Assembly (NCBI RefSeq): GCF_005049285.1
Contig: NZ_SOSC01000009.1
Coordinates: 1 to 64,000, forward strand
Origin: Halorientalis salina
Lineage (GTDB): Archaea; Halobacteriota; Halobacteria; Halobacteriales; Haloarculaceae
Direction of reading: 5' to 3'
Length of the DNA stretch: 64,000 nucleotides
Within the stretch, counting starts at the first letter, position 1; every line of letters begins with the position of its first letter. The notes under the pieces are model-generated. The model saw nothing but the letters and a program-made list of their open reading frames with translations. It was not told the DNA's origin and did no database searches. The position numbers were made by a program, and so were the translations under genes. This document shows positions 1-64,000 of this stretch, piece by piece.

Positions 1-1158
1 GACATCGAGACGCGCGGCGGCGCGGAGAACTGGGAGGACCTCCCCGAAGAGATCCAGGACACGTTCGACAAACTGGGCATCCCGGAAGCCGAGAAGAACG
101 CGCTCTCCGGGGTTGGCGCCCAGTACGAGTCCGAGATCGTCTACCAGAACATGCAGGAGCAGTGGGAGGAAAAAGGCGTCATCTTCTGTGACATGGACAA
201 GGCTGTCCGTGACCACGAAGAGAAGGTCAAGGAGTACTTCATGACCAAGTGCGTGCCGCCCAGCGACAACAAGTTCGCGGCGCTCCACGGTGCCATCTGG
301 TCGGGCGGTTCGTTCGTCTACGTCCCGGAAGACACCACGGTCAACATGCCGATTCAGGCGTACTTCCGGATGAACTCCGAGGGGATGGGCCAGTTCGAGC
401 ACACGCTCATCATCGCCGAGGAGAACTCCGAAGTCCACTACATCGAGGGCTGTTCCGCGCCGAAGTACTCGGCGTTCAACCTTCACAGCGGTGGCGTCGA
501 AGTGTTCGTCGGCGAGGACGCACACGTTCAGTACTCGACCGTGCAGAACTGGTCGAAGAACACCTACAACCTCAACACCAAGCGAGCTATCGTCGAGGCC
601 GATGGGACGATGGAGTGGGTCTCGGGCAGCATGGGCTCGAAAGCCACGATGCTGTACCCGGCGACCATCCTGAAAGGTCCGGGCGCGACGGACAACCACA
701 TCACCATCGCCTTCGCGGGCGAGGGCCAGAACATCGACACCGGTGCGAAGGTCTACCACAACGCACCTGACACGAAATCGACCATCGAGTCCAAGTCCAT
801 CTCGAAGGACGGCGGCCGCACGAACTACCGCGGCCTCGTCCACATGGCAAACGGCGCGGAGAACTCCTCGACGAGCGTGGAGTGTGACGCGCTGATGTTC
901 GACAACGAGAGTACGTCGGACACGATGCCGTACATGGAGATCCAGGAGAACCAGGTCGACGTCGCCCACGAGGCGACCGTCGGCAAGATCGGCGACGAGG
1001 ACGTGTTCTACCTCCAGAGCCGCGGCCTGGACGACGACGACGCAAAGCAGATGATCGTCGCCGGCTTCATCGAACCGATCACCGAGGAACTACCGATCGA
1101 GTACGCGGTCGAACTCAACCGCCTCATCGAACTCGAAATGGAGGGCAGTCTCGGGTAA
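1..1158 (+). CDS. sufB: Fe-S cluster assembly protein SufB (5' truncated by window edge)
   Basis: Scaffold subunit of the SUF iron-sulfur cluster assembly complex, which works in the cytoplasm with SufD and the ATPase SufC. The frame is open from base 1; the first in-window ATG (151) is internal, because residues upstream of it (GIPEAEKNALSGVGAQYESE) continue the family sequence. About 385 codons are present. Family members are about 475 residues, so roughly 90 N-terminal residues lie outside. The beta-helix core and the C-terminal region with GEDAHVQYSTVQNW are visible. It ends in TAA 15 nt before sufD, so the two are co-transcribed; sufC is probably just upstream of the window. Identification is firm. 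Confidence 0.96.
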   Translation, partial: DIETRGGAENWEDLPEEIQDTFDKLGIPEAEKNALSGVGAQYESEIVYQNMQEQWEEKGVIFCDMDKAVRDHEEKVKEYFMTKCVPPSDNKFAALHGAIWSGGSFVYVPEDTTVNMPIQAYFRMNSEGMGQFEHTLIIAEENSEVHYIEGCSAPKYSAFNLHSGGVEVFVGEDAHVQYSTVQNWSKNTYNLNTKRAIVEADGTMEWVSGSMGSKATMLYPATILKGPGATDNHITIAFAGEGQNIDTGAKVYHNAPDTKSTIESKSISKDGGRTNYRGLVHMANGAENSSTSVECDALMFDNESTSDTMPYMEIQENQVDVAHEATVGKIGDEDVFYLQSRGLDDDDAKQMIVAGFIEPITEELPIEYAVELNRLIELEMEGSLG

Positions 1159-1173
1159 CCCCCGGGAGCAATC

Positions 1174-2385
1174 ATGAGTACGCAGGTACACGCAAACCTC
1201 ACGGAGGAGCAGGTAACGACGATCAGCGAGGACCTCGGCGAGCCCGAGTGGCTTCTGGAGACGCGTCTGGAAGCGCTCGACGCGCTCGACGACCTCGACA
1301 TGCCCGACGTCATTCGCACGCCGGGTCGTGACTGGACCAACCTCGACGCGCTCGAATACGAGAGCTTCGTCGACCCGCTGGACCGGGCCCAGGAGAAAGA
1401 CCGCGTCGAGGCCGAGGGCGTCGAACTGCTCTCGTGGGACGAGGCACTCGACGAACACGGCGACGTCATCGAAGAGCACTTCGGGAGTGTCGTCGACCCG
1501 CAGCGCGATTACCTCACTGCGCTATCGACGGCGCTGTTCTCGGCCGGGACCCTCGTGTACGTTCCCGAGGGCGTCGACGCCGAGGACGTGAAGATTCGGA
1601 CCCGGATGAACAGCCAGTCGCTGTTCAATTACACGCTCGTCATCGCCGAGGAGTCCTCGTCGGTGACGATCCTCGAACGACAGGAGAACGGCGACGACGT
1701 CGAGGGGAACCAGTACTACAGCGGCGTCGTCGAGGCCGTCGTCGGTGAGAACGCGCACGTCCAGTACGGCGCACTCCAGAACCTGGACGAGGACACCTAC
1801 AACTTCCAGGTCAAGCGCGGCCACGCCCACACCTACGGCGTCCTCAACTGGATCGACGGCAACATCGGCTCACGGCTCACGAAGACCAACGTCGAGACGC
1901 GACTGCTCGGCGACTCCTCGGAGTCCAAGATCGTCGGTGCCTTCTTCGGCCACGGGGACCAGCACTTCGACCTCGCCTCGCGCGTCTGGCACGAGGCCGA
2001 ACACACGGTCGCGGACCTCGTGACCCGCGGCGTCCTCGACGACACGGCGCGATCGGTGTACGAGGGCGTCCAGGACGTGGGCCGCGAGGCCTGGGACACC
2101 AGCTCCTACCAGCGTGAGAACACGCTGATGCTCTCCGACGAGAGCGAGGCCGACGCGTCGCCGAAGCTCATCATCAACAACCACGACACCGAAGCGAGCC
2201 ACTCCGCGACGGTCGGGCAGGTCGACGAGCAGGACATGTTCTACATGACCTCCCGGTCGATCCCGCCGGAAGTCGCGCGGAACATGCTCGTCGAAGGGTT
2301 CTTCGTGCCCGTCCTGGACGAAGTTGCGGTCGACGAACTCAGCGACGATCTCGAAGAGCTCATCGCGAAGCGTCTTCGTGAGTAG
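1174..2385 (+). CDS. sufD: Fe-S cluster assembly protein SufD
   Basis: Partner of SufB in the SufBC2D complex that builds and transfers Fe-S clusters. The 403-residue protein has the same beta-helix core as SufB (GENAHVQYGALQNLDEDTYN parallels the SufB segment) but a divergent helical N-terminus, as expected for SufD. ATG 1174 follows the sufB stop by 15 nt. The C-terminus ends KRLRE, and the DNA coding for it is copied about 172 bp downstream in the repeat block that follows. A second SufB-like paralogue is the only real alternative name. Confidence 0.93.
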   Translation: MSTQVHANLTEEQVTTISEDLGEPEWLLETRLEALDALDDLDMPDVIRTPGRDWTNLDALEYESFVDPLDRAQEKDRVEAEGVELLSWDEALDEHGDVIEEHFGSVVDPQRDYLTALSTALFSAGTLVYVPEGVDAEDVKIRTRMNSQSLFNYTLVIAEESSSVTILERQENGDDVEGNQYYSGVVEAVVGENAHVQYGALQNLDEDTYNFQVKRGHAHTYGVLNWIDGNIGSRLTKTNVETRLLGDSSESKIVGAFFGHGDQHFDLASRVWHEAEHTVADLVTRGVLDDTARSVYEGVQDVGREAWDTSSYQRENTLMLSDESEADASPKLIINNHDTEASHSATVGQVDEQDMFYMTSRSIPPEVARNMLVEGFFVPVLDEVAVDELSDDLEELIAKRLRE

Positions 2386-2586
2386 CGTGGCATCGGAGAC
2401 GCCACGAACGAACGGGCCGGAGGCCCGTGAGTAGTGCGGAGCACTACTCACGAACGGCTCGGGAGAGCGTTGCTCTCCCGGCGTCTCCGCGAGTAACGCC
2501 TTGGCGTTACGAGGGGGGGCTCGTCAGGCGTCAGCCTGACGGCGTCTTCGCGAGTAGCGTGGTGACGAAGTCGCCACGAACGAACG
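2370..2586. repeat. Hairpin/repeat block between sufD and the ferritin-like gene
   Basis: Seven short inverted repeats follow one another: 2386-2406 (loop 9), 2412-2428 (7 bp, loop gga), 2427-2451 (11 bp perfect, loop gga), 2460-2480 (9 bp, loop gtt), 2493-2510 (8 bp, loop tt), 2522-2541 (8 bp, loop gtca) and 2558-2578 (9 bp with one wobble, loop gaa). The motif gcgtctYcgYgagtaRcg occurs three times (2370, 2481, 2542), each time leading into a hairpin. Bases 2370-2414 and 2542-2586 match at 39 of 45 positions, so the end of sufD itself is part of the repeat. The block could terminate the suf transcript. No protein is supported here. Confidence 0.8.
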
Positions 2587-2635
2587 CGCCTCGCACCCCG
2601 ATTTTCGACGAAATGGACACGCCGATGTGTGACAA

Positions 2636-2650
2636 GGGACTTAAGGTCCC
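2636..2650 (+). promoter_or_regulatory. TATA element embedded in a palindrome, upstream of the ferritin-like/SirR operon
   Basis: The sequence gggac-ttaag-gtccc is a 5-bp inverted repeat whose centre is a TATA-like ttaa. An archaeal TATA centred near 2642 would start transcription about 25 nt downstream, close to ATG 2670. A palindrome lying on the TATA box is a plausible repressor operator; the metal regulator two genes downstream is the obvious candidate, but that is inference. Confidence 0.45.
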
Positions 2651-2669
2651 GCCTACCCGAGTGTGGAAC

Positions 2670-2711
2670 ATGCCAGCGGTACAGGTCGACGACGAGGTGG
2701 CGACGGCGTGA
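2670..2711 (+). other. Possible 13-codon leader ORF (overlaps next start)
   Basis: ATG 2670 opens a 13-residue frame (MPAVQVDDEVATA) whose TGA (2709-2711) overlaps the GTG start at 2708 as GTGA. It begins where the promoter at 2636-2650 would place the transcript start, so it could be the leaderless first ORF of the mRNA. There is no homology evidence. Confidence 0.3.
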
Positions 2712-3187
2712 GCGTCCAGCAACCCGTGGCGTCGGACCACCAGCTCGCACGACTCCTCCAGATCGGGATCGTGCTCGAAGAGGTCGTCGAGGCGCGAGCG
2801 GGCGAACACGCCAAGACGCTCGACGTGACCGATCCGGAACTCGAAGCGCTACTCGACGAGGCCGCGGCCGAGTCCGCCGACCACCGGGACCGACTCGAAG
2901 CGCTGATCGACGAACTGGAGGCCGAGACGATCCCCTTCGAGCAGATCAAGGAACTCGTCGCGGCCCAGTACGAGGCCGAATCGGACTTCGACGGCGTCCT
3001 CTACGATCAGCTCTGTAACGAGGAGACGGCGTACAAGTTCTACGACGACCTGATCGGCGCGATCGAGGCCTCGGACGCGGCGTTCAGCATCGACCGCGAC
3101 CGACTGCTCGACACCCTCTCGGCGATTCGCGACGACGAGGCCGACGGCGTCGAGGACGTGGCGGAACTGATGGAGGCACGAGAATGA
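2708..3187 (+). CDS. Ferritin-like/rubrerythrin-fold protein
   Basis: A 159-residue, almost all-helical acidic protein. Helix 1 carries EEVVEARAGEH, helix 2 carries SADHRDRLEAL and helices 3-4 carry QYEAES and CNEETAYKFYDDL, which fits the spaced Glu/His pattern of ferritin-like di-iron four-helix bundles. A role in iron storage or oxidation is inferred from the fold and from its place between the suf genes and a metal-dependent regulator. GTG 2708 is chosen because the frame upstream (from GTG 2663) is low-complexity Arg/Gly and would start before the predicted transcript start. Its TGA overlaps an ATG (ATGA at 3184). Confidence 0.75.
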   Translation: MSVQQPVASDHQLARLLQIGIVLEEVVEARAGEHAKTLDVTDPELEALLDEAAAESADHRDRLEALIDELEAETIPFEQIKELVAAQYEAESDFDGVLYDQLCNEETAYKFYDDLIGAIEASDAAFSIDRDRLLDTLSAIRDDEADGVEDVAELMEARE

Positions 3188-3210
3188 GTATTCAGGGGTG
3201 GCTTACATGA
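3184..3210 (+). other. 8-codon bridging ORF between ferritin-like gene and regulator
   Basis: ATG 3184 overlaps the preceding stop (ATGA). The frame MSIQGWLT ends in TGA 3208-3210, which overlaps ATG 3207 of the regulator (ATGA again). A purine-rich ggggtgg at 3195-3201 could be the ribosome binding site for 3207. The same geometry and length recur at 60027-60053. It may be chance or a termination-reinitiation relay. Confidence 0.3.
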
Positions 3211-3638
3211 ACACGGCAGACCAGTATCTGAAGGCGATCTATCTCGTTCAGGAACAGGAGGACGGCCCGGCGTCGACCGGTCGCGTTGCCGAGACGCTCG
3301 ATGTCAGCCCGGCGAGCGCAAACGAGATGATCGGCAAGCTAGAGGAGCGTGACCTGCTCGACCACGAGAAGTACAAGGGCGTCACGCTCACCGACGAGGG
3401 CATCCGGAAGGCCAGCGACGCCCTCCAGACGTACTGCATCATCGAGCGGTTCCTCCACGAAGTCCTCGACGTCGAGGAGTTCCGCCACGAGGCCAAACAG
3501 CTCGAACCAGTCATCGACGAGACGGTCGCCGAGCGCCTCGACACCATCATCGACCGCGAACCGCAGTGCCCCGACTGCTTCTCCGCCGAAGACGACGCCT
3601 GTGCCCTGCTGGAACTCGAAGTCGACGCGGCGGACTGA
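3207..3638 (+). CDS. sirR: DtxR/SirR-type metal-dependent transcriptional regulator
   Basis: A 143-residue protein. The N-terminal winged helix (about 1-65: YLKAIYLVQEQEDGPASTGR, then VSPASANEMIGKLEERDLL) is followed by a dimerisation/metal-binding helical domain with HEVLDVEEF and a distinctive C-terminal PQCPDCFSAEDDAC segment. DtxR/MntR relatives repress transcription when Fe(II) or Mn(II) is bound. ATG 3207 is preferred over GTG 3198 because of the ggggtgg ribosome binding site and the conserved MNTADQYLKAIY start. The location next to suf and a ferritin-like gene suggests control of iron or manganese homeostasis. Confidence 0.88.
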   Translation: MNTADQYLKAIYLVQEQEDGPASTGRVAETLDVSPASANEMIGKLEERDLLDHEKYKGVTLTDEGIRKASDALQTYCIIERFLHEVLDVEEFRHEAKQLEPVIDETVAERLDTIIDREPQCPDCFSAEDDACALLELEVDAAD

Positions 3639-3710
3639 TGATTGCTGTTCAGTCCCACGGTTCCGGCCAAGAGTAACACTCTTACTTGTTCGCCCGGATT
3701 GCCTAAATGA

Positions 3711-3834
3711 AGTCTCGTGGTGTAGTGGCCAATCATAGGGGCCTTTGGAAGAACATACCCCAGAGTCGATTCGTATTCATTGGGGTGTGTTCTGAAGTTA
3801 GCCCCTGACGGCGGTTCGAATCCGCCCGAGACTA
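3711..3834 (+). tRNA. tRNA-Gln(TTG) with intron
   Basis: Acceptor arms agtctcg (3711-3717) and cgagact (3827-3833) pair fully, with discriminator A at 3834. The T arm contains ggttcgaatcc. The anticodon stem ggggc/gcccc (3738-3742, 3801-3805) frames the loop c-t-TTG-g-a with an intron of about 51 nt (3749-3799) after position 37. The intron ends gaac...gttc pair, giving a bulge-helix-bulge-like structure. Exons total 73 nt with no encoded CCA. An intron in tRNA-Gln(UUG) is known from Haloferax. A TATA-like cttactt lies about 25-30 nt upstream. Exact splice sites may be off by a base or two. Confidence 0.93.
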
Positions 3835-3915
3835 TGACATATTTCGTATGTTTTCGCGGACGGGAGGATTCATATTTCAGCGTGACGTACTCGGAATCAC
3901 GAGCGAAAAAAACGC

Positions 3916-4074
3916 ATGAGTTCGATCGTCATCCACGCGGGGGAGCCGACGCAGTTACACGTGATGGTGGACGCGTTGGCCGGAGTCGGGTTCGGTCTCG
4001 TGGCCGTCGCCCTGTACTACGTCTTCTTGCGGTACGTCGTCGCCTCGAACCGCGGGAACCAAAGCGGCGGGTGA
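3916..4074 (+). CDS. Small single-span membrane protein (52 aa)
   Basis: ATG 3916 to TGA 4072-4074. After about 18 polar residues comes one hydrophobic helix (VMVDALAGVGFGLVAVALYY, then VFLRYVV), then a short basic/polar tail (ASNRGNQSGG). Codon use has the GC-rich third positions of the neighbours, and there is no competing frame. It is too short to name and no function is claimed. Confidence 0.5.
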   Translation: MSSIVIHAGEPTQLHVMVDALAGVGFGLVAVALYYVFLRYVVASNRGNQSGG

Positions 4075-4079
4075 GTTGC

Positions 4080-4583
4080 CTACTCGCCGGGTTTCGGCAT
4101 CCGATCGCGGTAGTCCCACGTCGAGACTTTCGTCGGGTCGATGCGAATGGTCACTTCCTCGCGGTCGGCATCGAGCAGACGGCTCGCGAGTTGTGAATCG
4201 GTGCCGTCGAGATATCGGTCCAGCAGGGCGCGAAGCAGGGTCTTTTCGGGGTCCGGGTCGATGGCGACGGTGCCTTGCCCGCGGACGCCCCGGTAGGGGG
4301 GTTCGTTAACGGATACCTCGAAGGCGACGCGGGGGTCTTCGCGCAGGAATCGGACGATATCGGCGTCGGCGCCGGTCGCACACCAGAACCGGCCGTCCTC
4401 GTAACGGTACCACAGCGAGAGCATCCACAGGCCGTCCGAAGGCGTCCGACAACTCAGTCGGATCGGAACGACGGCGTCGTCGAGGAACGCCGACAGTTCC
4501 GAGCGGTCCCAGGGGCCGGCAACCGGGACGGGGTCGTCGGTAGGGATTTCCTCTGGTGGCGGTCCGTCGTCCGTGTCGGTCAC
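4080..4583 (-). CDS. Pyridoxamine 5'-phosphate oxidase-family (split-barrel flavin-binding fold) protein
   Basis: A 167-residue protein with the split-barrel pattern: LSLWYRYEDGRFWCATGAD (two beta strands), then IVRFLREDPRVAFEVSVNE and PPYRGVRGQGTVAI, typical of FMN-binding PNPOx-like domains. GTG (complement of 4581-4583) is taken as the start. An in-frame extension further upstream is unlike the family. These proteins bind FMN or related cofactors (F420, haem); the substrate cannot be told from sequence. It is convergent with the small gene upstream and divergent from the DUF502 gene. Confidence 0.8.
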   Translation of the reverse strand: MTDTDDGPPPEEIPTDDPVPVAGPWDRSELSAFLDDAVVPIRLSCRTPSDGLWMLSLWYRYEDGRFWCATGADADIVRFLREDPRVAFEVSVNEPPYRGVRGQGTVAIDPDPEKTLLRALLDRYLDGTDSQLASRLLDADREEVTIRIDPTKVSTWDYRDRMPKPGE

Positions 4584-4664
4584 GTGGGGCCCTTCGGGAC
4601 GGAGCGACAAAGGTTCTCCTGCGTCGAGCGCTACCCTTTTGTCGACACCGGAACAGGATCCGGC

Positions 4665-5327
4665 ATGAGTGTCGGGAAGGTACTGCGGGACAGTTTCATC
4701 GCGGGGCTGGCGCTGGTGGCTCCGCTCGTGGTGACGGTGTTCGTGCTGCAGTTCCTCGTGAACTGGTTGACGACGTTCATCGATCCGGTAGTCCAGGAGA
4801 CGCAACTGGCCCAGTACACGGCGAACATCCACATCGTCGCGCAGGTGCTGGCGCTGGCGATCATCGTCCTCACCGTCGTCGTGTTGGGCTACGTCGCCCA
4901 GCGGAGTTTCGGAAAACGGGTGTTCGGCTGGGTGGACCGCGGGGTCGGGTTGGTTCCGCTGGTTCGGACCATCTATTCGAGCGTGCGGCAGGTGTCGAAC
5001 GCGCTCATGGAGCGGTCGAGTCGCTACGAGAGCGTCGTACTCGTGGAGTATCCGCGGGAAGGGCTGTACTCGCTGGGATTCGTCACCGGCGACAGCCCAG
5101 CGCAGGTCAAGGAGACGGTCGACGGCGACGTCTACAACGTCTTCGTTCCGAAAAGTCCGAATCCGACGGGCGGCAACCTCATCATGGCACCCGAAGATCA
5201 GGTGTACACCCTCGACATGAGCGTTCGCCGCGGCGTTCGGTTGCTCGTCACGACGGGCATGGCCGAGCGCCAGGAGGAACTCGCCGAGTTACGAAACGAG
5301 GCCGGCGTGTCGGAATCCAGGCCCTGA
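4665..5327 (+). CDS. DUF502 family membrane protein
   Basis: A 220-residue protein with two N-terminal transmembrane helices (about 12-34 and 62-85), followed by RGVGLVPLVRTIYSSVRQ and VFVPKSPNPTGGNLIMAPED, the hallmark segments of DUF502. The family is widespread in bacteria and archaea; its biochemical role is not established. ATG 4665 lies about 25 nt after a T-rich TATA-like ctttt. It converges with the acetyltransferase gene, 6 nt away. Confidence 0.88.
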   Translation: MSVGKVLRDSFIAGLALVAPLVVTVFVLQFLVNWLTTFIDPVVQETQLAQYTANIHIVAQVLALAIIVLTVVVLGYVAQRSFGKRVFGWVDRGVGLVPLVRTIYSSVRQVSNALMERSSRYESVVLVEYPREGLYSLGFVTGDSPAQVKETVDGDVYNVFVPKSPNPTGGNLIMAPEDQVYTLDMSVRRGVRLLVTTGMAERQEELAELRNEAGVSESRP

Positions 5328-5333
5328 ACGGGG

Positions 5334-6059
5334 TTACATGTACGACGCGTCCCAGCGGGTGGGCTTGCGGCTGTTGCCACACTGGCCACACTCGATCCGG
5401 CCCATCGAGTCCATCGCGTTGGCCAGGGAGTCACACTTCGAGCAGTGGTAGCCGTATTTTTCCTCGCGGTCCTGGTCGGCGTAGACGACGTGGAAAGGCG
5501 CCAGCGAGCCGCGTTCGACGTCATCGTGGTCCACGTAGACCGTCTCCCCGTCGGCAGTGAGCGCCTGGAGTCCCTCGGGTTCGGCTTCGAGGTAGAGCGC
5601 TTCCGTGTAGGGACTGTCGTCGATCCGCACTTCGCCCTCGCCGACCTTCTCGAAGCCCACGTTCTTGTAGAAGGTGTTCCCGGCCTGGTTGATCGAGAGC
5701 ACGCGACCACGAAGGTGGGTCACTCCGTAGTCCTCCAGTCGATTTCTGGTCGTCTCGAACAGTTCCGAACCGATCCCCTCGCCGCGGTAGTCGGGGTGAA
5801 CGTGCAACCAGAGGAGGTCCGCTTCGCCCTCTCCGAGGAGCGCGTTTTCCGAGAAGGCGACCGGCTCGCCGTTCCGTTCGACGACGAAAATCAGGATCTC
5901 GTCGTCCTCGATTTTCTCTGCGAACTCGTCGGGACCGAACCACTGTCTGATACCGCTCTCGATCGCCTGTGGACTCAACGAGTACGACGCCTCCAGCGAC
6001 CGCTTGGCGATCTCCCGAATCGCCGCCTGGTCGTCGGCAGTTGCCTCTCTCACTTCCAT
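5334..6059 (-). CDS. GNAT N-acetyltransferase with C-terminal zinc ribbon
   Basis: A 241-residue protein. Residues about 1-150 form a GNAT domain: the acetyl-CoA loop is VHPDYRGEGIGSELFE and the C-terminal part is NTFYKNVGFEKVGEGE. After a linker of about 50 residues, the C-terminus holds a CSKC...CGQC four-cysteine zinc ribbon (about 205-230). Acetylation of a protein or small molecule is expected; the ribbon may provide target recognition. ATG (complement of 6057-6059) lies about 25 nt after a tttatg TATA-like element, suggesting a leaderless mRNA. An upstream ATG would fall inside that element. Confidence 0.85.
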   Translation of the reverse strand: MEVREATADDQAAIREIAKRSLEASYSLSPQAIESGIRQWFGPDEFAEKIEDDEILIFVVERNGEPVAFSENALLGEGEADLLWLHVHPDYRGEGIGSELFETTRNRLEDYGVTHLRGRVLSINQAGNTFYKNVGFEKVGEGEVRIDDSPYTEALYLEAEPEGLQALTADGETVYVDHDDVERGSLAPFHVVYADQDREEKYGYHCSKCDSLANAMDSMGRIECGQCGNSRKPTRWDASYM

Positions 6060-6388
6060 ACCCGCACGTATGACGGTCGGTTTCATAAATCTACGTCCGC
6101 CCGTCAGGATTTGCACGGACGTGGACCGGTCAACGACATCGCTGTTCGCGCGGCCACCCCAGGTTTCACTCGTATCGGCTCCCCGACAGAATCGAAATCG
6201 AGCAACCTGGATCGCCGGTACCGCCACGAGCAGTGATTGATTCGCACGTGTATACCGTCGTTACACGTCGAGATCAGTACAGTAGCGGCGACTGGGCGAG
6301 CGGTTCTGGGCTGTCGTAACGCTAAAGACCCGCACACGCCTTTATATCCGTAAGATGAACAACGAACGCTATTTGCGGAGGTGGTTCT
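6060..6388. other. Intergenic region with divergent promoters
   Basis: About 330 bp between divergent genes. It contains the acetyltransferase promoter at its left edge and the HD-gene promoter (tttatat at 6341-6347) at its right. Short frames in it lack haloarchaeal codon bias. No RNA gene was recognised. Confidence 0.5.
6341..6347 (+). promoter_or_regulatory. TATA box of the HD hydrolase gene
   Basis: tttatat lies 42-48 nt before GTG 6389, giving a short leader that contains the ribosome binding site gcggaggtgg (6375-6384). The Shine-Dalgarno sequence supports the GTG start. Confidence 0.6.
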
Positions 6389-7132
6389 GTGGGTGTTGAA
6401 ATCCGGGAATCGCCCGTCTCCGACGCGGAGTTCGAGGAGATGAAGGCTTTCGTCCACGATTACCTGGAAGCGAGCGTCGAAAACGAGGAAGAAGGCGGGC
6501 GGATGCGGTGGTACCCCTGGCACTCCGCGGCCTACCGGTTCAACCACATCATGAACGTCGTGGAGTTGGCGACCGACATCGCCGAGGTCGAGGGTGCGAA
6601 CGTCGACGTCACGCGCGTCGCCGCGCTCTTTCACGACATCGCGAAACTCGAAGCCGACCAGGACGTCCACGCCGAGGAGGGCGCCCGCATCGCCCGCGAG
6701 TACCTCACGCGACACGACGACTACCCCCAGTCGTTCGTCGACGAGGTCTGTGCCGCAATCCGAGACCACTCCTACCAGGGCGACCTGACCGACCTCCCGC
6801 TGGAGACACAGTGTCTCATCGAAGCGGACTTACTCGACAAGATCGGTGCGAACGGGACGGCTCTGATGCTGTTGCGGATGGGCTATGAGTCCCGCACACA
6901 CATGGACGCCTCCGAGATGGTCGGGCGCGTGCTCGAACGCGGCCGGGACGCGGCCGAGCGCGTCGAGAGCGACGCCGCCGAGAGCCTGGTCCACCGCCGA
7001 CTCAAACGAGTGCGGTGGTTCCAGGAGTGGCTGGAAGGCGAGGTCGCGATGATGGGCGACACCGACGCCGAGATGAGCCCCGAGATGGCCAAGGAACTCG
7101 ACGCCGAGGCCGAGGCGGAGACGGACGACTAG
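6389..7132 (+). CDS. HD domain-containing hydrolase
   Basis: A 247-residue protein. HD-superfamily metal ligands are visible: an N-terminal His in YRFNHIMNV, the HD pair in ALFHDIAK, the His in DVHAEEGARIA, and IRDHSY followed by EADLLDKIGANG. Such proteins are metal-dependent phosphohydrolases acting on nucleotides or similar substrates. The C-terminal 40 residues are acidic. The GTG start is supported by the strong ggaggtgg 5 nt upstream. Its last bases overlap the stop of the convergent LysE gene (CTAG). Confidence 0.85.
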   Translation: MGVEIRESPVSDAEFEEMKAFVHDYLEASVENEEEGGRMRWYPWHSAAYRFNHIMNVVELATDIAEVEGANVDVTRVAALFHDIAKLEADQDVHAEEGARIAREYLTRHDDYPQSFVDEVCAAIRDHSYQGDLTDLPLETQCLIEADLLDKIGANGTALMLLRMGYESRTHMDASEMVGRVLERGRDAAERVESDAAESLVHRRLKRVRWFQEWLEGEVAMMGDTDAEMSPEMAKELDAEAEAETDD

Positions 7133-7824
7133 GTCAGCGCTGTCAGCCCGTCGGCGAGGAAGTAGACGCCGAAGCCGCCGAGAACGAGGGCGCTCCCGAC
7201 GGCGATCAGCGGCGCGAGCCTGTCGACCCGGTTCCCAGCGGCCACGAGCGCCGCCGGGAAGCCGACAATCCAGGCGACGATCCCGCCGAACAGGCCGACG
7301 ACGAGCGCGGGACTGCCGGTCGTGACGACGAGCAGTCCCGACAGCGCCGACCCGACGTACGGCGTCTTCGCAAGGACGTCGACGGTTCCAGGTTCCAGCA
7401 GTCCGACGCCGACGGTCAGCCAGAACGCGATCTGATAGGGGTTCGTCAGCGCCAGCACGAACGCCTTTCGGAAGCCGCGGCCGGTCGTCGCCGCAGTGTC
7501 GTCGGCCGCTCCCGCACCGAACTGCTCGCGGGCGTCGCTGACAGCGCCGTACGCGAAGTACAACATGAGAACGCCACCGGCGAGTATCATCGCGGCGCGG
7601 AGCGTCGGCCGTTCCTGCACGACGGCGACGACGCCGACCAGCGCCAGCAGGAAGAAACAGGCGTCGGCGGTCATCGCCCCGAGGCCGGCCCGGAAGCCGG
7701 CGAGCCAGCCACGGACGACGCTCTCCTCGGCGATGATGGCGTTCATCGGTCCCGGCGGCGCCGCGAGCGCGACCCCGAAGACGACGCCGGCGGCCAGCGT
7801 CGAGAGGAGAGTCCCGGCAGCCAT
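7129..7824 (-). CDS. LysE/RhtB-family amino-acid exporter
   Basis: A 231-residue protein with six hydrophobic helices. The family signature is near the N-terminus (VALAAPPGPMNAIIAEESV) and in NPYQIAFWLTVGVGLL. LysE-type transporters export amino acids or related compounds across the cytoplasmic membrane; the substrate here is unknown. It starts 9 nt after the stop of the threonine-synthase-like gene on the same strand, so the two probably form an operon, which would fit amino-acid metabolism coupled to export. Confidence 0.87.
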   Translation of the reverse strand: MAAGTLLSTLAAGVVFGVALAAPPGPMNAIIAEESVVRGWLAGFRAGLGAMTADACFFLLALVGVVAVVQERPTLRAAMILAGGVLMLYFAYGAVSDAREQFGAGAADDTAATTGRGFRKAFVLALTNPYQIAFWLTVGVGLLEPGTVDVLAKTPYVGSALSGLLVVTTGSPALVVGLFGGIVAWIVGFPAALVAAGNRVDRLAPLIAVGSALVLGGFGVYFLADGLTALT

Positions 7825-7833
7825 CCTCTCGGC

Positions 7834-9024
7834 TCAGATCCCCTTGCTCATCAGGTGGCTGCGCAGCACGTCGGCCTCCTTGTCGGCCGCGACCGTGTTG
7901 ACGACGACGACGGTGTCGTCCGCGTCGAACTCGCCGTCCTCGGCGAGCGCCTGCGCACCGCTGACGGCGGGGGCGCTGCCCGCTCCGACCTCGACGCCCT
8001 CGTCCCCGGCGACCGCGACGGCGCTCTCCAGACACGCCGCGTCCTCGGTCGCGACCGCGCCGCCGTCGCTCTCCCGGATCGCATCGAGCGCGAGCGACCC
8101 GCCCGCGGGGTCGGCGACCTCCACGTCGCCACAGATGGTGTCGGGCGTCTCGACGGGGTCGTGTTCGTCCCGGCCGTCCTCGAACGCCTCGACGATGGGT
8201 GCACATCCCTCCGCCTGGGCGGCGTAGAGCGCCGGTGCCCCGTCCACGAGGCCGAGGGCTGACAGTTCCGTCGCACCGGCCTGCAGGCCGACGAGGCCGA
8301 TGCCCTGCCCGGTCGGAGAGACCACGGCGTCTGGGGCCGTCCAGTCCAGTTGCTCGGCGATCTCGTAGGCGAGCGTCTTCCGGCCCTCAACGCGGTAGGG
8401 CGTCTCGAAGGCGGCGACGGAGTGCCAGTCTTCCTCGGCCGCGGCGTCTTCGAAGGCCTCGACGGCGTCGTCGAACCGACTGCCGACGACGGACATCTCG
8501 CCGCCGTGGACGTTGATCATCGCCTTGGTGCCGTGCGGTGATCGTGCCGGGACGAAGGCGTGAGCGGCGAGCCCCGCGCGGGCGGCGTAGGCGGCCGCGG
8601 ACTGGCCGGCGGTTCCGGTCGTCGGGAGCGCGACATCCGTTGCACCGTTGGCACACGCGGCCGAGACGGCGAGTGCGAGACCGCGGTCGGTGACGCTCCC
8701 CGTCGGATTGCGGCTCTCGTCTTTGACGTACACCTGACCGACGCCCCACGCCTCGGCCAGCGTCGGACACTCGACCAGCGGTGTGGTCCCCTCGCCCATC
8801 GAAACCAGTGTCTCGCGGGAGAGGGGGAGCAGTTCCGCGTACCGAGCGAGGCCCTCGAACCGCCGGTCGGCGAGTTCGTCGGCCGTGACGTCGACGCTAT
8901 CGAGGTCGTACTCGACGGTGAGGAAGCCGTCGCAGTCCGGACAGCGGTGTGTCTGGTCGGCCGGGTCGAACGCGGCCGCACAGTCCATACAAACGAGTCC
9001 GCGGACCGCGGGGGACGTATCCAT
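7834..9024 (-). CDS. Threonine-synthase-like PLP-fold protein lacking the catalytic lysine
   Basis: A 396-residue homologue of threonine synthase (PLP fold type II). An N-terminal zinc ribbon is intact (CMDC...CPDC, about 12-31), followed by the family start MGEGTTPLV and KDESRNPTGSVTDRG. In active enzymes that segment reads GSFKDR, where Lys forms the Schiff base with PLP; here it is T. The next cofactor loop is TTGTAGQSAAAYAARAG, where the usual SGNxG Asn is also replaced by T. The rest of the fold, including the Gly-rich SPTGQGIGL, is kept and the frame is intact. It is probably a non-PLP or regulatory relative, not a working threonine synthase. Confidence 0.85.
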   Translation of the reverse strand: MDTSPAVRGLVCMDCAAAFDPADQTHRCPDCDGFLTVEYDLDSVDVTADELADRRFEGLARYAELLPLSRETLVSMGEGTTPLVECPTLAEAWGVGQVYVKDESRNPTGSVTDRGLALAVSAACANGATDVALPTTGTAGQSAAAYAARAGLAAHAFVPARSPHGTKAMINVHGGEMSVVGSRFDDAVEAFEDAAAEEDWHSVAAFETPYRVEGRKTLAYEIAEQLDWTAPDAVVSPTGQGIGLVGLQAGATELSALGLVDGAPALYAAQAEGCAPIVEAFEDGRDEHDPVETPDTICGDVEVADPAGGSLALDAIRESDGGAVATEDAACLESAVAVAGDEGVEVGAGSAPAVSGAQALAEDGEFDADDTVVVVNTVAADKEADVLRSHLMSKGI

Positions 9025-9075
9025 GCTCGGCGTCTCGGGACGCCACGGACTAATCTCTGCGGATTCGCCGCCGGG

Positions 9076-10920
9076 TCAGTCGTCGTCAGGGCTCCGGGTC
9101 TCGTCCGCGCCTGGTTCGTTGGCAGGCGGCTCCGGCCCCGGTTCGTCGTCGGACGACTCCTCGCCCCCGTCGGCGATGGCGGTCTCCAGGCGCTGTTCGT
9201 GCCAGTCGTACTCGCGGCCGTACAGGGCGGGCGATTTTTCCTTGACGTTCCAGGGGTCCGGGTCGACCTCGGGGCCTTCGAGCCAGGACTGGACGACGTT
9301 CCAGACGAAGATGATCTGGCCGATGAGCAACAGCAGGGCACCGAGTGTGGCCGCCCTGTGGAGGTTAGTCAACAGCTGCTGGGGGGCGACACCGACCTCG
9401 TAGCCGGCGTATCGGCGCGGCATCCCGACGTACCCCAGCAGTAACATGGCGAAGAAGGCGACGTTGGTGCCCACCATCGAGAACCAGAAGTGCCACTTCC
9501 CGAGCGTGCGCTGGTACATCCGGCCCGTGAAGATGGGGAACCAGTAGTAGATGCCCGCGAAGGCGGCGAAGCCGATCGCGCCCATCACGATGTAGTGGAA
9601 GTGCCCGACCACGTAGTAGGTGTCGTGGACGAGGCGGTTGACGGGAACCGCCGCGAGGAACACGCCGGTGACGCCGCCGAGGATGAAATTGGAGATGAAG
9701 CCGATACAGAACAGCATCGGCGTCGTCAGGCGGAGCCGCCCGCTCCACATCGTCGTGATCCAGTTGAACACCTTGACGGCGCTCGGTATCGCGATGGCCA
9801 GCGAGATGGCCATGAAGCTCACCTGCAGTTCCGGGTTGATACCCGTCGAGAACATGTGGTGGGCCCAGACGCCAAAGGAGAGGACGCCGATGGCCAGCGT
9901 CGAGTAGACGACGAACTTGAACCCGAACAACCGGCGTCCGGAAAAGCGCGGCAGGATGTAACTGATCAGACCCATCGGCGGCAACACGAGAATGTATACC
10001 TCGGGGTGGCCGAAAAACCAGAACAGGTGTTGCCAGAGGATGGGGCCGCCACCCCCATCGACTGCGAAGAAGGCAGTGCCGAAGTTCCGATCCAGCAGGA
10101 GCATGATGAGCGCGCTCCCCAAAAGCGGGAACGCGAACAGGATGATGGCCGATTGCGTGAGCATCGTCCAGGAAAACAGGTCCAGATCCGCCCAGGAGAC
10201 GTCTTCGCCACGTTCGGTGATGATGGTCGCGATGAAATTGATCGCCCCCATCGTCGCCGAGACGCCGGTCAGGTGCAGGCCAAGCAGCAGCATGTCGGCA
10301 CCGGCCTGGGGCTGTTCGACCGACAGCGGCGTGTACATCGTCCAGGACGTCTGTGCCGCAGTGACGCCGGGAATGAGGAAGCCGCCCCAGATGAGCACGG
10401 CACCGGGAGGCAACAGCCAGAAAGCGATGGCGTTGATGCGGGGGAACGCCATGTCGTCCGCACCGATCAAAAGCGGGATGAAGTAGTTGGCAAAGGCCGC
10501 GATGATGGGCGTCCCGAAGAGAAACAGCATCGTGATGCCGTGGCTGGTGAGCAGGGCGTTGTAGAGACTCGCGTCGATGATCGCCTCGGTCGGCGTCACC
10601 AGTTCGGCACGCATGATGACGATCCCGATGCCGCCCCAGACGAACGCGACGAGCGCGTAGACACCGTACATGAGGCCGATGTCCTTGTGATCGACGGTCG
10701 TCAGCCAGCGGATCAGCCCGCTCGGCTTCTCCTGCTGTTCCACCTCCGAACCCTCGCCGTACACGCTGACGTCGTCCAGCGCGGTGTCGGGCGTTTCGAT
10801 CCGATCGAGTCCGAGAACGCTGTAGGACCGGTCGGCGACCCGATAGTCGAGCCAGAACGCGATGACCAACAGGAAGATCCCCATCACCGCCGCCGTCAGT
10901 ATCAGCGGAGACACCGCCAT
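9076..10920 (-). CDS. coxA: Haem-copper terminal oxidase subunit I
   Basis: A 614-residue, 12-helix catalytic subunit of an aerobic terminal oxidase that reduces O2 and pumps protons. Haem and copper ligands are visible: TSHGITMLFLFGTP (low-spin haem His), FFGHPEVYILVLPPMG (CuB His plus the cross-linked Tyr and the D-channel Glu of A1-type oxidases), WAHHMFSTG (CuB His pair) and VVGHFHYIVMG (haem a3 and haem a ligands). There is an N-terminal extra helix and an acidic C-terminal tail of about 60 residues. No subunit II or III gene adjoins it. The ATG is about 27 nt from a TATA element. Confidence 0.95.
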   Translation of the reverse strand: MAVSPLILTAAVMGIFLLVIAFWLDYRVADRSYSVLGLDRIETPDTALDDVSVYGEGSEVEQQEKPSGLIRWLTTVDHKDIGLMYGVYALVAFVWGGIGIVIMRAELVTPTEAIIDASLYNALLTSHGITMLFLFGTPIIAAFANYFIPLLIGADDMAFPRINAIAFWLLPPGAVLIWGGFLIPGVTAAQTSWTMYTPLSVEQPQAGADMLLLGLHLTGVSATMGAINFIATIITERGEDVSWADLDLFSWTMLTQSAIILFAFPLLGSALIMLLLDRNFGTAFFAVDGGGGPILWQHLFWFFGHPEVYILVLPPMGLISYILPRFSGRRLFGFKFVVYSTLAIGVLSFGVWAHHMFSTGINPELQVSFMAISLAIAIPSAVKVFNWITTMWSGRLRLTTPMLFCIGFISNFILGGVTGVFLAAVPVNRLVHDTYYVVGHFHYIVMGAIGFAAFAGIYYWFPIFTGRMYQRTLGKWHFWFSMVGTNVAFFAMLLLGYVGMPRRYAGYEVGVAPQQLLTNLHRAATLGALLLLIGQIIFVWNVVQSWLEGPEVDPDPWNVKEKSPALYGREYDWHEQRLETAIADGGEESSDDEPGPEPPANEPGADETRSPDDD

Positions 10921-10947
10921 ATCGGGGCCTGGGACGGTCGCCGGTTA

Positions 10948-10956
10948 GTTATTTAC
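10948..10956 (-). promoter_or_regulatory. TATA box of the oxidase subunit I gene
   Basis: On the minus strand gtaaataac lies 28-36 nt before ATG 10920, a distance giving an essentially leaderless mRNA. Confidence 0.55.
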
Positions 10957-11073
10957 CGGCAAATCGGATCCGGGATTCGCTACGCTCGACGTACCTCAAG
11001 TAAGAACGGCTTGTGTCGCGGTCGCCGGGCCGACCCCGCTGTCGTTTAGTGGTCGGGGTCCCAAGCGACGGAC

Positions 11074-12330
11074 ATGACACGTGTCGTGGTCGTCGGCGGC
11101 GGACTGGCGGGACTGGTCGCTGCGCGCCGCCTCGCGGCGGACGGCGTGGACGTGACGCTGCTCGAAGCGCGCGAGGGAGTCGGTGGCCGGGTCCGATCCG
11201 TCCGCGAGGACGGCTACGTCTTCGACCGCGGGTTCCAGGTCCTCTTTACGGCCTACCCCGCCGCCCAGCGGGAACTGGACTACGACGACCTCGACCTCCG
11301 GTATTTCACCGGCGGCGCGACCATCGCCAAACCCGGCCGACGCTCGGTCCTGGCCGAACCGCGGAGTCTCGGGGACCTCTCCGATACGATCTTCAATCCC
11401 GACGTGACCTTCGGCGACAAACTGCGCCTGTTCTCGCTCGGCCGCGAGCTGACGGGGCTCGACCCCGCGGACTGTTTCGACGGGGCGGAGCAAACCATCG
11501 AGTCGTACCTCCGCGAGCGGGGCTTCTCCCAGCAGTTCCTCGACAACTTCGCCGCCCCGTTCTACGGCGGGATCACGCTCGACCGGTCGCTGTCGGTCGA
11601 CGCCGGCGTCTTCCGGTACACCTTCAAGATGCTCCGGGAGGGCCGAACCGCCATCCCGGCCCGCGGGATGGGTGCCATCACCGAGCAACTCGCCGACCGG
11701 GCCCGCGCGGCCGGCGCGACCATCGAGCTCGGCACCACCGTCGAGAGCGTCGACGCCGCGGACGGTTCGACGGCCACGGTCGCAACCGGGAGCGAGACAC
11801 ACACCGTCGACGGGGCCGTCGTCGCCACCGATCCCCCTACTGCGGCGGATCTGACCGGCGTCGAGAGCGTCCCGACCGGGACGAAAGGCTGTGTCACCCA
11901 GTACTACGGGCTGCCTGGCCACATCAAACTCGACACCGGGAAGAAGATCGTGCTCAACGCGCGCGACGGCGAGCCGAATCAGGTCGTCCCGCTCTCGAAC
12001 GTCGCACCCGAGTACGCGCCCGACGACCGGACCCTGCTGTCGGCGACCTGGCTCGGGACGCCCGACGAATCGGATGAGGCACTCGCGGCCCGCGTTCGCG
12101 AGGTGCTGGGCCAGTGGTACCCGGAGCGGCGATTCGACGATCTCGACCTGCTCCACACCGACCACATCGACGTCGGGCAGTTCGATCAGCCACCGGGCTT
12201 CCGCCGCGACCTCCCGGACGTGGACGCCCCGGACGGACCGGTCGTCCTCGCCGGCGATTACACCCAGTGGTCGTCGATCCAGGGCGCGCTCGAAAGCGGT
12301 CGCGTGGCCGCCGAAACCCTTCTACAGTAA
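11074..12330 (+). CDS. NAD(P)/FAD-dependent oxidoreductase (amine oxidase/phytoene desaturase-like)
   Basis: A 418-residue flavoprotein. It has an N-terminal Rossmann dinucleotide site VVVVGGGLAGLVAARRLA, acidic residue E (LLEAREGVGGR) binding the FAD ribose, the GG-R motif, and the C-terminal FAD segment VVLAGDYTQWSSIQGALESG. It is related to carotenoid/squalene desaturases and protoporphyrinogen oxidases; the substrate is unknown. A tttagtgg TATA-like element lies about 25 nt upstream. The last 9 bp overlap the convergent phosphoesterase gene. Confidence 0.85.
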   Translation: MTRVVVVGGGLAGLVAARRLAADGVDVTLLEAREGVGGRVRSVREDGYVFDRGFQVLFTAYPAAQRELDYDDLDLRYFTGGATIAKPGRRSVLAEPRSLGDLSDTIFNPDVTFGDKLRLFSLGRELTGLDPADCFDGAEQTIESYLRERGFSQQFLDNFAAPFYGGITLDRSLSVDAGVFRYTFKMLREGRTAIPARGMGAITEQLADRARAAGATIELGTTVESVDAADGSTATVATGSETHTVDGAVVATDPPTAADLTGVESVPTGTKGCVTQYYGLPGHIKLDTGKKIVLNARDGEPNQVVPLSNVAPEYAPDDRTLLSATWLGTPDESDEALAARVREVLGQWYPERRFDDLDLLHTDHIDVGQFDQPPGFRRDLPDVDAPDGPVVLAGDYTQWSSIQGALESGRVAAETLLQ

Positions 12331-13062
12331 CTCCCGGAACTCCCCGAGCGGCGGGAACCGGCGCGTTTCCTCGACCGACTCGTCCCACACGATGGGGCGG
12401 AACCGGTCGAGGTCGGTCACGAGCGGCGAATTGAGCGCGGCCGTCCCGTACCGACGGTTGATCGAGACGCCCTTGACCAATTTGGTGAACGCCGGAAGCA
12501 TGAGCACGTCCGCGCCCCGGAACGCGTTCTCGCCGTAGAGATAACAGTGCCACTTCTGCCCCTCGATCGTGATCGTGGGGTGGTCGTGGCCGACGACGTA
12601 CAGCGCCGCGTCGGTCCCCGGTTCGCCGTGGCCGTGACAGACCACGACCGGGCCACCGTCGCCGCGCTCGTCGTTCGTCGACCCCGCTCCCGGCACCCAT
12701 TCGACGCCGTCGACGACGTACTCGTGTTCGGTGGGCCCGTCCCAGACCACGTCGAGCATCGTGTCGTGGTTGCCCGGCGTGACGACCGCCCGGGCACCGG
12801 CGTCGCGGCAGGTTCGCGCGAGCGCCGTCACCGTGTCCTCGGCCAGCGAGGGGACGCGGTCGAAAGAGTGGAGCAGGTCGCCGGCGAAGACGACTTCAGC
12901 GGGGTCGTACCGGTCGCACAGCGCGGCGAGTCGCTCGACCAGGTGGTCGCGTTCGCCCAGCGGGACCTGGACGTTCGAGCTCCGACCCTTCCCCACGTGC
13001 AGGTCGGCACAGACCAGCGTGTCCCCGAGCAACACGGCCCGGTCGCGGAGCGGTGCGTCCAT
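12322..13062 (-). CDS. Metallophosphoesterase (COG1407-like)
   Basis: A 246-residue calcineurin-like phosphoesterase. The metal-binding signature is complete and in order: CADLHVGK (Asp, His), FAGDLLHS (Asp), TPGNHD (Asn-His-Asp), VCHGHGEP and VVGHDHP. The subgroup with DLHVGK is often called an ICC-like or DNA repair exonuclease-like phosphoesterase; the actual substrate is not known. The gene converges with the oxidoreductase with a 9-bp overlap. Confidence 0.88.
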   Translation of the reverse strand: MDAPLRDRAVLLGDTLVCADLHVGKGRSSNVQVPLGERDHLVERLAALCDRYDPAEVVFAGDLLHSFDRVPSLAEDTVTALARTCRDAGARAVVTPGNHDTMLDVVWDGPTEHEYVVDGVEWVPGAGSTNDERGDGGPVVVCHGHGEPGTDAALYVVGHDHPTITIEGQKWHCYLYGENAFRGADVLMLPAFTKLVKGVSINRRYGTAALNSPLVTDLDRFRPIVWDESVEETRRFPPLGEFRELL

Positions 13063-13106
13063 CGGGCGGGGGTCGGGGTTCGGCGTGTAAATGTCTGCCG
13101 TCCGCG

Positions 13107-13775
13107 TCAGCTCGCGTGTTTCTTGGCCGTCGTGTACGCCTCGCGCAACCGCTTGAACTCGTCTTCGTCGCCCCCGTGGTCCGGGTGGACCTCCTTAACC
13201 CGCTCACGGTAGGCACCCTTGACGTCTTCGACCGACGCTCCGGTCGGAAGACCGAGCGCGGCGTAGGCCGCCTCGCTGGGGTCGAGGGCGTCCTCGCCGT
13301 CGAAGTCGACATCGGGCGTCTCGAAGGGGAGGCGATAGCCAAGCGCCACGCCGGGCAGTTCGTGTTCGACGAGCACCGGTTCGGTCTCGGAGTGGGCGAT
13401 ACGGTAGTACGCCCGCGCGTCGAAGGTGATGGCCACGTCCCGCTTGGGGAGGTAGAAGGCGACGTGTTGGCCCTCGACGAAGTGGCCCTCCGCGTACTGC
13501 TCACCGATGGCGTCTAAGTAGTCGCGCATCTCCGCCCGGCGACGCGTCTCGCTGTCGGTCGTCCGCTTCTCGCGAGGGCGCTCGCCGGGAAAATAGCGGA
13601 CCATCACGTAAAAGAGGCCGGCGACGACCAGACTGAGCACGACGCCGAGGAGTGCCCCGTCGATCACCCACCGCGGCAGCGTCTCCAGCGCCTCCGGAAG
13701 CACGCCTGAGGATAGGAAGCCGTCGATAAAGAATGTCTCGGAGTCGACGCCGGACCGAGTCGACCGGTCCCTCAT
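13107..13775 (-). CDS. Membrane-anchored J-domain protein
   Basis: A 222-residue protein with one transmembrane helix (about 36-60, WVIDGALLGVVLSLVVAGLF), a middle soluble domain, and a C-terminal J domain (about 165-218) with the HPD tripeptide in RVKEVHPDHGG. J-domain proteins stimulate Hsp70/DnaK ATPase; membrane anchoring suggests recruitment of DnaK to the membrane. The order (anchor first, J domain last) is unlike canonical DnaJ, which is encoded elsewhere. An inverted repeat starts at its start codon (13774-13855). Confidence 0.82.
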   Translation of the reverse strand: MRDRSTRSGVDSETFFIDGFLSSGVLPEALETLPRWVIDGALLGVVLSLVVAGLFYVMVRYFPGERPREKRTTDSETRRRAEMRDYLDAIGEQYAEGHFVEGQHVAFYLPKRDVAITFDARAYYRIAHSETEPVLVEHELPGVALGYRLPFETPDVDFDGEDALDPSEAAYAALGLPTGASVEDVKGAYRERVKEVHPDHGGDEDEFKRLREAYTTAKKHAS

Positions 13776-13855
13776 ACGGACTGTTGTGAGTCAGTTCGGT
13801 ATCGACCGTCCGCCGTCCGGCGGTCGTACCGGTAACAAGTTACAACAATCCGTAT
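13774..13855. repeat. Inverted repeat between the PAC2 stop and the J-domain start
   Basis: atacgga-c-tgttgt (13774-13787) is complementary to acaaca-a-tccgtat (13842-13855) at 13 of 14 positions. Between the arms lie a smaller palindrome gtaac-aa-gttac (13832-13843) and a GC-rich repeat. It could be a transcription terminator for the translation operon or an operator for the J-domain gene. Confidence 0.5.
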
Positions 13856-14610
13856 CAGCCGATGTATCGGAGGTCCTCGTCCGAGGGCGTCGGCGAGCCC
13901 TGTTCCATCTCCTGGATTTTCCGGACGACTTCCTCCATCTCCTCGGCCCGCTCCTCGAGCGAACCGAAGTCGACCTCGAACCCGACGAGGTCCTGCAACA
14001 CCGTCAGGACCGCCTGGGCGCTCTTGGGGTCGACGAGGTAGCCGCTGGTCTCGCCCATCAGGCAGGCCGACCCGAACCCGCGACGGCCGCCCAGTCCCAG
14101 CAGGAGGCCGCTCACGCCGACGATGCCGCCAGCCGGTTCGTCCTCGCGGAACTCGACACCCACGTCTTCGAGGTCGGCGGCGAGCTCGCCGGTCGTCGCC
14201 GCACCGAGCACGTCGTACTCCTCGATGAGTTCCCCCGTCGGCACGCCGCCCAGGGCGAACACGCGCTCGACGCCGAACTCCTCGGCCACGTCGAGGAAGC
14301 GGTCTGTCAGTTTGTAGTGCCCGCGGTTGTCCTGTGCCTGGTGGTCGCCGGTCAACACCAGCAGGTCCTGGCCCTGCTCGGTGTGGACGGCGTGGAACTC
14401 TGCGTTGGCCAGTTCCGACTGCCCCTCGTCGAGGCTGACCTGTGGCGGGAAGTGCTGGGAGTACACCTTCCGGACCGGTTCGCCGTCGAGTTCCTCCAGA
14501 AGATGCTCGGCGGCGAGTTTCCCGACGTGCCCGACGCCCGGCAGGCCCTCGATCAGTACCGGGTCCGAAAGCTCCGGGTCCGCGAGTCGCTCGGTCTCGA
14601 ATTCGTCCAT
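13855..14610 (-). CDS. PAC2-family (proteasome assembly chaperone-like) protein
   Basis: A 251-residue protein of the PAC2/DUF75 family: LIEGLPGVGHVGKLAAEHL at the N-terminus, ALGGVPTGEL in the middle, and ACLMGETSGYLVDPKSAQAV near the C-terminus. It is homologous to eukaryotic proteasome assembly chaperone 2; the archaeal function is not settled. It is the last gene of the L44e-S27e-aIF2alpha-Nop10-PAC2 operon, an order common in archaea, and starts 5 nt after nop10. Confidence 0.9.
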   Translation of the reverse strand: MDEFETERLADPELSDPVLIEGLPGVGHVGKLAAEHLLEELDGEPVRKVYSQHFPPQVSLDEGQSELANAEFHAVHTEQGQDLLVLTGDHQAQDNRGHYKLTDRFLDVAEEFGVERVFALGGVPTGELIEEYDVLGAATTGELAADLEDVGVEFREDEPAGGIVGVSGLLLGLGGRRGFGSACLMGETSGYLVDPKSAQAVLTVLQDLVGFEVDFGSLEERAEEMEEVVRKIQEMEQGSPTPSDEDLRYIG

Positions 14611-14615
14611 ACCGA

Positions 14616-14798
14616 TTAGTCGCGGTTGCGCCGCTTAATAGCGCGTCGATGTTTTCCGTAGGGGTCCGCCGGATCGAACGGCGCGGGCGCGCTGTTTACC
14701 GCCTGCGCCCCACACTCCGGACAGGTCTCACCCAGCGTGTACACCGGCCGCTCGTGGGTCGACTCCCAGGCCGAGCAGACGCGGATGTCGGATTTCAT
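14616..14798 (-). CDS. nop10: H/ACA RNP protein Nop10
   Basis: A 60-residue protein. Nop10 binds Cbf5 in the H/ACA guide ribonucleoprotein that makes pseudouridines in rRNA. Visible features are VYTLGETCPECG, PAPFDPADPYGKHRRAIKRR and the basic C-terminus. The first zinc-binding half is altered (VCSAWESTHERP instead of a CxxC), with an extra loop that I believe is usual in haloarchaea. The position after aIF2alpha supports the identification. Confidence 0.93.
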   Translation of the reverse strand: MKSDIRVCSAWESTHERPVYTLGETCPECGAQAVNSAPAPFDPADPYGKHRRAIKRRNRD

Positions 14799-14819
14799 GT
14801 GAAAAACGGACCGACGGAA

Positions 14820-15620
14820 TTACTCCTCGTCGGTGTTGCGCTCGCGGTGGTACTCGCCGCTGCCGCCGTGTTCGGCGACGACCGCGCTGGCGCGGTCCGC
14901 GCTCTCTTCGAGGTGGCTCTCGGCGGTCTTGTAGTCGGGCGCTTTCACCTTGATTCGGTACTCGGGCGCACCCACGTACGTGACCTCCAGTTCGACCTCG
15001 TCGGGGATCTCCCCGTTGCCCTCCGCGGCCTGCAGAGCGTCCTGGATGACCTCGACGCCCTGGGAGCCCGGACACTGCAGGTCGACGTAGCCGGTGACGT
15101 TGACGTACGGCACCGAGACGTTCTCGCGCGCGGTCTCGACGATGGCGTCGATCTCCTCCTCGGAGAGGTCGGTCTCTTCGAGGGCCTCGTGGCCGTGGAT
15201 GGCGGCCTGCTCGAAGCCGTCGTACATCGAGCCGAAGGCCGCGAGGAACTCGTTGGCGATGGCTCCGTACTGCTCGTCATCCATGTCCTCGCCGAAGGCG
15301 ACGGCCATCCAGTTGTCGGCCTTCTGCTCGTTTTTCCACTCCTGGATCTTGTCCTTGCGCTGGTGGTTGTTGACGTCCTTGATCGAGAGGTCGATCTGCT
15401 GGGCGTCCTCGTCGACCTCCAGCACCTTGGCGACGACCGTCTGGCCTTCGCTGACGTGGTCGCGGACGTTCTTGATCCATCCCGAGGCGACCTCGCTGAT
15501 GTGACAGAGGCCGCGCTTGTCCTCGTACTCGTCCAAGTCGACGAACACACCGAAATCCTCGATCTCGTCGATGCGTCCGACGACTAACTCGCCGGGTTCT
15601 GGCCAGCCACTGTACTTCAT
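14820..15620 (-). CDS. eif2a: Translation initiation factor aIF2 subunit alpha
   Basis: A 266-residue protein with an N-terminal S1 RNA-binding domain (about 8-84: [20 protein letters not shown] to LSIKDVN), a helical middle domain (about 90-175), and a C-terminal alpha-beta domain that contacts aIF2-gamma. It is part of the heterotrimer that brings initiator Met-tRNA to the small ribosomal subunit. It starts 6 nt after the S27e stop and sits in the conserved archaeal translation operon. Confidence 0.96.
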
Positions 15621-15626
15621 GTGGGC

Positions 15627-15800
15627 TTATCGTGCCTCGACGGTCTCAACGATTTCGCCTTCGATGGCCGAGAGGCCACCGGTCGGGCGGGCCAGCGTGT
15701 GGCCACACACCGCACAGGTGACCTCGGTCGCGGCCTTCCCGAAGACGGTCTGTTCGTTCTCACAGTCCGGGCACTCGACGCTGAAGAAGTTCCCCGCCAT
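15627..15800 (-). CDS. rps27e: 30S ribosomal protein S27e (eS27)
   Basis: A 57-residue zinc-ribbon protein with CPDC (10-13) and CAVC (29-32) ligand pairs and the family segment FFSVECPDCENEQTVFGKAA. It starts at ATG 15800, 2 nt after the L44e stop; longer in-frame extensions overlap L44e and are rejected. It is co-transcribed with L44e and aIF2alpha. Confidence 0.96.
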   Translation of the reverse strand: MAGNFFSVECPDCENEQTVFGKAATEVTCAVCGHTLARPTGGLSAIEGEIVETVEAR

Positions 15801-15802
15801 GG

Positions 15803-16081
15803 TTACTCCTGGAACTCCAGTCGGCCGGCGCGCCATCCTTCGCGGAGGTGAGCCTTCCCGCATTCCGAGCAGCGGTACTTCAGGTCGGTCTTCTTCGTGG
15901 GCTTGTCTCCACCAGGGACCTTCGAGAACTTCCCGTCGTTCCCGATACCGGAGTTGCGCTCGCGCTGTCGATCGATCCACTTCATCCCGGTCTGGCGACC
16001 GGTTCGGACCTTCTCGACCTCGATTTCCTGGTGCTCGTTGCAGTGCGGACAGTACGTGTTAAATCGGCGTGGCATCTGCAT
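15803..16081 (-). CDS. rpl44e: 50S ribosomal protein L44e (eL42 family)
   Basis: A 92-residue protein with two zinc-binding pairs (YCPHC near 10-14 and RCSEC near 71-75) and a basic centre ([20 protein letters not shown]). It binds near the ribosomal E site. From memory it is almost identical to the Haloarcula marismortui protein, which supports a Haloarculaceae host. The start MQMPRR is kept as in Haloarcula. It is the first gene of the translation operon. Confidence 0.97.
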
Positions 16082-16172
16082 AGATATCTACCTTAGTTCC
16101 TCGTATGAGAGTCCCCACTAAAACCCGTTTGGTTTTACGACCATCTTTTTGCTCCCATCTTTTTCCTCGTCG

Positions 16173-16274
16173 GGTTCGCGCGGAGCGCGAACCGCTCCTC
16201 GCAAAAACATGGGTGAAAAAGGCTGAACGCTCGCTCCGCTCGCGTTCAGTGAACCGCGCGCCGTAGGCGCGCGG
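16173..16274. repeat. Hairpin cluster upstream of the L44e operon
   Basis: Three strong inverted repeats occur in about 100 bp: 16173-16193 (ggttcgcgc, loop gga, 9 bp perfect), 16223-16249 (ctgaacgc/gcgttcag, loop 11) and 16254-16274 (ccgcgcgcc, loop gta, 9 bp perfect). It resembles the block after sufD and the one at 16730-16867. T-runs for minus-strand transcripts lie between them (aaaaa at 16203 and 16216). The flanking bases 16082-16172 and 16275-16342 show no gene. Confidence 0.75.
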
Positions 16275-16342
16275 ATGCTGGTAGTCAGTACAGGCCATTC
16301 ATCCAGCAGACAGGTGAGCCAGTAGATGAGGTTGATTTATGC

Positions 16343-16540
16343 TCACAGGTGCCCGGAATCCCACAAATAGAGGAGAGTATATACAGAAAAGAAAACAATG
16401 ACCTGAACCAGTCTCGGTAGGCTCCCTGGTTCAGGACTCTCTTCGAGGGGCACGATCACGATAGTAGCGACAAAGAGCGAAAAGAAGAGGGACAATATGT
16501 TCTTACCAAATGCACGGACCATGCTCGTATCTCTCTCCAT
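16343..16540 (-). CDS. Putative small membrane protein (65 aa) in an AT-richer island
   Basis: ATG 16540 opens a 65-residue frame with two hydrophobic stretches: NILSLFFSLFVATIVIVPL and VQVIVFFSVYTLLYLW. The DNA at about 16320-16640 is visibly richer in A/T than its surroundings and codon use is atypical, so it could be a recent arrival or non-coding. An A/T-rich TATA candidate (minus-strand ggtattttta near 16562-16571) lies about 25 nt upstream. No homologue is recognised. Confidence 0.35.
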   Translation of the reverse strand: MERDTSMVRAFGKNILSLFFSLFVATIVIVPLEESPEPGSLPRLVQVIVFFSVYTLLYLWDSGHL

Positions 16541-16729
16541 GTATTGCCCTAGCCGAATACGAGTAAAAATACCTGTTATATGACGTTTTTCTAACCGTCG
16601 CGTAGTGAATTTCTCGGTGGTCGATCCGCAGACGCAGTGAGCAGTCAGTAATGGGAACGATCCAGTTGCCAGACCTATTGAGTGCTGTTGCGGTCCAAGC
16701 ATCCGTGCGAGCGAAGCGAGCGCGGTTCA

Positions 16730-16867
16730 CCGCGAGCGCGCCTTCGGCGCGACTCGCGGCCTTTTTCGCCCACGTTCACGAGCGCCGCGCGCTCGTGAGC
16801 CCGGCAGAAATCTTCGATTTCTGCAGACGTTTTTCAAGGAGTGGTGGCCGAACGAAGTGAGGCCACC
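16730..16867. repeat. Second hairpin cluster, upstream of the HAH_0734-like gene
   Basis: Four inverted repeats follow one another: 16730-16759 (7+6 bp with one bulged a, loop ttc), 16776-16798 (10 bp perfect, loop cgc), 16804-16824 (gcagaaatc, loop ttc, 9 bp perfect) and 16843-16867 (ggtggcc/ggccacc, loop 11). T-runs follow the first and third (16762-16766, 16830-16834), giving terminator-like units. The stretch 16541-16729 shows no convincing gene. Confidence 0.75.
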
Positions 16868-16925
16868 CGACGCAGAAAAAGGTGGCTTCGAAGCGCTTAA
16901 TGGACGGTCTTGCGAACGCTCGGGC

Positions 16926-17183
16926 ATGAAACAGCTCATCGTCCACGGGGACCCCGGCATCCGGAAGAACGCCGTCATCGAGTACGACGGTGAGGAGTAC
17001 GTCTGTTTTGCCATCGCACGCCAGGGTGAGTGGCACGGCCCCGAGCGCGTCCAGCTGTGGTGTACCATCGGCAAAGAGGAGGAGTACGACGACTACCAGC
17101 GCCGCAACTACATCCCGAACCACCTCGAAACCGAGGACACCGACGCCGACGCCATCGAGGTCGTCGCGAAGTCCTTCACCTGA
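16926..17183 (+). CDS. HAH_0734-family small haloarchaeal protein
   Basis: An 85-residue soluble protein (MKQLIVHGDPGIRKNAVIEY at the start, then GEWHGPERVQLWCTIG). I recognise it as the conserved haloarchaeal family named after Haloarcula hispanica HAH_0734; no function is known. ATG 16926 is chosen because the frame upstream runs through the hairpin cluster. A T6 run follows its stop. Confidence 0.8.
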   Translation: MKQLIVHGDPGIRKNAVIEYDGEEYVCFAIARQGEWHGPERVQLWCTIGKEEEYDDYQRRNYIPNHLETEDTDADAIEVVAKSFT

Positions 17184-17190
17184 TCGGCTC

Positions 17191-17202
17191 CCGCCCTTTT
17201 TT
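17191..17202 (+). terminator. Poly-T terminator after the HAH_0734-like gene
   Basis: The sequence ccgcccttttttcc begins 8 nt after the stop; runs of five or more T are the main archaeal termination signal. Confidence 0.5.
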
Positions 17203-17207
17203 CCGCG

Positions 17208-19586
17208 TCAATCACTGACCGCGAGCTCGTCCTGCTCGACGCTGTATATCGTCACCTCGTCCCACTGCTTTTCGACGGTCACGCCCTGTACGTCCGCGAA
17301 GTTCGTGGGACCGTAGGTCACCCGCTCGGCCGGCCCGAGGTAGATGTACGACACGTCGTACTCGGCGAGCAGTTCGGCCTGTTCGGCCGGCTCACCGGAG
17401 TAGATGGTCCGGACGTCGGCCGCCCGGCGCTGGAAGGCGTCCTCGCCGCGGTAGCCGACCTCGTGGTGCCAGCCGATGACGGTCGGGTGCCCCGTGAGAC
17501 TGGCCGCCGCGCTCGCGCCGCGACCGGCACCCGCGTTCCACTGATAGCCGCCGGGCGCTGAGGTGATGGTCCTTCGGCCCTCGCGGGCGTCGAGCCAGCG
17601 GATCGCCGGCGCCTCGTCGGCGTGGGTGGTCTCGACGAACCGCGTCGCGTTGAGCGTCGGGTCGTCGGTCTGGCTCATCGGTCCCTCGGCCGTGAAGTGG
17701 TCGGTGAGCGCGAGCGTACCGTAGATCCCGCTCCCGGCGATCAGCAGGACGGCGAAGATCGCGAAGGCCGGTTTCCACCGGCCGCCGCTGAGCGCGAGAG
17801 ACGGTTTGTGCTGCCAGACGAGGTGGGCCAGGGCCACGCCAGCGGCGACGCCCCAGAGCACCCACACTTGCATGTAGGTCTTGAACACCGTGTTCATCCG
17901 GCCGGGTCCGGCCTGTTCCTGGACGTACGCGAACTCGACGAGCAGGACCAGTCCCGCGCCCGCGACGAGTAACACCGCCTCGAAGCCCGGCATGGACGGT
18001 GCAGTTCCCGCTTTCGGGCCGCCACCCGTCTCGTCCGGGTCGGTGCCGTCGCTGCCACCGTCGGCACCCACTGCCGCGGGTGCCGGCTCTGTGACCGTCT
18101 CACGGCGGTCGGCAACGACTCGCGTAAGCGCCCAGACGACGCCGATAAGGGGTGCGACCAACGCGACGACGGCCGCCTTGGTCACGACGCTGATGGCGAC
18201 GACGAGCAGGAGCATGACGCCGAGCCGCCCCCTGCGCTGCAGACGGGGGAGCGCGTGCCTGAGGAGGTACGGAACGAACACGAGCAGGAACGTCCCGTGG
18301 ACGAGCAACAAGGGACCGAGCGGACTCCGCTGGGGGAACAACCCGAGGCCGCGGCCGCTGGCGGTACCGAACCAGAACGGCAGCGACAGGACGACGCCGC
18401 CGACGACGACGAACGCGCCGAACGCCCCGGCCGTCAGCAAACGGGTGAGTTCCTCGCCCGCCCAGTTCCCTGGTCGGCGGAGCCGCTCTGTCAACGCCGA
18501 CGGCAACAACGTGCGCGGGTCGGTCGGGGCGAGGTACAGCGTCAGCAGCGTGAGGCCGCCGACGCTCGGGAACGACCAGGTGTTGACGACCGCGAGCATG
18601 CCGGCGAGCGGCGGGAGCGTCCCCAACACGAGCAGCCGACGACGCGTGCGCTCGGACTCGGGCGTGCGGTAGTACCCGAAGAGGAGCGCGGCGACAAGCA
18701 GGAGAAACGGCGTACTCATCATGTGGGCGTGCAGGTCGCCGTTCAGCCAGGCGAAGAACGGGAACTCGTTGATGGTGCCCTCGATGATGCGGCTGGCACC
18801 CCAGTAGCCGAAGTCGCCCAGCGAGTTCGCCAGGCCCTCGACGGGGATCGAGAAGAGGCCGGCAACGAAGCCGGCGACGCCGTCGGGCAACAGCCAGACG
18901 ACGAACTGGCCGGGCGTCGAGAGGTTGCTGGCGAACCCGACGAAGAAGGCCCCGAACAGGCCACCGAGCCACCGGGGACTGTCCCGGTGGGCTGCGATCG
19001 ACCCCGCGAGGCCGTAGGCGGCGGTCACGAGCATGGCGTAGAACCCGGCGAGTCCGAGGTTGTACGCGTACTGCGGTGCGGTGCCGGTCAGCCGAGTCAA
19101 CAGCGAGACCAGCAGGTGACCGCCGTAGTAGTAGCTGACCGGTTCGCCGGCGAACCACATGTCCTCGGGCGGCAGGGTCTCGGCACGCAGCAGCGATTTC
19201 AGGAGGCCGAAATCGAGGAACTTCTCGCCGCCGGCCGGATGCACCGCCGGATCGACGGCCCGCATCGCCACGAGAACGCAGAAAGCGACGGTGAACACGC
19301 CGACCGTCTCGGCGAGCACTCGGCGGTCGAGTTCGATGTCCCGGACCCAGACGAGTCCGACGACGAGGCCGAACAGCAACACGAGGCCGACCCAGACGGC
19401 CACCGAGAGCGAGAGCCGGCCGACCCAGTAGCCGACGATCCAGAGTATCGCCGCGGAGATAGGGAGCGCGACGCCCATCCCGCGGTCGGCCAGCCGTGGG
19501 AGGAGGGTCGCTGCGATCGGGACGCCGGCCAGCAGGAGGGCGAGGTAGACGACCAACCAGAGCGCGACGAGGCCGTATTCCATCAC
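17208..19586 (-). CDS. DUF2298 multi-spanning membrane protein
   Basis: A 792-residue protein with about 12-14 transmembrane helices. The DUF2298 (archaeal/Chloroflexi YYY-domain) pattern is visible: GGEKFLDFGLLKSLLRAETL, then MWFAGEPVSYYYGGHLLVSL, and later RMNTVFKTYMQVWVLWG. These resemble GT-C glycosyltransferase-like membrane proteins, so a role in glycan or lipid transfer at the membrane is a guess. The C-terminal 150 residues are soluble (SAPGGYQWNAGAGRGAS, VIGWHHEVGYRG). It is divergent from the glycosyltransferase/GtrA pair. Confidence 0.85.
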   Translation of the reverse strand: MMEYGLVALWLVVYLALLLAGVPIAATLLPRLADRGMGVALPISAAILWIVGYWVGRLSLSVAVWVGLVLLFGLVVGLVWVRDIELDRRVLAETVGVFTVAFCVLVAMRAVDPAVHPAGGEKFLDFGLLKSLLRAETLPPEDMWFAGEPVSYYYGGHLLVSLLTRLTGTAPQYAYNLGLAGFYAMLVTAAYGLAGSIAAHRDSPRWLGGLFGAFFVGFASNLSTPGQFVVWLLPDGVAGFVAGLFSIPVEGLANSLGDFGYWGASRIIEGTINEFPFFAWLNGDLHAHMMSTPFLLLVAALLFGYYRTPESERTRRRLLVLGTLPPLAGMLAVVNTWSFPSVGGLTLLTLYLAPTDPRTLLPSALTERLRRPGNWAGEELTRLLTAGAFGAFVVVGGVVLSLPFWFGTASGRGLGLFPQRSPLGPLLLVHGTFLLVFVPYLLRHALPRLQRRGRLGVMLLLVVAISVVTKAAVVALVAPLIGVVWALTRVVADRRETVTEPAPAAVGADGGSDGTDPDETGGGPKAGTAPSMPGFEAVLLVAGAGLVLLVEFAYVQEQAGPGRMNTVFKTYMQVWVLWGVAAGVALAHLVWQHKPSLALSGGRWKPAFAIFAVLLIAGSGIYGTLALTDHFTAEGPMSQTDDPTLNATRFVETTHADEAPAIRWLDAREGRRTITSAPGGYQWNAGAGRGASAAASLTGHPTVIGWHHEVGYRGEDAFQRRAADVRTIYSGEPAEQAELLAEYDVSYIYLGPAERVTYGPTNFADVQGVTVEKQWDEVTIYSVEQDELAVSD

Positions 19587-19692
19587 CCGAGAGAGGTATG
19601 GCCGACCCTATACCTTTTGTGACTCGGTACCCGTCGCGGGGAGACGTGAGAAGTCGAACAGTTTTTACACTCCCACCCGGTTTCTCCCACCA

Positions 19693-20469
19693 ATGAGTCG
19701 GTCCCTTGGTATCGTCGTGCCGGCGTTCCGGCCCGATATCGAGCGGGTATCGACGTACGTCACCGCCCTCCACGAGCGCCTCGACCCCGCCGAAATCCGG
19801 GTCGAAATCGACGTTCCCGCCGACGGCGTCGTCGCGCAACTGGAGCGGCTCCCCGTCACGGTCGGTGTTTCACCGTATCGACGGGGGAAAGGAGCGGCCA
19901 TCACGGCCGGGTTCGAGGCCCTGGAAACCGACGTGCTGGCCTTCGCCGACGCCGACGGGAGTACGCCCGCCGATTCGATGGCGTCGGTGGTCGAGCCGGT
20001 GGTGACCGACGAGGCAGATCTGGCGGTCGGCTCGCGTCGGCATCCCGACGCGACGATCCACAGTCACCAGACACTGGCACGGCGGTATCTCGGGGACGGG
20101 TTCGCCTTTCTCGGTCGGCTGTTGCTGGAAGTCGACCTGCACGATTTCCAGTGCGGGGCGAAAGCGATCTCGGCAGCGGCCTGGGACCAGGTCCGGGGAC
20201 ACATCTACGAACCCGGTTTCGCCTGGGATATCGAACTCATCGCGATGGCAGCGGCGGTGAACCAGCGCATCGCGGAGGTCCCGATCGACTGGGAGGACCA
20301 GCCGGGGTCGACGGTTTCGCCGGTTCGGACGACGCTGTCGATGGGTCGGGCACTGTTCGTCGCACGGCATCGGGCAAAGCAGCTCAGGGACAGTCGGTTG
20401 CACAACGCCATCGCTGCGAGTCGCGAGGAGCAGCCGGCGCTGATCGACCGAGACGACGCCGAGATGTAA
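19693..20469 (+). CDS. Family 2 glycosyltransferase (dolichyl-phosphate mannosyltransferase-like)
   Basis: A 258-residue GT-A enzyme without membrane helices. The nucleotide-sugar domain shows RRGKGAAITAGFEALETD, the metal-binding FADADGSTP, RYLGDGFAFLGRLLLEVDLH, and DFQCGAKAI with the EPGFAWDIEL acceptor segment of DPM1-like enzymes. It probably transfers a sugar from a nucleotide to a polyprenyl phosphate on the cytoplasmic face. A tttttacac TATA-like element lies about 30 nt upstream. The GtrA gene starts 2 nt after its stop. Confidence 0.88.
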   Translation: MSRSLGIVVPAFRPDIERVSTYVTALHERLDPAEIRVEIDVPADGVVAQLERLPVTVGVSPYRRGKGAAITAGFEALETDVLAFADADGSTPADSMASVVEPVVTDEADLAVGSRRHPDATIHSHQTLARRYLGDGFAFLGRLLLEVDLHDFQCGAKAISAAAWDQVRGHIYEPGFAWDIELIAMAAAVNQRIAEVPIDWEDQPGSTVSPVRTTLSMGRALFVARHRAKQLRDSRLHNAIAASREEQPALIDRDDAEM

Positions 20470-20471
20470 CC

Positions 20472-20939
20472 ATGAGCGACGACTACTCGCTTTTCGGACT
20501 CGTCCGGGCGCGACTGCGAGCGATCGCGTCGGGGATGCGATTCGGGCGGTTCGTCTCGGTCGGCGTCGTCGGTTTCGTCGTCGACACCATGGTCATCACG
20601 GCACTGACGGTCGGGTTCGCGGTCCCGACGCTGTGGGCGAAACTGGCCAGCGCCGAGACGGCCATTATCGTGATGTTCGCGCTGAACGAGCGGTGGACCT
20701 TCGAGCGCTGGGGCGAGGCCGAACTCCTGTCGCTGGCTCGGCGGTTCGTGACCTCGAACGTCGTCCGGACCGGCGGAGTCGCGGTGGCAACGGGCGTGTT
20801 GCTGGCGCTGAACGGCTGGTTCGGAATCTGGGTGCCGATCGCCAACGCCGTCGGGATCGGCGTCGGCTTCGTCGTGAACTTCGTGTTCGAGAGCCTGCTG
20901 ACGTGGCGTGTCCACACGAGCCACACCGAGGATAAGTAA
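20472..20939 (+). CDS. GtrA-family membrane protein
   Basis: A 155-residue protein with four predicted membrane helices (RFVSVGVVGFVVDTMVITAL, AKLASAETAIIVMFALNERW, VVRTGGVAVATGVLLALNGW, ANAVGIGVGFVVNFVFESL) and the GtrA signatures NERWTF and NFVFESLLTWR. GtrA proteins are thought to flip polyprenyl-linked sugars. The tight pairing with a DPM-like transferase supports a shared role in envelope glycosylation. Confidence 0.88.
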   Translation: MSDDYSLFGLVRARLRAIASGMRFGRFVSVGVVGFVVDTMVITALTVGFAVPTLWAKLASAETAIIVMFALNERWTFERWGEAELLSLARRFVTSNVVRTGGVAVATGVLLALNGWFGIWVPIANAVGIGVGFVVNFVFESLLTWRVHTSHTEDK

Positions 20940-20992
20940 CAGACGGCTTCCGAATCACAACCCTTAATGGGAGGTCGGGGTTACAGAAAGGT

Positions 20993-21067
20993 AGCGGGAT
21001 GGGATAGCCAGGAGATTCCGGCGGGCTCATAACCCGCAGACCGGTGGTTCAAATCCACCTCCCGCTA
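20993..21067 (+). tRNA. Initiator tRNA-Met (CAT)
   Basis: 75 nt. Acceptor agcggga (20993-20999) pairs with tcccgct (21060-21066), with discriminator A. The A1-T72 pair, the anticodon arm gcgggctcataacccgc with consecutive G-C pairs, and overall similarity to the haloarchaeal initiator mark it as initiator rather than elongator. No intron. A cttaatgg TATA-like element lies about 30 nt upstream. Its 3' end is duplicated at 21182-21200. Confidence 0.95.
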
Positions 21068-21200
21068 CTTTTCAGCGAACAATTCGCCGCAGAGTCTCGG
21101 CTCTGCGGCACCAGTGAGCCTGTAAGTAGGGTCACGGTGATTTGAAGTAGAGAAACGCGAGCGTAGCGAGCGTTTCGCGTAGTTCAAATCCACCTCCCGC
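21047..21200. repeat. Duplicated tRNA-Met 3' end (attachment-site-like direct repeat)
   Basis: gttcaaatccacctcccgc occurs at 21047-21065 (inside the tRNA) and again, identical over 19 bp, at 21182-21200. The 116 bp between hold a 9-bp hairpin (21086-21109) and the left arm of an imperfect inverted repeat (21136-21149) that pairs with the second copy (21180-21194), with an inner stem 21152-21158/21170-21176. A duplicated tRNA 3' end is what integration by a tyrosine recombinase leaves, but there is no integrase here. Confidence 0.65.
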
Positions 21201-21282
21201 AATGTTCTACCGTCAGAGACCGTGGCCGACGAGTTACGTCGTCGTTGATCAGGCGTTCTACAAACTCGTTCCTGGCCGACGG

Positions 21283-21492
21283 TCACTCACGTTGTCGAGC
21301 GCGTTGCCAGGACACGAACCAGAGGGCGGTCAGGCCGAGGGCACAGACGATAGCGAGGAGACCGCCGGCGGCGACGGCGAGGAGGTGGTCACGAATCGGT
21401 CCTATGGCCGTGGCTGGCGAACGGGCGGCGACGAAGCCGAAACTCCCCAGGCCGAGGAGACAGAGGACGAACAGGCCGTACCGTGAGTCCAT
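21283..21492 (-). CDS. Small two-helix membrane protein (69 aa)
   Basis: A 69-residue protein starting MDSRYGLF with two hydrophobic helices (GLFVLCLLGLGSFGFVAA and LLAVAAGGLLAIVCALGLTA) and a basic end (QRARQRE). ATG 21492 lies 7 nt after the stop of the phosphoribosyltransferase gene, so it is probably co-transcribed. No family is recognised. Confidence 0.55.
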   Translation of the reverse strand: MDSRYGLFVLCLLGLGSFGFVAARSPATAIGPIRDHLLAVAAGGLLAIVCALGLTALWFVSWQRARQRE

Positions 21493-21499
21493 GCGGCGG

Positions 21500-22069
21500 T
21501 CAGTCGTCGCCGGTTTCGTCGACGATGACGACTTCCCCGTCGACGACGTCGACGTTGATGAGCGTCTTCGGTTCGTATCCGGTGCCGTCGAGGGCGTTCT
21601 CGCCGCCGACCTTCTTGATGACGGTGACGATGTCGCCGATGTCAGCGCCGATCTCTTCGAGCGCGCCACAGAGGGCCTTGAGGGTGCCGCCGGTCGAGAG
21701 CACGTCGTCGATGAGGAGGACGCGGTCGCCCTCGTAGACGTCGTTCATGTACATCTCGCTCTCGGAGTAGCCGGTGACCTGCGAAAGCGAGACCTCGCCG
21801 TCGAGGCCGTAGTGGCGCTTGCGGACGACGACGAGGGGGATGTCGGTCATCAGCGAGACGGCGGTGGAGATGTGGATGCCCATCGCAGCGGGGGTGACGA
21901 TCTTGTCGACGTCTTCGAGTTCCGCCTTGCGGATGATCTTGATGACGATCTCCCGGAGCAGTTCCGGACGGAGCATCGGGACGCCGTCGCTGATGGGGTG
22001 GACGAAGTACTGGTAGCCGTTTTTCTCGATGATGGGGGCGTCACGCAGCGACTGCTGCAATCGGTCCAT
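21500..22069 (-). CDS. hpt: Hypoxanthine/guanine phosphoribosyltransferase-like protein
   Basis: A 189-residue type I phosphoribosyltransferase. The PRPP-binding signature is [17 protein letters not shown]; other family marks are [17 protein letters not shown] and [13 protein letters not shown]. The archaeal HGPRTase-like group salvages purine bases to nucleotides, though haloarchaeal activity can differ. A minus-strand ctttttatca TATA element (22092-22101) lies about 25-30 nt before ATG 22069. Confidence 0.87.
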
Positions 22070-22106
22070 ACCGCCCGCTTTACCGCCGATGATAAAAAGA
22101 TACGCG

Positions 22107-23960
22107 TCACACGAGCGCGAGGAATTCGCTCAGAACGCCCATCGCCGGCAGCGCGAACCCGCCGGCGGACGCGAAATAGACCAGCCCGGAAAGGAGCGTA
22201 AAGACGGTTCCGACGCCCGTTGTCAATCCGAGAGCGATGGCTCCAGCACGATCCGGGACAGTCGTCGAGAGCGACCTGGCGACGACCCAGAGCCCCAGCA
22301 GGGTGCCGGTCGCGATCGCGAGGAGCGCGTGGAACTGGACAGCCTCGCCGAGTCCCGGGTTCGTCAGGCCGAGGTAGGCGACGACGAGTTGGCTGCCGAC
22401 GAAGACCGTTCCGGCAAAGGTCCAGAGCGCCGTCGGCCAGTGGACGTCGAGTGCGCCGCGGACGGCCGGAACCCGGACGAGCGCGTAGATCGAAAGGGGA
22501 AAGAGTGGGTGGAGGTACCGGACCGTGACCTGCGCGTGGATCGGGAGCTTCGGGACGTACAAGAGGCTGAAGAGGATCGCACACGCGAGCACGTAGCAAT
22601 CGGTCGCCCCGACCGGCGTCCGGACGTGTCGACGGAGCCGTGTCGTCGTCTCCCCCCGCAGCGAGTGGGCGATAGCTAGCGGGATTCCGAGGAGCCCACC
22701 AACGAGCGGAGCCGACTCCAACATGGTGAGGTTGATCGCTTCGAGGCCGTCTCCAGAGGCGACACCGGAGAGAAACCCTGAACGGATGAACGTCTGGTAC
22801 AGCCGGATCGGCTCCGTGACGCTGACGACGACACCGTCCCAGAGCAGGGACCCGAACGTCAGGGCGATATCAACGCCGGTGCCCACGACCGGAATCGGAA
22901 TTCCGCCACCACCACCCCCGCTCAGATCGAGATCGCCCGGAGCCTGGTCGAACGGGGTGAGCATTCGCGGCGGTTGGACTGGGTTTCCCGAGACAAGGAG
23001 GTTCGTCAGGAAGAATGGAAGCAGTGAGACGAGGAAAGCGAGAGCCACGAGGCCGAGCGTCCGTCGATCGTTCGAGGGGGCAGTCGCCACGTCGATGGCC
23101 ACGAGCGGGACAAACAGGAGCAGAGCCTCTGCAGCGTGTATCCAGGCCATAATCCCCACTGCGGCGTAGGCGAGCGCGCGGAACGAAGCGGAGTGGTCGG
23201 TCCGCCGTCGGCTCCGATAGAGGGCGTACACCACAGTGACCAGGAGCAGCGCGGTGAACGAGTGTCGCTTCGGTATCGAAGCCCAGAACGCGACCGGGGT
23301 CCCCAGAACCGTCGCCGCACCTGCCATGAGTCCCACCCGTGCGTCGTACAGTTCAGCGACCAGTCGGTAGAGGACGACGCCGGTAAGCGCTGTGGCAAGC
23401 AGCGTCACGACCTGTAACGCGAAGATCGGATACAGCGATTCCGCGAGGGGAGTCGCGACACCGAGGTTCGTCAGGAAGGCAACGACGGCCAGTCCGCTGC
23501 CACCGACGACGATCCAATCGCGGTCGAGGAGTCGGCCGACCGTCGTCGCGAACCCGACCAGAACGAGGCTCCAGAGTGCGAAGACGACGACCGACGGTGC
23601 GAGAACCGTCGCGAGGGCCTCGAACGCCCAGAGCACCGGCAGTGCGAAAAAGACGATGCCGTAGTTTCGCCCGTAGGCTCTGCCGTCCGCGCGGTACGTC
23701 CCGGGCGCTTCGCGGCCGCCCCCGTACGGGGCCTCGGTTATGTACAGATGGCCGTCGGCGACGTTGACCAGCGTGTTCGCGATGGCGTTGGTGTCCGTGA
23801 TGAACACCCCGATCCGCCAGTAGAGGCCGAAGAAACAGAGCCCACCCAAAAAGAGCGCGAGTCCTCGCCTGTCGCCGAAGACGGCACGACCGACGAGTCG
23901 ACCGATGGCGCTGCCACGGGCGGACAGTCCGCGCAGCGAAAACCGGTTCCGCGTGCTCAT
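22107..23960 (-). CDS. Large multi-spanning membrane protein (putative GT-C-like)
   Basis: A 617-residue protein with about 12 hydrophobic helices and few motifs. The first extracytoplasmic loop ([20 protein letters not shown], then [15 protein letters not shown]) follows helix 1, as in GT-C glycosyltransferase-like proteins, and a Gly-run loop lies near residue 350. Function cannot be assigned. Its ATG overlaps the stop of the secreted-protein gene upstream (ATGA), so the two are translated from one mRNA. Confidence 0.75.
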
Positions 23961-24445
23961 TCGCGGACCTCGACGGTAACGGTGCGGTTCGCGAGCACGC
24001 GCTCGGTCCCGTTCGCTCGCAGCGTGAGCACCAGTTCCCCGGTGTATTCCGTCTGCGAGAACGTCTCCGGCGGGAACGTGTCCCGTTCGACCGTCAGCGT
24101 CCGCCGCTCGGTCCCGGATTCGACGAAGTAGACCGATTGCCGGCTGTAACTCAGCGCCGGCACGTTCAGTTTGTAGTTCAGGACCGGCCGGCCCGTGACG
24201 CTCTCGAACTCGACCTCGGTCTCGGGAACCTCGAGATAGTAGGTCCCGGAACCGTAACTCCCCTGCTGGAATCGAGCAGTCGACGGGAGCGAGGCGTTCG
24301 CGACCGTCACGTTCCCCGTCCCGACATCGGGTGTAGACTGCTGGGATCGTTCGATGTCGACGACCCCCAATCCCGGCGCAGCGACGAGTGTCCCGAGCAC
24401 GATGATCGCACCAGCGACGAGCGGACTGCGGGACGCGAGGTTCAT
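23957..24445 (-). CDS. Secreted or membrane-anchored protein of unknown function
   Basis: A 162-residue protein. The N-terminal hydrophobic segment (LVAGAIIVLGTLVAAPGLGV) is a signal peptide or anchor, followed by an Asn/Thr-rich beta-strand domain with several NxS/T sequons (GNVTVANAS, ANRTVTVEV). It overlaps the large membrane protein gene by 4 bp and probably works with it outside the membrane. A gtataaaag TATA box lies about 25-33 nt before the start. Confidence 0.72.
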   Translation of the reverse strand: MNLASRSPLVAGAIIVLGTLVAAPGLGVVDIERSQQSTPDVGTGNVTVANASLPSTARFQQGSYGSGTYYLEVPETEVEFESVTGRPVLNYKLNVPALSYSRQSVYFVESGTERRTLTVERDTFPPETFSQTEYTGELVLTLRANGTERVLANRTVTVEVRE

Positions 24446-24469
24446 TACCTGTCCTCTCGTAGATGTGTC

Positions 24470-24478
24470 GTATAAAAG
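24470..24478 (-). promoter_or_regulatory. TATA box of the secreted-protein/membrane-protein operon
   Basis: On the minus strand cttttatac lies 25-33 nt before ATG 24445, giving a leaderless or nearly leaderless mRNA. Confidence 0.6.
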
Positions 24479-24544
24479 TATTGTCCGGGTTTGCCGACGC
24501 TGTCGCTCAGCAGTCGGTCGATAAAAACGGAAAGTAACGCGTGG

Positions 24545-25078
24545 TTACGACGTTGCCGGGCCGTTGTCCTCGGCGAGCGTCGCGGAGTTGTCGCCTTCGG
24601 AGGACTCGTAGACGAGGTCGAGTTCGTAGTCGTTGTCGACCCACGCACGCATCCGGTCACCGGAGACGACGGCGCTGTCGCCGCCCTTGTCACCGTTGGC
24701 CGTTGCTGGAGTTATTTTCGAGTTCCCCTCGTCGCTCGCCTCGCTCCACTTGGTATTCGATTCGGTTACTGCGTAGTCCCCGACTGTATTCGGGGCACTA
24801 CCAGTATCAGCGAACCCTTCCCCACGGAGGACCAACTCGTTTGCCTTTATTGTTGCCCCACCGTCGTGAGTGATCGTCACGTTCCCGAATGACTCGTCAT
24901 CGTGTGAATTGTAATCGAACGAGAACGACGCCTGCGGCGTCTGGTTCGTTTGCCCGCCCAGCCCGAGCACGAACGATGCGATGACGGCGGCCAGGATGAC
25001 CGTGATCGCGACCATCAGGATGACCCCGATGACCGGACTGACCGCGTCTTCCTCGTTGAGCAGCTTGCGCACCTGCAT
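24545..25078 (-). CDS. Type IV pilin (PilA-like), copy 1
   Basis: A 177-residue class III signal-peptide protein. A short charged leader (MQVRKLLNEEDA) precedes the hydrophobic H-domain VSPVIGVILMVAITVILAAV; prepilin peptidase is expected to cut just before it. Behind it is an acidic, Ser/Asn/Gly-rich beta domain (QASFSFDYN, TITHDGGATI). It assembles into adhesive surface pili. A 47-bp stretch (24990-25036) coding for the H-domain is identical in the second pilin gene. Confidence 0.9.
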   Translation of the reverse strand: MQVRKLLNEEDAVSPVIGVILMVAITVILAAVIASFVLGLGGQTNQTPQASFSFDYNSHDDESFGNVTITHDGGATIKANELVLRGEGFADTGSAPNTVGDYAVTESNTKWSEASDEGNSKITPATANGDKGGDSAVVSGDRMRAWVDNDYELDLVYESSEGDNSATLAEDNGPATS

Positions 25079-25103
25079 ACCTACCCCATTATTTACTACT
25101 TTA

Positions 25104-25114
25104 CTTATTTATTT
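25104..25114 (-). promoter_or_regulatory. TATA box of pilin copy 1
   Basis: On the minus strand aaataaataag lies 26-36 nt before ATG 25078, the usual distance for a leaderless transcript. Confidence 0.55.
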
Positions 25115-25229
25115 GGGTCGACTCAATGGCCGACTACAATCAGAAATGATAGCTGCCGGGACGAATAGAATCGCAAGACGGAAGCTGTTAATGGAGTCTT
25201 GAAGTCGGAAAAGTAGAGCTATGTGAGAA

Positions 25230-25727
25230 TTACGCGTCGGGTCCTTCCCAGGATGCGAGCGTGGCGGAGTTCTCGCTGTTACTTCCTTCGTAAACGAGGC
25301 TGAGTTGGGAATCTGACTTGATACCGAAGGTTACGTAGTCGCCGCCAACAACTGCACTTTCGCCGTTTTTAGTACTACCCATACTACCGGTGATTGTACT
25401 TACACCACTTGACACGAGATCTGCCCATGTTTTGCCAGATTTGATATTATTTGATACAGAAGTATCGTTGTTTATCTGTCCACGGAAGTAGAGGTTAGAC
25501 CCAGCAATAGTACCTCCACCATCGTGGGTAACCGATAGTTCGCTATCTCCGTCATTGTATTCGAAGGAGAAAGAGGCCTGTGGTGCGGTCGAACTCACTT
25601 GCTCGCCGAGTCCGAGGACGAACGTTGCGATGACTGCCGCCAGGATGACCGTGATCGCGACCATCAGGATGACCCCGATGACCGGGCTCACTGCGTCGTC
25701 GTCTGAGAGTAACTGTTTCAGTTGCAT
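25230..25727 (-). CDS. Type IV pilin (PilA-like), copy 2
   Basis: A 165-residue paralogue of the preceding pilin: leader MQLKQLLSDDDA, the same H-domain, then QASFSFEYN and SVTHDGGGTI. The C-terminal part is diverged and its DNA (about 25370-25520) is unusually rich in A/T for this genome, pointing to fast evolution or recombination of the exposed part. Separate promoters are likely, since the 151-bp gap contains the copy 1 TATA box. Confidence 0.88.
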   Translation of the reverse strand: MQLKQLLSDDDAVSPVIGVILMVAITVILAAVIATFVLGLGEQVSSTAPQASFSFEYNDGDSELSVTHDGGGTIAGSNLYFRGQINNDTSVSNNIKSGKTWADLVSSGVSTITGSMGSTKNGESAVVGGDYVTFGIKSDSQLSLVYEGSNSENSATLASWEGPDA

Positions 25728-26213
25728 GGTTGGGTGGGTGGGTCACACGCGGCTCGCGGCGGGTTGCGGGACCAGTTGACGACACTCGTCACTTGCCCGT
25801 CCTGATCCGTTGGCCGAACGCGTGCTTACCAAGAAACATGAGCGGGAGCTAATATAAATGCTCGGCCTGTTTTAACCACTGTTTACCGTTTCAGTAAGGT
25901 ATCATTTACCACGGTGGCTGTCCGGGAGAAGGGCGCTCAGTCCGAGAAACGACGGAGAAACGGTCGTGGCCATTCGTGTAGCTTAGCTTATGGAACGGCA
26001 CCAGTCGCCTGACGCAGTATATAAAAGATGTGCCAACACGAGACGCGGTTCTCGGTCCGGATGGTACGGACAGCGGTCGCGGAACCGTGACCGCAAAGCA
26101 AAATGGCTTTCATTGGATACCGCGAACGGCAGAACAACAGTGACAACAGCCTGGTGCCAACAGCCTGCACTCGCTCGGACGCGTGCCACGGGATATCCGG
26201 TGGGTGAAACAGC
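25728..26213. other. Intergenic region between pilin copy 2 and the antiporter operon
   Basis: About 490 bp without a supported gene. It holds an A/T-rich element (gctaatataaatgc at 25848-25861) that could serve the pilin gene, several AC-rich short repeats, and a strong TATA (26018-26027). Frames in the 26000-26213 part are Arg/Trp-rich and look non-coding, so this would be a leader of about 160 nt for the antiporter operon. Confidence 0.5.
26018..26027 (+). promoter_or_regulatory. TATA box of the Mrp antiporter operon
   Basis: gtatataaaa is the best TATA upstream of 26214. Transcription would begin near 26050, leaving a leader of about 160 nt, long for a haloarchaeon. Confidence 0.5.
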
Positions 26214-27248
26214 ATGACGAGCGGGCGACTGCTGGTACCGGTCAGTGAATCGGTGGCGCTTCGCAACACCGTGGCGTACGCCGTCCGCCACGTCGTCGAA
26301 TCAAAGGCGGCAGAGGGAGCGGTCCATTTCGTCTATCCGTATTCTCCACAGATGGTGACTGGAATGGACACCAGCGGTGTCGACGAACTCCTCGAACGCG
26401 TCGAGGTGTGGGCCGACGACGACCTCGGCGACGACGCCGGGGCAGTCGACGTTCAGACAGCGGTTATCGGTGCCGGCGAGTACCTGTTCAGCCCCGGCGA
26501 TTACGCCGACGTACTGGCCGAGTACGGGGAGCGAGAGGACCTGGAGACGGTCGTCCTCGATCCGGAGTTCAGCCCGTCGGGAACGACGCCGCTCTTGCCG
26601 CCGCTGGAGGCCGAGCTAGAGCGGGCCGGGTTCGAGGTGCTGGAAGCACCGGTCGAGCGGCCGACGCGCCGGGCTCGGCTGGTCCGTGGCGGGAACGTCG
26701 GCCAGTTCCTCCTGGTCGCCGCGCTATCCTTCGGGTTCTATCTCCTCATCGGCGGGTCGCTGAGCACCTTCGACCTGGTCACCGGTGGGCTGAGCGGCGT
26801 CATCGTCGCGACGGTGCTGTGGCGGGTCTGCTTTTCCGGTCCGGTTCGGCCGGGACGGCTCCTCAAGCGCATCGGCCGCATGTCCGTGTACACGTTCTAC
26901 CTCGTCTGGGAGATCGTGATTGCGAACCTCCAGATCGCCTACGTCGTGTTGCACCCGCGGCTCCCGATCGACCCGAAGATGGTCGAGTTCGACGCGGCCG
27001 TCTGGTCGGAGATTCCGGTGACCACCCTGGCAAACAGCATCACGCTCACGCCGGGCACGCTCACAGTCGACGTGGACAGTCAGAGTTTCACGGTCCACTC
27101 GCTGACAGCGGGCGCTCGGGACGACCTGTTTTCCGGTGGGCTCGAACGTGCGGTCCGGTTCGTCTTCTACGGACGAGCCGCAGCGCGGATTCCGAGCCCG
27201 CGTGAGCGGGGCGAGGAAGGGAGCGACGACGGGGGTGCGGAATCGTGA
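26214..27248 (+). CDS. mnhE: Cation/proton antiporter subunit E with N-terminal Usp-like domain
   Basis: A 344-residue fusion. Residues about 1-150 resemble a universal stress protein (start GRLLVPVSESVALRNTVAYA, end with VVLDPEFSPSGTTPLLPPLE). Residues about 160-320 are MrpE/MnhE: membrane helices FLLVAALSFGFYLLIGGSL and VWEIVIANLQIAYVVLHPRL, then VTTLANSITLTPGTLTVDVD. MrpE is a structural subunit of the multisubunit Na+/H+ antiporter. The Usp-like domain may sense nucleotide or stress. It is the first gene of the operon and overlaps mnhF by GTGA. Confidence 0.85.
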   Translation: MTSGRLLVPVSESVALRNTVAYAVRHVVESKAAEGAVHFVYPYSPQMVTGMDTSGVDELLERVEVWADDDLGDDAGAVDVQTAVIGAGEYLFSPGDYADVLAEYGEREDLETVVLDPEFSPSGTTPLLPPLEAELERAGFEVLEAPVERPTRRARLVRGGNVGQFLLVAALSFGFYLLIGGSLSTFDLVTGGLSGVIVATVLWRVCFSGPVRPGRLLKRIGRMSVYTFYLVWEIVIANLQIAYVVLHPRLPIDPKMVEFDAAVWSEIPVTTLANSITLTPGTLTVDVDSQSFTVHSLTAGARDDLFSGGLERAVRFVFYGRAAARIPSPRERGEEGSDDGGAES

Positions 27249-27520
27249 CTCTGCTCACGACCGCGCTGTTCGCCGCCACCGCCGCCTTCGTCGCGCTCTC
27301 GGTCGTCATCGTCTACCGCATCGTCCGCGGCCCGACGATGCAGGACCGGGTCATCGCGGTCAACGCCGTGGGGACGAACACGGTCGTCGTCATCGCGCTC
27401 ATCGGCGCGGCGACCGACGACCCCGGCGTCCTCGACATCGCGCTCGTGTACGCGCTCTTGAACTTCCTCATGAGCATCGCCATCTCGAAGTTCACCGTCG
27501 AACGCGGAGGTGTCATGTAG
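27245..27520 (+). CDS. mnhF: Antiporter subunit F
   Basis: A 91-residue, three-helix protein of the MrpF/MnhF family (RIVRGPTMQDRVIAVNAVGT, then LALVYALLNF-like DIALVYALLNFLMSIAISKF). GTG 27245 overlaps the mnhE stop by 4 bp, and its TAG is directly followed by mnhG. A structural subunit of the Mrp complex. Confidence 0.9.
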   Translation: MTLLTTALFAATAAFVALSVVIVYRIVRGPTMQDRVIAVNAVGTNTVVVIALIGAATDDPGVLDIALVYALLNFLMSIAISKFTVERGGVM

Positions 27521-27844
27521 ATGGTCACCATCACCGAGGGCGCTGTCGTCGCCCTGCTGGCCGGTGGCGTCTTCTTCGGGCTGGTGGCAGCGGTCGGGTT
27601 GCTCCGGCTACCGGACCTCTACACGCGGACCCACGCGGCCTCGAAGACCGACACGCTAGGTGCCGGGCTGACCCTCGCCGCCGTCGCCGTCGTCTACGAC
27701 GCGGGCCTGCCGACGGTCAAGGCCGGCCTCCTGCTCGTCTTCCTGCTCATCACCAATCCGACGGCGGCACACGCGATCGCCCGTGCCGCGGCCGACCAGG
27801 GCATCGAGCCGTGGACGGCCGAGGACGGAGGTGACGAACAGTGA
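27521..27844 (+). CDS. mnhG: Antiporter subunit G
   Basis: A 107-residue MrpG/MnhG protein with three helices and the family core VGLLRLPDLYTRTHAASKTD, followed by LGAGLTLAAVAV and a third helix ending NPTAAHAIARAA. It starts on the base after the mnhF stop and overlaps the next gene by 4 bp (GTGA). Confidence 0.92.
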   Translation: MVTITEGAVVALLAGGVFFGLVAAVGLLRLPDLYTRTHAASKTDTLGAGLTLAAVAVVYDAGLPTVKAGLLLVFLLITNPTAAHAIARAAADQGIEPWTAEDGGDEQ

Positions 27845-28377
27845 CCAGTCCGCTCGTCTTCGTGATGTTGGCGCTGGTGCTGGCGTGTGCGCTGGCGACT
27901 GCCGTCCTCCGGGACGTGCTGGGTTCGATCATCGCCTTCGCCGCCTACAGCCTCGGCGTCTCGATCATCTGGGTGTTCCTCAGGGCGCCGGACGTCGGAC
28001 TGACGGAGGCGGCCGTCGGTGCCGGCGTGACGACCGTCCTCTTCCTCCTGACGATCACCAAGACGGTCAGGCCGGCCGGTGAGAAGATCCTCGAACCGAT
28101 CGACTGGACAGGGGTCGTGGTCTCGGTACTCCTGGTCGGCGTCCTCGTCTCGACGCTCGGGGCGCTCCCGGCAGTCGGATCGGCCGAGACCCCGGTCGCG
28201 ACCTCCGAAGTCACCGACTACTACCTCGACAACGCCTACGAAGAGACCGAGGTCAAAAACGCCGTGACGGCGGTCCTCGCGTCCTATCGCGGGTTCGACA
28301 CGCTCGGCGAGGCAGTGGTCGTCTTCGCGGCGGGGATCGGACTGCTGGTCGTGCTCCAGAAGGAGGAGTTCGCATGA
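27841..28377 (+). CDS. DUF4040/MbhD-MbhE-like antiporter subunit
   Basis: A 178-residue membrane protein with five to six helices. The N-terminal half is DUF4040/MbhD-like (AFAAYSLGVSIIWVFLRAPD, VGLTEAAVGAGVTTVLFL). The C-terminal part carries the MbhE pattern NAVTAVLASYRGFDTLGEAV. In bacterial Mrp systems these parts form the C-terminal end of MrpA and the start of MrpB, so here the large A subunit is split into separate genes as in archaeal Mbh/Mrp systems. It overlaps its neighbours by 4 bp on both sides. Confidence 0.87.
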   Translation: MTSPLVFVMLALVLACALATAVLRDVLGSIIAFAAYSLGVSIIWVFLRAPDVGLTEAAVGAGVTTVLFLLTITKTVRPAGEKILEPIDWTGVVVSVLLVGVLVSTLGALPAVGSAETPVATSEVTDYYLDNAYEETEVKNAVTAVLASYRGFDTLGEAVVVFAAGIGLLVVLQKEEFA

Positions 28378-28877
28378 GTAACGGAAACGACGAGAACGGC
28401 GACGAGAACCTCGGCGAGCGACTCTACGTCGAGAGCCCCATCATCATGGCGACGGTCAGAGTCGTCGCCCCGTTCGTCCTCACGTTCGGCCTGTTCATCA
28501 TGTTCCACGGGGCCGACTCCTCGGGCGGTGGCTTCCAGGGCGGCGTCATCGTCAGCACGGTCGTCCTGATGGTGGCCATCGCCTTCGGGATCGAACCGAC
28601 GCGCGACTGGGTCGATCCGACGACCATCGTCGCGGTGATGGGTATCGGTGTGAGCGTGTTCCTGCTCATCGGGATGGGGTCGGTCGCGCTCGGCGGCCGC
28701 TTCCTGGAGTACCACGCCTACCCCGTCTATCACGCCAGCAAGTACGGCATCGAACTCGTCGAACTCGCCATCGGCGTCATCGTTGCGAGCGTCGTCGTGG
28801 GATTGTTCTTCGCCATCGCGGCCGGCGTCTCACACGGCGACGACGCCGAACCTGCCGAGTCGGAGGGGTTGCTGTGA
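28374..28877 (+). CDS. mnhB: Antiporter subunit B
   Basis: A 167-residue, four-helix MrpB/MnhB protein. The key segment APFVLTFGLFIMFHGADSSG with GGGFQGGVI matches the family's GxxxPGGGFxGG motif. It has a hydrophilic N-terminus (about 20 residues) and an acidic tail. ATGA and GTGA overlaps link it to both neighbours. A structural membrane subunit of the antiporter. Confidence 0.91.
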   Translation: MSNGNDENGDENLGERLYVESPIIMATVRVVAPFVLTFGLFIMFHGADSSGGGFQGGVIVSTVVLMVAIAFGIEPTRDWVDPTTIVAVMGIGVSVFLLIGMGSVALGGRFLEYHAYPVYHASKYGIELVELAIGVIVASVVVGLFFAIAAGVSHGDDAEPAESEGLL

Positions 28878-29230
28878 TCGACCTGGTCGCGGCGCGGGTC
28901 CACTATCTCGTGACCTTCCTGCTGTTGGGTATCGGTACGTACATGATGATCGGCAACCGGAACCTCGTCAAGAAGGTCATCGGTATGAACGTCTTCCAGA
29001 CGGGGATCTTCCTGTTTTTCATCTCGGCGGCCTACATCGAGGGGGCCGGCAGTCCGGTCCTCAGCAGCCCGGGGCCGTACGTCAGCCCGCTCCCGCACGT
29101 CCTCATCCTGACCGCCATCGTCGTCGGGGTGAGCCTGACCGCCGTCGCCCTGGGCCTCGTCGTCCGCATCTACGACGAGTACGGGACGCTCGAAACCGAC
29201 GTGCTCCGGGAGGTGCGTGCCGATGAGTGA
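28874..29230 (+). CDS. mnhC: Antiporter subunit C (NuoK-like)
   Basis: A 118-residue, three-helix protein homologous to MrpC and complex I subunit NuoK: IGTYMMIGNRNLVKKVIGMN, then FQTGIFLFFISAAY and PLPHVLILTAIVVGVSLTAV. It begins with GTG overlapping the mnhB stop, and its end overlaps mnhD by 8 bp. Confidence 0.93.
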   Translation: MIDLVAARVHYLVTFLLLGIGTYMMIGNRNLVKKVIGMNVFQTGIFLFFISAAYIEGAGSPVLSSPGPYVSPLPHVLILTAIVVGVSLTAVALGLVVRIYDEYGTLETDVLREVRADE

Positions 29231-30734
29231 TCTGGCCCCGTTCCTGATCGCACTCCCCATCCTGGGGTCCGTCGTCGCGCTCCTGATCGGCCTCGCCCGC
29301 TCCGAGACCGGCTGGCCGGTCGCCGTCGTCGCCATGATCGGCCAGACGGGACTGGCCGCCTGGCTCGCCTACCAGGTGTTCACCGGCGGCCCCATCGAGT
29401 ACGTCGTCGGCGGCTTCGAGGTCCCCTACGGCATCGAACTCGTCATCGACGGGCTCTCGGCGTCGATGATCGTCCTCATTGCCACCGTCGCGCTGGGTGT
29501 ACTGGCCTACGCACACGCCGCCGGCCCGCGGTCGAACCCCTTCTACGGGACGTACCTGTTGTTGGTCGCCGGCCTCACCGGCGTCTGCATCACCGGCGAC
29601 GTGTTCAACATGTACGTCTTCCTCGAAATCACGGGGCTGGCCGCCTACGCGCTGGTCGCCAGCGGTCGGTCCGGGCGGTCGGCCGTGGCGGCGCTGAAGT
29701 ACCTCATCGTCGGGACGGTCGGGGCGTCGCTGTTCCTCCTGGGCGTCGGCTACGCCTACATCGCGACGGGGACGCTCAACATGGCCGACCTGGCGGCGAA
29801 ACTCGCGGCGGTCGGGTACACCTCGACGCTGGTCCAGACGGCCTTCGCGTTCGTCGTGATCGGCCTGTTCATCAAGGTCGCCGTCTTCCCGCTGCACACC
29901 TGGCAGCCCGAGGCCTACGCCGGCGCACCCGACAGCGTGAGCGCCTTTATCGCCGCGCTGGTCTCGACGGTCGGGGCGTACGCGCTCGCCCGGATGATCC
30001 TCAGCGTCTTCACCGTCGACTTCCTTGCGGCGAACCCGCTGGCCCGCGACCTGCTCGTGGCCGGTGCGATGGTCAGCATCGTCGCCGGGAGCGCGCTCGC
30101 GGTGGCACAGACCGAGATCAAGCGGATGCTCGCGTACTCCTCGGTCTCGCAGTTCGGGCTCGTCCTCGCGGCGCTGTCGGTCACGAACCGGACGGCGCTC
30201 ATCGGTGCGGCCGTCCACCTCGTCGGCCACGCCATCATGAAAGGCGGCCTGTTCCTCACGGCGGGACTCGTCGCCACGGGGACGGGCGCACGCACAGTCG
30301 ATGGCTACGAGGGGCTGAGCGACCGGATGCCGATCGCCGCGGGAGCGTTCGCCGTGCTCGCGCTGGCGATGGTCGGCGTCCCGCCGATGGTCGGGTTCGC
30401 CGGCAAGTGGTACATCGCGCTGGGCGCCATCGAGGCACAGATCTGGCCGCTTGCAGTGGTCATCCTCGCCTCGACGCTGCTGACGCTGGCCTATTTCGCG
30501 CGCCTGATCGAGCGGATGTACTTCCGCGAGGCGGCGTCGGTGGGCGACGGACCGACGGCCGAGGCCGAGACCGGGTCGCCGACCGGTGACGCGGTCCTGG
30601 CCGACGGCGGCCGCGTCACGGCGGGGATGTACCTCGCCGTCCTCGCGGCGGCCGTCCTCGCGGCCACGCTGGGGGTCGCAGTGGTGGAGTACGGACGACT
30701 GCTCGAACCGACCCTGGAGTTGCTCCTCGCATGA
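29223..30734 (+). CDS. mnhD: Antiporter subunit D (NuoN/NuoM-like), first copy
   Basis: A 503-residue, about 14-helix proton-translocating subunit. The TM5 glutamate (NMYVFLEITGLAAYAL) and TM7 lysine (FIKVAVFPLHTWQPEAY) are present, but the usual TM8 lysine is replaced (AALVSTVGAYALAR, where relatives read LLTKVGxYAL). ATG 29223 is taken over GTG 29217 because it matches the family start. One of three D-like subunits in this operon. Confidence 0.92.
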   Translation: MSDLAPFLIALPILGSVVALLIGLARSETGWPVAVVAMIGQTGLAAWLAYQVFTGGPIEYVVGGFEVPYGIELVIDGLSASMIVLIATVALGVLAYAHAAGPRSNPFYGTYLLLVAGLTGVCITGDVFNMYVFLEITGLAAYALVASGRSGRSAVAALKYLIVGTVGASLFLLGVGYAYIATGTLNMADLAAKLAAVGYTSTLVQTAFAFVVIGLFIKVAVFPLHTWQPEAYAGAPDSVSAFIAALVSTVGAYALARMILSVFTVDFLAANPLARDLLVAGAMVSIVAGSALAVAQTEIKRMLAYSSVSQFGLVLAALSVTNRTALIGAAVHLVGHAIMKGGLFLTAGLVATGTGARTVDGYEGLSDRMPIAAGAFAVLALAMVGVPPMVGFAGKWYIALGAIEAQIWPLAVVILASTLLTLAYFARLIERMYFREAASVGDGPTAEAETGSPTGDAVLADGGRVTAGMYLAVLAAAVLAATLGVAVVEYGRLLEPTLELLLA

Positions 30735-32449
30735 CTGATATCGCCTCACTCCGTCCGATCGCGGCCGTACTCGTGTCGGCGCTCGCAATCGTCCCGATCC
30801 TCGCGTCAGGTCACCGATCGAACATACGGGAGAGCTGGTCGGTCCTGGCCGCCGTGACCATGCTCGGGATCGTCGCCAGCATGGTCCCCGGCGTCCTCGA
30901 TGGGAACGTCTACGTCACCGACTTCGGGACGTTCCTGCCCGGCATCCAGTTCGCGCTCCGGGTCGACCCGCTGGGCCTGCTCTTCGGCCTGCTCGCCAGT
31001 ATCCTGTGGCTCGTGACGACGTTCTACTCCATCGGGTACATGCGCGGGCTGGGCGAACACGCCCAGACGCGCTACTTCGCGGCCTTCGCGGCCAGCGTTT
31101 CCTCGGCCGTGGGGGTCGCCTTCGCCGGCAACCTCCTCGTCCTCTTCGTCTTTTACGAACTGCTGACGGTCGCGACCTACCCGCTGGTCGCCCACGACGA
31201 GACCGACGAGGCCCGCGCCGCCGGCCGGAAGTACCTCGCGTACACCTTCGCGGGCGGCGTCGCCGTCTTCGCCGGCGCGGTGCTCGTCTTCTGGCTGTCC
31301 GGGACGACCGCGTTCACGCCCGGCGGCATCGCCGAGCTGGCGAGTGCCGACCCGGTGCTGGCTCGCGTTGCCTTCGCGCTGCTCGCGGCCGGCTTCGGCG
31401 TCAAGGCCGCACTCATGCCGATGCACTCCTGGCTGCCCGACGCGATGGTCGCGCCGACGCCCGTCTCGGGCCTGCTCCACGCCGTCGCGGTCGTCAAGTC
31501 CGGCGTCTTCGGCATCGCCAGGCTCGTCCTCGACGTGTTCGGGCCGGACCTGATCGGTGACCTCGGGATGGGGCTCCCGCTGGCGGCCGTCGCCGCCTTT
31601 ACCCTTACTGTCGCCAGCATCATCGCGCTCCGGCAGGACAACTTAAAACGCCGGCTCGCCTTCTCGACGGTGAGCCAGCTGTCCTACATCGTGCTGGGAC
31701 TCGCGGTGCTGGACCCGATGTCGCTCGTGGGCGGCCTGCTCCACATCCCCGCGCACGCGTTCATGAAGCTCACCCTGTTTTTCTGCGCGGGGGCGCTCCA
31801 CGTCGAAACACACACCGACGACATCAGCAACATGGCGGGCATCGGTCAGCGGATGCCGCTGACGATGAGCGCCTTCGCCGTCGCCTCGATGGGGATGGCC
31901 GGCATCCCGCTGGTCGCCGGGTTCGTCAGCAAGTACTTCCTGCTCATCGGCACGATCTCCGCGGGCCAGGCGCTGTTTACCGGCGCGCTGTTGCTCTCGG
32001 GAATCCTCAATATCGCGTACTTCTGGCCGGTGGTGTACACGGCCTTCTTCGAGTCGCCGACCGAGTCGGACGAGAAACCGCTCGTCTCCGGCGTGCTCGG
32101 CGGCCGGTTCGGCGGGCGGGACGCGGTCACCGACGGCGGAACGGACCCGGACGACCCCGACGAACCGGAGGGTCACCGTGACGACCACGGCTTCGCGCCC
32201 GACCACGAGGGCCAGGGCATCCAGGACGACATCGATGCCGCCGAGCAACTCGATCACGACCACGGGGAAGAACACGAGATCGACTGGGAGCACCGCGGGT
32301 GGCGCGGCGGGGAGTCGACGTGGTTCATGCTCGCGCCAATCCTCTTTGCCGCCGCCGGCTCGCTCGCGCTGGGGATCGCCCCCGACGCGGCCGTCTTCCT
32401 GCGGATCGTCCGGCTCATCGTCGCCGGCGCGACGGGGGTGAGCGTCTGA
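30731..32449 (+). CDS. Antiporter D-like subunit, second copy (with His/Asp-rich loop)
   Basis: A 572-residue NuoM/MrpD-family protein. TM5 Glu (FVFYELLTVATYPL), TM7 Lys (GVKAALMPMHSWLPDAM) and TM8 Lys (AVAVVKSGVFGIARL) are all present. Near residues 465-525 it has a hydrophilic insertion, rich in Asp, Glu and His (DDPDEPEGHRDDHG and LDHDHGEEHEIDWEHRG), before the last helices. The loop may bind metal or simply suit high salt. It overlaps mnhD by ATGA. Confidence 0.9.
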   Translation: MTDIASLRPIAAVLVSALAIVPILASGHRSNIRESWSVLAAVTMLGIVASMVPGVLDGNVYVTDFGTFLPGIQFALRVDPLGLLFGLLASILWLVTTFYSIGYMRGLGEHAQTRYFAAFAASVSSAVGVAFAGNLLVLFVFYELLTVATYPLVAHDETDEARAAGRKYLAYTFAGGVAVFAGAVLVFWLSGTTAFTPGGIAELASADPVLARVAFALLAAGFGVKAALMPMHSWLPDAMVAPTPVSGLLHAVAVVKSGVFGIARLVLDVFGPDLIGDLGMGLPLAAVAAFTLTVASIIALRQDNLKRRLAFSTVSQLSYIVLGLAVLDPMSLVGGLLHIPAHAFMKLTLFFCAGALHVETHTDDISNMAGIGQRMPLTMSAFAVASMGMAGIPLVAGFVSKYFLLIGTISAGQALFTGALLLSGILNIAYFWPVVYTAFFESPTESDEKPLVSGVLGGRFGGRDAVTDGGTDPDDPDEPEGHRDDHGFAPDHEGQGIQDDIDAAEQLDHDHGEEHEIDWEHRGWRGGESTWFMLAPILFAAAGSLALGIAPDAAVFLRIVRLIVAGATGVSV

Positions 32450-34155
32450 TGGTCGATCCGATCGTCCCGCCGTTCGCGTTCGTCCTGCTCGCCGCCGTCC
32501 TGCTGCCGTTCGTCGGCCGCCGGGTCGGCCACGCGCTCGGCTTGCTCGCCACGGCCGCCGTCGTCCCCTACGTCTGGTTCGTGCCGGAGGGCGCGCATCT
32601 GGCCACCCAGCTGTTCGGGTTCGACGCCGTGCTGTTCAACGTCGACGCGTTCTCCCGGCTGATGGGCCTGATCTTCGGCTTCATCGGCGCCGTCGCGGTG
32701 CTGTACTCCTGGGCCAGCGAGGCCGACGCCCCCCAGACCGCCTTCGCGCTGGGCTACGTCGGCACGAGCCTCGGCGCGGTCTTCGGCGGTGACTGGCTCT
32801 CCCTGATCTTCTTCTGGGAGCTGATGGCCGTCACCAGCACCGCCCTCGTCTGGTACCACGGCGGCCGCGCGATCCGGTCGGGCTTCCGCTACGCCATCTT
32901 CCACGGCATCGGCGGGACCCTCCTCCTCGGCGCCGTCGTCTGGCACTACGCCGAGGTCGGCTCCTTCCTCTTTACCGCCTCGCCGGATGGCCTCACGGGT
33001 GCGGTCGCGCCACTGCTGGCGGCCGTCGGCATCGGCGTCAACGTCGGCTTCGTCGGCCTCCACACCTGGCTGCCCGACACCTACCCGGCCCCGCACTTCG
33101 CCGCGAGCGTCTACCTCTGTGTCTTCACCACGAAGACCGGCGTCTACGGGATGTACCGGGCGTTCCCGAACGGCGAGATTGCCATCGCGTACATGGGCGG
33201 TCTGATGGCCGTCTTCGGCGCGAGCATGGCGCTGCTCCAGGACGACATGCGCCGCCTGCTCTCCTATCACATCCAGTCCCAGGTCGGCTACATGGTCGCC
33301 GGCGTCGGCCTCGGCGGCGCGCTGGCGACCGCCGGAGCCTTTGGCCACGTGTTCAACCACATTCTCTACAAGAGCCTCCTGTTCATGACCGTCGGCGTCG
33401 TCATCTACCGCACGGGCAAGGAGGACCTGAACGACCTCGGCGGACTGGCCCGGAAGATGCCGATCACGGCCGTCACGTTCTTCGTGGCCGCCTTCTCCAT
33501 CGCCGGCTTCCCCGGCTTCAACGGCTTCGTCTCGAAGGGGATGGTCATCGTGGCAGCCCACGAGGAACACCTCGACGTCCTCTGGTACCTGCTGTTGGCC
33601 GGCGGCGTCGGGACCTTCCTCTCCTTCATCAAACTGGGCTACTACGTCTTCCTCCACGGCGAGTACGACGGGGCGGTGCGAGACGCCAACCCCGGCCAGA
33701 GCGTCGCCATGGTCGCGACCGCCGCGCTCTGTATCGTCTACGGCCTCTACCCGCCGGCGCTGTACGCACTGTTGCCCGGATCCTTCGCCTACCACCCGTT
33801 CACCCCGGACCACCTCGCCGAAGGGTTCCTGCTGGCCGCCGCCGGGATCGTCGGGTTCGTCGTGCTCAAGACGCCGCTGAAAAAGACCGGGCTGGCTCCC
33901 GACCTCGATCGGCTGTACAATCCCGGGGTCTTCTACGGATCGCGCGGGATCGTCGTCGCCGTCACCGAGGTCTACGCCGCGGTCGACGAGGCCGTCGTCG
34001 ACCTGACTCGGAAAACGGTTCGGGCGGTCAAAGACCCGAACGGCGTCGCCGCGAGCGTGACGGGAGCCGACAGCGTCGACCTCCGGGCCGGCTTCGGCAC
34101 CAGCATCCTGCTGGTGATGGTCGCGCTGGCGCTGGCGCTGGTACTCCTGTTGTGA
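32449..34155 (+). CDS. Antiporter D-like/MnhA N-terminal-like subunit, third copy
   Basis: A 568-residue NuoL/NuoM-family protein. TM5 Glu (FFWELMAVTSTALV) and TM8 Lys (VFTTKTGVYGMYR) are kept, but at the TM7 lysine position the sequence reads GVNVGFVGLHTWLPDTY, with Asn for Lys. The C-terminal soluble segment (about 480-540) is followed by a final helix. ATG 32449 overlaps the preceding stop (TGATG). It ends the operon; the convergent beta-propeller gene begins 7 nt later. Confidence 0.88.
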   Translation: MVDPIVPPFAFVLLAAVLLPFVGRRVGHALGLLATAAVVPYVWFVPEGAHLATQLFGFDAVLFNVDAFSRLMGLIFGFIGAVAVLYSWASEADAPQTAFALGYVGTSLGAVFGGDWLSLIFFWELMAVTSTALVWYHGGRAIRSGFRYAIFHGIGGTLLLGAVVWHYAEVGSFLFTASPDGLTGAVAPLLAAVGIGVNVGFVGLHTWLPDTYPAPHFAASVYLCVFTTKTGVYGMYRAFPNGEIAIAYMGGLMAVFGASMALLQDDMRRLLSYHIQSQVGYMVAGVGLGGALATAGAFGHVFNHILYKSLLFMTVGVVIYRTGKEDLNDLGGLARKMPITAVTFFVAAFSIAGFPGFNGFVSKGMVIVAAHEEHLDVLWYLLLAGGVGTFLSFIKLGYYVFLHGEYDGAVRDANPGQSVAMVATAALCIVYGLYPPALYALLPGSFAYHPFTPDHLAEGFLLAAAGIVGFVVLKTPLKKTGLAPDLDRLYNPGVFYGSRGIVVAVTEVYAAVDEAVVDLTRKTVRAVKDPNGVAASVTGADSVDLRAGFGTSILLVMVALALALVLLL

Positions 34156-34161
34156 CGACGC

Positions 34162-35517
34162 TCAGTCGTTCTCGGAACCGAATCGGCGAGCGGCGATCAG
34201 GCTGCCGCCCAGTGCAGTAACGGTCGACCAGACGCCAAAGCCCGGCCCGTCACCGCTCGACGTCGTCGACCCGGTGTCAGCCGTCGACGTCGAGGACGGT
34301 TCGACCGAGGCCTGGGACTCGGACTCTGCCGTCGCCTCTCCGGCCGTAGCTTCGGTCATTGTCGTCGCTTCCGTCGTCTCGAACTGTATCGGACCCGATT
34401 CGTCCGCCCAGACGTGGTGGTGACCGAGCGTCCCCAGTTCGACCCGAGAGCCCTCGCTGGATTGGTCGTGGTCAGTACCGAGCGCGTGCAGCGTGCCGTC
34501 GGTCGTGCCCGCGTAGACGGTTCCATCCACGACCGTCGGCGAGGGGACATCCGCGCCCGTGGCCTCTGTAGCCCACCGCTCGTCGCCGCTGTCGGCTTCG
34601 ATCGCGTAGACGCTGTCACCGCCGCCCACGTAGACGACGCCGCCGGCAACCGTGGGTGACGAGTACACGCGTCCACCGGCATCGAAGCGCCACTCCTCGT
34701 CGCCGCCCTCGGCGTCGATGGCGTAGACGTTGTCGTCGTTACAGCCGACGTAGACGGTGCCGTCGGCGACCGTCGGCGTGGACTGGACGCCGCGGTCGGT
34801 CGGGAACCGCCACAACTCGTCGCCGCTCTCGGCGTCGAGGGCGTATAGGTCGCCGCTACCGCTCCCGACGTAGAGCGCACCGTTCGCGACCGTCGGTGCG
34901 CCGGGGCTGTCGATTCCCGTGCGCCACTGTTCATCGCCGCTTTCGAGGTCGAACGCGTAGAGATTGTCGTCGCCGCTTCCGACGTAGACAGTGCCGTCCA
35001 CGACCGTCGGCGTGTCCCACCCCAGGACACTGTCGACTCGCCACTGTTCCTCGCCGTCGGTCGCCGACACCACGACCAGGTCGCTCTCGGTGCCGACGAC
35101 GATTCGTCCGTCCGCGACCGTCGGCGCGGTAAAGGCACTCCCGCCGCCGAGACCGGTCTGCCACAGTTCCTCGCCGGTCTCGGCGTCCACCGCGGTCACG
35201 TCTATTGCGGCGACGAAGACGGTCCCGTCGACGACCGACGGCGTCGGGAACGACTCCTGGGACCGGATGTCGACGTTCCAGCGCTCGTCGCCGCTTTCGG
35301 CGTCGACGGCGTACAACCCGTCGCCGCTGCCCCCGATGTACACCGTGCCGTCGACGACCGTCGGCGAGGAGGTCCGACTTCCCACGTCGAACTGCCACCG
35401 CTCGTCGCCGGCCGCCGCCGACTGCGCGCTCGCGCTGCCGGTCACACCGATACCTGCCAGTCCGATGCCTGCCATCATACCGGTTCGGAGTATCTCTCGT
35501 CGAGACAGTCGCGACAT
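34162..35517 (-). CDS. Secreted PQQ-like beta-propeller protein with Tat signal and PGF-CTERM anchor
   Basis: A 451-residue exported protein. The N-terminus has a twin-arginine motif (SRREILRTG) and a hydrophobic stretch ending SASA. Then come about eight repeats of the PQQ/WD-like type (GDERWQFDVGS, TVVDGTVYIGG, YAVDAESGDERW) forming a beta-propeller. After a Thr/Ser-rich stalk the C-terminus is GDGPGFGVWSTV plus a helix and RRFGSEND, a PGF-CTERM signal processed by archaeosortase for lipid attachment. Ligand unknown; PQQ-binding residues are not evident. Confidence 0.88.
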   Translation of the reverse strand: MSRLSRREILRTGMMAGIGLAGIGVTGSASAQSAAAGDERWQFDVGSRTSSPTVVDGTVYIGGSGDGLYAVDAESGDERWNVDIRSQESFPTPSVVDGTVFVAAIDVTAVDAETGEELWQTGLGGGSAFTAPTVADGRIVVGTESDLVVVSATDGEEQWRVDSVLGWDTPTVVDGTVYVGSGDDNLYAFDLESGDEQWRTGIDSPGAPTVANGALYVGSGSGDLYALDAESGDELWRFPTDRGVQSTPTVADGTVYVGCNDDNVYAIDAEGGDEEWRFDAGGRVYSSPTVAGGVVYVGGGDSVYAIEADSGDERWATEATGADVPSPTVVDGTVYAGTTDGTLHALGTDHDQSSEGSRVELGTLGHHHVWADESGPIQFETTEATTMTEATAGEATAESESQASVEPSSTSTADTGSTTSSGDGPGFGVWSTVTALGGSLIAARRFGSEND

Positions 35518-35564
35518 CGACCTGTCGTACTACCGGATAGATTCTAAGAATATCGGTTCGTTCG

Positions 35565-36734
35565 TCACGACAGGACGGCCGCCAGTTCCTCGGCGACACG
35601 CCCGCCGAGTCCGGCTTTGCTCCCCGCGTATTCCTCGACGCTGTCGTCCCCGACCAGGAGGACCGTCGTTTCGGTCTCGCCCATCACGTCGGCGTGGTTG
35701 CCGACGACAAAGGCCAGTCCGGCGCGGTCCATCGTCTCCCGGGCGCGCTCGACGAGCATGTCCTCGCCACCCTCGGTCTCGACCTTGAAGCCGACGATGG
35801 GGAGCTCGGGGTGTTCCTCGCGGACGGTGTCGATGAGTTTCGGCGTCGGCGAGAGGTCCAGCGTCAGGGTCTCCTGACCCGATTTGATCTTCTCACCGGC
35901 GGCCTCGACGGTGTAATCGGAGATGGCGGCCGCCGAAATCAGGGCGTCGGCGTCGTCGGCGTGAGCCAGGACGCCATCCAGCATTTCGGCGGCGCTCTCG
36001 GCGTGTTCGACGGTGGCGTAGTGGCACTCCTCGGCGTACCGGTCGGCGTCGTGAACGAGCGTCACGTCGGCCCCGCGGACGTAGCAGGCCTTCGCCACGG
36101 CGCGGCCGGTCTTGCCCGACGCGCGGTTCGAGAGCGTCCGAACGGGATCGACCGACTCCGTCGTCGCGCCGCTCGTGACGACGACGTGCTCGCCGGCGAG
36201 CGAATCGGGCGTCGTCGCGCGTGCGACCTCGGTGACGATGGCGTCCTCGGAAGCGATCTTGGCTTTCTCCTCTTCGATCCGCGGGTCGACGAACTGCACG
36301 CCCCAGGACTCGACCCGGTCGATGGCATCGAGGACGCCCGGGTGGTCGTACATCGGTTCGTGCATCGCGGGGGCGACGACGACGGGCACGTCAGCACCCA
36401 GCGCGGTCGTCGCACAGGTCGTGACCGGCGTGTCGTCGACGGCGGCGGCGATCTTCCCGACGGTGTTTGCGGTCGCCGGAGCGACGAGGAACACGTCGGC
36501 CCACTCGTCGCGACCGCAGAGTTCGACGTGTTCGACGCTCCCGGTGATCTCGGTGACGACGGGGTTGTCGGTCGCGAACTCCACGGCCCAGGGGTGGACG
36601 ATCCCCTGTGCGCTCTCGGTCATCACGCCGCGAACGGTCGCGCCGCGGCGACGGAGTTCGTGGGCGAGTTCGACCGTCTTCACTGCCGCGATGGAACCCG
36701 ACACCCCGAGCGCGACGTGTACTCCCTCCAGCAT
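35565..36734 (-). CDS. coaBC: Bifunctional phosphopantothenoylcysteine decarboxylase / phosphopantothenate-cysteine ligase CoaBC
   Basis: A 389-residue coenzyme A biosynthesis enzyme. The N-terminal flavoprotein half (about 1-175) has GSIAAVKTVELAHELRRRG, PATANTVGKIAAAVDD and the catalytic APAMHEPMYDHP. The C-terminal ligase half has VTSGATTESVDPVRTLSNRA with SGKTGRAVAKA for nucleotide binding, and EKIKSG. It converts 4'-phosphopantothenate plus Cys to 4'-phosphopantetheine with CTP. Start at ATG 36734. Confidence 0.95.
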   Translation of the reverse strand: MLEGVHVALGVSGSIAAVKTVELAHELRRRGATVRGVMTESAQGIVHPWAVEFATDNPVVTEITGSVEHVELCGRDEWADVFLVAPATANTVGKIAAAVDDTPVTTCATTALGADVPVVVAPAMHEPMYDHPGVLDAIDRVESWGVQFVDPRIEEEKAKIASEDAIVTEVARATTPDSLAGEHVVVTSGATTESVDPVRTLSNRASGKTGRAVAKACYVRGADVTLVHDADRYAEECHYATVEHAESAAEMLDGVLAHADDADALISAAAISDYTVEAAGEKIKSGQETLTLDLSPTPKLIDTVREEHPELPIVGFKVETEGGEDMLVERARETMDRAGLAFVVGNHADVMGETETTVLLVGDDSVEEYAGSKAGLGGRVAEELAAVLS

Positions 36735-36758
36735 CGTCTCACGCTTCTTCCGGCCGGG

Positions 36759-36765
36759 GTAAATT
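36759..36765 (-). promoter_or_regulatory. TATA box of coaBC
   Basis: On the minus strand aatttac lies 25-31 nt before ATG 36734, giving a leaderless mRNA. Confidence 0.5.
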
Positions 36766-36862
36766 CCTGTGGGTCGGGACCGCTCTCGACCGGCCCCGTT
36801 TAAAAGAACCTTGTATGTGTCCGAGAAGCTTTAGTAGGGTCGACTTCGCAGACCTTGACGCT

Positions 36863-37366
36863 ATGACGGACGATATCGTCTTTCCGAGTCAGGCGTGGTT
36901 CGACGAGTACAAAAACAAGGTCAACGAGGACGAGGAGTACGCCGACGTCTCCGAGGGATGGGGCGTCGACTTCAACGGCGACTTCATCTTCAAGATGACG
37001 GACATGCCCATCGACGACATCGACCTGGACGCGCTGCCGGCGGACCTCCAGGACGAACTCGACACGTACGTCGACGGCGGGACCGGCCAGGCCTTCGTCG
37101 GCCTGGAGGACGGCGAGTGTAGCGAGGCCTATCTCATCGAGTCGGACGACGAGGTCGAGCAAGGGTTCGTCCTCACGGGCACCTACGACAACTGGGTCGA
37201 ACTGATCCGCGGCAACATCGGTGCGGTCGACGGGCTGATGTCCGGGAAGTTCGAGCTCGACGGCGACATGCAGAAGGTCCTGCAGTACTCCGACGCCGCC
37301 ACCCTCCTGACCGAGGACGCCGGCAAGGTCGAGGCAGTCTTCGCCCACGAAGAGTACGCGAAATAG
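36863..37366 (+). CDS. SCP2 sterol-binding-like domain protein
   Basis: A 167-residue acidic soluble protein. The SCP2-like fold is suggested by YADVSEGWGVDFNGDFIFKM, VDGGTGQAFVGLEDGE, VLTGTYDNWVELIRGNIGAV and the end region LMSGKFELDGDMQKVLQY, which match putative sterol carrier proteins. It could bind a lipid or fatty-acyl ligand; no enzymatic role is visible. Two TATA candidates (gtttaaaag near 36798 and gctttag near 36828) precede ATG 36863. Confidence 0.78.
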   Translation: MTDDIVFPSQAWFDEYKNKVNEDEEYADVSEGWGVDFNGDFIFKMTDMPIDDIDLDALPADLQDELDTYVDGGTGQAFVGLEDGECSEAYLIESDDEVEQGFVLTGTYDNWVELIRGNIGAVDGLMSGKFELDGDMQKVLQYSDAATLLTEDAGKVEAVFAHEEYAK

Positions 37367-37434
37367 ACCGACCAGGTCACCACTGACCGCGCCTGAACCC
37401 TGAGGGGGTGGGCGCGCTGTCTTCGGTTTTCCTC

Positions 37435-37896
37435 CTACGGTGCGTACGTGCCTTCGAGCGTCGCGTCCGCGAGCACGTGCCCCGTCATCGCGTCGTGGAG
37501 CGCGTCCTTGTCGGCGGCCGACGACAGGTCCAGCGTCGTATCCAGCGCGTAGCCCATGAACCGATAGGTGTGCTCCCGATCCGGCGGGTTCGGGCCGCCG
37601 TAGCCGTGTTCACCGTAGTCGTTCTGGCCCTCGACTGCGCCCTCGGCGTCCGCCGACCAGTCCTCGGGGATCTCCTCGGTGTCCGGGTCGACGTTCCAGA
37701 CGAGCCAGTGGTCCCAGATCTTCCCCGCTGGCTCCTCGGCGTCCGGATCGTCGACGATCAGGACCAGCGACTCTGCCTCGTCGGGGACGCCCGTGATCGA
37801 AAGCGGCGGGTTGACGTTCGCCTCGGTGTATCCGTACTGCTCGGGAATCGGCTCGCCGTCCTCGAACGCGGGACTGGAGAGCTGTAAGTCTGGCAT
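37435..37896 (-). CDS. YbhB/YbcL-family (PEBP, Raf kinase inhibitor-like) protein
   Basis: A 153-residue phosphatidylethanolamine-binding-protein fold. Hallmarks are LVLIVDDPDAEE, IWDHWLVWNVDP and the anion pocket YGGPNPPDREHTYRFMGYAL. In prokaryotes the role is unclear; ligand binding or inhibition of other enzymes is proposed. ATG 37896 is chosen because the upstream in-frame extension is not family-like. Confidence 0.9.
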   Translation of the reverse strand: MPDLQLSSPAFEDGEPIPEQYGYTEANVNPPLSITGVPDEAESLVLIVDDPDAEEPAGKIWDHWLVWNVDPDTEEIPEDWSADAEGAVEGQNDYGEHGYGGPNPPDREHTYRFMGYALDTTLDLSSAADKDALHDAMTGHVLADATLEGTYAP

Positions 37897-38143
37897 GGGA
37901 TCGACCTCACTCTCGTCGTTCGACCGGCAGCGAAAAGAAACTACAGGGCCGGTTCGGGCCAACGCCCTCACCGGGAGACTCGCGGGTCGTTCCTCTCACG
38001 GGCCTCGCCCGTTCGAGCAGCGTTCGAAGACCGCTCACTCCCCGCTCGTACGTTCCGAGACGCTCCCTCTCGGTCGCGTCTCGCGTCAGTCGTCGGCTAC
38101 TCGCCGCCGATCGCGGTTCGACACGCACAGCGGTCCTCACCCA

Positions 38144-39688
38144 TCAATCGTCGGCGATGACCTGCCCCGGTTCGTTCGCGATCAGCCGATCGATCGCGTC
38201 GACCATGGCCTCGACCGACGCACGGGTGATGTCGGCGTCGGAGACGGCCACGGTCACCGAGTTGTCGCCCCGCGACATCACGACTTCGACGGTGACGACG
38301 GCGTCCGTCCCGCCGGTGATGGCGTCGACGTGGTAGGAATCGAGCGAGGCATCGGCGGCGTGCCCGAGCGCTTCCTGCACTGCTTGCACGGCGGCGTCGA
38401 CCGGACCGGACCCGGTGCCGGAGGCGACGCGTTCCTCGCCGTCGATCTCGACGCGGACGCTGGCTGTCGGGGTGCCAGACCCGCTCGCGGCGGTCATCTC
38501 CAGGAGCCTGACGCGGCGGTCGCGGTCCTGACCGATGACCTCCTCGGCGATGGTCAGCAGGTCGGCGTCGGTGACGCGCTTGCCCCGATCGCCGATGGCC
38601 TTGACCCGCTGGACGATTTCGCCGATTTCGTCCTCGTCGGCCTCGAAGCCGTGTTCCTCCAGTGCGGCCTTCACGCCGGCTGCCCCGGCGTGTTTCCCGA
38701 GAACGAGCCGGCGTTCGCGCCCGACCTTCTCGGGCGGGTAGGGCTCGTACATCGTGTCGTCTTTGAGCGTGCCATCGGTGTGGATACCCGACTCGTGGGT
38801 GAAGGCGTTCTCCCCGATGACGGCCTTGTTCGGGGCCAGGGGCACGCCCGTCGTGTTCGAGATGAGTTCGGCCAGCGGGTACACTTCCGAGAGGTCCATC
38901 GGCTCGACGCCGTAGCCGTGGTCCAGGGCGATGGCGACCTCTTCTAACGCGACGTTGCCCGCGCGCTCGCCGATGCCGTTGATCGTACCGTGGACCAGGT
39001 CCGCGCCCGCGGCGACGGACACGAGGGCGTTCGTGACGGCCATTCCGAGGTCGTCGTGGGTGTGCGTGCTCGTCGGGCCGAGTTCGGTCATCGGCTTGAT
39101 CCGTTCGAGCGTCTCGTCGGGCGTCGCGTGGCCGACGGTGTCGGCGTAACAGATGCGGTCGGCACCGGCGTCCATCGACGCGGCCATCAGCTCCGTGAGG
39201 TAGTCGGGGTCGGCGCGAGAGCCGTCCTCGCCGATGACCTCGACCCAGAGGTCGTGGTCCTTGGCGTATTCGACCAGTTCGGCCGTGTTCTCGATGTTGT
39301 CTTCGTGGGTGGTCCCGACCTTCTCCTCGATGTGTTTGTCGCTGCCCGGCACGACGATGGTGACGCCGTCGACGTCACAGTCGAGCGCGAGGTCGATGTC
39401 GTTCCGAATCCCGCGACAGAAACTCGTGATCGTCGCGTCCAGGTCCAGGTTCGTCACGCGCCGGATCGTCTCGCGCTCGCCGGAGCCGGTACAGGCGCTA
39501 CCGGCCTCGATGAAGTCGATCTCGGCGTCGTCGAGTTTCCTCGCGATGCGGGCTTTCTCCTCGGGCGTCAGCGAGACGCCGGGAGCCTGCTCGCCGTCGC
39601 GCAGCGTCGTGTCCAGGAACTGTACGTCCTCTACCGATGCGAGGTCCGTCGTGTCGGGATGTCGCCCGAAGAAACGATTCTGAGTCAC
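38144..39688 (-). CDS. cimA: (R)-citramalate synthase / 2-isopropylmalate synthase family enzyme
   Basis: A 514-residue acetyl-CoA-dependent DRE-TIM enzyme. Catalytic barrel (about 25-290): FLDTTLRDGEQAPGVSLTPE, FIEAGSACTGSGERE, RICYADTVGHATPDE and STHTHDDLGMAVTNAL with the metal-binding His pair, then GIGERAGNVALEEVAIAL. The C-terminal LeuA regulatory domain (about 385-505) senses Leu or Ile. It makes citramalate (isoleucine) or isopropylmalate (leucine); the two cannot be separated reliably by eye. GTG (complement of 39686-39688) is taken as the start. Confidence 0.88.
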   Translation of the reverse strand: MTQNRFFGRHPDTTDLASVEDVQFLDTTLRDGEQAPGVSLTPEEKARIARKLDDAEIDFIEAGSACTGSGERETIRRVTNLDLDATITSFCRGIRNDIDLALDCDVDGVTIVVPGSDKHIEEKVGTTHEDNIENTAELVEYAKDHDLWVEVIGEDGSRADPDYLTELMAASMDAGADRICYADTVGHATPDETLERIKPMTELGPTSTHTHDDLGMAVTNALVSVAAGADLVHGTINGIGERAGNVALEEVAIALDHGYGVEPMDLSEVYPLAELISNTTGVPLAPNKAVIGENAFTHESGIHTDGTLKDDTMYEPYPPEKVGRERRLVLGKHAGAAGVKAALEEHGFEADEDEIGEIVQRVKAIGDRGKRVTDADLLTIAEEVIGQDRDRRVRLLEMTAASGSGTPTASVRVEIDGEERVASGTGSGPVDAAVQAVQEALGHAADASLDSYHVDAITGGTDAVVTVEVVMSRGDNSVTVAVSDADITRASVEAMVDAIDRLIANEPGQVIADD

Positions 39689-39779
39689 CGTCTGTCCACT
39701 TCCATCAGTTCGAACCGAGAATTTCGCGGCCAGCCGCCTTGCGGCGACTTCCTCTATCCTCCGTGTCGTATTCCGACAT
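39685..39779 (-). other. Two overlapping leader ORFs upstream of the citramalate/isopropylmalate synthase gene
   Basis: ATG 39779 opens a 24-codon frame (MSEYDTEDRGSRRKAAGREI...) whose TGA overlaps the ATG of a 6-codon frame MEVDRR (39705-39685); its TGA in turn overlaps the GTG start of the synthase (GTGA). The 24-codon frame contains a 7-bp hairpin with a GCAA tetraloop (about 39731-39748). TATA-like sequences lie 20-40 nt upstream of 39779, so the mRNA could start there. Confidence 0.35.
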
Positions 39780-39870
39780 GGCTGGGTAGGTGTAGGGGAA
39801 TACGTACCCATTAATCTATCTCTTTGCCAGCCTGCGCGAAAATCGGCCGACAGCACCGTCGCGGCCGGCG

Positions 39871-40293
39871 TCAGGCCGCCGCTTCGGCGTCGGTCTCGGA
39901 GCCGGGCGCGGACTCGCCGTCTTCGATAACGACCGTATCGCCCACCTCGACGCCCTCGGCGGCCCCCTTCGGGAGTTCGATGATCGTATCAGCCCTGGCA
40001 GCACCGATCCCGGTCCACGGCGAAAGTGTCGTCTTCTTGACAACCTCGTCCTCGCGGAGCCAGAGCACGTCCAGGGGCATCCGGACGAACAGCATGTGGA
40101 TGTACTGCCGGGGAATCGTATCGAACAGCCTGTGTAAGAAGTCCGGGTCGTGGAAGTGAAAGACCAGCGCGTAGTCGTCGGGGATCGACGACCGCCCCAT
40201 CAGGCCCTTGGTCTTCTCGCCGAACGACTCGGCGACGTCGACGTCCGTCGCCAGCGCCCGGCGGTCACCGGCCGGGTCGTGTACGACGCGCAT
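39871..40293 (-). CDS. DUF192 family protein
   Basis: A 140-residue soluble protein with the DUF192 signatures: KTKGLMGRSSIPDDYALVF, HMLFVRMPLDVLWL, VVKKTTLSPWTG, and ADTIIELPKGAAEGVEVGD. Haloarchaeal members lack a signal peptide, as here; the family's function is unknown. ATG 40293 lies about 25-35 nt after a T-rich aatctttttga, which also acts as a T5 terminator for the transducer gene behind it. Confidence 0.88.
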   Translation of the reverse strand: MRVVHDPAGDRRALATDVDVAESFGEKTKGLMGRSSIPDDYALVFHFHDPDFLHRLFDTIPRQYIHMLFVRMPLDVLWLREDEVVKKTTLSPWTGIGAARADTIIELPKGAAEGVEVGDTVVIEDGESAPGSETDAEAAA

Positions 40294-40317
40294 ACCAGTC
40301 CGGTCGAGCCGTCCTGT

Positions 40318-40328
40318 CAAAAAGATTT
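40318..40328 (-). terminator. T-rich element between the transducer stop and the DUF192 start
   Basis: aatctttttga on the minus strand follows the transducer stop by about 7-17 nt and holds a T5 run. It also lies at TATA distance from ATG 40293, so it may serve as both terminator and promoter. Confidence 0.4.
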
Positions 40329-40334
40329 GGCCAG

Positions 40335-42038
40335 TCAGTCGTCGCTTCGCGGCGTGGCCGGGTCGGGCCGGTCGGTGATCACCGTCGCGCCGTCGTCGTC
40401 GCTGGGAATCTGGAAGCGTTCGACGAGCCCCTGCAACTCCGCCGCGTCGGCGTTGAGCGTGCGGACCTGCTCGACGGCGTTCGAGACCGAGGCCGTCTGC
40501 TCCTGTGCGGCGGCGGCGACGTTTTCGGCTTCGGCCGTGGTCTGCTCGCTGATCGACGCCACGTCGTCGACCATCCGAACGACCTGCTGGGTGGTCTCGG
40601 CCTGTTCGTCCGTCGCCGTCGAGATCTCCTGGACGCTCGTGTTGAGGTCGCCGACGACCTCGACGATGTCCTCGAAGTCGCGCAGCGTCTCCTCGATAGT
40701 GGTGATACTGCCGGACACCTGTTCGTTCATCGCGCGCACCCCGTCGACGGCCTCGCGGGACTCGGCCTGAATCTCGTCGATGAGCTCTGACACCTCGTCG
40801 GCCGAGGCACGGGTCTCGTCGGCCAGGTTCTTCACCTCGTCCGCGACGACGGCGAAGCCGTCACCATCGGCACCGGTGCGGGCGGCCTCGATCGAGGCGT
40901 TCAGCGCGAGCATGTTCGTCTCCTCGGCGATCTCTTCGATGAACGAGACGATCTGGTCGATCTCGTCGATGCGCTCGACGAGCGCCTCGACCTCGTCGGC
41001 GGTCCGCCCGATCCGCTCCTCGACGTCGTCGAGTTCGTCGATGGCGTCGACGGCGGCGTCCCGTCCGGATCGTCCCCGCTCGGCGGCCGCCTCCGCGGTC
41101 GTGGCGACCTCGTCGGCCGAGGCGGCGATCTCCTCGACCGTCGCCGAGAGGGTGTTCATCTCGGTCGCGATGGTCTGGAGTTGCTCGCTCTGGCTCGCGG
41201 CCCCCTGAGAGATCTCGTCGGTCGAGTCCGCGACCTCCTCGCTCGCGACGTTGATCTCGTCCATCGAGATCTCCAGATCGTTGCTCGCGTCCGCGACCGA
41301 GTGTGCGAACTCGGCCACGTCGCTGATCGTCGCACCGAGCGTCCCGAGCAACTCGTTGTAGTTCTCGACGACCGTCCGGTGGCGGTCGTTGTCGGCGTCG
41401 AGATCGAGCGTGGCCGTCAGATCGCCGTCGCGTGCCTCCTCGGTCACGTCGCCGAAGGCGTCGGCCATCGACTCCAGGTTCTGGGAGCGCTGTTCGAGTT
41501 CAGTCGTCATCGACTCCAGTTCCGTCGTGTACTCCTGGAGGCTGTCGGCCATCGTCGCCATGGACTCACCGAACTCGCCGGGCACGTCCTCGTCCAGCGC
41601 CGGGTCCTCGAAATCCTGGCGCGCCAGGGCGTCGGCTTGCCTGTCGACGGTCCCGAGGTACTCGCTCATCGAGACGAAGGCGTTCGTCAGCCGGCCGACC
41701 TCGTCTCGCTGATCCAGCCGCGACACCTCCGCGTCGAGGTCGCCGGCGGCGATCGACGTCGCCGCCTCGTCGAGTCGAACGAGCGGGTCGACGAAATCCA
41801 CCCGCGTGATCAACAGCGTGTTCACGAACGCGACCGTGGCCGCGAGCATGAGCGAAGCGACCAGCACGATCCGAATCGTGCCCGAGAGCACGAACGGGAG
41901 CACGGCCTGCCCCAGGGAGATCGAAAACTGGATCGCCACCGCCGCGACGATCTTCCGCTCTACGGATTCGGTGACGCCGAGCAGATCCATCGTCCCCCAC
42001 AACAGATCCTGATATGTCTCGAATACAGCGTGGCTCAT
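40335..42038 (-). CDS. Methyl-accepting chemotaxis transducer
   Basis: A 567-residue signal transducer. Two N-terminal membrane helices (about 28-52 and 58-80) have almost no periplasmic loop, so it probably senses membrane or internal signals or takes its input from a partner. A HAMP domain follows ([20 protein letters not shown]), then a long coiled coil, with the CheA-contact tip [20 protein letters not shown] and [20 protein letters not shown]. It passes the signal to CheA/CheW to bias the archaellum. A TATA (atttaaac, 42063-42070) is about 25-32 nt upstream. Confidence 0.92.
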
Positions 42039-42062
42039 GTGACCTATATCTCGATGCGGGCC

Positions 42063-42070
42063 GTTTAAAT
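42063..42070 (-). promoter_or_regulatory. TATA box of the transducer gene
   Basis: On the minus strand atttaaac lies 25-32 nt before ATG 42038, supporting that start over in-frame upstream codons. Confidence 0.6.
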
Positions 42071-42346
42071 CGACACCCTCTGTTCTCAAACTTTGAAAAG
42101 GAGAGGGGAACGAGCCGAGGATCGTATCGTTCACCCATCTGCACGGTGGTTCACGGGGCACGGTAGTACCGCGTTCGAATTTGGAAGCCGCACTGGCGTA
42201 CTCGACACGACGCGGTCGCCCGACAGCGGAGTCGACGGACTGGCCCGAGATCGTCGAGAGCTGCCAGCCGATCGTGAGGGCGAGTCACGTCCCGGCGGCG
42301 GCGAGTACACGGCCGATTGAAGGGAGTCGAGGTACAGGGGGACGAC

Positions 42347-42961
42347 ATGGAAAAGACGCCCTCGGGGACCTCGGTCGGGGTCGACGATCCCTACGAGTTC
42401 GTTGGCCGGTGTGATCACCTGACCGACGAGGGTCGCTGCCGGTTCGCCGTCGAGCAGGGCGACCGCGACCCCGGGTTCGCCGACGCCCGGAGCGCCGAGG
42501 AGTTCCGCTGTCCGGTAGCGGGGGACCCCGACGAGGACGAGGCGTCCGGCCCCTGGGAGTGGGACGAATGCCCGCACTTTCGGTGTCGCAATCGGGATCG
42601 GCGAGGCGTGAGCGGAGTGAACGCCTCGGACAGCGCGAGCGGTGGAACCGCGAGCAGGGAGTGTGCCCGCTGCGGACTCGAAGAGCGGCGGATGGCCCAC
42701 TCCGAGGAGCGGCCGCTGCTGGAAGAGCATCACCTGTCGTATCGCAGTGGGTCGACCCACGGCGATGGCGACCCGAGCCACGAGATCACGGTCTACCTCT
42801 GTCGGTGGTGTCACGCCAAGGTCCACGACTCCTGGGCCCGGGTCGACGACGACGCCAATCCCGACCCCGAGGCCATCGCCGAACAGGAGTCCCGGCGGGC
42901 GCGCGAACAGGACGAACTCGGTTTCGAGTCGGCGGCCGACCGCTTCGACCGCGAGGAGTGA
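42347..42961 (+). CDS. HNH-like zinc protein (haloarchaeal, uncharacterised)
   Basis: A 204-residue acidic protein with two cysteine-rich parts. The N-terminal half has RCDHLTDEGRCRF, FRCPV and DECPHFRC. The C-terminal half has an HNH-like arrangement: ECARCG, then HHLSY, then YLCRWCHAKVHD, as in small HNH nucleases. The two are joined by a Ser/Gly-rich linker (GVSGVNASDSASGGTAS) whose DNA has short inverted repeats. A nuclease role is possible but not shown. ATG 42347 is preferred to TTG/GTG upstream. Confidence 0.65.
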   Translation: MEKTPSGTSVGVDDPYEFVGRCDHLTDEGRCRFAVEQGDRDPGFADARSAEEFRCPVAGDPDEDEASGPWEWDECPHFRCRNRDRRGVSGVNASDSASGGTASRECARCGLEERRMAHSEERPLLEEHHLSYRSGSTHGDGDPSHEITVYLCRWCHAKVHDSWARVDDDANPDPEAIAEQESRRAREQDELGFESAADRFDREE

Positions 42962-43078
42962 GACGTCGCCCACGTCCATCGTCGTCGGCGTGGCCACGTC
43001 CAAATATCAAAGGAGATAATTGCAGAGCGGGTACTAAATGGCGGTCGAAACGAGATCCGAGTAGGAGGGGCCGCGAGC

Positions 43079-44143
43079 ATGCACGTCACGAAGCGGAGTC
43101 TGGGAGTCAACTACATCGCCGGGATCGGTCTCGTGTTGAGCGGGATACTCCTGGCACAGCTCCTGGTCACTCCGCAGTCCGGCGTTCCGGTCTGGGCGAT
43201 AACCGGATTCGGACCGGCACTCGCGCTCGGCTCCACGCTGTACTGGCTGCCACGCATCGACCTCGACGACGATCAGGTCTGGCGGGTCGCAGAGTGCGGT
43301 GCGCTGGGTCTGGAACTCACGACCCTCGTCGTCGTCGGGTTGCTCTGGTTATCAGTCTCTGTAACAGAAGCGACGAGTGCCCAGGTCGCGATCATCGCGA
43401 ACACCCTCGCGACGGGAACCGTCCTGGGCGTCCTCGGTGGGGCGGTCTGGGAGATTCACAACACGAACGAGCGCATGGCGGTTCGGACGGAGGTACTCAA
43501 TCGCGTCCTCCGACACAACCTCAGGAACGACATGACGGTCGTGTTCGGCCAGCTCGAACAGGTCCGCGCGAACGTCGACGAGCCCCAGCAGTCCCGAATC
43601 GACACCACGCTGGAGAAACTCGACGGGCTGCTGGAGATGACCGAACAGGTGCGGGCGGTCGACGCAGCCCTGGGCCGTGGCAGCCAGACACACCGGCCCG
43701 TCGACGTCGTCGACTGCATCGACTGCCGGGTCGAGGAGATTACGACGGCACAGCCGGCGGTCACGATCCACACGGACTGTCCGGCGGAGGCCTGGGCCCA
43801 CGCGGACGACATGCTGGGGACGCTACTGGACAACATCGTCGGCAGCGCCGTCGATCACGGCGACGGCGACCCGACCCTGTACGTCCACGTGACGACCAGC
43901 GCCCAGTGGGTCGACATCTCCATCGAGGACGCCGATCACACGTTGCCCGTACAGGACCTCGCGGTGGTCTCGTCCGGCAGGGAGACGAAACTGGACCACG
44001 GCTGCGGGATCGAACTCTGGCTCGTCGACTGGCTCGTCGAGAAGTACGACGGCCAACTCACGATAGAGAGCGCCGACGACGGATTGAGCCTCATCGACAT
44101 CAGACTCCCGCGGGCCGACGGCCGGAGCCGACTCGGGCTGTGA
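43079..44143 (+). CDS. Membrane histidine kinase
   Basis: A 354-residue sensor. Four N-terminal membrane helices in about 130 residues carry no large external domain. The H box is NRVLRHNLRNDMTVVFGQLE, typical of haloarchaeal kinases. ATPase: N box LLDNIVGSAVDHG and G box LDHGCGIELWLVDWLVEKYD. The D/F boxes are weak (SIEDADHTLP in place of DNGPGI), so catalytic strength is uncertain. There is no response regulator next to it. Confidence 0.85.
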   Translation: MHVTKRSLGVNYIAGIGLVLSGILLAQLLVTPQSGVPVWAITGFGPALALGSTLYWLPRIDLDDDQVWRVAECGALGLELTTLVVVGLLWLSVSVTEATSAQVAIIANTLATGTVLGVLGGAVWEIHNTNERMAVRTEVLNRVLRHNLRNDMTVVFGQLEQVRANVDEPQQSRIDTTLEKLDGLLEMTEQVRAVDAALGRGSQTHRPVDVVDCIDCRVEEITTAQPAVTIHTDCPAEAWAHADDMLGTLLDNIVGSAVDHGDGDPTLYVHVTTSAQWVDISIEDADHTLPVQDLAVVSSGRETKLDHGCGIELWLVDWLVEKYDGQLTIESADDGLSLIDIRLPRADGRSRLGL

Positions 44144-44249
44144 TACGGTTTGCTGGAGCTGTGTCCCGCGACGACCGCCCCATCGTGGCAGTCGATGCGG
44201 AACTGATCTACACACGTCCGTATGAGCAGGACCCGTCTCCGTTTCAGCG

Positions 44250-44258
44250 GATATATAC
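44250..44258 (+). promoter_or_regulatory. TATA box of guaAA
   Basis: gatatatac lies 26-34 nt before ATG 44284, the standard leaderless spacing. Confidence 0.65.
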
Positions 44259-44283
44259 ACGCTCGCCGACTGGGACCCATCAA

Positions 44284-44832
44284 ATGACGCGTATCGACGT
44301 GGTGGACAACCACGGGCAGTTCACGCATCTCGAACAGCGGGCCCTGCGGGACATGGGCGTCGACGTCGAACTCGTCGACAACACCACCCCGCCCGAGGAG
44401 ATCACGGCCGACGGCCTCGTGCTCTCCGGTGGCCCGGACATGGACGACATCGGTCGCTGTCCCGACTACCTCGACCTCGACGTTCCGGTGTTCGGCATCT
44501 GTCTTGGCATGCAACTCATCGCGGACGAACTTGGCGGGACAGTCGGCTCCGGCGACTACGGCGGCTACGCCGACGTGACCGTCGAGATAACCGACGCCGA
44601 CGACCCGCTGGTCGGCTCGCTGGCCCCCGAAACCCGCGTGTGGGCCAGCCACGCCGACGAGGTCAAGGAGGTCCCCGAGGGCTTTACCCGCACCGCCACG
44701 AGCGACGTCTGCGGCGTCGAGGCGATGAGCGACACCGACCGAGCGCTCTTCGGCGTCCAGTGGCACCCGGAGGTCTCCCACACCGCCGAGGGCGAGGAAG
44801 TCTTCGAGAACTTCCTGGCAGTCTGCGAGTAG
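44284..44832 (+). CDS. guaAA: GMP synthase glutamine amidotransferase subunit A
   Basis: A 182-residue class I glutamine amidotransferase. The catalytic Cys is in FGICLGMQLIADELGG and the His-Glu pair in GVQWHPEVSHT. In archaea GMP synthase is split: this subunit supplies ammonia to the separate ATP-pyrophosphatase subunit (GuaAb), which is not in the window. The TATA box and start codon agree with a leaderless mRNA. Confidence 0.95.
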   Translation: MTRIDVVDNHGQFTHLEQRALRDMGVDVELVDNTTPPEEITADGLVLSGGPDMDDIGRCPDYLDLDVPVFGICLGMQLIADELGGTVGSGDYGGYADVTVEITDADDPLVGSLAPETRVWASHADEVKEVPEGFTRTATSDVCGVEAMSDTDRALFGVQWHPEVSHTAEGEEVFENFLAVCE

Positions 44833-44998
44833 ACCGACGGGCGAGTTCCTGTCGATTTTCGTCGAACGCCCAGCGACCGCCCACGCCGACGGACGCTAGC
44901 TCGTCGGTTCGGCTCCCGAGCGCTCCGTTCGGGACCGTCCCACACCCATCAGGGGCGTGTCAAAAGTTATAGACCCGGCGGGGTGAAAGACGGGTACG

Positions 44999-46867
44999 AT
45001 GACAGCTACACAGGGGGACCTCGCCAGCCTCTCCCGGTTCGTCTTCCGTGCGCCGAGCTGGTATTCGAGTCTCACCTTCGCGCTCTGTCTCGCCGCAGTC
45101 ACCGGGGTTGCGGCCTTCGATTCGCGGTTCGTCCTGGGCGACGCCTGGGAGGGCGTGTTCTTCATCGGGCTGCCGACCATCGCCGCCAGCGTCCTGACGC
45201 CGTACGTCGATGGCTGGCTGGGCGGCCAGTTGACGCCCAACCGGGCGTCGCTTCTGGCGCTTTCCTGTGAACTCGTCACCATCGCGTTCCTGACGGTCGC
45301 GGGCGTCGTCGCGCTGGTCGCGGGGTTCGGACAGGAGTTCGTCTTCGACGTGCTCATCGCCGCGCTGGGCGCGATCTTCGCGCTCAGACTGTTCGTGACC
45401 GTCGCGGTCTCGCGGCACTCGCTCCCGGTCGCGGCCATCCCCGCGAGCATCCAGACCGCCGCGGCCGCGCTCTTGCTGTTCGTCTACAGCGGCACGCTCC
45501 GGTACTTCGAGATCGGCGGACCCCTGACCCGATCGTACCTCTCGCGCCCGCAGGAAGCACCGCCGGAACTGCTGGTGGTCACGCCCGACGACTTCGTCAT
45601 GCTCGCGGTCGTCTGTCTGCTCTACGCGACGGCCGTCTGGCTGTTCCTGCTGGCCATCGACCAGCCCTGGCGGCGCAGCCTCGACGTCTCGGTGCTGGAT
45701 TTCATCCGAGGGTTCATCGGCCACATCGCGGAAGGGACCCGCGAACTGGAGGACTTCTTCGAGGAGATCGGCGAGGAGGCCGTCGTCCCCGTGACGGTGC
45801 TCGTCTTCCGGACGCCCGACGGGACCGAGAAGGCGCGGTTCGTCCTGCCGATGATCCATCCCGGCCCGATGGGCGAGATCGGCGGCGGCAATCTCCCAGA
45901 GCGAGTCGCCCGGAACGCCGATGGGCTGGCCTTCCCGCCCCACGCCACCGCCGGCCACGACTTCAACCTCGTCACCGAACGCGAGGTCGGCACGATCATC
46001 GACGCCGCCGAGCGCGCGGGCGACGAGATCGAGTTCACCGACGAGGCGACGGTCAGCGTCCGCACCGACGAGGGCGAGGCCTCACTCATCGGCCAGGCCT
46101 TCGGCGACGACGCCCTCGTCGTCACGACCTACGCACCGGGCTTCGCCGACGACGTGGCCTACGCCGTCGGCCTCTCGGCCACCGCCGAAACCCGTTCTGC
46201 CGGCCTAGACGACGTGATGCTCGTCGACGCCCATAACTGCAACAACGGCCTGGAGGGCGAGGACCTGGGCCACGTCACGCCGGGCAGCAAACGCTCGTTC
46301 GACATGATCCAGGGCGCGGGCGCGCTCGGGGACGCGGTCGTCGAGGCGCGCCGCGGCCAGCCGAAACTCGGCGTCGCCTGGGACGAAACCCCGTGGGAAC
46401 CCGAAGACGGTATCGGACCGCTGGGGATCAGGGTGTCCGTCCTCGACGTCGAGGGTCACCGGACCGCCTACGTCCTCGTCGACGGCAACAACATGGAGCC
46501 GGGCCTCCGCGCGAAACTCGTCGAGCGCGTCGAGGAGAACGCGGGGGACATCGACGAGACGGAGGTGATGACGACCGACACCCACATCGTCAACACCGTC
46601 GAGGCGGACAACCAGGTCGGTGCGGCCATCCCAGACGACGAGTTGCTAGCCATCGTGGCGGACCTCGTCGACCGGGCCGTCGACGACCTCGAACCCGTCG
46701 AGGCCGGGATGGCGAGCGAACGCGCCGAGGTCACCGTCTTCGGCAACGACCGCACGGAGACGCTGGCCTCCCACGCCAACGCGATGGTCTCGATGGGGAG
46801 CTATCTGGCCGCCGTGTTCATCCTCGCCGTCTTCACCGTCTCCGTCCTCCTCTTTTTCCTGGCCTGA
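44999..46867 (+). CDS. DUF2070 family membrane protein
   Basis: A 622-residue archaeal protein. About seven membrane helices occupy residues 20-225. A soluble domain of about 370 residues follows, with conserved MIHPGPMGEIGGGNLPERV, LVDAHNCNNGLEGEDLGHVT, ISVLDVEGHRTAYVLVDGNN-like and TTDTHIVNTVE motifs (several His and Asp that could bind metal), and a last helix sits at the C-terminus. Function unknown. A taTA-like aagttata is about 30 nt upstream of ATG 44999. Confidence 0.88.
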   Translation: MTATQGDLASLSRFVFRAPSWYSSLTFALCLAAVTGVAAFDSRFVLGDAWEGVFFIGLPTIAASVLTPYVDGWLGGQLTPNRASLLALSCELVTIAFLTVAGVVALVAGFGQEFVFDVLIAALGAIFALRLFVTVAVSRHSLPVAAIPASIQTAAAALLLFVYSGTLRYFEIGGPLTRSYLSRPQEAPPELLVVTPDDFVMLAVVCLLYATAVWLFLLAIDQPWRRSLDVSVLDFIRGFIGHIAEGTRELEDFFEEIGEEAVVPVTVLVFRTPDGTEKARFVLPMIHPGPMGEIGGGNLPERVARNADGLAFPPHATAGHDFNLVTEREVGTIIDAAERAGDEIEFTDEATVSVRTDEGEASLIGQAFGDDALVVTTYAPGFADDVAYAVGLSATAETRSAGLDDVMLVDAHNCNNGLEGEDLGHVTPGSKRSFDMIQGAGALGDAVVEARRGQPKLGVAWDETPWEPEDGIGPLGIRVSVLDVEGHRTAYVLVDGNNMEPGLRAKLVERVEENAGDIDETEVMTTDTHIVNTVEADNQVGAAIPDDELLAIVADLVDRAVDDLEPVEAGMASERAEVTVFGNDRTETLASHANAMVSMGSYLAAVFILAVFTVSVLLFFLA

Positions 46868-46925
46868 CCCGTTCGTATAAAACAACGAATACGTTCTGCA
46901 TCGCGTTCTGACGCGTAAAACGCCC

Positions 46926-46938
46926 GATAAATATAGAT
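46926..46938 (+). promoter_or_regulatory. TATA box of the stalked surface-protein gene
   Basis: gataaatatagat lies 42-54 nt before ATG 46980, leaving a leader of about 25 nt. Confidence 0.55.
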
Positions 46939-46979
46939 AGCTGGGCTGGGTATCACCTGCGAACGAACTCTCCTCCGAC

Positions 46980-48785
46980 ATGTCATCAAACGCCCACCGG
47001 TTACGTACCGATCGTCTGTCGCTGTTGGTCCTGGTTATTTGTCTCATCGGACTGTGTGGCGTCGCGACGGCCACCGTCGCAGCCGATTCGGCACCTGCGA
47101 CGGGAGTCAACGCGACGACGGCACAGGACTCGGCCACCTCGACGCCTGCCATCGACCTCGCGCTCGACGGCCGGACCGTCGACGACGAGCGACGAATCGT
47201 ACAGGGCGACCCGACGCTGACGATCAACGCATCCGTGGGTTCGTCCGTCCCGGACGGCACGACCATCGAGAGCGTCGTCATCAGAGTCAACGGCGGGACG
47301 TATCGGAGTTACAGCCCGGAGGAGTCGCCGACCGAGATCACCGCCGATCTCCCACTGAACCGCGGGAACAACTCCGTCACGGTCATCGTCGAGGACAGCG
47401 CCGACAACGTCAACTCACGGGAGATCGACGTGGCCAAAGACGACCTGGCACCGTGGATCGGACTGACCGCACCCTACCAGTCGAAACTCACCTCCTCGAT
47501 CCCGAACGGCACCACCGACACCGCAAACGAGACCTTCGGCGTCCGCGCGGGCGATTTCAGCGGCATCGACTACGCGACCGTCACGGTCGATTACAACGAG
47601 ACCTACGAGTCCGAACACGCCGGCCAGACGACGGGTTTCTCGAACGTCGAGACCATTCGGATCGACGAGCCCGGCAAGCGCTTCACACAGAACGCGCTGC
47701 TCGGGTACGGCAACAACACGGTGTCGATCTCGGTCGTCGACGACATCGGCAACAGGCGAACGGAACGGTTCAATCTCGAAGTCGTCGACGACCAGGCCCC
47801 GTCGGTCGCGATCGACCTCTATCCGGAGCAGACGACGAACCACCAGGTCGAACTGTCGGGGACCATCGAGGACAACGTCTGGCTCAGAAACGCGTCGATG
47901 CAGGTCGTCAACCTCGACCGGAAGGAGGAAGTCGAGAACGTGAGCGACGGCTACAAGCTCTGGAACTACTCCAGACAGCTCAAGAGCCCGCAGGACTACG
48001 ACCACGACGATTCGGGCCGCACCCTGGAGTTCGAAGAGCGGATCGACCTCCAGCCGGGACTCAGCGAGGTGACCATCCGCGGCACTGACCACCTCGGCAA
48101 CACCGTCACGCGCACGATACAGATCGAGCGCCTCGAATCGGCGACCCAGGCCGACAGAGAGCCGCCGACGGTCACGATCGACCGGAACAAGACCCGCCTG
48201 CGCGAAGACGGTCGCGTCCGGCTGGTCGCCTCCGTATCCGACCCCGACTGGGACATCGACAACATCGCCATCGAGACGTCGAACCTGTCCAGCGGGGAGA
48301 TATACGACTTCGAGCAGTTCCGCTCGCTCGGGAACCGCAACGAAGTGAGCATCAACACGTCCCTCCGGAGCGGCACCGGCAACGGGACGCTCGTCGTCCG
48401 AGCCAGCGCCCGCGACCGGGAGGGCCAGGAGGACGTCGCCATCCAGCAACTCAAGCGCCAGGTCGACCGCCCGTCCGAACCGGAGACCGATCCCAGTACG
48501 GACGTGACGCCGACCACGACCGACCCGACGACACGGCAAACGGAGCAGACGCCCACCGAGTCGACCCCGACCTCGACGCCGGCCAATAGCACGACCGAGG
48601 CCGAGGAGGAGGACGATGAAGACGACGAGGACGAGTCCGGCGGCCTGCTCGGCGGCCTCGTCGGCGCGATCGTCGGGTTCGTCATCGCCATCGTTCCCTT
48701 CGTCGTCGGCGGCATCGTCTTCGTCACCGTCTCCTACTTCGTCCTCCGCCGGGTCCGCGAAGAGGGCAGCGAGAGCGCGGGCTGA
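46980..48785 (+). CDS. Membrane-anchored extracellular protein with Ig-like repeats
   Basis: A 601-residue surface protein. A signal peptide (LSLLVLVICLIGLCGVATAT) is followed by about four beta-sandwich, Ig/cadherin-like repeats (each with a NNSVTVIVEDSADN or GYGNNTVSISVVDDIGN type segment and many NxS/T sequons), then a Thr/Pro/Ser-rich stalk, a short run of Glu/Asp and a C-terminal helix (GLVGAIVGFVIAIVPFVVGG) with a basic tail. It probably has an adhesive or structural role in the S-layer region. The helix-plus-Arg end is an ordinary anchor, not a PGF-CTERM. Confidence 0.78.
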   Translation: MSSNAHRLRTDRLSLLVLVICLIGLCGVATATVAADSAPATGVNATTAQDSATSTPAIDLALDGRTVDDERRIVQGDPTLTINASVGSSVPDGTTIESVVIRVNGGTYRSYSPEESPTEITADLPLNRGNNSVTVIVEDSADNVNSREIDVAKDDLAPWIGLTAPYQSKLTSSIPNGTTDTANETFGVRAGDFSGIDYATVTVDYNETYESEHAGQTTGFSNVETIRIDEPGKRFTQNALLGYGNNTVSISVVDDIGNRRTERFNLEVVDDQAPSVAIDLYPEQTTNHQVELSGTIEDNVWLRNASMQVVNLDRKEEVENVSDGYKLWNYSRQLKSPQDYDHDDSGRTLEFEERIDLQPGLSEVTIRGTDHLGNTVTRTIQIERLESATQADREPPTVTIDRNKTRLREDGRVRLVASVSDPDWDIDNIAIETSNLSSGEIYDFEQFRSLGNRNEVSINTSLRSGTGNGTLVVRASARDREGQEDVAIQQLKRQVDRPSEPETDPSTDVTPTTTDPTTRQTEQTPTESTPTSTPANSTTEAEEEDDEDDEDESGGLLGGLVGAIVGFVIAIVPFVVGGIVFVTVSYFVLRRVREEGSESAG

Positions 48786-48840
48786 TCGGCCGCGTTGCCA
48801 CTGTTTCGTGTCGCGATCGTCGAGAGAAGACCGACGACCC

Positions 48841-49083
48841 TCAGTCCGCGAACAGGTCGTCGACGGCGCTGCGTGCGGCGAGTGCCGCGTCGTCGGCGAC
48901 GCGTTCGGGGTCGTGGGTGTCGTCGGGTGCGTTCAGATAGACGTCGACCTCGAGGACGCCCTCCTCGAAGGTGACCGTCACGTCGAGGTCGGTGACGTCC
49001 GACTGCCTGTACCGCGAGAAGACGAGGCCTTCAGCGGCCTCCGCGGCGGTCTGAACCACTTCTTCGTCGGTCGGCTCGCCCAT
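48841..49083 (-). CDS. DUF3194 domain protein
   Basis: An 80-residue acidic protein (TDEEVVQTAAEAAEGLVFSR, then DVTVTFEEGVLEVDVYLNAP). DUF3194 proteins follow prefoldin beta in many archaea, as here (5 nt after its stop). Function unknown; the context suggests a link to protein folding or translation. Confidence 0.85.
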   Translation of the reverse strand: MGEPTDEEVVQTAAEAAEGLVFSRYRQSDVTDLDVTVTFEEGVLEVDVYLNAPDDTHDPERVADDAALAARSAVDDLFAD

Positions 49084-49088
49084 TCGTC

Positions 49089-49481
49089 TCAGGCACCGCC
49101 GGCGCCCGGCCCCATCGGACCGCCGCCGCCACCGCCGGCGCCGCCGAGCAGCTGCTGGAGCTCCTGCTGGAGTTCCTCGAACTGCTCCTGAACGCGCTCT
49201 TCCTGCTTTTCGAGCGTGTCGACGCGAACGCCCAGGTTCTCGACTTTCTCCTCGAGGTCCTCTTTGGCTTCGGCGTACTCGGTCTTGACGAGGAGTTCGC
49301 CGACCTCGCGGTACATCGTGGCGTCCTCCTCGACGTCCTCGAGCTCGTCGAGGGCCGTCTCGGACTCGGTGAGCTGGGTCTCGGCCTGCTGTTTCTGGGC
49401 CGCGACCTGCTGGGCCGTCTCCTGGAGGTCCTGCAGTTCCTCGATTTTCTCCTGTGCTTCCGGCGGTAGATTACCCTGCAT
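49089..49481 (-). CDS. pfdB: Prefoldin subunit beta
   Basis: A 130-residue coiled-coil chaperone subunit: start [20 protein letters not shown], two long heptad-repeat helices linked by a beta hairpin near [20 protein letters not shown], and a Gly-rich tail (about 15 residues). Two alpha and four beta subunits form the jellyfish-shaped prefoldin that hands unfolded protein to the thermosome. ATG 49481 is chosen over an upstream in-frame codon because the family starts there. Confidence 0.93.
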
Positions 49482-49636
49482 ACCCTGACCCTCGGCATCC
49501 GGAGTGAAAAACCCACGCATCTACGCACAGGCGCGACCGAAAGCCCGTTACGTGTACGGCGTCCCGACAGTGCCCCACGGATCGGAGATCCGCGCCCGCC
49601 ACACCCCTTAAGCAGTTCCCGACCCAGGTCCCTCGT

Positions 49637-49876
49637 ATGCCCGAAACGGTGACTGCCTACGACGGGACGACGGTCACGGTCGAACACGTCAAGCCCCTCG
49701 CCAACGGCGGGGCGCGCTTCGACATCGAAAGCGAGGACGGCCGGAAGTGGCGGGTCGACATCACCCGGGCGGGGGAGACGGAACTCGTGACCAGTTGGCG
49801 AGACGGCGAGCTCGCGGATCTCGACGTGCCGGACTGGCTGGAGGACATCCTGGAACGGGTCCGCATGGCAGGGTAG
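49637..49876 (+). CDS. Small haloarchaeal protein of unknown function (79 aa)
   Basis: A 79-residue, beta-rich acidic protein (TVEHVKPLANGGARFDIESE, then RKWRVDITRAGETELVTSWR). A cttaagc TATA element about 25-30 nt upstream of ATG 49637 suggests its own leaderless transcript. No named family is recognised. It is transcribed opposite to the prefoldin and regulator genes around it. Confidence 0.65.
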   Translation: MPETVTAYDGTTVTVEHVKPLANGGARFDIESEDGRKWRVDITRAGETELVTSWRDGELADLDVPDWLEDILERVRMAG

Positions 49877-49924
49877 CTGTCGGCCGTCGCGACGCCGATA
49901 CCGAGACAGCGGGGACCGCGCCGC

Positions 49925-50317
49925 TCAGGGGGTGGACTGTTCGGCCCGGTTGTCGATCGCCCGGACGTGTTCGGCCCACTTCTCGACGGTCGGTTGCCCC
50001 CAGTACCGGGCCGTGTGGCTCCGCGGATCGTACTCGATGAGTCCCGCCGCCGCGAGCTTCGGGAGGTGGCGGTGGTGGAGGTCGATGGCGAACCGCTCGC
50101 GCTCCCCCTCGTCGGCCAGCGCATCGGCGATCTCGTCGAGCGTCACCACGGCCCCCGCCGCCCGCATCAGGTACAGACAGATCCGACGTCGATCGTCGTC
50201 GGCGAGCAGTTCGAACACCGTGTCGATCGGCGGCGTCACCGCCGCGGACCCCGACCCCAGCGGGGTCTCAGTGACAATGCCCTCCCCGTCCTGCTGTGGT
50301 TGAAAGTCGTCAGTCAT
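49925..50317 (-). CDS. DUF7344-type winged-helix protein
   Basis: A 130-residue protein. The core TVFELLADDDRRRICLYLMR, VVTLDEIADAL and HHRHLPKLAAAGLIEYDPRS with TARYWG is a winged helix-turn-helix typical of haloarchaeal DUF7344 proteins. It probably binds DNA as a regulator. It lies directly downstream of the PAS/GAF regulator (54 nt between them) and may be co-transcribed with it. Confidence 0.78.
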   Translation of the reverse strand: MTDDFQPQQDGEGIVTETPLGSGSAAVTPPIDTVFELLADDDRRRICLYLMRAAGAVVTLDEIADALADEGERERFAIDLHHRHLPKLAAAGLIEYDPRSHTARYWGQPTVEKWAEHVRAIDNRAEQSTP

Positions 50318-50370
50318 TGAATCTGGTACAACTTCGTCGGTCTACCCCCAAGAGCGGTATACCTAGACAC

Positions 50371-53300
50371 CTAGGTCCGGTCGGACGCATCGTCGAGATA
50401 GGCCGCCAGCAGTTTCCGCTGTGCGTGCCGGAGGTGTTGGTGGAGCGTTGCCGAGGCGATGTCGAGCGACGCGGCGATCTCCTCGGCAGTGCTGTCGCGC
50501 GGCCAGTCGAAGTAGCCCCCGAAGTACGCCGCGTTGAGGACCGCCCGTTGCCGGTCGGTGAGGTCGTCACGCAGTTGTTCGCGCAGCCCGACGGGAGCAG
50601 TCTCCCAGCGATCGACCTCGTGTTTCGAGACCAGCGACATGTCGCCGTAGACGTCCAGTCGATCGGTGATCGTCCGGATGTCGGTGTCCCGCGGCGCCTC
50701 GACGACGACGCGGAGCGCGTCGTCCTCGGCGACCACCTCGACGGGCCTGACACCGGAGTCGATGAGCACCGATGGGATGGAGTCGGGGTACTGGATCTCG
50801 AAGACGGCAGTCTCGCCGTCGGACCGCACCAGACGGAGCCCGTCGGGCGCGAACTCGCTTTCGTTCGCAGCCGCCATGACCGCCTCCGACTCGGCACCGT
50901 TGAACGCCACGTAGTGGAGAAAGCCGCCGTTCGACGCCTCGGCCGAGCCGAGGAGTCGGCAGGTGCAGTCGAGTGTCGACGAGATGTCTGCCGTCAGCGT
51001 CCGGGGACTGGTAAGCTCGAACGTCAACTCCAGATGGCTATCCGATTCGATGAGCCGTCGGTTTCGGGTGGCGCTGATGGCGAACCCGACCATCTCGCCG
51101 AGGACCTCGAACGCCTGGATCTCCCGCTCGCTGAACGCCCCCGCGCGGTCGGCGTACACCCCGAGAACGCCGTGGACGACGTTGCCGTACGTGAGCGGGA
51201 TGACTGCAACCGACCGGAACCCGTGTTCGAGTGCGGCCTCCCGGAACGGCTCGAAGAGCGGGTCGGACTCGACGTCGTGGGTCACCGTGACGTCGCCCGT
51301 TTCGAGCGTTTTCGCCACCGGCCCGGAGCCGTCGATCCCGGGGTCGGCCGGAATCTCCACCGTCGAGAGGTACTCCGACCCCGCACCGGCCCAGGCCCGC
51401 GGCTCGACGTACTGATCGCTCGGGGGCTGGGCTCCGATGAACGCGAACCGATACAGCGGGGAGCCGGCGAGTCGCTCACAGACGGTCGCTTCGATCTCCT
51501 CGCGCGTCGCGGCCGACGCGAGCGAGCCGACGGTCTCCTGGACGAGTTCGTTGATGCGATCGAGCGTTTCGAGTTCGTCCCGCTGTGTCTCCAGCCTGGC
51601 TTTGCCGTCGCGCAGCCGCTGTTCGCGGTCCGCCCGATCGAACGCCGCCCTCACGTCCGCCGCGAACAGCCGCCCGAGTTCCAGGTCCGACTCGTCGAAC
51701 GCCGCCGGTTCGGCCGATGCGATGGAGAGCATCCCGTGTCCCTCGATCGGGAGCAACAGCGCGCTCCGGGCCGGGTCCGGATCGTCCTTCAGATCGATCT
51801 CCCGGAGGTCGTCGACGACGACCGGGTCGCCCCGTTGGTACACGTCCCCGACGAACCCTTCGTCGACCCCGTACGACGGCATTTGCGTCCGGCGGAACCG
51901 GTCGTCGTTCGTCTCCTGTGCGACGGTATCGAGGGTTTCACCCGTTTCGTCGAGCAGACGGACGCCGACGGTCTCGAACCCGAGTCGCTCCGCGGCCGCC
52001 GCCGTCCGCTCGGCGACGGCTGCTTTCGTCTCGGCCGCCATCAGCTCCTGTGAGACCTCGTGGAGGGCTCTGACCAGCTCTTCGCGCTCCTTGCGGTCGG
52101 TGATGTTCCGAACGACGCCGACCGTCCCGCCGAACGCGTCCTCGCTCGGCAGCAGTGAGAAGCGGTTCTCGACGTACAGCATCCGGCCGTCCGGCCGCTC
52201 GATGGCGTCTTCCATGGTCGCGACCGTTGCGTCGCCCGACAGGAGTTCCTGCCTGCGTCGGTCCACCGCCGCCGCGTCGAGATGACTGAACTCGTCGACG
52301 GGCTTGCCGATGATGTCCGCGCGGTCGGTGTCGAACATCTCGACGATAGCGTCGTTGACCATCGTGATCCGGTTGTCGCCGTCGGTCATGTAGACGCCGT
52401 CGTCGATCGTCTCGACCAGCGTCTCGTATTTCTCCAACTCGGACGTTCGTTTGCGCAACCGCTCTTCGCGGTCTGCTCGCTCGAACGCAGCCTTCACGTC
52501 CGCGACGAACAGCCGCCCCAGTTCGAGGTCGGTCTCGTCGAACGCCGCCGGTTCGGTCGCGGTGATCGTTATCATCCCGTACCCGTCGATCGGCAGTAAC
52601 AACGCACTCCGGACGGATTCGTACCGTCTCGCCGCGTCGGCGTCACGCACGTCGTCGACGATGACGGGTTCACCGCGCTCGTAGGCCTCACCCACGAACC
52701 CGTCACCGACCGGATACGACGGGCGCAACTCGTCGAGCCGTGCGTCGCCGGTTTCGACCGCGACCACCTCCAGAGCGCCGTCGCGCAGCAATCGCACGCC
52801 GGTCGTCGCGGCGTCGAAATGGGTGCCGATAACGCCCGCTGCCGTCACCGCGACCTCCGTCACCGTTTCGGCGTCCATCAGTTTGCGACTCCCCTCGTGG
52901 AGGCTCTCGAACAGCCCCAGGCGCTCCTTGCGGTCGCTGATGTCCCGTATCAATCCCAGCGCCCCGAGTTCGTCGCCGAGGGGGATGAACCGAACCTCGA
53001 TGGGGAACGCCTCGCCGCAGGCGTCGACCGCCCGCCCCTCGATCGTCGCGACGGTCCCCCCGTCACGTTCGGCCAGTTCCCGCCGGACGCGGGTTCCCTT
53101 CGCGGCCGTCCCCTCGGAAACGAACTCCGAGAGGTGGGTACCCAGTGCCGCCTCGCGGTCGAGCCCGAACATCGAGGCGAAGGCCTCGTTGGCCTCTCGC
53201 ACCCGCATGTCGTCGTCCACGACGTACATCGCGTCGCCGATCTCCTCGATGAGTCGCTCGTACCGTTCGAGGTCCTCCTCGCGGCGTTTTCGCTCGGTGA

Positions 53301-54087
53301 TGTCCGTCACGAACCCCTCGAGTACCTCCACCCCGGCTTCGGTTTCGACGCACCGCCCCTGTTCCCAGACCCACCGTTCGGTCCCCTCGCTCGTGATGAT
53401 CCGGTACGTGACCGTAAACGGTTCGTCCGCGTCGATAGCCCGCTGGATACGCCCCCAGAGCCGGTGGCGGTCCTCGGGGTGGACAACGTCCGTTCCCCAC
53501 GAAACCGCAGCGGTTTCGAGCGCCTCGGAGTCGTACCCCGTTAACTCCCCACAGCCTTCGCTGACGAACTCGACGGGCCAGCTCGGTTCGTTCCGACACC
53601 GATACATCATCCCCGGAACGTTGGCCACGAGCGTCGAGAACCGGCGCTCCCGTTCTCGGCTCCGCCGCTGAGCTTCCAGCAACTCCGAGATGTCCCGAGC
53701 CGTCCCGACCATCCCCCAGACGGTTCCGTCCTCGTCGGTCAGCGGCGAGGCGGTGAACTCGTGGGGGATGCGTTCGCCGGCTTTCGTCAGCAGCGGCGCT
53801 TCGAGCGTGACCTCCTCGCCGGCAGCGACCGTCGCCAGCGCCTCCGTCGCCTCGGACTCGTACTCGTCGGGGATGATATCGAACTCGTGTAACTCCGCGA
53901 TCTCCGCGTCGGTGTACCCGGTCACCTCGGGAAACCGGTCGTTCCAGTCGACGAACCGCCCCCGTCGGTCCACCACGTAGAGGAGGTCCGAGATCGCGTC
54001 GAGAACCTCTCCGCTCAGGTCGTCACCCTCCGGCCACTCCGCTCGACTGTCCTCGTCGAGGAACCAGCTCCCGGTCGTGTTACTCAT
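50371..54087 (-). CDS. PAS/GAF sensor-regulator with bacterio-opsin-activator HTH domain
   Basis: A 1238-residue cytoplasmic regulator. In order: PAS (about 25-135), PAS (145-270), PAS (275-390), GAF (395-530), PAS (540-655), GAF (665-800), GAF (815-985), a Bat-type middle domain (1000-1160), and a C-terminal HTH_10 (RQRAVLNAAYFGGYFDWPRD, AEEIAASLDIASATLHQHLR). The first two GAF domains are close copies (YPVGDGFVGEAYERGEPVIV and YGVDEGFVGDVYQRGDPVVV). There is no kinase core; output is probably direct DNA binding. The input is unknown: redox, light or a small molecule would fit. It lies between prefoldin and the L37Ae cluster. Confidence 0.88.
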   Translation of the reverse strand: MSNTTGSWFLDEDSRAEWPEGDDLSGEVLDAISDLLYVVDRRGRFVDWNDRFPEVTGYTDAEIAELHEFDIIPDEYESEATEALATVAAGEEVTLEAPLLTKAGERIPHEFTASPLTDEDGTVWGMVGTARDISELLEAQRRSRERERRFSTLVANVPGMMYRCRNEPSWPVEFVSEGCGELTGYDSEALETAAVSWGTDVVHPEDRHRLWGRIQRAIDADEPFTVTYRIITSEGTERWVWEQGRCVETEAGVEVLEGFVTDITERKRREEDLERYERLIEEIGDAMYVVDDDMRVREANEAFASMFGLDREAALGTHLSEFVSEGTAAKGTRVRRELAERDGGTVATIEGRAVDACGEAFPIEVRFIPLGDELGALGLIRDISDRKERLGLFESLHEGSRKLMDAETVTEVAVTAAGVIGTHFDAATTGVRLLRDGALEVVAVETGDARLDELRPSYPVGDGFVGEAYERGEPVIVDDVRDADAARRYESVRSALLLPIDGYGMITITATEPAAFDETDLELGRLFVADVKAAFERADREERLRKRTSELEKYETLVETIDDGVYMTDGDNRITMVNDAIVEMFDTDRADIIGKPVDEFSHLDAAAVDRRRQELLSGDATVATMEDAIERPDGRMLYVENRFSLLPSEDAFGGTVGVVRNITDRKEREELVRALHEVSQELMAAETKAAVAERTAAAAERLGFETVGVRLLDETGETLDTVAQETNDDRFRRTQMPSYGVDEGFVGDVYQRGDPVVVDDLREIDLKDDPDPARSALLLPIEGHGMLSIASAEPAAFDESDLELGRLFAADVRAAFDRADREQRLRDGKARLETQRDELETLDRINELVQETVGSLASAATREEIEATVCERLAGSPLYRFAFIGAQPPSDQYVEPRAWAGAGSEYLSTVEIPADPGIDGSGPVAKTLETGDVTVTHDVESDPLFEPFREAALEHGFRSVAVIPLTYGNVVHGVLGVYADRAGAFSEREIQAFEVLGEMVGFAISATRNRRLIESDSHLELTFELTSPRTLTADISSTLDCTCRLLGSAEASNGGFLHYVAFNGAESEAVMAAANESEFAPDGLRLVRSDGETAVFEIQYPDSIPSVLIDSGVRPVEVVAEDDALRVVVEAPRDTDIRTITDRLDVYGDMSLVSKHEVDRWETAPVGLREQLRDDLTDRQRAVLNAAYFGGYFDWPRDSTAEEIAASLDIASATLHQHLRHAQRKLLAAYLDDASDRT

Positions 54088-54156
54088 AGAAGACTCCCAC
54101 CATCGTCCCTGTCAGTACACCGGTCGACCCTGAAGGAAATAAGCGTACTGCCGTTG

Positions 54157-54402
54157 TCAGTTACTACACCGTTCGGCGACCGACACCAGCGTCAGCCAGG
54201 TGTTGACGCCGGCCCGGAGCGCCACGAGGTCCTCGGCCAGCACCGTCAGTTCGACCAGACACCCGTCGCGCGAGATGGTCGCTTTCGTCCGGTCGCCGGA
54301 TATCTCGCCGATCTCCTGTCGGACGCTGCGTTCGACGATCCGCGCGCGCTCGCCGTCGTCGTACTCGAACTCCAGAACGGCGTCGTGGACCGCCTCCGGC
54401 AC
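54157..54402 (-). CDS. pcc1: KEOPS complex subunit Pcc1
   Basis: An 81-residue protein with the Pcc1 pattern: AVLEFEYDDGERARIVERSV, KATISRDGCLVELTVLAEDL and VALRAGVNTWLTLVSVAER. KEOPS makes N6-threonylcarbamoyl adenosine on tRNAs; Pcc1 is the dimerising subunit. GTG 54402 lies 2 nt after the rpoP stop, so the genes are coupled. rpl37ae-rpoP-pcc1 is a common archaeal order. Confidence 0.92.
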   Translation of the reverse strand: MPEAVHDAVLEFEYDDGERARIVERSVRQEIGEISGDRTKATISRDGCLVELTVLAEDLVALRAGVNTWLTLVSVAERCSN

Positions 54403-54404
54403 CG

Positions 54405-54539
54405 TTAGTTCACGTCGATCTCTTTGACGTCGCGGCTCCGCTCTTTCAGCAGGACGCGGTGTCCGCAGTACGGACAGCGGACGCCGCCGTAGCTATCCAA
54501 CTCGACGTCGCGCTTGCATCGGGAACACTTGTAGCTCAT
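54405..54539 (-). CDS. rpoP: DNA-directed RNA polymerase subunit P (Rpb12-like)
   Basis: A 44-residue zinc-binding protein ([20 protein letters not shown], then [12 protein letters not shown]), with CxxC pairs at residues 5-8 and 22-25. It is a structural subunit of archaeal RNA polymerase. Shorter than most genes called automatically, but start, zinc motifs and its place between L37Ae and Pcc1 are unambiguous. Confidence 0.96.
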
Positions 54540-54565
54540 AGCTGTGAGATAACGACGGCGATCAC

Positions 54566-54841
54566 TTAGTCTTCGTCCTCGGCGAGTGCCGCGCGGATCG
54601 AGCGCGTCACCGTCTTGCCACCGGGCGTCTCCGGCCGGTAGGTGCCGCCGGCGAACTTGTAGTCGCAGTAACCACACTGCCAGATACCGGTTCCCTGGCG
54701 CTCGACGCTGTCTTTGCCGCACTCGGGACACTCGTGTTCGTCCCGCATGTCCTTCTCGATCTCCGCGACGCGGCGGCGGGCGACACGACCGTAGCGAGCG
54801 CCGAACCGACCCGCGCTCCCCGTGCGTTCGTCTGTAGCCAT
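54566..54841 (-). CDS. rpl37ae: 50S ribosomal protein L37Ae (eL43)
   Basis: A 91-residue protein: [20 protein letters not shown], the zinc ribbon [19 protein letters not shown] with a second CGYC, and [14 protein letters not shown]. It is part of the large ribosomal subunit. First gene of the L37Ae-rpoP-pcc1 operon; 26 nt separate it from rpoP. Confidence 0.96.
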
Positions 54842-54898
54842 AGTACCGTACCATCGACAGGGCGTGTGTTTAAACCCTGCGAGTTCTGCCCGACGGAG

Positions 54899-55624
54899 TC
54901 ACTCTTTCAGTCCGGCCTCGGTGAGCGCCTCGTTGATGTCCTCGCGCACTCGTTCGCCGAGTTCGCGGTCGCCCGCGGTCGTCACCACGCGGTTCTCCTG
55001 GACGCTGGAGCCGTCGCGGATGAGCATGCGGACGTTCCCGTTGGCGTCGGCCCGCGTCGCCTTCGCCCGGACGCCCGTCCGCGACCCCGAGCCGCCGGCG
55101 TCGATGGGACCCGGAATGATCTTCTTGACGTGGGGATGGCTGGCCACCGTCTCCAGGGCCTGTTTCCCGGCGCGCTCGCCGATGAGCGTGGTGTGTGAGC
55201 CGCCGAGCTTCTCGGCCATCGATCCCTCGACGACCTCCAGTGCGGGCTGGCCCCGCCGCTCGATGACCGCGGTCACGGGGTCCTCGGCCTCGACGCGGTA
55301 GAACTCGTAGTGGAGTTGGCCCCGAACGGCCCGCAACACCTCCCGGTCGCCGGTGGCGTACACCTCCTCGGGGCGTTTGCGCCGCACCTCGTCGGCGACG
55401 AGGCCGGCGAAGTTGCGCAGTTCGATCACGTCCGACTCGCCGTCCGCCTGTTCGGGCGTCGTCGTCACCGTCCGCGCGCTGACGGTCTCGTCTTCGAACA
55501 GCGCCGTCACGGTCGCCCGTTCCCGAGCCAGGTCCAGCACCACGGTGTCGGCGTTTTCGGTCCGACAGACCAGGCAGTAATCGCCCGGTCTGTCGAGTTT
55601 GGACCCGCAATGCCGACACTCCAT
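54899..55624 (-). CDS. DUF2103 family protein
   Basis: A 241-residue archaeal protein. An N-terminal zinc ribbon (CRHC near 3-6 and CLVC near 17-20) is followed by the DUF2103 core: EGSMAEKLGGSHTTLIGERA, VASHPHVKKIIPGPIDAGGS and RTGVRAKATRADANGNVRML. These resemble metal- or nucleic-acid-binding proteins, but the role is not known. Lies between truD and rpl37ae on the same strand, probably co-transcribed with truD. Confidence 0.87.
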   Translation of the reverse strand: MECRHCGSKLDRPGDYCLVCRTENADTVVLDLARERATVTALFEDETVSARTVTTTPEQADGESDVIELRNFAGLVADEVRRKRPEEVYATGDREVLRAVRGQLHYEFYRVEAEDPVTAVIERRGQPALEVVEGSMAEKLGGSHTTLIGERAGKQALETVASHPHVKKIIPGPIDAGGSGSRTGVRAKATRADANGNVRMLIRDGSSVQENRVVTTAGDRELGERVREDINEALTEAGLKE

Positions 55625-55669
55625 GTCCCGCTTTCGGGCCGACGCCCGGATAAGCGAGGCGGTTCGAGG

Positions 55670-57019
55670 TTACCCGAGCGCTTCGGGGTCGGTCTTCAGG
55701 AACTCCCGCATCAGCACCGTCGCGTAGCTCCCCTTGGGCAACTGGAACGAGAAGGTGAGCGGGTCCCGGTCGACCGTCAGCGCGGTTCGGACCATGATCG
55801 CTCGGCGCGTCCCCGTCGAGTGGAACTCCTCCGGCAGGTCGAAGGCCGCGGGTTCGAGTCCCATCTCGGCCAGGACCTCGCGTTCGATCGCTCCGGGTTC
55901 GCCGTCGCCCAGATCCGTCTCGGTCCCCACGAGCGGTGCGGTGACGAACGCCCGGCCGCGCTCGCAGTGGCGCGCGACCGTGTCGACCCGGCCCTCGTCG
56001 ACGCGCTGGAGTCGGTCGGTGTCGGGCAGGGGAAATTCCTCGGGCGCGTCCCGGTCGGCGAAACAGACCACGTCGCCGGCGACGGGGCGGTCGAATGGGA
56101 GGCCCCGTTCCAGTCGCTCCGAGAGGATTCGGTTGAACACGTACGACTGGGCGGCGTTGACGAACAACTGCTGGAGGTTCGTCGGCAACCGCTCCAGTGC
56201 GTCCCGGAAGTCCTCGGGCTCCTCGCCCCCGTTCTCAGCCAACTGGTGACACATAGAGCGCTCGTACCGCAACCACCCCGGGAGCTCGTCGAGCGTGCCC
56301 TGCCAGTCGCGAGTCTCCTCCGCGTACGCGCGGGCCGCCTGGGTTTCCTCGGGTTCGCGCTCCGACGGACTGCCTACGTAGGCAAGTACTGCGTCCTCCC
56401 AGTTGCCCCGGACGATTTCGAGGCCGACCTCGTGGGTAACCGGGCGCTTGCTGCCGAACCGCTGCTGGCCGAAGTAGTTCGGGACCGCGACGGTCGCTTG
56501 CTGGTCGTCGGGGTCCTCACCCCCGAACGCGCGCAGGTCGGCGGTGATGGGTTCGGCGTTGTCGGGACTGGTCGGGTCGCGGACGACCACCTCGAAGGCG
56601 TTGCCGGCGAGGTCGCCGAAGAGGATGGGGCGACCGGTCCGACCCAGGACGGAGACGTCGGCGTCCGAGAGGGCCACGTCGGCCACGGCGTCGGGGTCGG
56701 CGCTCTTGACGGAGAACAGCTGGGTCGTGACGGCGTGTTTGTCCTTCGTGCCGGCCCAGGAGACGCGTTCACGGCTGATCTCCAGTTTGTCGGAGAGCGC
56801 GCTGGCGAAGTCGTTGGTGTCCCAGCCGCGCAGGGTCGCCCGCAGGAGGACGTGCGGGTACGAGCCGGGATCGGCGTCGACCGGTTCGGGGTCGAACGCT
56901 TCGAGTTCCTCGACGCGGAAGTCGGCTGGCGACTCCCGGAGGTGCCCGCCCACGCCGTCGGGCTCGCTGACGTAGTACTCCATCCCCACGGCCTGCTCGA
57001 CGGGCTGTGCCTCGCGCAT
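55670..57019 (-). CDS. truD: tRNA pseudouridine(13) synthase TruD
   Basis: A 449-residue pseudouridine synthase. The catalytic Asp is in [17 protein letters not shown]. Further family segments are [39 protein letters not shown] and [19 protein letters not shown]. It modifies U13 of tRNAs, and archaeal relatives also U35. ATG 57019 ([19 protein letters not shown]) is preferred over GTG 57037, which adds only six residues. Confidence 0.93.
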
Positions 57020-57255
57020 CAGCCGGCCACCGTCCACTGATTCATCGCCCCGGCGTTCGGGCCGGTCGCATAAAAGGCTGGAGATCCGTCCCGCCAGGGC
57101 GGCGATGCAGCGGCACTGGCTGCCGGTATCGACAGCCAGTCCTGAATCGTGAGAACAAGTAACGCCTTTTTGGTTATGGGCATCGTCCGTTCAGATGTAG
57201 AGGGACACATCGTCGATCGACGCATCGAGCGGCAATCAGCGAATTCAACGGAGCA

Positions 57256-58476
57256 ATGATGGACATCAGGGATATCGTTTCGACTGACTACGTAGCATTT
57301 CAAGCCGACCAGCGCGTCTCGAAGCTCGTGGGGGCATTCGACGATCCGGACGTGAGAGGCGTGGTCGTGACCAACGACGGGGAGTACGAGGGGGTCGTCA
57401 CTCGCCGCCAGCTGGCCGCCTCCCAGCACCAGCCCGAGGAGAAGGTCCAGTCGCTCGTCTGGTCAGTCCCCCGGCTCGCACCCGGCGAGGACATCCGCGA
57501 GGTGGCCCGGCTCATGATCGACAGCGACTCGAAGGTGTTGCCGGTGTTCGAGGGCGAGAACCTGGTGGGCGTCGTCACCGCCGCCGATATCATCGAGAAG
57601 GTCAAACCCAACCTCTCGGAAGCGACGGTCGACCAGGCGGCCACCGACGACCTCGTCACCGTCGAACCGGCGACCACCTTCGGCGAGGCCATCCACGAGA
57701 TGCGCGAACACCGCATCACGCACCTGCCGGTCGTGGAGGACGGGGACGTTGCGGGCATCGTCAGCCTGTACGACGTCGTCGGCCTCGCCGCCCGGTCGAT
57801 CGAGCAGAGCCAGGGCGGCAACGCCGGCGGCTTCGACGGCCACGGCGGCACCGGGTCCAGTGGCGGATTCCGCTCACACGGCGGCTTCGGAGCGCGTGAC
57901 GGCGAGCGCGATCGGATGCTCGACCTCCCGGTCCGGGACGTGATGGTCTCGCCAGTTCGGACGATCGAGCGCGAAGCGACGCTCGAAACGGCCGTCGAGG
58001 AGATGGACGAGGTGAACGGCTCCGCGCTCGTCGTCGTCGACGGCGACGAGCCGACCGGGATCGTCACCAATACCGACGTACTGGACTCGCTGACCTGGGG
58101 CGTGGAGGGCTCCCGTGCCGTCGAAATCTACGGCGCGGACTACCTCGACGACATGAGCTACGAGGACGTCAAATCGGTCGTCGACGACCTCGACGGCCGG
58201 GACAGCGGGATGAGCGTCCTCGACGCGAAAGTCCACCTCCACCAGCACGACGAGAAACTGCGAGGGACGCCCCTGCTGATGGCGCGCATCAGGCTCTACA
58301 CCGACGACGGCCTGTTCATGGCCAGCGGCGAGGGGTACGGCGCGAAGGCAGCCATCGGCGAGGCCCGCGAGACGCTCGAACGCCGCATCCGCGACAACAA
58401 GACCTACGGCCAGTCGAAGAAACATCCCGACGAGGCCTACTGGCACAAGCGGTTCGGCTGGATGCTCGAAGAGTGA
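57256..58476 (+). CDS. Four-CBS-domain protein with C-terminal RaiA/HPF-like domain
   Basis: A 406-residue protein. CBS domains at about 1-60, 63-120, 123-182 and 223-285 (for example VLPVFEGENLVGVVTAADII, THLPVVEDGDVAGIVSLYDV), with a Gly-rich linker at 185-215. The last about 115 residues (SVLDAKVHLHQHDEKLRGTP, GLFMASGEGYGAKAAIGEAR, ETLERRIRDNKTYGQSKKH) match the ribosome hibernation factor RaiA/HPF pattern. CBS domains sense adenosine nucleotides, so an energy-controlled ribosome-binding protein is inferred. ATG 57256 has ggag 5 nt upstream. Confidence 0.8.
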   Translation: MMDIRDIVSTDYVAFQADQRVSKLVGAFDDPDVRGVVVTNDGEYEGVVTRRQLAASQHQPEEKVQSLVWSVPRLAPGEDIREVARLMIDSDSKVLPVFEGENLVGVVTAADIIEKVKPNLSEATVDQAATDDLVTVEPATTFGEAIHEMREHRITHLPVVEDGDVAGIVSLYDVVGLAARSIEQSQGGNAGGFDGHGGTGSSGGFRSHGGFGARDGERDRMLDLPVRDVMVSPVRTIEREATLETAVEEMDEVNGSALVVVDGDEPTGIVTNTDVLDSLTWGVEGSRAVEIYGADYLDDMSYEDVKSVVDDLDGRDSGMSVLDAKVHLHQHDEKLRGTPLLMARIRLYTDDGLFMASGEGYGAKAAIGEARETLERRIRDNKTYGQSKKHPDEAYWHKRFGWMLEE

Positions 58477-58479
58477 CGG

Positions 58480-58923
58480 TTACGTCGCCTCGGCGGCGTT
58501 GACCACGACGACCGGAACCGGTGCCGAGCGGATGACTTTTTCCGTGACGCTGCCGATTATCTCCCGTTCGTCCCCGGTTCGACCGGCGGTCGCCATGACC
58601 ACGATATCGATGTCGTGCTCGTCGACGTAATCGAGGATGGCTTCGTGGGGAATACCCAGGTCGACCGACGATTCGACGCCGTCGATACCCGCCGTTTGGG
58701 CCCGCTCGACGACCTCGTCGACGGCTCCACGCCCCGCGTCTTCGAGCCGTCCGTACATGTCGGTGTCAGTGAAATCGTCGATCGTCTCGGCCATCTGTAC
58801 CGACTCGATCACGTAGTAGGTGTGCAAGTCGGCGTCGTAGCGCTCGGCGAGTTCGATCGCGTGTTCGATAGCGATAGCTGACCCGTCAGATCCGTCCGTC
58901 GGAACGAACACAGAGTCGTACAT
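58480..58923 (-). CDS. Universal stress protein (UspA family)
   Basis: A 147-residue single Usp domain: MYDSVFVPTDGSDGSAIAIE, DIDIVVMATAGRTGDEREI, GSVTEKVIRSAPVPVVVV. The nucleotide-binding motif Gx2Gx9G(S/T) is modified, so ATP binding is uncertain. It converges with the CBS gene with only 3 bp between them. ATG 58923 is chosen over TTG 58929. Confidence 0.9.
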   Translation of the reverse strand: MYDSVFVPTDGSDGSAIAIEHAIELAERYDADLHTYYVIESVQMAETIDDFTDTDMYGRLEDAGRGAVDEVVERAQTAGIDGVESSVDLGIPHEAILDYVDEHDIDIVVMATAGRTGDEREIIGSVTEKVIRSAPVPVVVVNAAEAT

Positions 58924-59004
58924 ATCCAACTCGGCTCTCCGGTCGCCCCTTGCAGCGTCTGTCGTTTATCCCCCGGGGTCACTTCGACTCCCGATATCGA
59001 CGGA

Positions 59005-59343
59005 TTAGAACAGCGACAGTTCGCCGGTCACGCGGTCGACCGCGTCCTCGTCACCGGGCCCGACGGCCAGCGTCGTCACGGTTCCCGGCTCCAGTTGCGT
59101 GTGGCCGGCGTCCCGGACGACGGCGTTGGGGAGCCCCTCGCGTTCGGCCTTGTCGGCGAGTTCGAACAGTTGCTGTTCGCTCTCGCCTTTCAGGACGACT
59201 TTCTTCTGACCGCCGCCCTTCCAGGCGCGTCTGGTCTTCGTCGAGGTGTCCTCGTATGCCGACAGCGACGCGTGGGCGACCTGGGCGGCGAGTTTCCCCT
59301 GTCCCATCGGAATGTCGGTGCGAGCGACGATTGCCTGTTTCAT
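59005..59343 (-). CDS. pth: Peptidyl-tRNA hydrolase (Pth2 type)
   Basis: A 112-residue enzyme, the archaeal/eukaryotic Pth2 fold: [51 protein letters not shown] and [20 protein letters not shown] with GPG. It frees peptidyl-tRNAs dropped by the ribosome. The family start [10 protein letters not shown] fixes ATG 59343 and excludes upstream in-frame extensions. Confidence 0.95.
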
Positions 59344-59439
59344 ACCCCAACGGAGCGGACCGCAGACCATAGGTCTGACCGTTGTCGCCGCTCGCCCGGA
59401 CCCGGATACTTTTAGACCGGTGGCCCCGGTGGTTCTGGT

Positions 59440-60030
59440 ATGATCCTCTCGGACGCGGACATTCTCGAACGGTTGGAGAAGGGGGACCTGGTCATCGACC
59501 CCCTCTCGGACCCCGAGATCCAGGTGCAGCCGGCCAGCGTCGACCTCCGACTGGGGCGGGAGTTCCTGGAGTTCCAGCACGCCAACATCCCGTGTATTCA
59601 CCCCAACAGCGAGCAGGAAGTCGACGAGTACGTCGACGAGACCTACGTCGAGGAGGGCGACGAGTTCATCCTCCACCCCGGCGACTTCGTCCTCGGGACG
59701 ACCGTCGAGACCGTGGAGATTCCGCCGGACCTCATCGCCCACGTCGAAGGTCGCTCGTCACTCGGTCGGCTCGCCATCGTCGTCCACGCCACGGCCGGCC
59801 TGTGCGACCCCGGGTACAAGGGCCAGATCACGCTCGAACTCTCGAACCTCGGGACCGCGCCGGTCGCACTGACCCCCGGCATGCGCATCTCACAGCTCAC
59901 GTTCACCGAGCTCAAGACGCCGGCGGACCGGCCGTATGGGGAGGAACGCGGCTCGAAGTACCAGAACCAGTCGGGCCCGCAGGCCTCGAAGATCCAGGGC
60001 GACCACGAGTTCCACGGGGACCAGAAATGA
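59440..60030 (+). CDS. dcd: dCTP deaminase
   Basis: A 196-residue trimeric enzyme of the dUTPase superfamily. Active-site segments: [38 protein letters not shown] (catalytic Glu in ATAG-related region), [12 protein letters not shown]. It deaminates dCTP to dUTP for dTMP synthesis; some archaeal forms also hydrolyse dUTP. A ctttta TATA is about 25-30 nt upstream of ATG 59440. Its TGA overlaps an ATG at 60027. Confidence 0.93.
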
Positions 60031-60053
60031 TCCGGGACGGGGGGACGGCATGA
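60027..60053 (+). other. 8-codon bridging ORF between dcd and the ThiR-like gene
   Basis: ATG 60027 overlaps the dcd stop (ATGA). The frame MIRDGGTA ends in TGA 60051-60053, overlapping ATG 60050 of the next gene (ATGA). It has the same geometry and the same number of codons as the bridge at 3184-3210. Whether it is translated is unknown. Confidence 0.3.
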
Positions 60054-60946
60054 GGTTCGTCGAGGAGGTCGTCGTCGACGAGTTCCTGCCGACGTTCCGG
60101 TCGATGCTGGCCGAGGCGCTCCGGGAGCGCGGGCTGACCCAGAGCGAGGTCGCCGAGATGCTGGGTATCAGCCAGAGCGCCGTCTCGAAGTACGTCCACG
60201 GCGAAGTGGCGATCAACGAGCGGCTGTACGACGACGAGCGCGTGGTCGAACTCGTCGAGCGACTGGCCGACGGACTCACCGACGGGGAGATGAGCCCGGT
60301 CCAGGCGCTCGTCGAGGCCGAAGTCGTCATCCGCCAGCTCGAAGGCGGTGACGTGCTCGCACAGCTCCACCAGGAGGTCGTCCCGGAACTCGCCGAGTAC
60401 GGCGGGGCGTTCGACGTCCACGACCCCGACAGCGACGTTCGCATCGCGGAGCAGGCGCTGGCTTCGGTCCGCCGCGGCCTGTCGGTCGTCGAGAACACCC
60501 CGAACGTCGCCCGCTACATCCCCGCCGTCGGGACGAACCTCGTCGAGGCGCTCCCCGACGCCGACGGCATCGAGGACGTGGTCGCCGTGCCTGGTCGCAT
60601 CATCGACCTGAAGGGCCGCCCCGAGATCCCCGCCGAACCGGAGTTCGGCGTCAGCGAGTACGTCGCGAGCGTCCTGCTGTCGGCCCGCGAGCAGGGCAGC
60701 GACGCCCGCGCGGCGATCAACGTGAGTTACGACGCAGACCTGCTCGACGCGCTCGAAGCGGCGGGGTACGTCACCGTCGAGTTCGACGCGAACCTGGGTG
60801 TCGAGGACGGCATCGCCGCCGCACTCGACGCGGAGCCCGATGCCGACGTGATCTACCAGACCGGTGGGTTCGGACTGGAGCCGATCATCTACGTCCTCGG
60901 TCCGGACGCTCCCACCGTCGCCGGGACCGTCCGCGACTGTCTCTGA
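60050..60946 (+). CDS. thiR: ThiR-like regulator (HTH plus ThiN-type thiamine-phosphate synthase domain)
   Basis: A 298-residue protein. The N-terminal HTH (about 15-60: LRERGLTQSEVAEMLGISQS, AVSKYVHGEVAIN) is of the XRE/Cro type. Residues about 120-298 are ThiN-like (YIPAVGTNLVEALPDADGIE, VPGRIIDLKGRP, VIYQTGGFGLEPIIYVLGPD). In archaea this architecture is the thiamine biosynthesis repressor ThiR, with ThiN as the ligand sensor; it may also retain ThiE-like activity. ATG 60050 is chosen from the ATGA overlap. The methyltransferase gene starts 1 nt after its stop. Confidence 0.87.
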   Translation: MRFVEEVVVDEFLPTFRSMLAEALRERGLTQSEVAEMLGISQSAVSKYVHGEVAINERLYDDERVVELVERLADGLTDGEMSPVQALVEAEVVIRQLEGGDVLAQLHQEVVPELAEYGGAFDVHDPDSDVRIAEQALASVRRGLSVVENTPNVARYIPAVGTNLVEALPDADGIEDVVAVPGRIIDLKGRPEIPAEPEFGVSEYVASVLLSAREQGSDARAAINVSYDADLLDALEAAGYVTVEFDANLGVEDGIAAALDAEPDADVIYQTGGFGLEPIIYVLGPDAPTVAGTVRDCL

Positions 60947-60947
60947 G

Positions 60948-61631
60948 ATGGACCCCGTCACCGCGACGCAGTCGTTCTACGGCCGCTGGGCCCGGCTCTA
61001 CGACGTGATTGCGACCGCACCCGGCGTCGCCTCGTGGCGTCGGCGTGCCGCCGACTCCCTCGACATAGACCCCGGCGATACCGTCGTGGAGATGGGCTGT
61101 GGGACCGGGGCGAACCTCCCGTTCCTCCGCGAGCGCGTCGGCCCCGACGGCACGGTCGTCGGAATCGACGTGACTCGAGAACTCCTCTCGCGTGCCCGGG
61201 AGCGCGTCGAGCGAGAGGGCTGGACGAACGTCTCCGTCGTGCAGGCCGACGCGACCCAGCCACCCATCGAGGGACCGGTCGACGCCGTGCTCGGGACCTT
61301 CGTGGTCGGGATGTTCCCCGACCCCGCCGAGGCCGTCGCGGACTGGTGCGATCTGTGTCCGGGCGGTCGCGTCGCGCTGCTCAACTTCCAGCCGAGCGAC
61401 CGCTTGCTGGCCCGGCCGCTGAATCTTGCCTTCGAAGGATTCGTCTGGATCTCCGCACCAGGCTGGAGCCTGCCCGAGGAGCGGCCGGTCGCGCCGTTCC
61501 AACGTCGGGTGTCGGCCGCCCGGACTGCCCTGGCCGACCGGACTGTCGACCGAATCTATCGGGAGTTCGCCGGTGGCTACCTGGGACTGGTCGCCGGGCG
61601 CGTTCCGAAACGGTCCCCGTCCGGCGAATAG
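60948..61631 (+). CDS. Class I SAM-dependent methyltransferase
   Basis: A 227-residue enzyme. SAM-binding motif I is VVEMGCGTGANLPFLRERVG, followed by GIDVTRELLSRARE (acidic motif II) and VQADATQPPIEGPVDAVLGT. It resembles UbiE/Coq5-like small-molecule methyltransferases; the substrate is unknown. It starts at ATG 60948, 1 nt after the regulator stop. Confidence 0.87.
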   Translation: MDPVTATQSFYGRWARLYDVIATAPGVASWRRRAADSLDIDPGDTVVEMGCGTGANLPFLRERVGPDGTVVGIDVTRELLSRARERVEREGWTNVSVVQADATQPPIEGPVDAVLGTFVVGMFPDPAEAVADWCDLCPGGRVALLNFQPSDRLLARPLNLAFEGFVWISAPGWSLPEERPVAPFQRRVSAARTALADRTVDRIYREFAGGYLGLVAGRVPKRSPSGE

Positions 61632-61666
61632 GAACGTTTTTGCTGGATCTGACAGCAGTTCCGAAC

Positions 61667-62875
61667 ATGTCGTCCGCCAGCCGACTCGCGCCCGTCGCCC
61701 TCGCGCTCCTGTTGGTCCTGGCGGGCTGCGGGGGGTCGACGGGTGGCGGGACACCCACGAACGACTCGACAGTGACGACGACGGCACCGGGGTCGCAGTA
61801 CGACGTGCCCGTCGAGAACGGGACGCTCCCGGTCGACGCGAACCGCACGTACGCGCGAGTCACCTCGCTCATGGGGACGGACGTCGATCCGCGCCCGGTC
61901 GAGGTCCGAAACTGGAGCGAGTGGCGGGAGAACCTCCCGCGAGTCGCCGCCGCTCCCATCAACGACGCGCTGGGCTACGAGAACGTCTCGGCCGACTGGA
62001 GCGAGCCGACCGGCCTGACGCTGCCCACGGGATACGTCTACCTCCACCCCGGCGAGGGGTCGCCCGACGAGATCGAGCGCGTCCTCGCCCACGAGTTCGT
62101 CCACAGCGTCCAGTTCCAGGGGAACATGTTCCCGTGGCTCGACCGATTGCGAACGCAAGATGCGAGGACGACGACCGACGAGGCCAAAGTGTATCGGTCG
62201 CTTCAGGAAGGCGGTGCGGTCTACGTGACCGACGCCTACACCGAGCGGTATCTCGACGGACGGAACGACTCCGCGGTCGCCCGCGAGTACATGGACGAGA
62301 GTCCCACCCACTGGAGCGCGCTCGCGCCCTACTACTTCGGGAACCGGTACGTCGCGGACCGCATCGACTCGCCCGCGAACCTCTCGGTGGTCTACGAGGA
62401 CCGCCCGGTCACCACCGAGCAGCTCATCCATAACTACACCCGCGCGGAGGAACCGCCGGCTGCCCTCACGGTCGAGACGAACGCCACCGGCTCCGACTGG
62501 GAGTACGAAGGCAACAACACGCTCGGCGAGATGACCACGCGGGGCGCACTCGGGACCGAACTGAACCGGTCGCGTGCTGCGGCCGCGGCCGCCGGCTGGG
62601 GGACCGACGAACTCACGATCTTCTCCCGCACTGGCGAGGACGACCGGTTCGGCTGGGCCTGGGTCCACCGCTGGGACGACGCGAGCGAGGCCGACGAGGC
62701 CGCCGCCGCGCTCGAAGCCTACGCCGACCGGCGTGACGAGTCCGGGACCTACGACTTCGCGTTCACGCGCGTCGACGAGGGGACGACCGCGCTCGTGTTC
62801 GGCGACCCCGCCCTGGTCGCCAACGCGACCGTCTCCGGAACGACCGGGAACGTCTCGGTCGCCGTCGGTTCCTGA
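61667..62875 (+). CDS. Secreted lipoprotein with HExxH metalloprotease motif
   Basis: A 402-residue exported protein. The signal peptide ends in a lipobox (VLAGC), with a Gly/Ser/Thr-rich tail behind it. The mature part has the zinc-binding HEFVHSVQF and, about 55 residues later, EGGAVYVTDAY with a Glu that could be the third ligand, as in gluzincin peptidases. It has many NxS/T sequons and an acidic surface. It is probably a zinc metalloprotease anchored outside the membrane. ATG 61667 starts 35 nt after the methyltransferase stop. Confidence 0.8.
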   Translation: MSSASRLAPVALALLLVLAGCGGSTGGGTPTNDSTVTTTAPGSQYDVPVENGTLPVDANRTYARVTSLMGTDVDPRPVEVRNWSEWRENLPRVAAAPINDALGYENVSADWSEPTGLTLPTGYVYLHPGEGSPDEIERVLAHEFVHSVQFQGNMFPWLDRLRTQDARTTTDEAKVYRSLQEGGAVYVTDAYTERYLDGRNDSAVAREYMDESPTHWSALAPYYFGNRYVADRIDSPANLSVVYEDRPVTTEQLIHNYTRAEEPPAALTVETNATGSDWEYEGNNTLGEMTTRGALGTELNRSRAAAAAAGWGTDELTIFSRTGEDDRFGWAWVHRWDDASEADEAAAALEAYADRRDESGTYDFAFTRVDEGTTALVFGDPALVANATVSGTTGNVSVAVGS

Positions 62876-62879
62876 GCCC

Positions 62880-63647
62880 CTACCGTTCGCCGTACAGCGC
62901 CGCGTGGTCCTCGCAGAACTCGGGGTCCCGGAGCTGTGCCTCGACGACCCCGGGCTGTCGATGTGGGTTCGCGAGCCGACAGGCGTCGGTCTCGCAGAAC
63001 GCCTCGCCGGTGTCGACGTAGTGGTACGCCTGCAGGACGTAGCCTTTCAGCGCCTCGGTCGTCCGCGGGTCGTCCTCGATCAAAAAGTCCCCCTCGACCT
63101 CGGATTCGAGGACTTCCCGGGGCGGCGTGTCGCCCGAGAGCATCGCGTGTTTCTGTTGTTCCTTGTAGTACTGCTCGGGCTTGGCCGGGGCCTCGTACAG
63201 TCCGGGGACCGATACCAGCGCAGGTTGTCCGAGGACGTTCACGCGCTTGTGCCAGCGCCCGTCGTGGTCGCCCCAGGTCCCGAGAACCCGGTCCAGCAAG
63301 GGGACGTGCAGGTGGTCCAGCCGGCGCTCGTCGTCGGGGAGTCGTTCCCGGAGGCGTTCCTGGACCGCAAGCCCGTCGTAGATGACGCCGCCGGCGCGCT
63401 CGGGGTGTTCGAGCGCGCGCTCCTCGTACCGGACGATCCCCAGCATCGTGTTTCCCGTCTCGCGATCGTAGGGGCTGAGTACGCGCGTCTCCGCGAACGC
63501 CTCCGGCAGGTCCTCGTCCGTGTACTCGGCCAGAAAGCGGTCCCGAACCGTCACGTCAGCGTCGATGCGCTCACGGAGCCAGTCGGCGATGACGTCGGCG
63601 TCGGCCTCGGTCGTGGGAGCCCGATACAGGGTCACGCGGTCGACCAT
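62880..63647 (-). CDS. Uncharacterised haloarchaeal protein, possibly DUF6775-like
   Basis: A 255-residue protein without membrane segments. Conserved-looking parts are VTLYRAPTTEADADVIADWL, GIVRYEERALEHPERAGGVI, LDRVLGTWGDHDGRWHKRVN and PALVSVPGLYEAPAKPEQYY. The last two fit what I remember of archaeal DUF6775 (putative metallopeptidase) proteins, but the match is from memory. The C-terminus has a Cys-rich piece (FCETDACRL...EFCEDH). It converges with the lipoprotein gene (4 bp). Confidence 0.6.
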   Translation of the reverse strand: MVDRVTLYRAPTTEADADVIADWLRERIDADVTVRDRFLAEYTDEDLPEAFAETRVLSPYDRETGNTMLGIVRYEERALEHPERAGGVIYDGLAVQERLRERLPDDERRLDHLHVPLLDRVLGTWGDHDGRWHKRVNVLGQPALVSVPGLYEAPAKPEQYYKEQQKHAMLSGDTPPREVLESEVEGDFLIEDDPRTTEALKGYVLQAYHYVDTGEAFCETDACRLANPHRQPGVVEAQLRDPEFCEDHAALYGER

Positions 63648-63692
63648 ATCAGCCAGTGGTATCGCCCGGTAAAACTGCTTGCGGTCGCCGCC

Positions 63693-64000
63693 TCAGACGC
63701 GTCGCCAGACGACGAGGCTCAGCGTCAACCCGACGAGCGCGGACCCGACACCGAAGCCGGGGCCGTCGCCGCTCGACGCGCCGTCGGACCCACCCGAGTC
63801 GGTTCCCGCCGGCGTCGACGGCTCTCGGACCGTCAGGGTTAGATTCCGGTCGCCCAACTCGAACCGAGTGTCGCCAGCGGCGTCGACCGTCCGCTCGAAG
63901 GAGAGCGTCCGGGTTTCTCCCGGTGTGAGGACGACCCGTCTGGTGTCGACCGTCTCGCCGTCCTGGGAGAGGGAAAGGTTCCCCGCCGCCGGCACCGCGT
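63693..64000 (-). CDS. PGF-CTERM surface protein, C-terminal part (truncated by window edge)
   Basis: The frame is open to base 64000 on the minus strand, so only about 100 C-terminal residues are seen. They form a beta domain (LSLSQDGETVDTRRVVLTPG, LTLTVREPST), a Gly/Ser/Asp linker, then GDGPGFGVGSALVGLTL with a hydrophobic helix and WRRV. The GPGFG motif plus helix plus Arg is a PGF-CTERM archaeosortase signal, nearly the same as in the beta-propeller protein at 34162-35517. GTG 63995 is internal. Confidence 0.82.
   Translation of the reverse strand, partial: AVPAAGNLSLSQDGETVDTRRVVLTPGETRTLSFERTVDAAGDTRFELGDRNLTLTVREPSTPAGTDSGGSDGASSGDGPGFGVGSALVGLTLSLVVWRRV

Follow-up and report, generated by a model that had tools for sequence, protein, structure and literature searches.

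Probable REP/RPE-like palindromic elements at the 3′ end of sufD and elsewhere in haloarchaea

The sufD gene and its hairpin array

The window, by which we mean the whole stretch of 64,000 nucleotides analysed here (Halorientalis salina, contig NZ_SOSC01000009.1, forward strand), is part of a 3.66-Mb haloarchaeal assembly in 23 contigs. It includes sufD, whose product is 86% identical to SufD of Haloarcula amylovorans and whose end runs into an array of hairpins. Other features near the suf genes are an iron-dependent repressor gene downstream of them (Fe_dep_repress, 3225–3638) and a tRNA gene with an apparent intron (3711–3834; Rfam tRNA, 46.5 bits over 124 bases). In the following list, A and B are the two module types of the array, bit scores are those of R1, a covariance model of module A, and the tail copies are two versions of the sufD end.

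1174–2385, + strand: sufD coding sequence, 403 aa (Pfam SUFBD_core, E 7.5e-71)
2370–2418, + strand: A module 1 and tail copy 1 (R1 match 2369–2418, 39.3 bits, in the model's own alignment; direct repeat D1)
2412–2428, + strand: hairpin ACGGGCC-GGA-GGCCCGT, within 26 bases that match the flank of L107, an array-free relative, at 96% identity
2419–2461, + strand: weak A-like module with a 12-bp hairpin at 2426–2452 (18.2 bits)
2459–2481, + strand: B module hairpin, CGGGAGAGC-GTT-GCTCTCCCG, with one extra G-T pair and the linkers GGCTC and GGCGTC (hairpin and fold)
2480–2523, + strand: A module 2, hairpin at 2493–2510 (46.7 bits, in the model's own alignment)
2521–2542, + strand: B module hairpin, CGTCAGGC-GTCA-GCCTGACG, with one extra G-T pair
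2541–2590, + strand: A module 3 and tail copy 2, hairpin at 2558–2578 (34.8 bits, outside the model's alignment)
2602–2606, + strand: TTTTC tract 3′ of the array, candidate terminator of the sufD transcript by analogy with the T-stretch motif described for Haloferax (PMC7237163)

Seven hairpins can be drawn when G-T pairs are allowed (2386–2406, 2412–2428, 2426–2452, 2459–2481, 2493–2510, 2521–2542 and 2558–2578). The original prediction had given this number and loops mostly of 2–4 nucleotides, both of which stand (the first hairpin, with a loop of 9, is the exception), but the stems comprise 6–12 pairs and thus exceed the maximum of 11 bp proposed there. An 18-mer motif said to occur three times is present in exact copies at 2370, 2481 and 2542, and the reported repetition of the sufD end was recovered, 2370–2414 and 2542–2586 being identical at 39 of 45 bases (42 of 49 as direct repeat D1). 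The final 16 bases of sufD (2370–2385) lie inside the first A module, whose codons from 2371 read CGT CTT CGT GAG TAG and whose hairpin (2386–2406) is associated with a 5′ GA at 2380–2381 and a 3′ GA at 2406–2407.

Strict hairpins are concentrated here: the tile 2388–2604 contains five, compared with three in the runner-up (16059–16275) and a mean of 0.18 over 294 window tiles of 217 bases. The RNA fold of the array has a z score of -6.7 and none of 200 shuffles was equally good. A 16-mer core searched with up to two mismatches matched the window three times, always in the array, where 0.66 matches were expected and 5 of 100 shuffles reached three. Genome-wide, such matches mean little, since the same search of the own genome returned 30 matches and its reversed pattern 24; exact matches number four, three in the array and one on contig C20. 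R1 scored 46.7, 39.3, 34.8 and 18.2 bits in the array, the first two for modules included in its alignment, and 16.0 bits for the next match in the window. A scan of 2300–2720 for bacterial-type terminators, one of three roles proposed for the block together with mRNA stabiliser and small mobile repeat, found none, although the TTTTC tract does follow the array.

Modular structure and dispersal

Arrays of relatives resolve into two alternating hairpin modules, A and B, forming a unit of about 60 bases. Module A mostly follows GCGTC or GGTGTC and comprises an outer stem TNCGN/NCGNA, then GA opposite GA and an inner stem which starts mostly with G-C and U-A. Its arms (5′ (G)GCGTC-TNCGN-GA-GT..., 3′ ...AC-GA-NCGNA-GGCTCG) thus form a stem with a tandem G.A step. 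Module B is a sequence-variable hairpin between GGCTC and GGYGTC.

In an alignment of 19 A modules, 91.5% of cells are paired (74.8% when shuffled) and 43 are double-changed (12.5 when shuffled), counts which are not to be read as probabilities since the structure was drawn from the same 19 sequences, many of them related. When partners are slid as a control, pairing falls to 33–45%. Further pair types show no excess over shuffles in these modules, 484 of 500 being as high. An arm-covariation shuffle on the first sufD modules was set aside because the 3′ arm had been chosen by pairing, which biases its p value. Most of the 19 modules were picked by a script demanding GA on both sides, so that their GA content proves nothing; the step was therefore recounted with no letters required and is GA/GA in 52 of 67 distinct modules, a paired GA/TC in 3 and something else in 12. 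A strict search for the G.A hairpin gave 28 matches, four of them in sufD arrays, and the pattern of a B module followed by the next A occurs at six places in the own genome, two of which are arrays, compared with one for the control.

The modules are dispersed among haloarchaea. R1 detects A in 69 of 146 genomes of the family, representing 16 of 22 genera (E 0.001 or better), and in 98 of 293 genomes sampled from the order (38 of 87 genera; E 0.0001), 72 of the 98 lying outside the family; these E-values are rough and, together with the window, are the sole guide to the false rate. The own genome has nine matches. Of the eight listed, three lie at sufD, C20 and C18 have two each and C1 has one; one C20 and one C18 match had belonged to the R1 alignment. 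The neighbours of the matches on C20 and C18 are, judging from their translations, presumably radA and hisG. Of six loci outside the family, four have a B-like hairpin after A and two failed the display filter. Related genomes do not show the block as a conserved region present once and lacking motif copies at other places, the pattern which the original prediction had regarded as incompatible with it. A feature restricted to sufD had been considered, as an exact A pattern ending in ACGAACGAAGGC hit 4 of 146 genomes, all at sufD, and was dropped once R1 showed dispersal.

We sorted 71 distinct places other than sufD, taken from ranked lists and not at random, with regular expressions written after reading them: 26 are in a longer chain, 12 are of a second kind, 11 are in coding sequences and 22 are other. 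The chain consists of an upstream T-tract (loosely defined), an A-rich linker, a hairpin, A, B and a terminal hairpin ending in GGATGC or similar. For 17 of the 26 chains, a sense frame 100 or more codons long stops within the 30 bases that precede the T-tract; random positions drawn from these loci gave 96 of 1040. The second kind has A, B and then GGACTGAAAGGG or similar.

Several observations were made alongside this classification. The second-kind repeat is found at L160, L162, L178, L181, L182, L189, L205, L206, L240, L241, L242 and L244, with CCCTTTCAGTCC upstream in L160 and L182, and it has several copies in genome G094. An identical linker, TCTACGCTAAAAAAG, occurs in five chains of genome G000 with mostly different stems (C20:70324, L085; C18:241422, L084; C21:79422, L086; C11:354921, L087; C19:140442, L088), those on C11 and C19 being without A-B modules; the exact linker is present in 4 of 146 family genomes and other lineages have other linkers in the same place. 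The A-B units of L190 and that of L169 adjoin what we take, by eye, to be tRNA-like 3′ ends; ARAGORN reported no tRNA at the L169 unit.

Most A copies differ in their stems. Genome G088 has three identical A modules, which are found in exactly this form in other genomes too (L157, L158, L171), so that identity need not mean recent copying. Rfam searches found no family other than tRNA in the window between 2200 and 4000 (E up to 1) and none above the gathering threshold at seven loci. A known RNA family was rejected; L154 did match a viral RNA element, but its 22 bits are far below the gathering score of 104 and were taken as chance.

Units in coding sequences and at the end of sufD

Eleven places have units in coding sequences, seven in sense and four in antisense. 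The sense units are in frame in tsaD (two genomes), mutS, a nitrite/sulfite reductase gene (NIR_SIR, twice, at different sites), a helicase gene and an HMG-CoA reductase gene, and encode a peptide close to GVSAS-X-ASGGS. Six of these host genes, all except the second tsaD (L193), were scanned with Pfam and confirmed. Aligned with solved MutS and Kae1, the unit peptide is an insertion, and within genes such units would add a small Gly-Ser-rich loop. The antisense units lie in histidine-kinase-like genes, both of the two scanned being confirmed by Pfam. An acidity-based ORF caller missed genes (tsaD in L186 and L193) and was kept solely for the orientation of the histidine kinases. The histidine-kinase-like genes of L168, L183, L249 and L250 have extra peptides around NAVEHG, for example GSTSPRSSTREDAVEHG, where the antisense units sit; in L250 these are in tandem.

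At the tsaD site, 30 loci of one genus comprise 7 filled sites, one of them shortened (G029), and 23 empty ones. Most filled sites have GACGG(C/T)G or a near form of it on both sides. Of the 23 empty sites, only 7 contain GGCGTC, which is consequently a possible target, not a proven requirement.

The end of sufD is labile. A locus was counted as having an array when it contained one or more sense A matches scoring 20 bits or higher; by this measure, 38 sufD loci from the genus of the window and a Haloarcula-like genus divide into 19 with an array and 19 without. On a quick tree, array presence takes at least 10 changes, 8 of them forced by starred branches (12.9 with shuffled labels), and gains are indistinguishable from losses. 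With one exception (L111, Leu-Arg-Asn-stop), sufD of the array loci ends in Leu-Arg-Glu-stop (18 of 19). As the same ending is found in 11 of the 19 array-free loci, the remaining 8 having another, it is older than the arrays or at least independent of them.

In 8 of the 19 array loci, the start of an empty tail can be aligned with a later copy of the sufD tail, with shifts of 59, 60, 61, 101, 118, 168, 182 and 182 bases and identities of 73–87% over 49–163 bases; the first 16 or so bases are common to A modules, so the remainder and the hairpin which follows are the evidence. The clearest pair is G026, which is empty, and G038, which has one unit (134 nt at 82%), the displaced stop in G038 reading TGG. 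From these alignments, the old sufD tail seems to have been displaced in the eight genomes. Alignment anchored at the start of the tail gave no match in the other 11 array genomes, the window included, and L117, counted as an array locus, matches the empty tail of L110 with zero shift. The idea that the repeat began inside the coding sequence or had copied it was right in substance: the A modules of relatives start in the last codons of sufD, and the eight tails found further downstream agree with copying.

A distance of 172 bases, near three units, separates the two tail copies of the window, and A module 3 with tail copy 2 resembles the displaced tails of relatives when the tails are set side by side. 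The 26 bases which follow tail copy 1, and not those after copy 2, match the empty-site flank of L107; copy 2 may thus have arrived later than an original copy 1, or the two may have been mixed by conversion.

Origin of the array and comparison with known systems

The block is probably an array of a REP/RPE-like short palindromic insertion element of haloarchaea, which occupies the last codons of sufD and appears to supply the ending of the gene while leaving the protein intact. Of the three roles first proposed, the small mobile repeat is the best supported, on comparative evidence from the dispersed copies, the filled and empty tsaD sites and the labile presence at sufD; as a whole, the earlier interpretation is partly supported. 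A unit would enter sufD by insertion beside a GGCGTC-like site, which in this gene is GAGCGTC or some variant and lies in the codons preceding the final Leu-Arg-Glu (AAGCGTC, Lys-Arg-Leu, in the window). The element arm usually reads CTN CGN GAG stop in the sufD frame, so that insertion would restore Leu-Arg-Glu-stop and be harmless, which could explain why the sufD end changes so often. The former ending would become an untranslated spacer, the array would presumably be transcribed and might influence sufD expression, and units could then multiply or vanish by recombination between the common GGCGTC sequences.

It is possible, though rather unlikely, that the array is instead a functional 3′ UTR RNA, whose hairpins protect the end of the suf mRNA or aid termination, the G.A hairpin binding a protein and copies elsewhere acting alike. 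The covariation of A with its retained G.A step would fit such a role, as would the stability of the sense fold (-133.2 kcal/mol, compared with -125.2 for the antisense, though the antisense z of -6.2 also stands out) and the frames ending just before the T-tracts of the chains. In Haloferax, terminators are described as T-stretches, and hairpins are reported upstream of 503 termination sites (PMC7237163). Several features argue against an RNA role: the array is missing in half of the 38 sufD genomes, with at least 8–10 changes; units lie within coding sequences in both orientations; and the DNA folds of both strands stand out as well (z -5.7 and -5.5). The loops are mostly triloops (106 of 204 counted), and the 45 tetraloops include one GNRA and no UUCG, a composition unlike that of typical selected RNA hairpins. 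The occurrence of C-GNA-G in 18 of the 106 triloops, and of the complementary TNC form in at least 31, is at most suggestive of DNA-specific hairpins.

A relic of IS605-type transposons comparable to the PATEs, in which A and B would be end palindromes moved in trans by a Y1 (TnpA) or TnpB-type element, seems unlikely. Its appeal lies in the PATEs of Haloquadratum, which are described as having near-terminal palindromes, as being as short as 52 bp and as mobile elements (PMC3119063), and in the Y1_Tnp match of 95 of 146 family genomes. Across the 146 genomes, however, Y1 transposases and A modules show no association (46/23/49/28 genomes, p = 0.73); 8 of the 19 genomes with a sufD array have no Y1_Tnp match; and near eight Y1 genes no convincing A module was found, the best match being 8.8 bits, in a comparison confined to Y1 loci. 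The GACGG(C/T)G-like repeat flanking most filled tsaD sites also fits poorly with PATEs, which are said to lack target duplication (PMC3119063). Mobilisation by a Y1 or RAYT enzyme found no support on the same grounds.

Template switching can produce compensatory changes, and arrays are tandem with common GGCGTC junctions and several tail shifts near multiples of 60, but local tandem duplication with quasipalindrome repair at the sufD end, with independent look-alikes elsewhere in GC-rich genomes, is very improbable, since repair should erase the G.A mismatch retained in most distinct modules, the A-B unit is also in tsaD, mutS and other genes, and A matches extend to 38 of 87 genera.

We return to the insertion element, for which a wider reading can be offered tentatively and with some doubt: a haloarchaeal superfamily of self-sealing two-hairpin elements with a tandem G.A signature might be spread by a non-Y1 factor, its arms reading either a Gly-Ser loop (close to GVSAS.ASGGS) or Leu-Arg-Glu-stop, so that insertion leaves proteins working. 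The element may explain extra peptides in haloarchaeal MutS, HMG-CoA reductase, nitrite/sulfite reductase and histidine kinases.

In mitochondrial DNA, double-hairpin elements also consist of two adjacent hairpins, are mobile and have variable stems; they are likened here by description and, unlike the haloarchaeal element, are mitochondrial. Bacterial REPs are divided into GTAG- and CGTC-tagged superfamilies, the latter including RPE-4 and RPE-6 of Rickettsia, and lie mostly 3′ of genes and sometimes inside them (PMC3733652). The haloarchaeal element resembles the CGTC-tagged REPs, as described there, in its CGTC/TGTC tag at one palindrome end, its position mostly 3′ of genes and sometimes in frame, and the lack of a known dedicated transposase. 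The tag is GCGTC at 2370, 2481 and 2542 in the window; among the 19 aligned modules, 15 have CGTC or TGTC and four have CGGT, CGGC or TGCC. CGTC-tagged REPs, as that account has them, possess stems of 8–9 bp with A-T first pairs, loops of 4–5, a CCA-like tail and mostly a head-to-head dimeric arrangement, and no archaeal member is named in its treatment (PMC3733652). In contrast, module A of the haloarchaeal element has its stem divided by the G.A step into an outer and an inner part, stem sequences are variable, the tail is mostly GGCTCG, and the two-hairpin unit is repeated head to tail at sufD and L192. Since stem form and dimer orientation differ, we do not file it among the CGTC REPs. GTAG-tagged REPs, which have RAYT transposases, are likewise palindromes at gene 3′ ends and often supply a TAG stop codon (PMC3733652); the haloarchaeal element differs from them in its tag and in its missing link to Y1 genes. 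As in RPEs, units are inserted in frame in unrelated genes and have empty sites in relatives, the latter compared at tsaD only.

The nearest archaeal elements, in the description of PMC3119063, are the PATEs and SMRs of Haloquadratum, which are also small, mobile and transposase-free, the PATEs having palindromes near their ends. By that description PATEs relate to IS605 ends and are not presented as in-frame coding inserts. The archaeal MITEs named in PMC10969869 include none of this kind, and no description of such haloarchaeal elements was found among the papers listed in searches of the open-licence PMC literature. Palindromic repeats which invade proteins are known chiefly from Rickettsia and certain other bacteria, as far as PMC3733652 and PMC10969869 describe them; a haloarchaeal counterpart with filled and empty tsaD sites, testable in culturable Haloarcula strains, would be a tractable system for studying how transposase-free repeats spread, why they are located at the ends of genes and how proteins acquire loops from them.
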